Shown here: one piece after another, positions 1 through 36,369 of the stretch
Layout: the number at the start of each line of letters is the position of its first letter
How positions within the stretch are numbered: position 1 is the stretch's first letter
Source: Opitutia bacterium
Lineage (GTDB): Bacteria > Verrucomicrobiota > Verrucomicrobiia > Opitutales > Opitutaceae
DNA: 36,369 nucleotides
NCBI GenBank assembly: GCA_016190985.1
Contig: JACPPI010000030.1
Span: forward strand, 1 to 36,369
Reading direction: 5' to 3'
Translations under genes and position numbers: made by a program
The notes under the pieces: generated by a model
What the model saw: the letters and a program-made list of their open reading frames with translations, nothing else
What the model was told of the DNA's origin: nothing
Database searches by the model: none

Positions 1-125
1 AAAATTTCTTTGGCCGCATCAAAAAATACCGGCGCATCTCCACCCGCTACGAGAAGCTCGCCGCCACCTTCTTGGCCTTCGTGCAGTTCGCGGCCGCTCT
101 GGATTGGCTCACTCATCGGGTTTGA
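1..125 (+). mobile_element. IS5-family transposase, C-terminal fragment (IS right end)
   Basis: Reading from base 3, the sequence encodes the last 40 residues of a transposase, including FGRIKKYRRI, TRYEKLAATFLAF and FAAALDWL, ending at a TGA at 123-125. This is the characteristic C-terminus of IS5-family DDE transposases. The rest of the element lies outside the window. The IS boundary must fall shortly after 125, because by about 150 the DNA already encodes beta-repeat protein in another frame. The terminal inverted repeat and target duplication cannot be defined without the other end. Confidence 0.8.
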
Positions 126-1672
126 ATACACGCCCTAGTGGAACTGGTGGCGGCTCAGTTGCCAAGTCGGGTGGATCCGCACTGACGCTCTCTGGGGCCA
201 ACACCTATGCCGGTGGCACAACTGTCAGCAATGGCGGCACAACCGCCGCAGGCACTTTGAATATCAATAACGGCGGCAGCGGCGGCACCTCTTCGGCCAT
301 CGGCACGGGCGCCCTGACTATCAGTGGAACTTCGCCCGTCATCGACAATACGAGCGGTTCCGCGGTGACCCTGTCCACCAACAACGCGCAAAATTGGAAC
401 GCCAACTTTACCTTCACCGGCACTAACAATCTTAATCTTGGAAGCGGCGCCGTCACGCTGAACGCGAATCGCACTGTCACGACCACCGCTGGCACGCTTA
501 CTGTTGGCGGTGCCATCGGTGGCGGTGCCTTCGGCATCACCAAGGCCGGTGCCGGAACACTAGTCCTCTCAAATGCCGCCAGCACTTACACCGGAGCCAC
601 GACCATCAATGCCGGTGTTCTGTCAGTGAGCACGCTCGCCAACGGCGGCGGCAATAGCAGCATCGGCGCTTCGACCAACAACGCGACAAATCTCGTGATC
701 GATGGCGGCACGCTGCAATACACAGGCGCCACAGTCAGCACTGATCGGAAAATCAAAATCGGGAATACCACCGCCGGCGGGGCCGCGACTCTTGATGCTT
801 CTGGAAGCGGGGCCCTGACTTTCTCGGCAACTGGCACGAGCGCTTTCTCATATGGAACTACCAATCAAACCCGCGCCCTAATCCTCACCGGCGCCAACAC
901 CGGCAGCAACACGCTAGCGGGCAGCCTCACTGACAACGGAACCGGCGCCACCACCGTCACCAAATCGGGAGCAGGCACCTGGGTGCTCTCCGGCACCAAC
1001 ACCTACACCGGAGCCACCACTATCAGCAGCGGCACCTTGACGGCAGGCGGCAATAGCGCCTTCGGCACCAGTGCCGTAACGGTGAATTCGGGCGGCACGG
1101 TTTCGATCAACTCGGGCGTTGTCATCGGCAACACCTTAACCCTGAATTCTGGCAGCACGATCAAGGGCGGTGGCACCGTTTCCAGCGCGACCACGGTCAG
1201 CGGCAACATCGCCCCGGGCAACAGCGCCGGCAATCTGACGTTCGGCAACGGCCTCACGCTCAATTCCGGGAGCACCTACGTCTGGGAACTCGGTTCGCTG
1301 ACCACGAGCGGCGGCGGCACCAACTTCGACCTCATCACCATTTCCGGCGGCAACCTGACCATCGTCAGCGGGGCGATCCTTTCGCTCTCCCTCAGCACGC
1401 TGGCGCCCCAGAACAACGATCCTTTCTGGAACACCAACCGCTCGTGGACCATCATCAGCAACAGCGGCAGCATCACCGGCACCGCGCTGACCATCGATAA
1501 TCCCGCCTGGTCCGGCTACGGCTCCTTTGCGACCGGGGCCAATGGGTCCAACCTCGACCTCAACTGGACCGCCGCCGCCATCCCGGAACCGTCCACCTGG
1601 GCGGTGATTCTCGGCGCGGTGGCGTTGGCGGGGATGCTGATCCGGCGGCGCCGGCGGCAGCACGCGGCCTGA
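104..1672 (+). CDS. 5'-truncated PEP-CTERM protein with autotransporter-type beta-strand repeats
   Basis: The frame encodes a Gly/Thr/Ser/Asn-rich protein built of repeats of the type LSGANTYAGGTTVSNG, ASTYTGATTINAGVL and LSGTNTYTGATTISSG, the autotransporter-associated beta-strand repeat, expected to form a right-handed beta-helix at the cell surface. The C-terminus has the PEP-CTERM sorting signal: IPEPSTW, a hydrophobic segment VILGAVALAGML, then RRRRR. There is no signal peptide and no credible start; the open frame merely continues backward (TTG at 104) into the transposase gene in another frame. The original 5' end has therefore been removed or displaced by the IS, and the gene is probably not exported as it stands. 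Related proteins are often much longer. The true host sequence probably begins between about 126 and 160. The family call is firm; functionality is doubtful. Confidence 0.8.
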   Translation: MAHSSGLNTRPSGTGGGSVAKSGGSALTLSGANTYAGGTTVSNGGTTAAGTLNINNGGSGGTSSAIGTGALTISGTSPVIDNTSGSAVTLSTNNAQNWNANFTFTGTNNLNLGSGAVTLNANRTVTTTAGTLTVGGAIGGGAFGITKAGAGTLVLSNAASTYTGATTINAGVLSVSTLANGGGNSSIGASTNNATNLVIDGGTLQYTGATVSTDRKIKIGNTTAGGAATLDASGSGALTFSATGTSAFSYGTTNQTRALILTGANTGSNTLAGSLTDNGTGATTVTKSGAGTWVLSGTNTYTGATTISSGTLTAGGNSAFGTSAVTVNSGGTVSINSGVVIGNTLTLNSGSTIKGGGTVSSATTVSGNIAPGNSAGNLTFGNGLTLNSGSTYVWELGSLTTSGGGTNFDLITISGGNLTIVSGAILSLSLSTLAPQNNDPFWNTNRSWTIISNSGSITGTALTIDNPAWSGYGSFATGANGSNLDLNWTAAAIPEPSTWAVILGAVALAGMLIRRRRRQHAA

Positions 1673-1692
1673 GCCGGTTTTCCGAAAACAGA

Positions 1693-1724
1693 AAAGCCCG
1701 CCGGGTTGGCGGGCTTTCGTTTTG
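1693..1724. terminator. Bidirectional rho-independent terminator
   Basis: A perfect 10-bp stem (AAAGCCCGCC at 1693-1702 with GGCGGGCTTT at 1708-1717) closes a 5-base loop and is followed by a T-rich tract at 1719-1723; A residues precede it for the other strand. It lies between the stop of the plus-strand PEP-CTERM gene (1672) and the stop of the minus-strand TPR gene (1738), so it can serve both. Confidence 0.85.
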
Positions 1725-1737
1725 CGACCGACGGCGA

Positions 1738-2463
1738 TCACTTGCCGGGCGGCTTGTCCGTCACCGTCGGCTTGAAGGTGAGGCCGGCATCGGTCGTCGC
1801 GGCGGGCTTGGCGGCGGCGGGCGAGCTGGTGAGCAACAGCGTGGCGCGCTGGGCCCAGGGGCTGCTGGCGTCGATCTTGGAGACCTCGTCGGCCAGTTTC
1901 TTCACCTCGTCGGCCTTGCCGGCGGCGGCGGCGAGGGAGGTGAGATGGTAGGTCGCCTCGGCGCGCGCGCCCTTGGCGAGCGCGGCATCGGCGCCGATGG
2001 CCTTCAGCGCGGCCTCGCCGGCGGCCTGGTCGCCGCCGTTGAGCTGGCTGATCGCGGCACCGAGCCGGGCGCGGCCGAGCAGGACTTCGTGGCGCAGGCT
2101 GCCGGACGCCTTCTGGTATTGGGTCGCGGCGGTCTTGTAGTCCCCGGCGGTGAACTTCTCGTCGGCCAACCGGAGCCAGGCGACACCGGCGAGGGCGTGG
2201 CCGGGGTGCGCCCCGGCGAAGGCCGCCAGCCTGGCGGTCTGGTCGGCGATCTTGGCGTATTCCGCCTGCACGTCCTGCTCGCGGCTGGCGGCGTAGGCCT
2301 GCCAGGCTTCGCGGCCGACGATGGCCAGCAACGCCGCGGCACAAACGATCAGGATGCCCTGGCGGTTCCGGGCCCAGAAGGCGTGGACGGCGGTTTCAAA
2401 GGCGGGCTCGTAGACGGGGGCGGCACCCTCGGGCGAGTGGTTGGCGGGGGGAAGTTGACTCAT
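1738..2463 (-). CDS. Membrane-anchored tetratricopeptide-repeat protein (YfgM/TPR_21-like)
   Basis: The 241-residue product starts MSQLPPANHS. A cytoplasmic N-terminus is followed by one membrane helix (about residues 32-47, ILIVCAAALLAIVG) and then an all-helical region with TPR-like units: YAKIADQTARLAAF, AWLRLADEKFTAGDYKTAATQYQ, LGRARLGAAISQLNGGDQAAGEAALK and ATYHLTSLAAAAGKADEVKKLADE. The tail is low in complexity. One N-terminal membrane helix plus short helical repeats resembles the YfgM/TPR_21 group, which in other bacteria associates with the SecYEG translocon or assembly complexes; a specific partner cannot be assigned here. ATG at 2463 was preferred over upstream in-frame starts because those would prepend Arg-rich sequence before the usual N-terminus. 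It lies 57 bp downstream of purU on the same strand and may share its transcript. Confidence 0.7.
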   Translation of the reverse strand: MSQLPPANHSPEGAAPVYEPAFETAVHAFWARNRQGILIVCAAALLAIVGREAWQAYAASREQDVQAEYAKIADQTARLAAFAGAHPGHALAGVAWLRLADEKFTAGDYKTAATQYQKASGSLRHEVLLGRARLGAAISQLNGGDQAAGEAALKAIGADAALAKGARAEATYHLTSLAAAAGKADEVKKLADEVSKIDASSPWAQRATLLLTSSPAAAKPAATTDAGLTFKPTVTDKPPGK

Positions 2464-2520
2464 GGAACCGCGCAGGTTGAGCGGCGCTCCCCGCCGCCTC
2501 AACGCCAAAGTTGGCCCGGT

Positions 2521-3375
2521 TCAGTCAAAAACCACCGTCTTGTTGCCGTAGACGAGCACCCGGTTGTCCAAGTGCCAGCGCAGGGCCTGCGCCAGCACAA
2601 GTTTCTCCAGATCACGCCCCTTGCGAACCAGATCCTCGACGCTGTGCCGGTGCGTCACCCGCACCACATCCTGCTGGATGATGGGCCCGTCATCGAGCAC
2701 CCCGGTGGCGTAATGCGCGGTGGCCCCGATCAGCTTCACCCCGCGCGCATGGGCCTGATGGTAGGGCTTGCCTCCCGCGAAGGCGGGCAGGAAAGAGTGA
2801 TGGATGTTGATGACCGGCTGGCCGGCCTTTTCCAGAAAATCCCCGGACAGCACCTGCATGTAGCGGGCGAGCACCACGAACTCCGCGCCGGCCGCGCGCA
2901 GGATCTCCAACTGCTGCTTCTCCGCGTCCGCCTTGGTCGCGACCGTCACGGGCACATGGTGGAAGGCCAGCCCGTAGTGCCGCGCCACCTCGCCCAGATC
3001 CGGGTGGTTCGAGATCACACAGGCGAAGTCCCCGGCGAACTCCCCGGCCTGCGAACGCAGCGCCAGATCGTGGAAGCAATGGTCCTCCCTCGAGACAAAG
3101 AGGGCGCCTCGGGCGCGGTGCGTCGAGACCGCCACGCGGGCCGCCATGCCCAAAGACAGGGCAAACGCGCGGAACTCGGCGGCCTCCTCCCCCGGCTCGG
3201 CGCCCGCCGGCACCCATTCGATGCGTTGGAAAAATTCGCCCGCTTCCATGTCCCGGTGCTGGTCGGCGTGCAGGATGTTGCCCTGCCGCGCAAAAATCCA
3301 GCCCGCCGTCCGGGCCACGATGCCCGGCTGGTCGGGACCGTGCAGCAAGGCGACCAGGGTGGCGGCGGGCTGCAT
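2521..3375 (-). CDS. purU: Formyltetrahydrofolate deformylase
   Basis: The 284-residue product matches PurU in length and architecture. An N-terminal ACT domain (about residues 5-85, with LLHGPDQPGIVARTAGWI) precedes a formyltransferase-type catalytic domain. Catalytic features are visible: the Asn-His pair in INIHHSFLPAF and the Asp in GVLDDGPIIQQD. PurU hydrolyses 10-formyl-tetrahydrofolate to formate and tetrahydrofolate, balancing one-carbon pools and feeding formate to PurT-type purine synthesis. The start is either ATG 3375, preceded by GAAGG at good spacing, or GTG 3387, which overlaps the carB stop; the ATG is preferred. The frame stays open upstream inside carB, but that is out-of-frame carB sequence. 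Tight linkage to carB suggests one transcript serving nucleotide metabolism. Confidence 0.9.
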   Translation of the reverse strand: MQPAATLVALLHGPDQPGIVARTAGWIFARQGNILHADQHRDMEAGEFFQRIEWVPAGAEPGEEAAEFRAFALSLGMAARVAVSTHRARGALFVSREDHCFHDLALRSQAGEFAGDFACVISNHPDLGEVARHYGLAFHHVPVTVATKADAEKQQLEILRAAGAEFVVLARYMQVLSGDFLEKAGQPVINIHHSFLPAFAGGKPYHQAHARGVKLIGATAHYATGVLDDGPIIQQDVVRVTHRHSVEDLVRKGRDLEKLVLAQALRWHLDNRVLVYGNKTVVFD

Positions 3376-3383
3376 GGCGACCT

Positions 3384-6620
<3,237 letters not shown>

Positions 6621-6750
6621 GGGCGCAGATTTCGCCGAGGCTTGAGTCGCCCCCAAAGTGGCGCAAGAGGGAATTGAGCAAATCCCATGGCCTACGCCCG
6701 CCGCGCCGGCGGGGGGGCGCCCACCGGCCGCGCCTGGGCCTCCCAGGCAC

Positions 6751-8007
6751 TCAGCCGAGCCGGCTGCGGTCGATGCCGAGCGCGGCCGCGGCCCGGGCCT
6801 TGTCGCCCTGGCAGGCGTGCAGCACCCGGGCGATGTATTGCTTCTCCTGGCCCGCGAGGTAGTCGGCCAGGGTCGGCCAGTCCTTCAGCTCGTGGATGCG
6901 CAGGGGCAGCTGGGCCGAGGTGATGACCCGGGTCTCCGTGGTGGCGACAACCTGGGAAATCACCTGGGTGAACTCGGCCAGGTTGCCGGGCCAGGCGTAG
7001 GCGCGGAGCATGGCGAGGGCGTCCTCGGTGAACTCCACCTGCCGGGTGTCAAACTGCGGATTGGATCCCTTGCCGGCGATGCCCTTGAGCAAGGCGGGGA
7101 TGTCCTCCGGGCGCTCGCGCAACGCCGGCAGCTGCACCGGCAGCGTGGCGACGCGGTAGAAAAGCTCCTCGCTGAACTTCCCCTCCTCCGCCAGTTTCTC
7201 GAGGTCCTCCTCCGTGGCGCAGATGAGGCGGAAGTTGCCGGCGTTGTTGCGCAGGACGGAGATCAGCTCGGCGTGCGTCTCCGGCGGCAGGCATTGCAGG
7301 TGCTGGAGGAAGAGGGTGCCGCCCTTCGCCTCCTGCACCCAGGCGCCGCCCGAGCCGTTCTGCCCGAAGAGGCCGGAATGGAGGTTCTCCCTGGTCGCCA
7401 GCCGGCAGTCGATCGGCACCAGCGGGCCGCCCGCGGGCGCGCCGGCGGCATGGAGCAGTTCGGCGGCGATCTCATGGCCGGCGCCGGTCTCGCCCGAGAT
7501 GAGCACGGGGGTGCGCGCGGTGGCGAGCTTCCGGAGCTGGGTGACGAGCCGCGTGATCTTCGGGCTGGTCCCGGCGAACCGGGCTTCAAAATCCGCCGCC
7601 CGGTCCGCCGGCGCGGCGCCGAGGGATTCGCGCTCGACGACCAGCCGCCGGAATTCCAGGCCGCGCTTCAGGGCCTGCATGAGTTCGTCCACCTTGAAGG
7701 GCTTCTGCAGGTAGTCGAACGCGCCGAACTTCAGCGCCTGGATCGCGCTCTCCGTGCTGGCGTAGGCGGTCATGATGATGACGACCACCGTGGGGTCATA
7801 CGCCTTCAGCCGCTTGAGCAGCGTGATGCCGTCCATCGGCTTCATGTCGATGTCGGCCAGCACGAGGTCGTATTTTTCCGCCTTGTAGCGGGCCAGGCCC
7901 TTTTCCCCGTCGGTCGCAAAGGCGGTCGCGTAACCGGTCGGCTGGATCACGGCCTCCAGCATCTCGTGGATGGAGATGAGGTCGTCGACGATGAGGAGGG
8001 AGGGCAT
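6751..8007 (-). CDS. NtrC-type response regulator with degenerate AAA+ domain
   Basis: The 418-residue product has three parts. The receiver domain (1-115) keeps D8/D9, phospho-acceptor D52, T80 and K102, so it should be phosphorylated. The AAA+ region (about 140-375) is recognisable from [50 protein letters not shown] and [11 protein letters not shown]. However, the Walker A Lys is His178 (GETGAGHE), the Walker B Asp-Glu is Gln235-His236 (GGTLFLQH), and no GAFTGA sigma-54 loop is present. The C-terminus is a Fis-type helix-turn-helix ([15 protein letters not shown]) that stops a few residues early. It should therefore not hydrolyse ATP or remodel sigma-54 holoenzyme and more likely binds DNA as a phosphorylation-controlled repressor or competitor. 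It lies 73 bp downstream of pilC, suggesting a role in pilus or secretion control. No cognate kinase is in the window. Confidence 0.85.
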
Positions 8008-8080
8008 GGGGGGGTGGGCCGGGAGACCGGGCCCGCGCAACCGCGGGCCGGCCTGACCGCTTTAAGCAACAGCGCCGCGC

Positions 8081-9223
8081 CTATTGCAAGCCGCCGGCCA
8101 CCGCGCCGAGCTGGAAGATCGGCAGGAACATGGCCATGACGATGCCGCCGACCACGACGCCGAGGAACACGATGAGCAGCGGCTCGATCAGCGAGGTGAG
8201 CGCGGCCACGGTGGCGTCGATCTCGGTGTCGTAGAAGTCGGCGATCTTGTTCATCATGCCGTCGACATTGCCGGTGGTCTCGCCGGCCTTGACCATGTGC
8301 TTCATCATCGGCGGGAAGAAGGTGTTGGCCGCCATGATCTCGGACACCTGGCCGCCCTGGCTGACGTGCTTGGCGATCTCGGCACAGGCGTCCTCGATCT
8401 GGCACTTGCCGCTCGCGGAGGAGACGATCTCCAGAGTGCGCAGGATGGGCACGCCCGAACGCATCAGCGTGGCGTAGGTGCGGCAGAAGCGGGACAGGGC
8501 GATCTTGTGCACGAGGTTGCCGAAGATGGGCGCGTTCACCAGGAACTTGTCCTTCTGTCTGCGGCCGTTGGGCGTGGCGATGTATTTGCCGGTCACAAAA
8601 TAGACGCCATACGCGCCGCCGCCCAACGCCCACCACCACGCCTTCATGAAGTTGCTCAAGTCGATGAGGAACTGGGTCGGGGCCGGCAGCTTGGCGCCGA
8701 AATCCGCGAACATGGCGGCGAACACCGGGATGACGAAGATCAGCAGCACGTTGACGAGCGCGACCGCGAGACCGATGACAGCGATCGGGTAGGTCATGGC
8801 CGACTTGACCTTCTTGGTCAGCTTGACCGTCGACTCGAAGTAGCCGGCCACCTTGCCGAGAATCTCGGCGAGGCCGCCGGACGCCTCACCGGCCTCCACC
8901 ATCGAGATGAACAGGTTGGGGAAGGACGCCGGGAATTTCTTCACCGCCGAGGAGAACGAGGTGCCGGTGGAGATGTCGTTGCGCACGTCGCGGATCACGA
9001 TGCGAAAAACCTGGTCTTCGGTCTGGTCCTGCAAGGCTTCAAGGCAGGAGACGAGGGGCAGGCCGGCTTGCAACAGGGACGCCAGCTGGCCGGTGAAAAC
9101 CGACAGTTCGCCGAGGCCGAGCTTGTAGGTCTTGGCCTTTTTCTCGAGGGCCTTCTGTTTGGCCAGGGCCTGGGCCGCCTGGACGCCGGATTGCTTGGGT
9201 TTCGCCGCCGCTTGAGTCGCCAT
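8081..9223 (-). CDS. pilC: Type IV pilus / type II secretion inner-membrane platform protein
   Basis: The 380-residue product is a GspF/PilC protein. It has two homologous T2SSF domains, the first around residues 45-165 (FTGQLASLLQAGLPLVSCLEAL, EAGEASGGLAEIL) and the second around 240-370 (RFCRTYATLMRSGVPILRTLEI, KAGETTGNVDGMMNKIADFYD). Three membrane segments are visible, at about 170-190, 215-235 and 345-370. PilC anchors the assembly ATPase in the inner membrane and helps insert or remove pilins. The ATG at 9223 gives an Ala/Lys/Gln-rich leader before the first domain. The regulator at 6751-8007 follows on the same strand; no pilB, pilT or pilM-Q genes are visible, though a lone prepilin lies at 16764. 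PilC and GspF cannot be separated by sequence alone. Confidence 0.92.
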   Translation of the reverse strand: MATQAAAKPKQSGVQAAQALAKQKALEKKAKTYKLGLGELSVFTGQLASLLQAGLPLVSCLEALQDQTEDQVFRIVIRDVRNDISTGTSFSSAVKKFPASFPNLFISMVEAGEASGGLAEILGKVAGYFESTVKLTKKVKSAMTYPIAVIGLAVALVNVLLIFVIPVFAAMFADFGAKLPAPTQFLIDLSNFMKAWWWALGGGAYGVYFVTGKYIATPNGRRQKDKFLVNAPIFGNLVHKIALSRFCRTYATLMRSGVPILRTLEIVSSASGKCQIEDACAEIAKHVSQGGQVSEIMAANTFFPPMMKHMVKAGETTGNVDGMMNKIADFYDTEIDATVAALTSLIEPLLIVFLGVVVGGIVMAMFLPIFQLGAVAGGLQ

Positions 9224-9350
9224 AGTGGCCGCAGGCTAGGGCTATAACCATAACGGCGGCAATCTATTTTCTGGGCGGTCCCCGCGGTGGAGCCCATTGA
9301 ACAAAAGCTTGAAGGAGCGCCGCCCCGGGACACTCTCGCCCGTCGAAGAC

Positions 9351-9424
<74 letters not shown>

Positions 9425-9471
9425 GCTGCCGCACGGCGGCGCCGGACCCCAAGGCGCAACCGCCACTCCCC

Positions 9472-10191
9472 GTGAACATCATCCTATTTCGCCCGGCCGA
9501 AATCACTCAGCCCCTGCCCCGGCAGGATCCGCGCGCCCGGCACATCCTCGCGGTGCTCCGCCGCCAGCCGGGCGACAGCTTCGACGCCGGTTTGCTCGAT
9601 GGCCCGCGCGGCAAAGGCACGCTGGTTTCAGTCACTCCCGAACATCTCACCCTGGCCTTTGCCTGGGGCGAACCGCCGCCGCCGCTCCGCCCCCTGATCC
9701 TGGTGATCGGCCTGCCCCGGCCGCAGACCGCCCGCGACATCCTGCGCGAGGCCACCACGCTCGGAGTCGCCGCCATGCATTTTGTCCGCACCGACCGCGG
9801 TGAAGCGGGCTATGCGGAAAGCACCCTCTGGCGTTCCGGCGAGTGGCAGGATTGCCTCATCACCGGCGCCGCCCAGGCCAACTGCACGCGCTTGCCCGAA
9901 GTCACGCACGGCCGCGCCCTGCGCGCCGCGCTCGCATCCCTGCCCGCCGGCGCCGCGCGGCTCGCGCTCGACAACTACGAAGCGAAGGCCGCGCTCGCCA
10001 CTTGTAACCTGATAGATGACAAGTCCGCGGTGCTCGCCCTCGGCGCGGAGCGGGGCTGGTCGGCGGCGGAGCGGGAGCTGTTGCGCGGAAGCGGCTTCAC
10101 CCTCGTCCATCTGGGCGAGCGTGTGCTGCGCACCGAGACGGCGTGCCTCTGCGCCCTCACGCTGCTCCAGGCCCGGCTCGGCTGGATCTGA
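9472..10191 (+). CDS. rsmE: 16S rRNA (uracil(1498)-N3)-methyltransferase
   Basis: The 239-residue product matches RsmE of the SPOUT superfamily. It has an N-terminal PUA-like region (HILAVLRRQPGDSFDAG) and a C-terminal knot domain with LILVIGLPRPQTARDILREATTLGV, LALGAERGWSAAEREL and LGERVLRTETA, the SAM-binding knot. The usual GPEGG element is GAERG here, still with the conserved Glu. RsmE methylates N3 of U1498 in 16S rRNA. The start is GTG 9472, chosen because MNIILFRPAE immediately precedes the first conserved strand. The 3' end overlaps convergent rsmD by 35 bp; two 16S methyltransferases thus share a tail-to-tail overlap. Confidence 0.9.
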   Translation: MNIILFRPAEITQPLPRQDPRARHILAVLRRQPGDSFDAGLLDGPRGKGTLVSVTPEHLTLAFAWGEPPPPLRPLILVIGLPRPQTARDILREATTLGVAAMHFVRTDRGEAGYAESTLWRSGEWQDCLITGAAQANCTRLPEVTHGRALRAALASLPAGAARLALDNYEAKAALATCNLIDDKSAVLALGAERGWSAAERELLRGSGFTLVHLGERVLRTETACLCALTLLQARLGWI

Positions 10192-10735
10192 AGATCGCCA
10201 CGGTCGGCTGACGCGTGCCTTTGCCGAGCCGCTTCACGCAGGTCCAGCCCGCCGGCGTCAGCTCCAGCTCGCCGGGCATCTCAAAGACGATCAACGCATC
10301 TGGTTTCGCCACCAGCCAGCCGGTCAGGCGCGCAAAGAGTTTCGGCGCCAGTCCGGAAATCTGGCCATACGGCGGATCAATGAACACCAAGTCCGGCGCG
10401 GCGCCCGGCAACACCGTGGTGGCGTCCGCCGTCACGACCTGCAGGCCGGCGGTGTCGCGCTGGAGGCTTTTGCACACGGCGGCGATGTTTTGCCGGATGA
10501 AACCCGCCGTGCGCGCGTCCTTTTCCACAAAAATCCCCCCGGTGGCGCCGCGACTGAGCGCCTCGAGCCCGTAGGCCCCGCTGCCCGCGAACAGGTCCAG
10601 AAACCGCGCGCCGGGCACGTGCGCCGCCAGGCTGGAGAACACGGCCTGCCGCATGGCGTCGGTCGCCGGGCGGACCGCGTCGCCCTTGGGCAAGACCAGC
10701 GGGATGCCGCGCGCCTGGCCGCCGGTTATGCGCAT
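10157..10735 (-). CDS. rsmD: 16S rRNA (guanine(966)-N2)-methyltransferase
   Basis: The 192-residue product matches RsmD. It begins MRITGGQARGIPL, the typical N-terminus, then RPATDAMRQAVFSSL, the SAM-binding motif FLDLFAGSGAYGLEALSRG (about residues 45-63), and the catalytic DPPY at 120-123. It methylates the exocyclic amine of G966 in 16S rRNA during 30S assembly. It is convergent with rsmE and overlaps its end. The Ala/Gly-rich C-terminal tail lies within the overlap and may be dispensable. Confidence 0.93.
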   Translation of the reverse strand: MRITGGQARGIPLVLPKGDAVRPATDAMRQAVFSSLAAHVPGARFLDLFAGSGAYGLEALSRGATGGIFVEKDARTAGFIRQNIAAVCKSLQRDTAGLQVVTADATTVLPGAAPDLVFIDPPYGQISGLAPKLFARLTGWLVAKPDALIVFEMPGELELTPAGWTCVKRLGKGTRQPTVAIFRSSRAGPGAA

Positions 10736-10938
10736 GGGGCGACTCCGGTCGGACCTGTCATTGACCGGTGAAAATCACCGGGGAGACAAGGAACTCTTGC
10801 GGCGGCCTGCGGTTGTATGAACATAGCGTTTGCACGCGGCCGGGAGGCGATTTACGTCTGCCTGCACCAGCGTGAAGTCGGCCACCTAACTGGCTTCCGC
10901 GCCTCGCAAAGGCAATGCCTTTACCCAGTCCACCAAGC
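10736..10938. promoter_or_regulatory. Divergent intergenic region rsmD / mla operon with a perfect inverted repeat
   Basis: This 203-bp gap separates divergently transcribed rsmD and the mla operon and should hold both promoters. The only clear element is a perfect 7-bp inverted repeat, CCGGTGA at 10765-10771 and TCACCGG at 10775-10781 with a 3-base spacer. It may be an operator or a small hairpin near the rsmD 5' end. No convincing -35/-10 pair was found, and no gene is supported. Confidence 0.4.
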
Positions 10939-12399
10939 ATGTTTTCCCGGCTCCCGGTCCGGCCGCTCCTCGCGGCCCTCTTTGCCGCCGCGGCCCTCCA
11001 CGGCGCGGAGCAAAACGGCTGGCCGTTGGTCGTGCGCCAACCGGCCGAGGGCGGCGCCCCCGGGTCGGTCCAATGCCTCGGGCCGTTGCTGTTTTCCCGT
11101 CAGGACCGCGACCTCGTGCAGGGTTTCCGGCCGTTCTGGCTGCGCGCCGTCGCAGGGGACAAGGAAACCTCCACCCTCCTCTACCCGCTCTTCACGTGGC
11201 AGCTTGAGGCCGGCGATTCGCATTTCAGTCTCTCCCAGCTCGTGAACGGCCGCCGCACCGGCGTCACGGGGGGCGGTGCCGGCACGCGCGGCTTCGACGC
11301 CTGGCCGTTTTATTTTTCCCGGGAAACGGGAGACCCCGCGACCTCCTATCGCGCCCTGTTTCCTGTCGCCGGCACCATCAGGCACCGCTTCGGCCGGCAG
11401 GAGCTGTCGTGGTATGCCTTCCCGTTTTATCTGCACAGCACGAAGGCCGGCCGCGAGATCACGACCGCGCCGTGGCCCTTCCTGCGCTTCATCGGCGGCG
11501 AGGGGCATAAAGGCTTCGAGTTCTGGCCGCTCTTCGGCCGCCGCGGCCGCGAAAACGACTACGCCGAGCAGTTCTGCCTGTGGCCGCTCTTCTACAAATC
11601 CATCCACGGGCTCTCCGAAGCCACACCCACCGTGAAACTCGGCGCCCTGCCCTTCTACACCCGTGAGACCGCGCCGGGCAGCATCAGCGAGACCTATGTC
11701 TGGCCGTTCTTCGGCTACACCCACCGCACCGCGCCGCATCGTTACGACGAGCAACGCTACCTCTGGCCCTTCCTCGTCCAGGGGCACGGCGACCAGCGCC
11801 ACATCAATCGCTGGGCTCCGGTTTATACCCACTCCGTCATCAAGGGTTACGACAAGACCTGGCTGTTCTGGCCGCTTTTCCGCCACGCAGCCTGGCAGGA
11901 CGCCGGCCTCGCCCAGGAAAAGAACCAACTGCTCTATTTTCTGTATTGGTCCCAAAGCCAGCGCAGCCTGACCCATCCCGGCGCGGCCCCGGCGCACAAG
12001 ACCCACCTCTGGCCGCTTTTCAGCGCCTGGGACAACGGCGCCGGCCACCGCCAAGTGCAGGCGTTCAGCCCGCTGGAGGTTTTTTTCCAGAACAACGAGG
12101 CCGTGCGCCAGCTCTACACGCCGCTCTTCGCGCTCTACCGTTACGACCGGACGGACGCCGCGACCTCCCGCCATTCCTTGCTGTGGGACGCCGTCACCTG
12201 GCGCCGCACCGCCGCGGAAAAGGAATTCCACCTCGGCCCGCTCTTCAGCGTGGAAACCGGCGCGGAGCGGCAGCGCGTCACCCTCGGCAACGGCCTGCTC
12301 GGCCTGAAGCGCCGGCCCGGCGAGCGCGCCTGGCGGCTCTTCCTGTTCGATTTCTCCCGGAAAACAACTACCAAGACAGCCGGGGCTCCGCCGCCATGA
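10939..12399 (+). CDS. Exported WPLF-repeat protein at the head of the mla operon
   Basis: The 486-residue product starts with a signal peptide (MFSRLPVRPLLAALFAAAALHGA, cleavage near residue 22). The mature part is built of about 15 short units each ending in an aromatic-Pro-hydrophobic-aromatic core: YPLF, WPFY, FPFY, WPFL, WPLF (several), LPFY, WPFF and TPLF, spaced roughly 15-40 residues apart with polar segments between. Regular aromatic/aliphatic strands in an exported protein suggest a beta-rich outer-membrane or periplasmic fold; no named domain is recognised. Its stop overlaps the mlaE start by 4 bp (ATGA), so it is translationally coupled to the Mla transporter and may act as its outer-membrane partner, as MlaA or PqiC do elsewhere. 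That role is inference. An alternative ATG at 10915 would add eight residues before the signal peptide. Confidence 0.72.
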   Translation: MFSRLPVRPLLAALFAAAALHGAEQNGWPLVVRQPAEGGAPGSVQCLGPLLFSRQDRDLVQGFRPFWLRAVAGDKETSTLLYPLFTWQLEAGDSHFSLSQLVNGRRTGVTGGGAGTRGFDAWPFYFSRETGDPATSYRALFPVAGTIRHRFGRQELSWYAFPFYLHSTKAGREITTAPWPFLRFIGGEGHKGFEFWPLFGRRGRENDYAEQFCLWPLFYKSIHGLSEATPTVKLGALPFYTRETAPGSISETYVWPFFGYTHRTAPHRYDEQRYLWPFLVQGHGDQRHINRWAPVYTHSVIKGYDKTWLFWPLFRHAAWQDAGLAQEKNQLLYFLYWSQSQRSLTHPGAAPAHKTHLWPLFSAWDNGAGHRQVQAFSPLEVFFQNNEAVRQLYTPLFALYRYDRTDAATSRHSLLWDAVTWRRTAAEKEFHLGPLFSVETGAERQRVTLGNGLLGLKRRPGERAWRLFLFDFSRKTTTKTAGAPPP

Positions 12400-13154
12400 A
12401 TCACCTGACCGCCATCTTCAGCCACATCGGGGGCACCGTGCTCCTGTTCGCGCGCGCGGTGACGCACATCCGCACCCTGCCCCGGCAGTTCCCGCGCTTC
12501 ATCGAGCAGTGCTACCTCATCGGCTACACCTCGCTGCCCATCGTCACCATCCTGAGCTTTTTCATCGGCAGCGTGCTCGCGCTGCAAAGCGGCTACAGCA
12601 TGGAGAACTTCGGGGCCAAGCAGTTCATCGGCACGCTCGTCGGCCTCACCATGGCGCGCGAACTCGGCCCGGTCATGGTGGCCATCCTGCTCGTCGGCCG
12701 CGTCGGCTCCGCCGTCACCGCCGAGCTGGCCTCGATGAAGGTCTACCAGGAGGTCGACGCCCTCGTGACCATGAACATCCCGCCCGAGCGCATGCTCGTG
12801 CTGCCCCGCCTCGCCGCCGTGCTGGTGATGATGCCCGTGCTCGCCATCATCGCCAACCTCTGCGGCTGGTATGGCGGCGCCCTCATCTGCCAATACACCC
12901 ACTCCATCTCCGTCGACTCCGAGGCCTACTTCACCGCGCTCAAGACCTACATGAAGCCGCGCGACATCACCGACGGCCTGATCAAGGCCGAGGTCTTCGG
13001 CTTCGTGATCATGCTGGTCTGCTGCTATATCGGGCTCAACACCCGCGGCGGCCCGCGCGAGATCGGCGCCTCCGTCACCAAGGCCGTGGTCACCTCGCTC
13101 ATCCTCATCCTGGTGCTCGACTACTTCGTCACCAAGGCCCTCCTCTACTCATGA
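12396..13154 (+). CDS. mlaE: MlaE-family ABC transporter permease
   Basis: The 252-residue product is an MlaE/YrbE permease. It has an N-terminal amphipathic stretch, the conserved region LPIVTILSFFIGSVLALQSGY, the family core TMARELGPVMVAILLVGRVGSAVTAELASMK, and further membrane helices near residues 145-165, 195-215 and 225-250. It forms the membrane channel of an MCE phospholipid transporter of the Mla type, moving lipid between inner and outer membranes. It overlaps the upstream WPLF gene by 4 bp and mlaF downstream by 4 bp (ATGA at both junctions). The open frame extends upstream, but the ATG at 12396 matches the family length. Confidence 0.95.
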   Translation: MNHLTAIFSHIGGTVLLFARAVTHIRTLPRQFPRFIEQCYLIGYTSLPIVTILSFFIGSVLALQSGYSMENFGAKQFIGTLVGLTMARELGPVMVAILLVGRVGSAVTAELASMKVYQEVDALVTMNIPPERMLVLPRLAAVLVMMPVLAIIANLCGWYGGALICQYTHSISVDSEAYFTALKTYMKPRDITDGLIKAEVFGFVIMLVCCYIGLNTRGGPREIGASVTKAVVTSLILILVLDYFVTKALLYS

Positions 13155-13954
13155 GCGCCCCCTACACCGCCGCGCCGTTTGTGGGCAAGACCTTCGGCGT
13201 CACCGTCGCGCGCCTGCACAAGCGGTTCGGGACCACCCCCGTGCTGAAGGACATCAGCCTCGAGGTGAAACCCGGCGAGATCTTCTGCATCATGGGGCCC
13301 AGCGGCTCCGGCAAGAGCGTCCTTCTCAAGCACATCGCCGGACTGGAAATCCCGACCAGCGGCGAGGTCCGCATCGGCGAGTTCGACGCCGCCGATCCTG
13401 CGACCCGCGACCAGATCCGCCTCGCCCTCGTGTTCCAGGCCGGCGCACTCTTCAACTCCCTGTCCGTCTACGACAACCTCGCGCTCTACCCGCGCGAGCA
13501 TCGGCTCTGCGGTGAGGCCGGCATCCGCGACCGCGTCATGCACGCCCTCGCCATCCTGTCCCTCGAGAAGGCCGCCCACAAATTTCCTTCCGACCTCTCC
13601 GGCGGCATGAAAAAGCGGGTGGCCATCGCGCGCGCCCTCGTCATGGAGCCCCAGCTGCTCCTCTACGACGAGCCCACCTCCGAACTCGACCCCGTCATGT
13701 CGGCCACGCTCACCGAGATCATCGCCACCCTGCGCGAGCAGACCGCCGTCACCAGCCTCGTCGTCACCCACGACCGCGACCTGGCCTTCGCCATCGCCGA
13801 CCGGGTTGCCTTTGTGATGGAGGGACGCATCCGCGGCGTCGGCCGGCCCGATGAGTTCAAGAAACCCGCCGACCCCGTCATCGCGAATTTTCTCAACCCG
13901 GTCATCGACCTCAAGAATCCCCGCTTCAAACAACTGGAGAACAACCATGAATAA
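13151..13954 (+). CDS. mlaF: Mla-type ABC transporter ATP-binding protein
   Basis: The 267-residue product is the ATPase of the MCE transporter. It shows Walker A GPSGSGKS (residues 49-56), the ABC signature LSGGMKKRVAIARAL, Walker B LLLYDEPTSELDP and the switch His in VVTHD. The MKKR variation after the signature is typical of the MlaF/MceG group. It energises lipid transfer through MlaE. The start ATG overlaps the mlaE stop, and the gene ends overlapping the mlaD start by 8 bp. The C-terminal extension (FLNPVIDLKNPRF) after the ATPase fold may contact a partner; mlaB is not visible in the window. Confidence 0.95.
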   Translation: MSAPYTAAPFVGKTFGVTVARLHKRFGTTPVLKDISLEVKPGEIFCIMGPSGSGKSVLLKHIAGLEIPTSGEVRIGEFDAADPATRDQIRLALVFQAGALFNSLSVYDNLALYPREHRLCGEAGIRDRVMHALAILSLEKAAHKFPSDLSGGMKKRVAIARALVMEPQLLLYDEPTSELDPVMSATLTEIIATLREQTAVTSLVVTHDRDLAFAIADRVAFVMEGRIRGVGRPDEFKKPADPVIANFLNPVIDLKNPRFKQLENNHE

Positions 13955-14939
13955 CACATCCCAAACCGTCCGCGTCGGCCTGTTTTTCCTCCTCGGCCTG
14001 GCGCTCGCCTGGATCACGTTCGAGTCGCTCAACGGCGGCCGGCTCTTCAAGAAGGAGGGCTACACCCTCGTGGCCGGCTTCGCCAACCTCAAGGGCCTCA
14101 AGACCGGCGACGAGGTGCGCATGGCCGGCGTCAAGGTCGGCGCCGTCGACCTCACCCGCCTCGCCGGCAGCCGCGTCGAGGCCGTGATCGCCATCGAGCC
14201 CGGCGTGAAGATCCCGGCCGACGCCGTCGCCAGCGTCGAGCAGTCCAGCCTGCTCGGCAGCAATTACCTCGGCATCACCTTCGGCACCCCCGGCGGCCCG
14301 CTGCTGAAAGACAAGGACGAGATCAGGACCAAGGCCACGGTGGACATGAGCGAGGTCATCAGCCAGCTCGGCAACCTCGGCTCCAAGCTCGAACAGGTCG
14401 TCGGCGAGATCGGCAAATCCCTCGGCGCCGGCGGCGAGAGCGGCGGCATCTTCCAGCGCCTCGACAGGCTCGTCGCCGACAACGGCCCCAAGCTCACCGA
14501 GACCATCAGCAACCTCCAGGACATCACCACCAAGATCAAAGGCGGCGAGGGCACCTTCGGCAAACTGGTCAACGACCCGAAGCTGCACGACGACCTGCTC
14601 GCCTCCGTCACCGAGATCAAGGCCGCCGCGGCCGACGCGCGCACCTTCATGAGCGACGCCAAGGGCATCGTCACCGACGTGAAGGGCGGCAAGGGCACGC
14701 TCGGCCTGCTCCTCTACGACGAGCCCACCGCCAGCAGCCTCAAGGCCTCGCTGACCAACCTGCGCGAGGTCTCCGCCAAGCTCAACAGCGGCCAGGGCAC
14801 GCTCGGCAAGCTCATCTCCGACGACAGCCTCTACCTCGGCGTGCAATCCACGATGAAGAAGGCCGACCGCGCCCTCGAGGGCCTCGACGACTCCGGCCCG
14901 ATCACCGCCGTCGGCGTCCTGGCCGGGAGGCTGTTTTGA
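13947..14939 (+). CDS. mlaD: MCE-domain lipid-binding protein of the Mla transporter
   Basis: The 330-residue product has one N-terminal membrane anchor (about residues 8-27, VGLFFLLGLALAWITFESL) and an MCE domain (about 35-115; FANLKGLKTGDEVRMAGVKVG, LLGSNYLGITFG). A long helical region follows with three copies of a G-x-GT-x-G-x-L motif (GGEGTFGKLVND, GGKGTLGLLLYD, SGQGTLGKLISD). MCE proteins form hexameric rings that bind phospholipid in the periplasm; the extended helical part could form a needle or tunnel, as in longer MCE proteins. It is well above the roughly 180 residues of E. coli MlaD. It overlaps mlaF by 8 bp and ends the operon core. Confidence 0.93.
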   Translation: MNNTSQTVRVGLFFLLGLALAWITFESLNGGRLFKKEGYTLVAGFANLKGLKTGDEVRMAGVKVGAVDLTRLAGSRVEAVIAIEPGVKIPADAVASVEQSSLLGSNYLGITFGTPGGPLLKDKDEIRTKATVDMSEVISQLGNLGSKLEQVVGEIGKSLGAGGESGGIFQRLDRLVADNGPKLTETISNLQDITTKIKGGEGTFGKLVNDPKLHDDLLASVTEIKAAAADARTFMSDAKGIVTDVKGGKGTLGLLLYDEPTASSLKASLTNLREVSAKLNSGQGTLGKLISDDSLYLGVQSTMKKADRALEGLDDSGPITAVGVLAGRLF

Positions 14940-14946
14940 ACAGGCA

Positions 14947-15010
14947 TGGAGGCGGGACCATCAGTCCCGCGAGGCACCGATGACTTGCGGGGCTGATGGC
15001 CCCGCCTCCA
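14947..15010. repeat. REPIN-like paired palindrome
   Basis: Two 24-bp arms in inverted orientation (14947-14970 and 14987-15010) match with two differences. Each arm is itself a palindrome (GCGGGAC-GTCCCGC; GCGGGGC-GCCCCGC). Two short hairpins nested in a larger one is the layout of REP doublets/REPINs. It fills the gap between the mlaD stop and the ATG of the ACT protein, ending 4 bp before that start codon. Confidence 0.75.
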
Positions 15011-15013
15011 CCC

Positions 15014-15397
15014 ATGCCGCTCACCCTCCATCTTCTCCCCGGCGAATTCGCCGTCTGCCGCCTGCCGCCCAACGAGCCGGTTCCCGCGTGGGCCGGCTCC
15101 GGTGATTTCAGCTCGGTCACGCGCACGCCGGACGAGCTGTCGATCATCTGTCCAGCCGCTCAGGTGCCGGCCGGCGTGAAGCCCGAGGCCGGATGGCGGC
15201 TGTTGAAATTCGCCGGACCCTTCGCCTTCACCGAGACCGGCATCCTGGCCTCGGTGCTCACGCCACTGGCCGCCGCCAAGATCGGCCTCCTCGCCACCGC
15301 CACCTTCGACACCGACTATGTGCTCGTGAAGGCCGCGCAGCTCGACGACGCGCTCCGCGCCCTCGCAGCCGCCGGCCATACGGTTCGGAGCGGGTAA
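15014..15397 (+). CDS. ACT-domain protein (ACT_7/CASTOR-like)
   Basis: The 127-residue product starts MPLTLHLLPGEFAVCRLPP and resembles short stand-alone ACT proteins with two ACT-like folds: an N-terminal half with WAGSGDFSSVTRTPDELSIICP and a C-terminal half with FAFTETGILASVLTPLAAAKIGLLATATFDTDYVLV. Such proteins bind amino acids and sense arginine or similar ligands in the CASTOR-like group; the ligand here is unknown, but the next gene, convergent 18 bp away, is argG. ATG 15014 was chosen over ATG 14996 because the latter lies inside the palindromic repeat and adds Pro-rich residues. It could be cotranscribed with the mla operon, although the repeat separates them. Confidence 0.8.
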   Translation: MPLTLHLLPGEFAVCRLPPNEPVPAWAGSGDFSSVTRTPDELSIICPAAQVPAGVKPEAGWRLLKFAGPFAFTETGILASVLTPLAAAKIGLLATATFDTDYVLVKAAQLDDALRALAAAGHTVRSG

Positions 15398-15415
15398 GCG
15401 GCACCCAGTTGCGCC

Positions 15416-16642
15416 TTAAACCCTGGGGCCGCCCTGCGCGTAATAACGGGCCCTGAGTCTCAGGCCGTTCAGGCGGATGAACCCGGTCGAGTCGCTCTGG
15501 TTATACCAGCTCTTCACGCCCTCCATCGACGCGATGTTCAGGTCGTAGAGCGAATACTTCGATTTGCGGCCGCAGGTGATGATGTTGCCCTTGTAGAGCT
15601 TGAGGCGGACCGTGCCCGTCACGTGCTTTTGCGACTCGTCGACGAGCGCCTGCAGCGCCTCGCGCTCGGGGGCGAACCAGAACCCGTAGTAGACCAGCTC
15701 GGCGTATTTCGGGATCAGCGAGTCGCGCAGGTGCATGACCTCGCGGTCCATCGTGAGCGACTCCACCTGCCGGTGCGCGTGCATGAGGATGGTGCCGCCG
15801 GGCGTCTCGTAGACGCCGCGCGACTTCATGCCGACAAAACGGTTCTCCACGAGATCCACGCGGCCGATGCCGTGCTTGCCGCCGAGCTTGTTGAGCGCGG
15901 ACAGCACGCCCGCCGGCGACAGCTTCCGGCCGTTCACCGCCGCGCAGTTGCCTTTCACGAAGTCGAGTTCGACGTATTCCGGCTTGTCCGGCGCATCCTC
16001 GGGCGACACGGAGAGCTTGAACATGCCCTTGTTCGCCTTCGTGGTCGGGTCGAACCACGGATCCTCCAGGATGCCCGCCTCGTAGGAGATGTGCAGGAGG
16101 TTCCGGTCCATCGAATACGGCTTCTTCAGCGAGGCTTCGACGGGAATCCGGTTCTTGCGGCAGTAGTCGATCATCTCGGCGCGGCCGGGAAACTCGGCGC
16201 GGAAATTTTCCATTTTCCACGGCGCGAGGATCGCGAGCTTCGGGTTCAGCGCCATGTAGGTCAGCTCGAAGCGGCATTGGTCGTTGCCCTTGCCCGTGGC
16301 GCCGTGCGCGACCGTGTCGGCCTTTTCCCGGCGGGCGATTGCCACCTGCGCCTTGGCGATCAGCGGCCGGGCGATGGAGGTGCCGAGGTAATACTGGCCC
16401 TCGTAGATCGCGTTGGCCCGGACCATCGGGTAGATGAAGTCCCGCGCGAACTCCTCGACGAGGTCGAGGGTGTAGTGCCTCGCCGCGCCGGTTTTCCTCG
16501 CCTTGGCGGGCAGTCCCTTAAGCTCCTCTTCCTGGCCGATATCCGCCGCAAAGGTGACAACCTCGGCGTCGTAAGTGTCTCTCAGCCATTTGACGATGAC
16601 GGAGGTGTCGAGGCCCCCCGAGTATGCGAGCACGATCTTCAT
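15416..16642 (-). CDS. argG: Argininosuccinate synthase
   Basis: The 408-residue product is a typical ArgG: the ATP pyrophosphatase loop AYSGGLDTS (6-14), [37 protein letters not shown], and the C-terminal region [23 protein letters not shown]. It condenses citrulline and aspartate with ATP to argininosuccinate. ATG 16642 ([10 protein letters not shown]) is the family start; upstream in-frame codons extend without homology. It is the last arginine gene in the direction of transcription. argF lies upstream on the same strand, separated by a prepilin gene on the other strand. argH, the next pathway step, is not in the window. Confidence 0.97.
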
Positions 16643-16763
16643 GATGGAGAATGCAGTGTTGGCAAACGCCTGCGGCGCGCAAAGTAAAAATCGTGGATTT
16701 ACACGCCATTCGCGGATGAAGGATTGTGTTTTTCCCCGCCAAGGGGATTGTCTTGCTCGACGC

Positions 16764-17261
16764 ATGAGCACGATCTCACTCCGGTTCCGCAACGATGCCA
16801 CCTGCGGATTCACGCTCGTGGAGATCATGATTGTCGTCGTCATCATCGGCTTGCTCGCGGCGCTGGCCATCCCGGCCTTTCAACGCGTGCAGCGCGCCTC
16901 GCAAAATGCCCGGGTGATCAATGACTGGCGCGTCTTCTCCCAGGCTTTTGAAATCTACAACACCGTTAACGGCACGTGGCCGAACAATGTCGGTCCCGGC
17001 GTCATCCCCACCACCCCGGTGTCCATGAGCGGCGACTTCAAGGCCGCCACCTGGCAGGCCGTCACCGCGATCGGCGGCCGTTGGAATTGGGACAACGGCC
17101 TCAGCTCCGGCAACAACGCCGGCATCTCCATCTCCGGCTACACGTGTGAAGACGCCCAATTGGCCGAGATCGACGCCAAGATTGATGACGGCGACCTGAC
17201 GACCGGCAATTTCGTGCAAGTCTCCTCCACGCGCGTCATGCTGATCATGGCGCGCCCCTGA
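16764..17261 (+). CDS. Type IV prepilin-like protein
   Basis: The 165-residue product begins with a 15-residue leader ending in Gly, followed by [24 protein letters not shown], the class III prepilin signal with Glu at position +5 of the mature protein. The leader would be cut and the Phe methylated by PilD. The mature region has the long N-terminal helix, then a short Gly/Asn/Trp-containing globular part with [21 protein letters not shown], like type II pseudopilins and pilins of Verrucomicrobiota and Planctomycetota. It sits alone between argG and argF, divergent from argG and convergent with argF; no other pilus gene adjoins it, and pilC is 7.5 kb away. ATG 16764 was chosen because it gives a leader of normal length; ATG 16716 would add 16 residues. 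Confidence 0.85.
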
Positions 17262-17264
17262 GGC

Positions 17265-18200
17265 TCAGCCGCGGCTCCGGGCGAGCATCGCCAGGATGCC
17301 CTTTTGCACGTGCAGGCGGTTTTCCGCCTCGTCGAATATCACGCAGCGCGGATGATCAAGCACCTCCTGTGCGACTTCCTCGCCCGCGTGAGCCGGCAGG
17401 CAATGCATGAAAAGCGCGTCGGGTTTGGCCGCGGCGAATAGTTTTCCGGTCACCTGATAGGGCAGCAGACGCCGCCGACGCTCGGCCGCCTCGCCCTCCT
17501 GCCCCATGCTGGCCCACACATCCGTATAGACAATGTCCGCGCCGGCCACCGCCTCCCGGGAATCGGTCGTGAATTGGAATGCACCACCCGCCTGCGCTGC
17601 CATTTCGGATATCTCTTTGCCCGGCTTATACTCGACCGGCCCGGCCAAGGCGATCTTCATGCCGAACAGGCCGGCTCCGAGGAGCCAGGAATTCGCCATG
17701 TTGAAGGAGGTGTCGCCCAGAAACGCGACTTTGCGGCCCCGCAATGACGCCAGCAAATCCCCCTGTGGTCCGGCCCAACGCTCGGCCGCCGTGAAGGCGT
17801 CGGCATAGATCTGGCACGGGTGCAGGAAATCCGTCAGCGCGTTCACCACCGGCAGGCCGCCGTGGGCGGCGAGCACGGTGAGGTCGCTCTGCGCGTGCGT
17901 GCGCACGATCAGGCCGTGCACGAAACGCGCCAGCACCTTGGCCGTGTCGGCGATCGTCTCGCCCCGCCCGATCTGGATGTCGTTCGTGTTGAGAAACAGC
18001 GGATTCCCGCCGAGTTCGTGGATGCCCACCTCAAAAGACACGCGGGTGCGCGTGCTGGACTTGGCGAAGATCATCGCCCAGGTCTGGCCGGCCAGCGGGC
18101 GCTCGTGCCGGCCACGCTCCTGCTTGAAGCGGCGGGCCAGGGCGAACACCTGCCCGGCTTCGTCCCGGGAAAAATCGGTCTCCTTGAGAAAATGCCTCAT
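17265..18200 (-). CDS. argF: Ornithine carbamoyltransferase
   Basis: The 311-residue product carries the carbamoyl phosphate site STRTR (49-53), HPCQ (127-130), the ornithine-binding DVWASMGQE (227-235) and HCLPA (266-270). These identify an anabolic-type ornithine transcarbamylase rather than an aspartate or acetylornithine enzyme. It transfers carbamoyl phosphate to ornithine, giving citrulline for ArgG. ATG 18200 gives the standard MRHFLKETDF start. Its stop is 4 bp from the convergent prepilin stop. Positions 18201-18227 upstream separate it from the divergent nucleotidyltransferase gene. Confidence 0.97.
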   Translation of the reverse strand: MRHFLKETDFSRDEAGQVFALARRFKQERGRHERPLAGQTWAMIFAKSSTRTRVSFEVGIHELGGNPLFLNTNDIQIGRGETIADTAKVLARFVHGLIVRTHAQSDLTVLAAHGGLPVVNALTDFLHPCQIYADAFTAAERWAGPQGDLLASLRGRKVAFLGDTSFNMANSWLLGAGLFGMKIALAGPVEYKPGKEISEMAAQAGGAFQFTTDSREAVAGADIVYTDVWASMGQEGEAAERRRRLLPYQVTGKLFAAAKPDALFMHCLPAHAGEEVAQEVLDHPRCVIFDEAENRLHVQKGILAMLARSRG

Positions 18201-18227
18201 GGTTTCGCTGGTTTGTAGGCTCCGGGA

Positions 18228-18599
18228 ATGGCGGCGGCGAGGGCGAAATCCAACCCCACCCGGGCTCAACCGGGCATTGACGGACCTCCGCCATTGGCCG
18301 AGCCTCCCGGCGTGCGCCCGCTTTCTCCCATCGTTCCGCGCGGTGTCCGGCTTTTTGTTTTTGGCTCGGCGGCGGCCCACTGGCCGGACGCGCCGGCCGG
18401 CGCCGACCTTGACCTCGGTTACGAAATCGCCTCCCCGCACCCCGACCGGCGCGCCGCCCTCCGCCGTGAGCTGCTGCAAGCCTTGGACGGCCTCCCCACC
18501 GTCCGTCCGGTGGACACGGTGGATTTCGCCGCCGCCAGCCCCGAGTTCCGGCAAACGGCCTCCGCCGTGACGCGCGCCCTGCCCGATGTCCACTCTTGA
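18228..18599 (+). CDS. Minimal nucleotidyltransferase-fold protein (MNT, HI0073-like)
   Basis: The 123-residue product has the nucleotidyltransferase motif GS-x12-DLD (GSAAAHWPDAP followed by ADLDLGYE, about residues 46-64) of the DNA polymerase beta superfamily. A third acidic residue is plausible in VDFAAA. The N-terminal 35 residues are Pro-rich and may not be translated; the start is uncertain. Its stop overlaps by 14 bp the start of the HI0074-type partner downstream. This HI0073/HI0074 arrangement is a two-gene module related to HEPN/MNT toxin-antitoxin pairs, in which the nucleotidyltransferase modifies or neutralises the helical partner. Function here is inferred from family and linkage. 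Confidence 0.7.
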   Translation: MAAARAKSNPTRAQPGIDGPPPLAEPPGVRPLSPIVPRGVRLFVFGSAAAHWPDAPAGADLDLGYEIASPHPDRRAALRRELLQALDGLPTVRPVDTVDFAAASPEFRQTASAVTRALPDVHS

Positions 18600-18976
18600 A
18601 CAAAGCCGGGCTGACCTCACGCGGATAGTCTCCCGGTGGGCCGAGGCGCTGGCCGCTGGCAGGCAAGCCGACTCCGACCGTGACCGCGACTCGGCCATCC
18701 TGCGCTTCGAGCTGGCCTGCGAGGTGGCTTGGAAACACCTCCAGCGCATGGCGCGGCAACAAACAGGGTCTGGAGGCGGCCGGGCCGCGAGAGGCATTCG
18801 CGCAAGCGTTCAAGCTCGGCTGGATCGAGGACGAGACCGCGTGGTTCGACATCATCACCGCCCGCAACCTTGCCGTGCATGTCTGCCGCGAAGCCAGCGC
18901 CACCGCTCTGGCGGCGGAACTGCCCCGGCATCTCGCCGCCTGCCAGCGACTGCTCGCCAAGCTGTCCGCATCGTAG
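18586..18976 (+). pseudogene. HI0074-family nucleotidyltransferase partner, frameshifted
   Basis: The N-terminal half (MSTLEQSRADLTRIVSRW, AILRFELACEVAWKHLQRMAR) reads in the frame of 18586, while the C-terminal half (REAFAQAFKLGWIEDETAWFDII and RNLAVHVC, ending LLAKLSAS at 18976) reads in the next frame. Together they make one complete four-helix protein of the substrate-binding family, with a HepT-like R-N-x3-H motif (RNLAVH). The switch must occur around 18755-18770, near the run CAACAAACAGGG, and needs a single-base change of frame. It could be a real inactivating mutation, a sequencing error, or less likely a programmed shift. It overlaps the nucleotidyltransferase by 14 bp. If intact, it would be the toxin-like half of the pair. 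Confidence 0.72.
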
Positions 18977-19042
18977 CACCACTCTGGCGGGTGTCGGATT
19001 TTTTGTCGCCCGGCCGACGGATCACCCCTGCTATCGGAGCCC

Positions 19043-19954
19043 ATGGATTCCACCCCCACGCCGCTGATTGACGACCTCTGCTCGCCCGATCCGGCCCGCG
19101 TGGCGGCGGCGCTCCAGGCCGCCGCGCCCCACCGCGAGACTCTCGCCCCGGTGTTGCTCGCCCGGTTGCTGGAAGCCTCGGTCCGGCCGGCCCTGTGGGA
19201 TGGATGCAAGGGCCGTCCCTCGCCCGTCTTCCTCTGCCACCTCGCCGCCGCGTGGAAATTGACTGACGCTCATCCGCTCATCGTCGCGCTGCTGCGCCTG
19301 CCGCCCGACGACTGCGACGCCGTGCTCGGCGACTTCATCACGGAAGGCGCCTGCCTCGTGCTCGCCGACACCTGGCCCGGCAACCTCCGCGCCATCGAGG
19401 CCCTCGCGCTCGACGAGCGGGCCGAGCGTTTCGCCCGCGGATCCGCGCTCGGGGCCGCCGCCCTGCTCGCCGCGCGTGGCGCGATCCCGCGCGAGGCGGC
19501 CATTTCGCTCCTGGCCCGGTGTGCGGCGTTGCCGCTGGACCCCGACCGGGATGCCGACAGCGACTTCGCCGGCCAGATCGTCTCCACCGCGCTCGACCTG
19601 CAGGCCTGGGAATTGCGGGGCACGATCACGACTCTGTTCGAGCGCGAGCTGGTCGATCCGTTCTTCTGCGGCGACCTCGACGCCGTGCTCGCCGAGCTGC
19701 CCGAAGGAGCGCCCTTCGCGCCGGACGCGCGCCGGTTTCCGCCGCCGATCGATGACGCGTGGGAGGCGGTGCGGAATTGGCACTATTTCTCGCGGGACTA
19801 CGCGAAAGAGGAGGGGGAGCCCGTCCACCGCGGAGCCGATCCGGATTGGCCCCGCGACGATCCGCAACCCTATCGCGCCGCGCCGAAACCCGGCCGCAAC
19901 GACCCCTGCCCCTGCGGCTCCGGCAAGAAATACAAGAAATGCTGCGGGGCGTGA
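19043..19954 (+). CDS. DUF1186 protein with C-terminal SEC-C zinc motif
   Basis: The 303-residue product is mostly HEAT-like helical DUF1186 sequence ([64 protein letters not shown]). It ends in a SEC-C motif, [19 protein letters not shown], whose Cys residues bind zinc, as in the SecA tail. SEC-C tails commonly mediate protein or ribosome contacts; the function of DUF1186 is unknown. The start ATG 19043 has GGAG just upstream. It lies between two nucleotidyltransferase/HEPN modules. Its last 78 bp occur again, with seven differences, at 20831-20908 beyond the HEPN/MNT pair. Confidence 0.85.
19877..19954 (+). repeat. Direct repeat copy 1 (SEC-C coding 3' end)
   Basis: The final 78 bp of the DUF1186/SEC-C gene, stop codon included, are repeated at 20831-20908 with 71 of 78 bases identical and no gaps. 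The homology stops almost exactly at the stop codon. The two copies bracket the HEPN/MNT pair. Confidence 0.85.
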
Positions 19955-19995
19955 AGAGCCGCGATTTGCCGGGCGCGACGCCTGTGCCGCCGCCC

Positions 19996-20391
19996 TCAAG
20001 GTTTCCCGGGCGCGACACCTGCCGCCCGGACGAAGACCTCCGCTTGCACGACGGCTTCCTCCGCCTCGTCTGCGGAGATCGGCACATCCGCCGCGTAATC
20101 GCTGTCCTCGCGTTTCGTGGCCAACCGCGCCAGGATATCGGCGGTGCCCGGGGCGAAATGCCCGGGTTTCACCAGATGCAAGGCAAGCATTCGCCGCAGG
20201 CCATCGTGGGTTTTGGCTTGGATACCCCGCTCCATCAGCAGGGCGCGCGCGGCATGGAACGCCGCGTAGTAGGCGCGGGACACGGTCGCGCGATAATGCC
20301 GGTGCGCCAGCAACAGCCGCGCCTCGGCCAGGGTCTCGGTGCTGGCAGTCCTTTCGGCCGCCGCGTTGGCAGTCTGGTTGGCCTTGGTCAC
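19996..20391 (-). CDS. HEPN-domain protein, probable toxin of a HEPN/MNT pair
   Basis: The 131-residue all-helical product has the HEPN (UPF0332-like) signature [20 protein letters not shown] followed by [33 protein letters not shown] and a final helix. HEPN proteins of this type are often RNases or RNA-binding toxins kept in check by a linked MNT nucleotidyltransferase. The start is GTG 20391, overlapping the stop of the upstream MNT gene (GTGA), which indicates translational coupling. It reads towards the SEC-C gene and ends 41 bp from it. Toxicity is inferred from family and arrangement; no classical RNxxxH motif is seen in this protein. Confidence 0.82.
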
Positions 20392-20759
20392 AGCGGCACG
20401 CCCTCCCGCATCACTTCCTCGGCGTAGAGCAGTTCGCGCTCCAGCAAACGGGCAAACTCCGCCGCGGCGAAAACCCGCGGCGACAGCACCAAATCATCGT
20501 GAGTGCGCGACATGGCTCCGGCCAGGGCAAAGATCCGGTCCTCATCCGTCGGCTCACGCCGGTCCAGCACCACCGCCAGATCGATGTCCGACTCATCCGG
20601 CCCCAGCCAGTCGCCGCGCGCCAGCGAGCCGTAGAGCCGGATCCAGCGCACGCGCGGCCCGAACTCTGCCCGCACCGCCCCGGCAAACGCGGCGGCGGAA
20701 GCGCGCGCGCGGCCCTGCCACTCCGCCAGTTCCTGCGCTTCATCGAGCAAAGATTTCAT
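20388..20759 (-). CDS. MNT-type nucleotidyltransferase, probable antitoxin of HEPN/MNT pair
   Basis: The 123-residue product has the nucleotidyltransferase motif [23 protein letters not shown] (GS-x12-DID, about residues 44-62), the MntA-like signature. In characterised HEPN/MNT systems this protein inactivates the HEPN partner by adding AMP groups. It is the first gene of the pair, overlapping the HEPN start. ATG 20759 gives a short N-terminal helix ([19 protein letters not shown]) before the catalytic fold, as expected. Its upstream region (20760-20830) must hold the promoter and directly abuts the orphan SEC-C tail. Confidence 0.85.
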
Positions 20760-20830
20760 GCCAACAGCCTAACCCGTCCCTGCGCTTTGCCGAGCGCGTT
20801 TTTCACCCGCCCCGCGAAGCTCCTGCCACC

Positions 20831-20908
20831 GCCCCGCCCAAAACCGGCCGCAACGATCCCTGCCCCTGCGGCTCCGGCAGGAAATTCAAGAAATGCTGCG
20901 GCGCGTGA
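20831..20908 (+). pseudogene. Orphan SEC-C tail (direct repeat copy 2)
   Basis: This segment encodes a complete SEC-C motif, [19 protein letters not shown], with stop at 20906-20908, in a frame that has no ATG, GTG or TTG between it and the antisense MNT gene. It is therefore a gene remnant. It matches the 3' end of the DUF1186 gene (19877-19954) at 71 of 78 bases. Three differences are silent; the rest give Ala-Pro, Pro-Thr, Lys-Arg and Tyr-Phe changes. It may be a duplicated tail or the tail of a related gene displaced by the HEPN/MNT cassette. Confidence 0.75.
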
Positions 20909-20962
20909 AGCCCCCCCGTATCCACACCGATGCGGCACGGAATGGCGGCAGTTATTGCGCGA

Positions 20963-21721
20963 TCACTGTTTCTCAAGACCTTCGGCGTCTTGGCGAACGC
21001 GTGTCTTCCATTCCTCGATTTTTGCCTCAAGCTTCTGGGTGGCGAAGAGCCTGACTACTCGTTCACCTGAGTCCTGAATCACCGAATATTCAACAGGCGG
21101 GATCAAATGGCGCGCCTTGATCAAACCGCGATATCCAGCCAAGAGAAGCGGCTCAGCTTCCTCGAATCGTTGCTGCCCCGTCAAAGCCGCTCCCAAGACG
21201 CTCCGGGCCTGCGATGTCTGCCACATCTCGGACAGGGACATGGCCGACCGCACTAGCGCGTTTCTAAGGATCGATTCCGCGTCGGAATGGCGCCCGAGCG
21301 AGATCAGGGTTTCGCCCAGCGAAATCGCGCAACCGAGGACAAAATCCGGGGTCGCATCACGCGCGCGTTCACTTATCTCCAGCACCTCCCTCAGCGTTCG
21401 CTCCGCCTCTGAAAGCTTCCCCTGACGTTTGTAGACTTGTCCGAGATTTCGCTGTGCCAGTCGCGTCGTCGCATGCTCAGGGCCCAAAACTCTGGCCGCA
21501 GTCTCCCAACCTTGATTGGCCAACGCCTCGGCCTCGTTCAACCGGCCCTGCCGTGTGTAGATGACCGAAAGCAGGTCCATCGATTCGAGCGATGCTTGGT
21601 GTTCCGAGCCAAGCGTGCGCGTCTTGGCCGAGAGCGCCTCCGTTTCCAGCGGCTCCGCCTCACCGAGCTTGCCCTCATATGGAAGTGGCGCGAAGGTAGC
21701 AAAGCGCGCTCCATCCGTCAT
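20963..21721 (-). pseudogene. Truncated TPR (kinesin light chain-like) gene
   Basis: The encoded sequence has consecutive TPR units: GKLGEAEPLETEALSAKTRTLG, GRLNEAEALANQGWETAARVLG, QRNLGQVYKRQGKLSEAERTL and GETLISLGRHSDAESILRNAL. It ends in the tail [20 protein letters not shown] with EEWKTR near the end. This is the arrangement found at the C-terminus of TPR-bearing Ser/Thr kinases and ECF-linked proteins in Verrucomicrobiota and Planctomycetota. The N-terminal part before GKLGEAEPL shows no homology (MTDGARFATFAPLPYE) and lacks any kinase or signal domain, so the gene seems cut at its 5' end. The frame stays open to 21856, but that region overlaps the start of the HTH gene on the other strand. 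The 5' limit is uncertain. Confidence 0.6.
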
Positions 21722-21812
21722 CCGGCGAAGACCGGCGAATAGCGGCAATTCCCGGCTATCCCGCCTCTGGCATGGACAGCCGGACTGCTTCCCGTCATCA
21801 ACTTGTCGCATC

Positions 21813-22568
21813 ATGCCGTCCGCCGCGCTCGCCACCCCCGACCGCCAAAGGCTCAAGGCCCTGACCTTTGATCGCTACGACGATTAGAGCGGCGTGCTCG
21901 GCGCCGTGCAGGAGCGGCGGCTTGCGATCAGCCGCACGGCGCTGGAACGCTTTTTCAATGGCCGCAGCGAGTCCCGGCGCACCCTGCGCTGTGTCGCGGC
22001 GCTCCTGCACACCACGCCCGACGCCCTGCTCAACCATACCCGCCCCGCCAGCCCGCTGGCGCCCGCTGCGCGGGCTTGCCGGCCGCTGTCCGATCCGGAG
22101 GCCTTCCGCGTCGCCTACCAGCTCTGGGTGGAGATGACCACGCGCAAGCTCGGCCTGCCCATTGATCTGCGGCACGATCTCGTGGCCGACCTCTACGACT
22201 CATGGTATGCCTTTTTCAAGCTCGCGCGCGAACTGGTCAAAACCATCCCGCTGCACCGCGACCCCGCGAGCGAGGAAATGCGGCAACTGGTCAAACTTTC
22301 CCGGGCGATTCTCAACGAGGGCCTGCGGCCGCACCTTGAGCAATGGCAGGCCCGTTTCCGCGTCTGGCTGGCCGCCGGGGGCAATCGCGCCCTGGCGCCC
22401 GGCCTCCCACCGCAGGAAATGCAAAGCCAGTTTCCGGAATGGACGGCGTTGAGCCGCGATCTGCTTGCCGCCAACCAGCGTCTCGGCGGTTATCTCACTT
22501 CACTGGAAGCCATGATTGCGCAACCCCGCAAAGCCAGGCGAAGGAAGAACCGCTCACGCTCCGCGTAG
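21813..22568 (+). pseudogene. HTH protein gene with in-frame amber codon
   Basis: From ATG 21813 the frame reads MPSAALATPDRQRLKAL to FDRYDD, meets TAG at 21885-21887, and then continues without break for 226 codons to 22568. The sequence after the stop begins with a Cro/CI-like helix-turn-helix (AISRTALERFFNGRSESRRTL, VAALLHTTPDALLN). A helical C-terminal region follows with DLYDSWYAFFKLARELVKTI, AILNEGLRPHLEQWQARF and ALSRDLLAANQRLGGYLTSLE, a domain I do not recognise. The first 24 codons look like the natural lead-in to the HTH, so the TAG probably breaks one gene. Restart at GTG 21894 (224 residues) would still give most of the protein. It is convergent with argD, 23 bp away. Confidence 0.6.
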
Positions 22569-22591
22569 TCGCAGGCGTTACTGTCACCCGC

Positions 22592-23815
22592 TTAAACCGC
22601 CGCTTTATTGGCCAGCACCGACCGGAGGATGGCCGTGGCGCGGTCGAGGTGCTCCCGGGTCGCGATGAGCGGCGGCAGCAGGCGGATGCTGTTCCCCCCT
22701 GCGACGACCGCCAGCAATCCGGCTTCGCGCAGTGCCGCGAGATACGGCGGAGGCTCGCTCTGCAACACCAGGCCGATCATGTAGCCGCGCCCGGTGACGG
22801 CCTTCACCTGCCGGGGAAACTCGGCGACCAGTTGCTCCAACTCCGTCTTCCACGCCACGCCGTTGGCCTTCACCTTCTCCAGGAGGTTCTCGCGTTCGAT
22901 GACATCGAGCACGGCCAGCGCCGCCGCGCAAGCCAATGGCGTGCCGCCAAAGGTCGAGCCATGCGAGCCGGGGGTGAAAAGCTCCGCGTGTTTTTCCGCC
23001 GCCCACAGCGCGCCCATCGGGTAGCCGCCGGCCAGACCCTTGGCCATGCCGATGGCGTCGGTGCGCACGCCCGAGTGTTGGAACGCGTAGAAAGTCCCGG
23101 TGCGGCCGAGTCCGCACTGCACCTCGTCGAGCATGAGCAGCAGGTTGTGCTGGTCGCACAATTGGCGGACGCCCCAGAGAAACTCGTCGGTGCAGGGCGT
23201 CACCCCGCCCTCGCCCTGGATCGTCTCAAGAAAGATCGCCGCTGTGCCTTCGTCCACGAGGTCGGCGAAGCTCTGCAGGTTGTTCAATTCGCCAAAGGCA
23301 AAGCCGGGCACCAGCGGCCGGAAGCCCTTCTGGACCTTTTCCTGCGGGGTGGCGCTCATGCCGCCGAAGGTCCGGCCGTGGAACGCATGCTTGGCGCAGA
23401 TGATCTTGATGCACCTGCCCTCCTCGCCGGATTTCCGGATGCCGTGCAGGCGCGCGAGCTTGATGAGCCCCTCGTTGGCCTCGGTGCCGCTGTTGCAGAA
23501 GAACACCCGGCCGGGTCCGGCGTGCCGCACGAGGCGGCGGGCGAGTTCACCCTGATTGGGGTGGCGGAAAAGATTGCTGACATGGATCAGCTCGCCGGCC
23601 TGCCGGCGAATGGCCTCGACCCAGACGGGATGGCAGTGCCCGAGCGCGGCCACCGCGACGCCGGAGGTGAAATCAAGATACTCCCGGCCCGTGTCGTCCC
23701 AGACCGCGACGCCCTGGCCGCGCACGAGCGTGAGCGGGGCGCGGTTGTAGTTCTTCATGACGTAGGCGTCATAAAGCTCGGCGGTGTTGGTGCGGACGAT
23801 GGCGGGTCGGTTCAT
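22592..23815 (-). CDS. argD: Acetylornithine aminotransferase
   Basis: The 407-residue product is a class III PLP aminotransferase with the ArgD pattern: GHCHPVWVEAI, FCNSGTEANEGLIKLAR, HAFHGRT, ETIQGEGGV, MLDEVQCGLGRTG and the Schiff-base Lys259 in IGMAKGLAGGYPMGA. It converts N-acetylglutamate semialdehyde to N-acetylornithine using glutamate, and may also act in lysine synthesis. ATG 23815 is preceded by a purine-rich AGAAAGAGAAAG stretch; GTG 23845 is a less likely start. argB lies directly upstream on the same strand with a 77-bp gap that contains a long inverted repeat able to pair with the purine-rich stretch. Confidence 0.95.
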   Translation of the reverse strand: MNRPAIVRTNTAELYDAYVMKNYNRAPLTLVRGQGVAVWDDTGREYLDFTSGVAVAALGHCHPVWVEAIRRQAGELIHVSNLFRHPNQGELARRLVRHAGPGRVFFCNSGTEANEGLIKLARLHGIRKSGEEGRCIKIICAKHAFHGRTFGGMSATPQEKVQKGFRPLVPGFAFGELNNLQSFADLVDEGTAAIFLETIQGEGGVTPCTDEFLWGVRQLCDQHNLLLMLDEVQCGLGRTGTFYAFQHSGVRTDAIGMAKGLAGGYPMGALWAAEKHAELFTPGSHGSTFGGTPLACAAALAVLDVIERENLLEKVKANGVAWKTELEQLVAEFPRQVKAVTGRGYMIGLVLQSEPPPYLAALREAGLLAVVAGGNSIRLLPPLIATREHLDRATAILRSVLANKAAV

Positions 23816-23822
23816 GGTCGGT

Positions 23823-23891
23823 AATCTTTCTCTTTCTTCTTTCACTTAATCCGTTCCCCTCTGACGAAAGAGAAAGAGGAAGGGAAAGATT
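23823..23891 (-). promoter_or_regulatory. Purine/pyrimidine hairpin between argB and argD
   Basis: CTTTCTCTTTC at 23826-23836 and GAAAGAGAAAG at 23866-23876 are perfectly complementary (11 bp); AATCTTTC at 23823-23830 can alternatively pair with GAAAGATT at 23884-23891. In the minus-strand mRNA the pyrimidine-rich arm follows the argB stop and the purine-rich arm lies about 11-21 nt before the argD ATG, where the ribosome binding site is expected. The fold would hide it. This is inferred from complementarity only. Confidence 0.5.
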
Positions 23892-23892
23892 T

Positions 23893-24774
23893 TTAGCCGT
23901 GCACGATTTCCGTCCCCACGCCCTGGTCGGTGAAGATCTCCAGCAGCAGGCTGTGCGGCATGCGGCCGTCGACAAAGTGGACGCGCTGCACGCCTTCCTG
24001 CAGGGCCCGCACGGCACTCTGCACCTTGGGCCGCATGCCCTTGCCGATGATCCCCTTTTTCTTCAACCCCTCCACCTCGTCCACCTTGACGCTGGAAATC
24101 AGCGTGGCGGGGTTCTTCGGATCGGAAAGCAGGCCCGGGACATCGCTCATGTAGACCAAACGGCGGGCGCGCAACGCGCTGGCCACGCGGCCGGCCACCG
24201 TGTCGGCGTTCACGTTGTAGGGCTTGCCGTCCAGCCCCTCGGCGACCGGGGAGATCACCGGCATGAAGCCGTCCGCGATCTCTTTCTTGATGAGCTTCAC
24301 CTTCACCTCGGTCACGTCCCCCACGTAGCCGAGGTCGCACCTGTTGCCGTCGTCGTCGGTCTCGAGTTTCTGGCAGACGATCACGCTGTCACCCGACAAA
24401 CCCTTGGGGTTGGCGCGGACCTTTAAAAGTGTGTCACAAACATCCTTGTTCACGATCTCATCCAGGGTCTTTTTCACGATGGCGATGGCGGCCTCGTCGG
24501 TGACGCGCAGGCCGTTGACGAAACTGGGCTTCAGGCCCGACCCGTCCATGGCGCGGCTGATGGCCTTGCCGCCGCCATGCACGACGACGACGTGGATGCC
24601 GACGGCGGCGAGAAAGGCGAGGTCGGTCGCGACGCTCAGGCGCACCGCGGGATCCGGGTCGTCCATGAAGCTGCCGCCGTATTTCACGACGAAGATCGAG
24701 CCCCGGAAATCCTGGATGTAAGGCAGGGCCTCGAGCAGCACCTTGGCCTTGGCGATGATGTCAGCGAGCTCCAT
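23893..24774 (-). CDS. argB: Acetylglutamate kinase
   Basis: The 293-residue product is an amino-acid kinase with the ArgB motifs [65 protein letters not shown] and [18 protein letters not shown]. It phosphorylates N-acetylglutamate, the second step of ornithine synthesis. The N-terminal helix before the kinase fold ([20 protein letters not shown]) is the type seen in arginine-sensitive, hexameric enzymes, so feedback inhibition is likely. It is immediately followed by argD. A REPIN-like palindrome lies upstream, between its start and the decarboxylase stop. Confidence 0.96.
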
Positions 24775-24797
24775 CAGAAAATGCCTTCAGCTTGCAT

Positions 24798-24881
24798 TGT
24801 CATTCTGAGCGCAGTGAAGAATCCAGCAGCATAACTGGCGACAGCCACACAGCTGGATTCTTCGCTGCGCTCAGAATGACA
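24798..24881. repeat. REPIN-like inverted repeat, CATTCTGAGCG type, copy 1
   Basis: Two 30-bp arms, 24798-24827 and 24852-24881, are inverted copies with one mismatch, built on TGTCATTCTGAGCGCAG and GAAGAATCCAGC. This dispersed palindrome type is seen in many unrelated bacterial genomes. It lies just downstream of the decarboxylase stop and upstream of argB, where the transcript would form a strong hairpin. No gene is seen in 24775-24941. Confidence 0.85.
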
Positions 24882-24941
24882 GGCTGTGCATATTGACTCA
24901 TTTTAAGGTGGTTTCTGGCAAGCGACACGGATGCATGAGCC

Positions 24942-26081
24942 TCACCGGTTCACGTGGACGACCGTCGCGGGCGGAAAGCCGTTGAACCAGGTCGCCGAGG
25001 CGTGGCTGTAGGCGCCGATGTTCGTGCTGTAGACAAACTCGTCGCGCTGGAGGTCGGGCAGGTTCTCCGCCATCGAGACGACGTCGAGCGCGTCGCAGGT
25101 CGGCCCGAACACCGAGCAGAGCGAGGTCGGGCCCTTCTTGAACGACCGGATCGGATACTTGCAGTGGTCGAAAATGACACCCGAGTAGGTGTGGTAGACG
25201 CCGTCGTTGATGTAGTAGCTCGTCTTCCCGTCGCGCACGGCCTTGCCGATGATCTTGGAGACCGCGTAGCCCGCCGAGGCGACGAGGAACCGGCCGGGCT
25301 CGGCGAGCACCTGGATGTTTTTCGGGAACAGCCGGTCGATCTCGGTGTTGATGATCTTCGCCAGCTCCTTCAGCGGTCGGACCGTCGAATCGTAGGGAGC
25401 CGGGAAGCCGCCGCCGATGTCGAGCAGGTTCATCTTGTGGTAGCCGCGGTCCTGCGCCTCCTGGAAGATCGCCGCCGTCAGGCTGAGCGCCTGCACGTAG
25501 TTTTCGAAGTTGGTCGTCTGGCTGCCGACGTGAAAGCTGATGCCCTCGACGACGAGCCCCTGCCGGTCGGCCTCGAGGATCAGGTCCACCGCCTCGCCGG
25601 GAGTGGCGCCGAATTTCGACGACAGCTCCACCATCGCGCCGGTGTTCGGCACCTTGAGCCGCAACGCCAGGCCGGCATCCGGCGCGTGCTTCTTGATCTT
25701 AAAGATCTCCTCGCGGTTGTCGAAGGTGACGAGCGGCTTGTAGCGGTTGAGCTTCTCGAGGGTCTCGGTCGGTTTGGTGGGATTGGCGTAGATGATCTTG
25801 TCCCAGATCCAGTCCTGCCGCTTCTTCGCGGGCCAGTGCCGGATGTTCTCGTGGACGATCATGAACTCGGGCATCGAGGCGACGTCGAAGCTGGCACCCT
25901 CCCGGAAGAGGGTGCGCACGATGGCGGGGTCGGCGTTGGCCTTGACCGCGAAGTAGACCTGCACGCGGGGCAGGTGCTTCCGGAAATCGCGGTAGTTCTT
26001 CCGCAATTCGTCATGATCGATGACGAACAGCGGGGTGCCGTGTTTCTCTGCGAGCTGCTGAAGCCGGGCTTTCGCGATCAT
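24942..26081 (-). CDS. Ornithine/lysine decarboxylase, fold III PLP enzyme
   Basis: The 379-residue product is a group IV (alanine racemase-fold) decarboxylase. Lys47 in YFAVKANADP binds PLP. ISFHVGSQ, LLDIGGGFP and LAEPGRFLV form the cofactor pocket, and Cys329 in FGPTCDALD is the catalytic residue of the partner subunit. It decarboxylates ornithine to putrescine, and possibly lysine to cadaverine. The adjacent homospermidine synthase, which consumes putrescine, and the flanking ornithine-producing arg genes favour ornithine as substrate. A carboxynorspermidine decarboxylase is less likely because the GPTCDALD context is that of ornithine decarboxylase. Palindromic repeats of one family lie on both sides of the gene. 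Confidence 0.9.
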   Translation of the reverse strand: MIAKARLQQLAEKHGTPLFVIDHDELRKNYRDFRKHLPRVQVYFAVKANADPAIVRTLFREGASFDVASMPEFMIVHENIRHWPAKKRQDWIWDKIIYANPTKPTETLEKLNRYKPLVTFDNREEIFKIKKHAPDAGLALRLKVPNTGAMVELSSKFGATPGEAVDLILEADRQGLVVEGISFHVGSQTTNFENYVQALSLTAAIFQEAQDRGYHKMNLLDIGGGFPAPYDSTVRPLKELAKIINTEIDRLFPKNIQVLAEPGRFLVASAGYAVSKIIGKAVRDGKTSYYINDGVYHTYSGVIFDHCKYPIRSFKKGPTSLCSVFGPTCDALDVVSMAENLPDLQRDEFVYSTNIGAYSHASATWFNGFPPATVVHVNR

Positions 26082-26110
26082 GAATGAACAGCGGACCGAT
26101 TCTCCTCGGC

Positions 26111-26206
26111 TGTCATTCTGAGCGGAGCGAAGAATCCATCAGGAGCTTCGCCGCCGGAAAACGCATCGGAAGTGTAACTGGACCCTTCACTGCGTTCAGA
26201 ATGACA
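26111..26206. repeat. REPIN-like inverted repeat, CATTCTGAGCG type, copy 2
   Basis: Arms at 26111-26139 (TGTCATTCTGAGCGGAGCG) and 26178-26206 (inverted, ending TTCAGAATGACA) are diverged copies of the same unit as 24798-24881. It fills most of the 154-bp gap (26082-26235) between the decarboxylase start and the homospermidine synthase stop; no gene is seen there. Confidence 0.8.
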
Positions 26207-26235
26207 AACCAAAGAGTTCATCGAAACACGCGGGA

Positions 26236-27693
26236 TCAGCCGGCGTCCGTCACGAGGAAATTCTTGAACTGCCAGGGATCCTTCCGGTCGAGGTCGGGCT
26301 GGTTGTAGCCGGCAAAGGTCGTGTCGCGGTGCTTGAGCGGGGTCCAGTCGTAGGGCTTGGAGATCCACGTGCCGAGATATGGCTTGGAAATCTTGAGGAT
26401 GTAATCATGCGGCAGCTCGTCGGGCACGACGACGCCTTCCGCGGGGTTCTCGATCATCCACATGGAGGCGGCGACCACGGAGATGGCGACCTGCATGGTG
26501 GTGGCGTTCTGGTGCGGGACCAGGCGGCGGGACTCCTGGATGCTGAGGTCGGAGCCGACCCACCACGAGTTGTAGTCGTGGCCCATGATGAGCGCGCCGA
26601 GCACGTCGGCGCCGTCGGCGATCTCATCGTTCATGATGCGCTGGTTCTTGTTCAGGTGGTAATTGTAGCCGCGCATCTCGTTGAGCGAGGCGATGGCCTC
26701 GTCGCAGGGGCAGTAGGCGTAGTGCATCGTGGGGCGGTAGACGGCCTTGCCGTTCTTCCACACCGTGAGTTTGTCCGAAATCGTGAAGGCCTCGCCGTGG
26801 CGGACCACCATGCCGAGGATGTTCCAGTTGGGCACGAAGGAGCGGACCCAGACATTGATGCCCATCTGCGCGAGGCAGATCTGGTTCTTCGGCCCTTCCT
26901 GGTGCTGGAAGGCGTGCTTGGGGAGCGTCTTCTCGTGCGTGCCCCAGCCCATCTCGGAGGTCGTGGTGCCCTCCTCGCGGAAACCCTCGATGGACCAGGT
27001 GTTCACGAACTCGTCCACGCGCTTCGGCCTGTCCGTGATCTGCGTGTCGCGCTCGGAGCAATGGATGACCTTCACGCCGAGTTCCTGCGCGAGCAGGTTG
27101 AACGACCGGGCCTTGATCAGCTTGGTGATCTTGGCGGCGCGGGCGCCCTTGGCCTTCTTGTCCTTGATCAGCTTCGTGCCGATGTCGGTCAGGCCCTGCT
27201 TGACGAAGTGCGAGATGAGACCGGGGTTGGCGCCGTGCTCGATGACGGCGGTCGGGCCCTTGGTCTTCCATTTCTTCAGCATCCGGCGCAGGTTCATGTG
27301 GCGCCAGTAAAGCGTCTTCGTGGTCGGGTGCGCGTTCGGGCCGCCGGCGTAGGGGTCCCACAGCTCCGTCGAGGTGTTGATGTAGCGCACGTCGTTGTCA
27401 TGGCACCACTGGAGTATTTCGCAGGCGTCGATGTTCCAGGCGAGGTCGATCAGGATGTCGCCCGGGCCGACATGCTTGGCCAGCAGCTTCGTCATGTTCT
27501 GCTCGGTCACCCGGTCGCGCACGAAGCGGACGCCCTTCCTGATCCACGGCGCGAGCTTGGCCCGGCGGTCCTCGAAGTCCATCACGGTGACGTTCTTCGC
27601 GGGCACCTTGATGTGCTTGAAGAGGATGGGCAGGGTGCACTCGGCCACGGCGCCGTAGCCGACGAACAGGATCTTGTTTTTGAAGGGGAGCAT
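26236..27693 (-). CDS. hss: Homospermidine synthase
   Basis: The 485-residue product has an N-terminal Rossmann NAD site (KILFVGYGAVAECTLPIL, Gly12 and Gly14) of the saccharopine dehydrogenase-like superfamily. Conserved segments of bacterial homospermidine synthase follow: NTSTELWDPYAGG, IEHGANPGLISHFVKQGL, HCSERDTQ, EFVNTWSIEGFREEG, SEMGWGTHE and the C-terminal DPWQFKNFLV. It joins putrescine with an aminobutyl group in an NAD-dependent reaction to make sym-homospermidine. The putrescine source is the adjacent decarboxylase, only 154 bp downstream on the same strand, and ornithine comes from the surrounding arg genes. ATG 27693 is the only sensible start. The symbol is used for function; naming varies among bacteria. 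Confidence 0.9.
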   Translation of the reverse strand: MLPFKNKILFVGYGAVAECTLPILFKHIKVPAKNVTVMDFEDRRAKLAPWIRKGVRFVRDRVTEQNMTKLLAKHVGPGDILIDLAWNIDACEILQWCHDNDVRYINTSTELWDPYAGGPNAHPTTKTLYWRHMNLRRMLKKWKTKGPTAVIEHGANPGLISHFVKQGLTDIGTKLIKDKKAKGARAAKITKLIKARSFNLLAQELGVKVIHCSERDTQITDRPKRVDEFVNTWSIEGFREEGTTTSEMGWGTHEKTLPKHAFQHQEGPKNQICLAQMGINVWVRSFVPNWNILGMVVRHGEAFTISDKLTVWKNGKAVYRPTMHYAYCPCDEAIASLNEMRGYNYHLNKNQRIMNDEIADGADVLGALIMGHDYNSWWVGSDLSIQESRRLVPHQNATTMQVAISVVAASMWMIENPAEGVVVPDELPHDYILKISKPYLGTWISKPYDWTPLKHRDTTFAGYNQPDLDRKDPWQFKNFLVTDAG

Positions 27694-28001
27694 GAATTCG
27701 AAGCGTTGGCTTTTCTTGCTGAGCTGGCCGCGAACCTACGCCGCCGGTCATGGGAAAATAGACGCAAAATGTGCAGCCGAATCAGGCGGCAGTGCAAGCG
27801 ATTATTGTGCGCCGAAGCGGCGACAGCGGAGCGCAAGGGCGCTGGTTTTTATGGGAGCGAGTTAGCTCGTGACATAGGATGGTCGCGAGCAAGCTCGCTC
27901 CCACAGTTCAATCCGAAGGCCAAAGACGGGATCAGCCGGTTCGACAAGCCCAAGGTCCCGAGCCTGCCGAGGGGCGATCCCGCCCGCCCGAGAAAGCCCG
28001 C
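27694..28001. repeat. 308-bp intergenic region hss/argJ with two palindromic repeats
   Basis: No gene is supported here. It holds an inverted repeat with 22-bp arms at 27852-27873 and 27882-27903 (three mismatches; TGGGAGCGAG and GCTCGCGAC), which strongly resembles the REP consensus known from Pseudomonas. A second, degenerate palindrome has arms at 27940-27951 (TTCGACAAGCCC) and 27960-27971. The hss promoter should lie in 27694-27850; no clear -10/-35 was identified. Confidence 0.7.
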
Positions 28002-29234
28002 TCACTCGCTCTTGTTGTAGTGCACGTAGCCCTCGGTCAGGTCCGTCGCGAGCAGCCGGAACGAGGCCTTCCCGAGGTGCAGGTTGAGCGTGATGGTGAA
28101 GCGGCGTGCCTTCACGATTTCCTTCCACTTCGGCTTCAGCTCGGGATGCGGCTGGCCGGCGGTCATGGCCGGCGTGTCGTTGTAGAGGATGTCGAGCTTG
28201 GCCTCGACCAGCTTGGCTCCGGCATATCCGGCGGCATCGGCCAGCCGGCCCCAGTTCGGGTCCTCGCCATACCAGGAGGATTTCACGAGGAGGGAGTTGC
28301 CGATGGCGCGGGCGACCTTCTCGGCGTCCTCCGCCGAGGCGGCGCCGCTGACCTTCACCTCGACCACCTTGGTGATCTTCTCGCCGTCGGACACGATCTT
28401 GTCGGCCAGCGCCTCGCAGGCCTTCCACACGGCCTCGGCGAACAGCACCCGCAGCTCGCGCGGGCTCTTGTCGCCCACGCTGACGCCGGAGTGGCCGTTG
28501 GCCAGGATGAGCACGGTGTCGTTGGTGCTCATGTCGCCGTCGACCGTGATGCAGTTGAACGTGCCCGTCACGGCCTCGGAGAGCGTTTTCTGCAGAAAAC
28601 TGCGCGGCACGGAAAAATCCGTCGCGAGGAACGCCAGCATCGTGGCCATGTTGGGCTGGATCATGCCGGCGCCCTTGGCGATGCCGGAGACGAAGTGCTT
28701 CTTGCCGTCGTAGGTGAAGCTGACCGTGACGGTCTTGGGCCGCGTGTCGGAGGTGAGGATGGCGCCGGCCGCCTTGTGGCCGTGGTCGGAGCTGCGGCCT
28801 TTGCCGGCGACGGCCTGCTCGAGGCCCTTGAGCAGGCGCGGCAGCGGCAGCGGCTGGCCGATGCGGCCGGTCGAGCAGACAAAAAACGCGGTGGGCTTCA
28901 GGTTGAGCGAGGCGGCCGCCCGCTGGGCGATCGTGTGGGCGTCCTGCAGGCCTTCGGGGCCGGTGCAGGCGTTGGCGTTGCCCGAGTTGGCAATGATGCC
29001 GTGGAACGGCCCGCCGTGCGCGAGGTGTTTTTGACAGAGCAGCACGGGCGCGGCCTTGACGGCGTTTTTGGTGAAGGTGCCGGCGGCGGTGCAGGGGCGC
29101 AGGGAGAACAGCAGCGCGAGATCGAGGCGCTTGAGGTCGTGTTTCTCCCGGATGTCGCAGGCGACGGCCGCCGCGTCGAAGCCGGGCACATCCGTGATGC
29201 CGGCGCTATCCAGAGTAACGGTCAGTGGGGTCAT
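28002..29234 (-). CDS. argJ: Glutamate N-acetyltransferase / amino-acid acetyltransferase
   Basis: The 410-residue product is an ArgJ. It shows the self-cleavage region KGAGMIQPNMATML with nucleophile Thr198, ANSGNANACTG, CSTGRIGQ, FNCITVDGDMSTNDTVL and DPNWGRL. After autoprocessing into alpha and beta chains it transfers the acetyl group from acetylornithine to glutamate, recycling it and releasing ornithine; many ArgJ can also use acetyl-CoA, which would explain the lack of a separate argA or argE here. The C-terminus (TEGYVHYNKSE) departs from the usual form but keeps the final strand. It starts 10 bp after argC on the same strand, forming an argC-argJ operon. Confidence 0.95.
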   Translation of the reverse strand: MTPLTVTLDSAGITDVPGFDAAAVACDIREKHDLKRLDLALLFSLRPCTAAGTFTKNAVKAAPVLLCQKHLAHGGPFHGIIANSGNANACTGPEGLQDAHTIAQRAAASLNLKPTAFFVCSTGRIGQPLPLPRLLKGLEQAVAGKGRSSDHGHKAAGAILTSDTRPKTVTVSFTYDGKKHFVSGIAKGAGMIQPNMATMLAFLATDFSVPRSFLQKTLSEAVTGTFNCITVDGDMSTNDTVLILANGHSGVSVGDKSPRELRVLFAEAVWKACEALADKIVSDGEKITKVVEVKVSGAASAEDAEKVARAIGNSLLVKSSWYGEDPNWGRLADAAGYAGAKLVEAKLDILYNDTPAMTAGQPHPELKPKWKEIVKARRFTITLNLHLGKASFRLLATDLTEGYVHYNKSE

Positions 29235-29244
29235 TGAAAGAAGG

Positions 29245-30276
29245 TCAGGCGAGCCCGGCGTTTTCGGGCAGACCGAGCCAGAGGTTCATGATCTGCACGG
29301 CCTGGCCGCTTGCGCCCTTGACGAGATTGTCGAGCGCGGAGGTAAGGACGAAATTGCCCGTGCGGGCGTCGTGCACCGCGGAGATGTCCACGCGGTTCGT
29401 GCCGGTGACATGGGCGGTGTCGGGGGTCTCGCCTGCCGGCAGGATCGCGACAAATAGGCGGCCGGCATAGGCCGCGCGCCACGCCGCGTAGAGCGAATCG
29501 ACGGTCGCGCCCTTCGCGGCGGGCACGGTGATGGTCGTGGCGATGCCGCGACGCATCGGGGCGAGGTGCGGGTTGAACTGCACGATGGTTTTCGCTCCCG
29601 CCGCCAGCGACAGTTGTTCCTCGATCTCGGCCAGGTGCCGGTGTTTGGTGAGGCCGTAGGCCTTGGCGCTCTCGGCGCGCTCGACGAATAGGTATTGCTC
29701 CTCGGCCTTCTTGCCGGCGCCGCTGACGCCGCTGAAGGAGTTCACGACGATGTGATCGCGCGCCACGACGCCGGCCTTGAGCAGCGGAGCGAGCGGCACG
29801 AGCGTGCCCGTCGGGTAGCAGCCCGGGGCGGCGGCGAGCTTGATCTCGGATTTCCACTTTGGATCCGTCAGCTCGGGCAGGACGAAGCGCGCCGCCGGCA
29901 GCAGCCCGGGCGCATGATGGGTGCCGTAGTATTTTTCGTAGGTCGCGAGATCGGCCACGCGGAAGTCGGCGCTCAGGTCGACGATCTTGACGCCGGTCGG
30001 CACGAGGGCCTTGGCGAAATCCGCCGCGGCGCCGTGCGGCAGCGCGAGAAACCACAGGCCGACGTCCTTCCGGGCGGCCAGGGCCGCCGGATCGGAGTCG
30101 CTGAACTTGAGCGCATCGGCCGCCGGGCCGCGCAGGGCGGGGATGACCGCCGCCACGGGCTTGCCCGCATGCTGGCGCGAGGTGACCGCCGTCAGTTGGA
30201 CCTGCGGATGCCCGAGGAGGAGCTTGACCAGAACTTCGCCGGAGTAACCCGACGCGCCGACAACGCCGACATTCAT
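29245..30276 (-). CDS. argC: N-acetyl-gamma-glutamyl-phosphate reductase
   Basis: The 343-residue product has the NADP-binding loop GASGYSGE (7-14), catalytic Cys153 in AAAPGCYPTGT, and the segments VDLSADFR, VNSFSGVSGAG and HRHLAEIEEQL of ArgC type 1. It reduces N-acetylglutamyl phosphate from ArgB to the semialdehyde used by ArgD. It is the first gene of the argC-argJ unit. Its start (30276) lies about 60 bp beyond a terminator that closes the rplM-rpsI operon on the same strand, so arginine gene transcription begins afresh between them. Confidence 0.96.
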   Translation of the reverse strand: MNVGVVGASGYSGEVLVKLLLGHPQVQLTAVTSRQHAGKPVAAVIPALRGPAADALKFSDSDPAALAARKDVGLWFLALPHGAAADFAKALVPTGVKIVDLSADFRVADLATYEKYYGTHHAPGLLPAARFVLPELTDPKWKSEIKLAAAPGCYPTGTLVPLAPLLKAGVVARDHIVVNSFSGVSGAGKKAEEQYLFVERAESAKAYGLTKHRHLAEIEEQLSLAAGAKTIVQFNPHLAPMRRGIATTITVPAAKGATVDSLYAAWRAAYAGRLFVAILPAGETPDTAHVTGTNRVDISAVHDARTGNFVLTSALDNLVKGASGQAVQIMNLWLGLPENAGLA

Positions 30277-30334
30277 TTATGGGAGCGGTAGAATTAAGAA
30301 TTCCCGCGGGGGAATCGAGCAGTTTCGTGAACGC

Positions 30335-30372
30335 AAAAACAAAGAAGCGGAGGCCGGGGGGCGCTCCGCTTC
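30335..30372 (-). terminator. Rho-independent terminator of rplM-rpsI
   Basis: The 9-bp arms GAAGCGGAG (30344-30352) and CTCCGCTTC (30364-30372) form a GC-rich hairpin. On the minus strand it is followed by TTTGTTTTTG (30334-30343). It sits 30 bp after the rpsI stop and before argC. Confidence 0.85.
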
Positions 30373-30401
30373 GGGGAAAAATGTGTTCCGATCTCGGGCG
30401 A

Positions 30402-30800
30402 TCAGCGCTTGGAGAACTGGAAGCGCTTGCGGGCGCCGGGCTGGCCGGGCTTCTTGCGCTCTTTCTCGCGGGGGTCGCGGGTGAGGTGGCCGGCTTTCTT
30501 GAGGGTGACGCGCAGCTCGGGGTTGAACTTCAGCAGGGCGCGGGCGATGCCGTGGGCGACGGCTCCCGACTGGCTGCTGATGCCGCCGCCGGCGACGTTC
30601 ACCATGACGTCGAACTTGTCCTTGCTGTCCGCCGTGACGAGCGGAGCGAGGGCGCGACGAACGAAGTTGTCGTGCGTGAAGTAGACTTCGAACTTGCGGT
30701 CGTTGACCGTGGTCTGGCCGGAGCCGGCGACGATGCGGACGCGGGCGGTGGAGGACTTGCGGCGGCCGGTGCCGAGGAAGACGGAGGATGCAGCGCTCAT
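30402..30800 (-). CDS. rpsI: 30S ribosomal protein S9
   Basis: The 132-residue product ends in the invariant basic tail [11 protein letters not shown] and contains [41 protein letters not shown] and [20 protein letters not shown]. The C-terminal tail reaches the P-site tRNA in the 30S subunit. The gene follows rplM by 3 bp in the universal L13-S9 order. Confidence 0.97.
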
Positions 30801-30803
30801 GGA

Positions 30804-31232
30804 TTACTTAAGGAGGACGGGGTTCTGGGCCGCATGGTCATGCGTGGCGCCGGGGAACACCCGGAGCTTGGTCAGCATCTTGGCCGCGAGGCGGTTCCGC
30901 GGGAGCATGCCCTTGACGGCCTGCATGACGATGAACTCGGGCTTCTGGCGGCGGACATCGGTGAGCTTGCGATACTTCTCGCCGCCGACATAGCCGGAGA
31001 ACGTCATGTATTCGGTGTGTTCTTCCTTCTTGCCGGTCAGCACGACCTTGCTCGCGTTGATGACGACGACGAAATCACCGGTGTCGACGTGGGGCGTGTA
31101 AGTGGGCTTGTGACGGCCGCGCAGGATGTTGGCGGCTTTGACGGCGAGACGGCCCAGCACTTTGCCTTCGGCATCGATCAGATGCCACTTGGCGGGCTGC
31201 TTGGTCTCATTTCTGGCCAGATAGGTTTTCAT
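30804..31232 (-). CDS. rplM: 50S ribosomal protein L13
   Basis: The 142-residue product matches L13: WHLIDAEGKVLGRLAVKAANIL, GDFVVVINASKVVLTGKK, MTFSGYVGG, AVKGMLPRNRLAAKML and LRVFPGATHDHAAQNP. It is an early 23S rRNA-binding assembly protein. It leads the rplM-rpsI operon; the promoter should lie in 31233-31326, where autoregulation through the leader would be expected from other bacteria, though no structure was recognised. Confidence 0.97.
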   Translation of the reverse strand: MKTYLARNETKQPAKWHLIDAEGKVLGRLAVKAANILRGRHKPTYTPHVDTGDFVVVINASKVVLTGKKEEHTEYMTFSGYVGGEKYRKLTDVRRQKPEFIVMQAVKGMLPRNRLAAKMLTKLRVFPGATHDHAAQNPVLLK

Positions 31233-31326
31233 TGCGGAAAGGGGCCAAAGGGAAGGATTTCGCCATACCCTGTCAACCCCGAACCTTTCACATTCCCTGA
31301 AACCTCCGCCGGGAGAGCTTAACCCC

Positions 31327-32076
31327 TCAAAAGTCGAGATTTACGCCGAGCGTGAACCACAAATTCTGCCGCGCGGACAGGCCAAACGGGCCATTCGCGT
31401 CAGAGCGGCCAAAAGCGTCCGCGTAATGCAGCCCGACGGTCACGGTCGCATGCGCGCCGATGCGGTAAGGCAGCCGCGCTTCCCCGCCCCAATAGCCATA
31501 ACTGTCGCGCAACCGCGGCCCCGGCGCATCCGGCCGCCAGTCATCGCCGGCCGCCCAGCCCGCGTGGAAGTTCAGCTCAAGGAACGCGCCCCACTTCACC
31601 AGCGCGATGCTGCGCGCCAACGACACCTGCGTCGTGTCGGCGCGAAAAGTGAAATCATGATAGTAAGCCAGTCCCGGGGTGAATCCGTTGACTGGCGGAA
31701 GCGTGGCGGCCAGTCCGGCCTCAAGCGAGCGCCCCACCCCGCCGCCGGGAACATCGCTGAACCAGCGCTGGGCCACCGAGGCTTCCAGTTTGAGCGCTTC
31801 CATCGGTTGCCACGTGCAAGCGGCATGCAGTTTCAACTCGCGGGTCTCGCCCTTGTTGAACGGCAGGTTCGCCCAAACTCCACCGTGAAAGTTGTCGCGC
31901 TTGATCGCAACCGCCGCCTGCGCGGACGCCCCGGCCCGTTCAACCCCGCGGAATACATGGCGGGAAACGAAACCGACGTCGACCTGCACGGCCGGTGGCT
32001 CGTCGCCCCGCGCTACAGCGCAGGCTGCGTGCAAGACAACGACGAGCGCTGCGGAATATTTTCGCCTGAAACTCAT
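31327..32076 (-). CDS. TorF/Gcw_chp-type putative outer-membrane porin
   Basis: The 249-residue product has a signal peptide (MSFRRKYSAALVVVLHAACAVARG, cleavage near residue 23). A beta-barrel-like sequence follows with alternating hydrophobic strands: VDVGFVSRHVFRGVER, GGVWANLPFN, ALKLEASVAQRWF, SLEAGLAATLP, GLAYYHDFTF, AFLELNFHAGWAAG, GGEARLPYRI and ATVTVGLHYADAF. It ends in LWFTLGVNLDF with the terminal aromatic expected for BAM insertion. The SRHVFRG near the mature N-terminus is typical of the Gcw_chp/TorF family. The substrate is unknown. ATG 32076 was selected because it starts the signal peptide; upstream in-frame codons give unrelated sequence. It is divergent from the DUF423 gene, sharing a 61-bp promoter region. 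Confidence 0.8.
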   Translation of the reverse strand: MSFRRKYSAALVVVLHAACAVARGDEPPAVQVDVGFVSRHVFRGVERAGASAQAAVAIKRDNFHGGVWANLPFNKGETRELKLHAACTWQPMEALKLEASVAQRWFSDVPGGGVGRSLEAGLAATLPPVNGFTPGLAYYHDFTFRADTTQVSLARSIALVKWGAFLELNFHAGWAAGDDWRPDAPGPRLRDSYGYWGGEARLPYRIGAHATVTVGLHYADAFGRSDANGPFGLSARQNLWFTLGVNLDF

Positions 32077-32137
32077 TGAAACGCGTAGGCAATGATGTGT
32101 TGGTTTCGACCCGGTTGTCCATACACTCGTGTTGCCC

Positions 32138-32500
32138 ATGAAATCCGCCGCCCGCTCCTCTGTCATCGCCGCCGGCTTCCTGGGTTTCACCGGCGTGGCG
32201 CTCGGCGCTTTGGGCGCGCACGCCCTGAAAGACACCCTCGCGGCCAATGGCACGACGGCGACCTGGCAGACGGCCGTGCTTTATCACCTGATCCATGCTG
32301 TGGCTCTCGCGACCGGGCCGACCGCGCCTGGGGTCGGCCGGTGTTGGGCGGCGGGCGTGGTGCTGTTTTCGGGTTCACTTTACTGGCTCGCGCTCGGCGG
32401 GCCAAAACTGCTCGGGCCGATCACTCCGCTCGGCGGAGTCGCCCTGCTCGCGGGCTGGGCGCTGCTCGCCTGGCACGCCTTCCGCCAACCCAAGGAATGA
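32138..32500 (+). CDS. DUF423 small membrane protein
   Basis: The 120-residue product has four predicted membrane helices (GFLGFTGVALGALGAHAL; TAVLYHLIHAVALATG; AAGVVLFSGSLYWLAL; LGGVALLAGWALLAW) with the DUF423 signatures GALGAHAL, WQTAVLYHLIHA and FSGSLYWLAL. The family is widespread (E. coli YgdD) and of unknown role. ATG 32138 follows GTG and TTG alternatives but starts the conserved Lys-Ser-Ala N-terminus. Its stop overlaps the cca start (ATGA), so it leads a three-gene overlapping operon. Confidence 0.9.
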   Translation: MKSAARSSVIAAGFLGFTGVALGALGAHALKDTLAANGTTATWQTAVLYHLIHAVALATGPTAPGVGRCWAAGVVLFSGSLYWLALGGPKLLGPITPLGGVALLAGWALLAWHAFRQPKE

Positions 32501-33924
32501 AGCTCCCACCGCCCCTGCTCGCCGCCCTCGCCGCCCTGCGCACCGCGGGCGGACGGCCGCGTCTGGTCGGCGGCTGCGTGCGCGACTGGTTGCTCGGGCT
32601 TGAGCCCAAGGACTTTGATGTGGAGGTCTACGGCCTCGACTACGAAAGACTGGGCCGCGCGCTCACCCGGTTCGGGCCGACGGATCTCGTCGGCCGCAGT
32701 TTCGGTGTGCTGAAGGTCCGGCTGGAAGGCGTGGAATACGATTTCAGCCTGCCGCGCCGCGAGTCCAAGATCGGCGCGGGGCACCGCGGCTTCGCCGTCG
32801 CGCCCGACCCGGCGCTGACCGAAGCCGAGGCGGCGGCCCGGCGCGACTTCACGATCAACGCCATCGCCTACGACCCGCTCGACGACCGCATCCTCGATTT
32901 CCACGGCGGGGCCGATGACCTGAAGAAGAAAGTCCTGCGGCACACCGGCCCGGCCTTTGCCGAGGATCCATTGCGCGTGCTCCGGGCTTTCCAGTTCGCG
33001 GCCCGGTTTGAGCTGACCCTCGCGCCGGAAACGGCCGCGCTCTGCCGCTCGATCAGCGGCACGTTCACGGAGCTGCCGGTCGAACGCGTGTGGGGCGAGT
33101 GGGACAAATGGGCGACCAAGTCGGTGCGACCTTCGCTGGGCATTGTCGCGCTCAGGCAGTGCGGCTGGCTGAAGCATTTCCCCGAGATCGCCGCGCTGGA
33201 CGGCGTGCCGCAGGAACCCGAGTGGCATCCCGAAGGCGACGTGCTCGTCCACACCAACCACTGCCTCGACGCCCTGGTGGGGCTGGCCTCGTGGCGTGAT
33301 GGTTCACCGGCCACGCGGCGCCTCCTGTCCTTCAGTGTGCTGGCGCATGATTTTGGCAAGGCCACCACGACCAAGCAGGCCGAGCGCCGGGGCAAGCTGC
33401 GTTGGACCAGTCCCGAGCACGAAGCCGCCGGTGGACCGCTGACCGATTCATTTTTGCAGCGGATCGGTGCGCCGCTGGAGCTGGTCCCCCGCGTGCGCCA
33501 GCTGGTGATCAACCATCTGCTCCACCACCAGGGGGCCGAGGAGTATCGCGACACCACGGTGCGGCGGCTCGCGCGAAAGATCGAGCCCGCCACGCTCGAC
33601 GAATTGATCGCCGTCATGCAAGCCGACCACCTCGGTCGTCCGCCGCTGATCTCCGCCGAGACGGTGCGCCGACTGGACCATCTGCGCTCGGCGGCCCAGC
33701 GGCTGGCGCTGGAGCACGCGTCGCCCAAGCCTATCGTGCTGGGCCGGCACCTCATCACGCTCGGCCTGAAGCCGGGGCCGCATTTTGCGCCCGCATTGGA
33801 GGCGGCGTTTGAGTCGCAACTCGACGGCGCCTTCACCGACGAGGCGGGCGGCCTGGAGTGGATGCGAAACTATTTGCGGGCGCATCCGCCGGCTTTATCC
33901 TCAACCCATTGCTCCCCGCCATGA
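32497..33924 (+). CDS. cca: CCA tRNA nucleotidyltransferase with HD domain
   Basis: The 475-residue product has the class II head domain [24 protein letters not shown] (catalytic Asp39 and Asp41). [21 protein letters not shown] and the nucleotide-selecting [16 protein letters not shown] follow, then an HD domain with HTNHCLDAL and LAHDFGK (about residues 245-290). It adds or repairs the 3' CCA of tRNA; the HD domain may act as a phosphohydrolase. Class II enzymes of this length with an HD part occur in many bacteria. Starts and stops overlap DUF423 and tal by 4 bp each (ATGA). The one tRNA in the window already encodes CCA, so repair is a likely use. Confidence 0.93.
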
Positions 33925-34871
33925 ACGCACCCACTCAGCTGGACCAACTCAAGCAATTCACCAAGGTGGTCGCCGACACCGGTGATTTCGCCAGCATGAA
34001 GGAATATGCCCCGCAGGATGCGACGACCAATCCCAGCCTTATCCTCAAGGCCGCGACCCTACCGGCCTACGCGCACTTGTTGGACAAGGCCGTCAAGGAT
34101 GCCGGTGCCGCCGCCAGCACCGAGCAGATCATCGACCGGTTGCTCATGCTCTTCGGCGGCGAGATCCTCAAGATTGTCCCGGGCCGCGTGTCGACTGAGG
34201 TGGACGCCCGGCTCTCCTTCGACCGCGACGGCTCCATCGCCAAGGCGCGTGAGATCATCGGGCTCTACGCCAAGGCCGGCATTCCCCGCGAACGCATCCT
34301 CATCAAGCTCGCCTCGACCTGGGAGGGCATCAAGGCCGCCGAGCGGCTCCAGCAGGAGAAGATCAACTGCAACCTGACCCTGCTCTTTTCATTCGCGCAG
34401 GCCGTGGCCTGCGCCGAGGCCAAGGTGCAGCTCATCTCGCCTTTCGTCGGCCGCATCCTCGACTGGTATAAGAAAAGCACGGGCAAGGACTACGCTCCGG
34501 CCGAAGATCCCGGCGTGAAGTCCGTCACGGAAATCTATGCCTACTACAAGAAGTTTGGCCATGCGACCGAGGTCATGGGCGCGTCCTTCCGCAACAAGGG
34601 CGAGATCACCGAGCTGGCCGGCTGCGACCTGCTCACCATCAGCCCGGCGCTGCTCGGCGAACTCAAGGCGAGCACCGAGCCGCTGGCCCGCAAGTTGGAC
34701 CCGACCAAAGCCAAGGCTGCGGAATTGAAGAAGGTCAGTTTCGACGAAAAGAGTTTCCGCTTCGCCTTTAACGAGGACGCCATGGCCACGGAGAAGACGG
34801 CCGAGGGCATCCGCGTCTTCGCGGCCGACATCGTCAGGCTGGAGCAGCTCATCAAGCAGAAGCGCGGCTGA
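33921..34871 (+). CDS. tal: Transaldolase
   Basis: The 316-residue product is a classical transaldolase: [23 protein letters not shown] (Asn37), [14 protein letters not shown] (Glu93), the Schiff-base Lys129 in [31 protein letters not shown] and [14 protein letters not shown]. It moves a dihydroxyacetone unit between sugar phosphates in the pentose phosphate pathway. ATG 33921 overlaps the cca stop by 4 bp. Its final part (from about 34643) has a second, decayed copy at 35920-36211 beyond the VapBC pair. The cloned C-terminal tail [22 protein letters not shown] is the best conserved part between the two. Confidence 0.97.
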
Positions 34872-35149
34872 CGTTTTCGGTCGCGGCGCGCCGAAGGTTG
34901 GGCAGCAAGGCAGGTTGAAAATTGCCGGAGTGGCTTTATCCTAGAAAAAGCAGTTGAAACCACGGACTTCGCAGATGACACGGATTATCAATCCATTCCG
35001 GATCCTTGCCTCTTCACCCGTTGGGTGAATGGATTTGGAACAGTTATTTCCGGGCAAATTCCTCTATCCGTGCGATCTGTGGAATCTGTGGTCAAATTGA
35101 ACTGCGGAAATTAGGTTTATGCTGCGATTCGGAAGCACCCCTCCCGCGC
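34872..35149. repeat. Intergenic region with a ~140-bp nested palindromic element
   Basis: This 278-bp gap between tal and vapC has no gene. Outer arms at 34957-34985 (AAACCACGGACTTCGCAGAT) and 35066-35093 (inverted, ATCCGTGCGATCTGTGG) match at about three quarters of positions. Inner arms AATCCATTC (34990-34998) and GAATGGATT (35027-35035) are perfect. A pair of diverged outer arms around a perfect inner hairpin suggests an old non-coding repeat or MITE-like unit. The outer arms resemble the CCACAGAT...ACACGGAT palindromes found in many Verrucomicrobiota. Confidence 0.65.
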
Positions 35150-35545
35150 TTACAGCAAGGTAAAGCCAGACGCCGCCCCCAAGCCTTTCTCGAAAGTGTA
35201 GGTCGTGTGACAGCCGGCGGCGCGCGCCAGGGCGGAAATGAGATGGTCGGCAAAATGCCCACGGCCCGCCCGGTTTGCCCGCAACGCCGCCTCCACCTCG
35301 GGGCGATGCTGGAAAGCAAATTGCACATCCGCCAAGACCAACCCCAATGCGGTCAGCAGGTCAGTCCGCTTCACTTCGTAAAAACGGGTCAGCACCCACG
35401 CTGTTTCGCAGAGCACAATATCGGTCAAGAGAACAAGCTCACCGTTGCTCGCCGCACCGGCCAGCAGTTTGGCCACCTTGGCCGACTGGGCCGGGTCGTC
35501 CTGGGTCAGGTGGCGGACCAGCAGATTGGTGTCGATCGCGATCAC
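35150..35545 (-). CDS. vapC: PIN-domain ribonuclease toxin
   Basis: The 131-residue product is a PIN domain with the acidic cluster Asp5 (VIAIDTNLLVRHL), Glu47 (LCETAWVL) and Asp100 (FADHLISALA), plus TFEK near the end, where most relatives have Asp. VapC toxins are Mg-dependent RNases that cut tRNA or rRNA. The start is GTG 35545, overlapping the antitoxin stop (GTGA). It reads towards tal, leaving the 278-bp repeat-containing gap. A TTG 36 bp upstream is possible but would bury most of the antitoxin end. Confidence 0.9.
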   Translation of the reverse strand: MIAIDTNLLVRHLTQDDPAQSAKVAKLLAGAASNGELVLLTDIVLCETAWVLTRFYEVKRTDLLTALGLVLADVQFAFQHRPEVEAALRANRAGRGHFADHLISALARAAGCHTTYTFEKGLGAASGFTLL

Positions 35546-35799
35546 CGGTGGTGGCGTCGCGCCGCCCCTTCCGTCAAACAACGCTGGATGTCCGCGCTGG
35601 TCGCCACTTTGCCGTTGGTCCGGCCCACCAGCGCCCCGCGGCTTGAAACGGATGCGATCCCGGCCCGCCGGAACATAACCTCACCCGGCCGGCGAAAGAC
35701 AAAGACCACCCGCTCACCCCCGGTGACGCCCAGCTTGCGCCGCACCGCCACCGGAATGGTAACCTGGCCCTTGCTGGTGATCTTGGTCGTCAGCTCCAC
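35542..35799 (-). CDS. vapB: AbrB/MazE-type antitoxin
   Basis: The 85-residue product begins MELTTKITSKGQVTIPVAVRR, the swapped-hairpin AbrB/SpoVT DNA-binding domain, and continues with KLGVTGGERVVFVFRRPGEVMFRRA. A C-terminal segment (KVATSADIQRCLTEG) would thread into the PIN toxin. The start is GTG 35799, preceded by AAGGTAAGG. It is translationally coupled to vapC through GTGA and probably represses its own promoter via the palindrome immediately upstream. Confidence 0.88.
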   Translation of the reverse strand: MELTTKITSKGQVTIPVAVRRKLGVTGGERVVFVFRRPGEVMFRRAGIASVSSRGALVGRTNGKVATSADIQRCLTEGAARRHHR

Positions 35800-35802
35800 G
35801 CG

Positions 35803-35827
35803 CCTTACCTTTGATTACAAAGTAAGG
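35803..35827. promoter_or_regulatory. Putative VapB operator palindrome
   Basis: CCTTACCTTTG (35803-35813) and CAAAGTAAGG (35818-35827) form a near-perfect inverted repeat around a short AT spacer, directly upstream of the vapB GTG (35799) and overlapping its AAGGTAAGG ribosome binding site. AbrB-type antitoxins autoregulate at such sites. Assigned by position and symmetry only. Confidence 0.6.
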
Positions 35828-35919
35828 ACGTGCAACCACCAATTTCGCGCCAGCCAAGTCGGCCCGGCAAACGAACCCGCGATTCGCAGACACGCCGGCG
35901 AACCTCACGGGCTTCCCGG

Positions 35920-36211
35920 CCCGGCGCTGCTCGGTGAGCTGAAGGCCGGCACCGGGCCGCTCATCCGTTTGCCGGCGTTTGCGCCGCAGACCGCCGGACA
36001 AATCCCGGCCGGCCAGCAGGCCGGAACGGGACAACTCGATCCCGCCCGGGCCCGGGCCGCTGATCTGAAGCAGGCGAGCTTTGACGAGAAGAGCTTCCGG
36101 TTTGCGCTCAACGAGGACACCATGGCCACGGAGAAGACGGCCGAGGGCATCCGCGTCTTCACCGCCGACATCGTCAAACTTGAGCAACTCATCAAGTCGA
36201 AGAGGAGCTGA
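35920..36211 (+). pseudogene. Decayed second copy of the transaldolase 3' end
   Basis: The segment encodes [15 protein letters not shown], an unrelated stretch of 21 extra residues rich in Ala/Gly/Gln/Pro, then [40 protein letters not shown] and a tail ending LIKSKRS. It is homologous to tal 34643-34871 with a single 63-bp in-frame insertion. It has no start, and nothing upstream resembles the catalytic part, though weak similarity may reach back to about 35884. Many differences are at third codon positions, so this tail evolved for some time as coding DNA, in this lineage or elsewhere, before being stranded. It lies beyond the VapBC pair and 18 bp before the IS66-like end. Confidence 0.8.
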
Positions 36212-36229
36212 CACCGCAACGTATTAAGG

Positions 36230-36369
36230 GTAAGCGTCGCCTCGGGTGCCTCGTAGTTACGAGAGCTACGACATGGTAAGGTGTCGTAATGGTGACTACT
36301 ACGACGGGAGCGGCGGAGACAGAGTTGATCGAGACGGGGGAGAAGCGCGATGTGCTGGGGCGGCGGCAC
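36230..36369 (+). mobile_element. Left end of an IS66-like element with start of an accessory gene (partial)
   Basis: The sequence GTAAGCGTCGCC at 36230 resembles the terminal inverted repeat of IS66-family elements, which begin GTAAGCG. A frame opens at ATG 36289 and runs off the window: MVTTTTGAAETELIETGEKR then DVLGRRH, resembling the short N-terminus before the helix-turn-helix of IS66 accessory (TnpA-like) proteins. Only 27 codons are visible, so both calls are tentative. A small inverted repeat (TCGTAG at 36251-36256 with CTACGA at 36266-36271) lies between end and gene. Confidence 0.5.

Follow-up and report, generated by a model that had tools for sequence, protein, structure and literature searches.

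In Escherichia coli, the Mla system (MlaFEDB together with MlaC and MlaA-OmpC/F) has the permease MlaE, the ATPase MlaF and the MCE protein MlaD encoded in one operon. A minimal MlaEFD system with a transenvelope MlaD has been described for Veillonella parvula, in which MlaD itself bears the barrel as its C-terminal domain (PMC10665443). The authors report that the PVC group lacks MlaD with a barrel, and ask if the lipoprotein parts that are missing from several outer-membrane systems, Mla included, have been replaced by non-homologous proteins. In the Pqi system the MCE protein PqiB has a separate outer-membrane lipoprotein, PqiC, as its counterpart (PMC10897342).

Here we analyzed a window from an Opitutaceae genome (Verrucomicrobiota, contig JACPPI010000030.1), by which we mean the whole stretch of 36,369 nucleotides. 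As in E. coli, the genes for MlaE, MlaF and MlaD are located in one operon; the differences are that MlaA is missing, that the operon has no MlaC, that MlaD is long and not short, and that an unrelated, putatively exported repeat protein, in the following called the WPLF protein, is encoded first. With the system of Veillonella the locus shares the absence of MlaA and MlaC from the operon, a long MlaD and a proposed beta-structured part at the outer membrane, but there the barrel is carried by MlaD, whereas in the window the beta-protein is a separate gene and no domain other than MCE was recognised in MlaD. As in Pqi, the MCE protein would have its outer-membrane partner encoded separately, but the WPLF protein is a long repeat protein and matches no Pfam or NCBIfam model. 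Integral outer-membrane beta-barrels such as porins, LptD and FadL resemble the WPLF protein in the putative signal peptide, the antiparallel meander, the 19 to 20 residues per strand and, in some members, an aromatic-rich last strand; they differ in that no sequence relative was found among them for the WPLF protein, which has proline in the center of most strands and shows a coevolution signal that does not support closure. A further difference from Pqi is that PqiA is not known to be an ABC permease.

Based on operon linkage, on the exclusion between the WPLF protein and MlaA and on the length of MlaD, we assign a probability of about 0.6 to the reading in which the WPLF protein forms the outer-membrane terminus of an MCE lipid transporter that works without MlaA and MlaC. 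No description of a WPLF-like partner was recognised among the papers listed by our full-text searches, in a collection to which most subscription papers and preprints do not belong.

The WPLF gene and its operon

The gene of the WPLF protein (10939..12399, plus strand) is open throughout its reading frame and codes for 486 amino acids, with a start methionine that is kept by close relatives. Reading the sequence and its relatives by eye, we assign residues 1-23 (10939..11007) to a signal peptide with probable cleavage after LHGA. It is followed by 24 periodic units (11011..12360) with a mean spacing of 19.1 residues, 20 of which are proline-centered. The unit positions were picked by hand from the alignment; the first-pass annotation had counted about 15 WPLF-like repeats, a number that our recount replaces by 24 units of about 19 residues.

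The stop codon TGA of the WPLF gene (12397-12399) overlaps the ATG of mlaE (12396-12398) in the form ATGA. The mlaE gene (12396..13154, plus strand) encodes a permease of 252 amino acids (PF02405, E 6e-75) and is joined by a further ATGA overlap (13151-13154) to mlaF (13151..13954, plus strand), which encodes an ATPase of 267 amino acids (PF00005, E 1e-32). The mlaD gene (13947..14939, plus strand) begins 8 bases inside mlaF, and its product of 330 amino acids contains the MCE domain at residues 38-113 (PF02470, E 2e-17). The overlaps and the gene order mlaE-mlaF-mlaD bear out the initial description of an overlapping four-gene operon in which the WPLF gene shares 4 bp with mlaE. MlaD comprises an N-terminal membrane helix, recognised by eye, the MCE domain and a C-terminal extension of about 215 residues, and the Pfam search yielded no domain besides MCE. 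Upstream of the WPLF gene and divergent to it lies a gene (10157..10735, minus strand, PF03602) that we read as rsmD-like; it is a context marker at many WPLF loci and at three MlaA-type operons. Scans for promoters and terminators did not yield useful results.

At E values up to 1, the WPLF protein matched no family of Pfam or NCBIfam and no model of PADLOC or PHROGs. PDB searches with the protein and with its profile returned nothing relevant, the two rows obtained (E 0.04 and 0.66) being unrelated proteins, and a comparison of ten diverged relatives with Pfam and NCBIfam produced only five matches below the cut-off (E 0.08-0.3), none of them to PqiC. The protein was previously unnamed and unannotated, and its sequence relatives are absent from all five of these collections. 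The scanned viral contigs contained no relatives and the plasmid search gave no match. A second weak match in the genome of the window (L002, E 0.0013) falls within a frame whose product we read as a CreD-like membrane protein, and we attributed it to chance.

Distribution and neighborhood of WPLF genes

The WPLF protein is conserved in 170 of the 252 genomes of the window's family, and because of this conservation it is not a chance observation. A protein search detected it in 85 of 120 family genomes. A profile search across the phylum recovered it from 159 of 387 genomes, of which 123 belong to other classes and are spread over many families; a few of these phylum-wide matches are weak (E about 1e-6). 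The contig scan revealed one named relative, Candidatus Synoicihabitans palmerolidicus (Opitutaceae, Verrucomicrobiota). In this relative (L003:5718-7815) frameshifts split both the WPLF gene and mlaE, and mlaF and mlaD look more intact, which reflects either decay or sequencing error.

The neighborhood was annotated at 169 near loci, which belong to the family, order and class of the window and include the window itself, and at 57 distant loci, one place each from 57 of the 123 WPLF genomes of other classes. The distant loci are not a random sample, since they were chosen by the best E-values and then with one or a few per family. Two loci (L165 and L188) were excluded from all counts. At 167 of the 169 near loci and 48 of the 57 distant loci, the WPLF gene is followed on its own strand by mlaE at a distance of no more than 600 bases. 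The first-pass annotation had expected WPLF proteins to precede mlaE where mlaA is absent, and had named a location mostly away from mla genes as the outcome that would speak against it; the survey agrees with the expectation, as mlaE adjoins most WPLF loci and as the WPLF protein and MlaA almost exclude each other within the family.

One of the two near exceptions has mlaE at a distance of 1.5 kb (L159). In the other (L145:2221-4530, genome G010) a WPLF protein without its last units and MlaE share a single frame of 769 amino acids, which may reflect a true fusion, a deletion or an erroneous sequence. Three of the distant loci stop at contig edges (L090, L179 and L194); they are counted in the 57 and excluded from the 54 that could be assessed. 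In six of these 54 (L091, L100, L168, L174, L177 and L202) the stretch read contains no mlaE. The WPLF-type proteins at these six loci are possibly paralogs with another role. One of them comprises 1107 amino acids and is located beside frames that read, by eye, as sugar ABC permeases. The genome of L091 (G297) has a second WPLF place outside the sample.

MlaA, MlaC and further MCE genes

The genome of the window is 99.5% complete and gave no match to MlaA (PF04333), and the E. coli control was matched. A single MlaC-domain gene (PF05494, E about 5e-12) is present on contig C21 (G000:C21:54651-55343, minus strand, equivalent to L041:4649-5344), between genes that we read as priA-like and mpl-like; the open reading frames read around it include no mla gene. 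No relative of this gene was detected in the other WPLF genomes among the 120, one weak match (E 8e-4) being in an MlaA genome, and it was rejected as a conserved partner. The initial annotation had noted that no mlaA, mlaB or mlaC is visible. An mlaA/mlaC set elsewhere in the genome, which had been considered as an argument against the proposed role, is not what we found: MlaA is missing and the sole MlaC-domain gene is an orphan.

Contig C11 of the same genome carries a second MCE system, with an MlaD of 334 amino acids and an MlaE whose N-terminal extension shows a weak match to STAS_2 below the cut-off (E 0.02). At least two MlaE matches were obtained in 79 of the 85 WPLF genomes of the family, so that the task could fall to a second MCE system.

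The search for MlaA and MlaC covered 120 of the 252 family genomes. MlaE was detected in 118 of them, MlaA in 33 and MlaC, over the cut-off, also in 33. The WPLF protein without MlaA occurs in 82 genomes and MlaA without the WPLF protein in 30, while three have both and five neither (Fisher p 9e-20, uncorrected for kinship). MlaC tracks MlaA, as the 33 MlaC-positive genomes are 32 MlaA genomes and the genome of the window. Since the WPLF protein is found in this family mostly where MlaA and MlaC are missing, it may be their replacement. Among the three that combine the two proteins, G024 contains a complete mlaEFDCA operon; the 10 kb read in G064 include MlaA but no mlaE, and G072 has MlaA and MlaC as a divergent pair with no mlaE in the stretch read. 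For the five genomes with neither protein, the one MlaE that was read falls into the second, STAS-type group.

The exclusivity is weaker in the phylum than in the family: of 387 genomes, 140 have the WPLF protein only, 133 MlaA only, 19 both and 95 neither (p 1e-21, uncorrected for kinship). MlaE is present in 331 of 357 phylum genomes, and the genomes with neither protein therefore often still carry it, for example many of family f10. In the families f22, f27, f38 and f40 the MlaA matches are mostly located in frames of about 600-880 amino acids, suggesting that MlaA is fused there to another large domain.

Apart from the genomes with both proteins, two genera (g4 and g33) hold both kinds. 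In genus g4 the swap is clean, with the WPLF protein in G003 and mlaEFDCA in G052, and a divergent rsmD is located beside both operons, 1.2 kb away in G052. The swap in genus g33 (WPLF protein in G032, MlaA in G070) is weak, because G070 is only 75% complete, shows no MlaE match and has its MlaA genes on short contigs without mlaE.

The two operon types differ in the length of MlaD. All eight completely read MlaA operons have the order mlaE-mlaF-mlaD-mlaC-mlaA and an MlaD of 152-183 amino acids, whereas MlaD at 99 WPLF loci has a median length of 331 and a minimum of 256 amino acids, a few of these lengths being inflated by frames extended at the start. The rsmD gene is found beside three of the eight MlaA operons. 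The layout of one of them (L052), with rsmD divergent upstream at the distance of 1.2 kb, is like that of the WPLF operon of its congener L104; in the other two (L049 and L056) rsmD comes after mlaA on the same strand.

Trees of MlaE were calculated with 83 and with 41 of the 152 extracted rows; they contain long branches and have no defined root. Full support (100) was obtained for the MlaA-linked MlaE as one group and for the STAS-type MlaE as another. In the free trees the WPLF-linked MlaE proteins fall into two groups, which correspond to the near and the distant classes. A single clade for all WPLF-linked MlaE was not rejected (AU p 0.54) in the 41-row test, from which the long-branch rows L081, L158 and L193 had been left out.

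Coevolution of the repeat units

Each unit of the WPLF protein consists of a hydrophobic core of about 9 residues flanked by polar stretches. The periodicity is visible in the autocorrelation of column hydrophobicity, which reaches 0.18-0.20 at lags 18-21 (shuffle sd about 0.05). An AlphaFold2 prediction from two sequences, the mature protein and one relative (one open frame of L003), had a pLDDT of 31 and was discarded. For lack of a usable model we turned to mean-field coevolution, calculated from 167 near sequences (effective number 143).

Between adjacent units the signal lies on one antiparallel line, with a combined score of 12.6 at sum -1 and the prolines nearly opposite to each other; parallel lines also rise, up to 8.4 at zero shift. 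For units two, three and four apart no antiparallel line exceeds 3.7, 3.7 and 2.1, respectively. When the unit spacings were shuffled, the maximum averaged 5.7 (95th percentile 7.5, largest of 300 shuffles 10.2), and a second control centered on the loop midpoints gave up to 6.5. At equal sequence separation, pairs on the line average 0.51 compared to 0.13 for pairs off the line. All 23 adjacent unit pairs are positive (1.7-6.3), compared to -0.04 (sd 1.15) for pairs with a unit distance above three. These values indicate that neighboring units form an antiparallel up-and-down meander.

A parallel solenoid was rejected, as the antiparallel peak of 12.6 is higher than the parallel one of 8.4 and as the center points of the parallel zero-shift signal coincide with those of the antiparallel line. 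A propeller is disfavored, as the adjacent pairs show no regular drop with period 4. Pairing of the first with the last strand gave a score of -1.0 for units 1-24; units 1-22 reach 4.5 as a band, yet no single antiparallel line stands out. Of the new beta-rich fold suggested initially, the beta-rich part is supported by coevolution and the closure of a barrel is not. A meander of this length presumably fits an outer-membrane barrel best, and the WPLF protein is probably a beta-barrel. The core of the unit is hydrophobic on both faces and has proline in the center of the strand, features which are unusual for membrane strands.

Export signals and termini

Apart from a few possible exceptions such as L108, the near members have the appearance of ordinary signal-peptide proteins. 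By a crude rule of our own, a hydrophobic stretch after K/R is present in 154 of 167 near and in 54 of 57 distant sequences. Automatic lipobox matches in 23 of the 167 near sequences were not counted, as most of them looked like cysteines inside the hydrophobic core. Nine automatic matches were obtained in the distant set, with L082 and L186 discounted by eye; a lipobox that is convincing by eye occurs in eight distant members (L083, L086, L091, L092, L168, L192, L195 and L197). An aromatic-rich last strand directly at the C-terminus is found in L087, L090, L100, L156 and L158, and most near members have a tail beyond the last strand. In L150-L153 (genus g3) the C-terminus is longer and ends in a shared basic motif, PYPKVRxRR or similar.

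Possible role at the outer membrane

Operon linkage, the near exclusion with MlaA and MlaC in the family, the long MlaD and the antiparallel pairing of neighboring units are computed results. They are best explained by a WPLF protein that acts as an outer-membrane partner, probably as a beta-barrel, and that jointly with the long MlaD takes the place of MlaC and MlaA. Of the first-pass idea of a missing outer-membrane partner, the partnership is the best-supported reading, on grounds of linkage, exclusion and MlaD length; the location in the outer membrane we infer.

In this arrangement MlaE and MlaF would form the ABC transporter of the inner membrane. The long MlaD would be a hexameric MCE ring with a helical extension that, by analogy to MCE proteins in general, could span the periplasm, and its far end would dock on the WPLF protein, the export of which is predicted from the signal peptide read by eye. 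The WPLF protein itself would be an all-beta antiparallel meander, most likely integrated into the outer membrane as a barrel, and phospholipid as the presumed cargo would enter or leave this membrane through or beside it. In its most specific form, which we put forward tentatively, the model predicts a barrel of about 22-24 strands with a hydrophobic, phospholipid-conducting lumen, docked on a periplasm-spanning MlaD tube; this dedicated barrel from the same operon, widespread in Verrucomicrobiota, would have replaced or preceded MlaC and MlaA.

Clearly less probable than the main reading is a beta-sheet docking protein, associated with the outer membrane or periplasmic and not integrated as a barrel, which caps or tethers the MlaD tube like PqiC does with PqiB, with the lipid passing at the membrane surface. 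The eight distant members with a convincing lipobox by eye are as expected of a lipoprotein, the unit cores with two hydrophobic faces and the lack of a closure pair point in the same direction, and PqiC provides a precedent (PMC10897342). On the other hand, the near members look like ordinary signal-peptide proteins with few possible exceptions, the adjacent pairs do not have the period-4 gap that a propeller would give, and about 24 mutually pairing strands are, from general knowledge of folds, hard to accommodate in a compact soluble protein.

We regard it as improbable that the WPLF protein acts in envelope biology beside the transporter and off the lipid path, for example by helping in assembly or as an enzyme-like protein expressed together with mlaEFD. 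The six distant loci without mlaE nearby and the 19 of 387 phylum genomes that combine the WPLF protein with MlaA would be in line with such a role, but the linkage to mlaE extends across many families of the phylum and the exclusion with MlaA and MlaC in the family is almost complete. Very improbable is a complementarity that mostly mirrors shared descent, with two ancient operon types in different clades and no functional replacement of MlaA and MlaC: the labels are clustered on the MlaE tree, the Fisher p is uncorrected for kinship and a clean swap is seen in one genus only, but this swap adjoins rsmD in both species and MlaD is short in every MlaA operon read and long at WPLF loci.

As an outer-membrane partner, the WPLF protein would be a widespread candidate for the non-homologous replacement about which the authors of PMC10665443 ask. 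Genus g4 offers a natural experiment, with the WPLF protein and a long MlaD in one species and MlaC, MlaA and a short MlaD in the other, and the WPLF protein makes the question of bridge versus shuttle in MCE lipid transport directly testable.

The short MlaD proteins with MlaC and MlaA (L048, L049, L052, L055, L056, L057, L058 and L060) are themselves an observation on this verrucomicrobial family. PMC10665443 describes the short MlaD as almost restricted to Proteobacteria, and the operons concerned were possibly gained by transfer.
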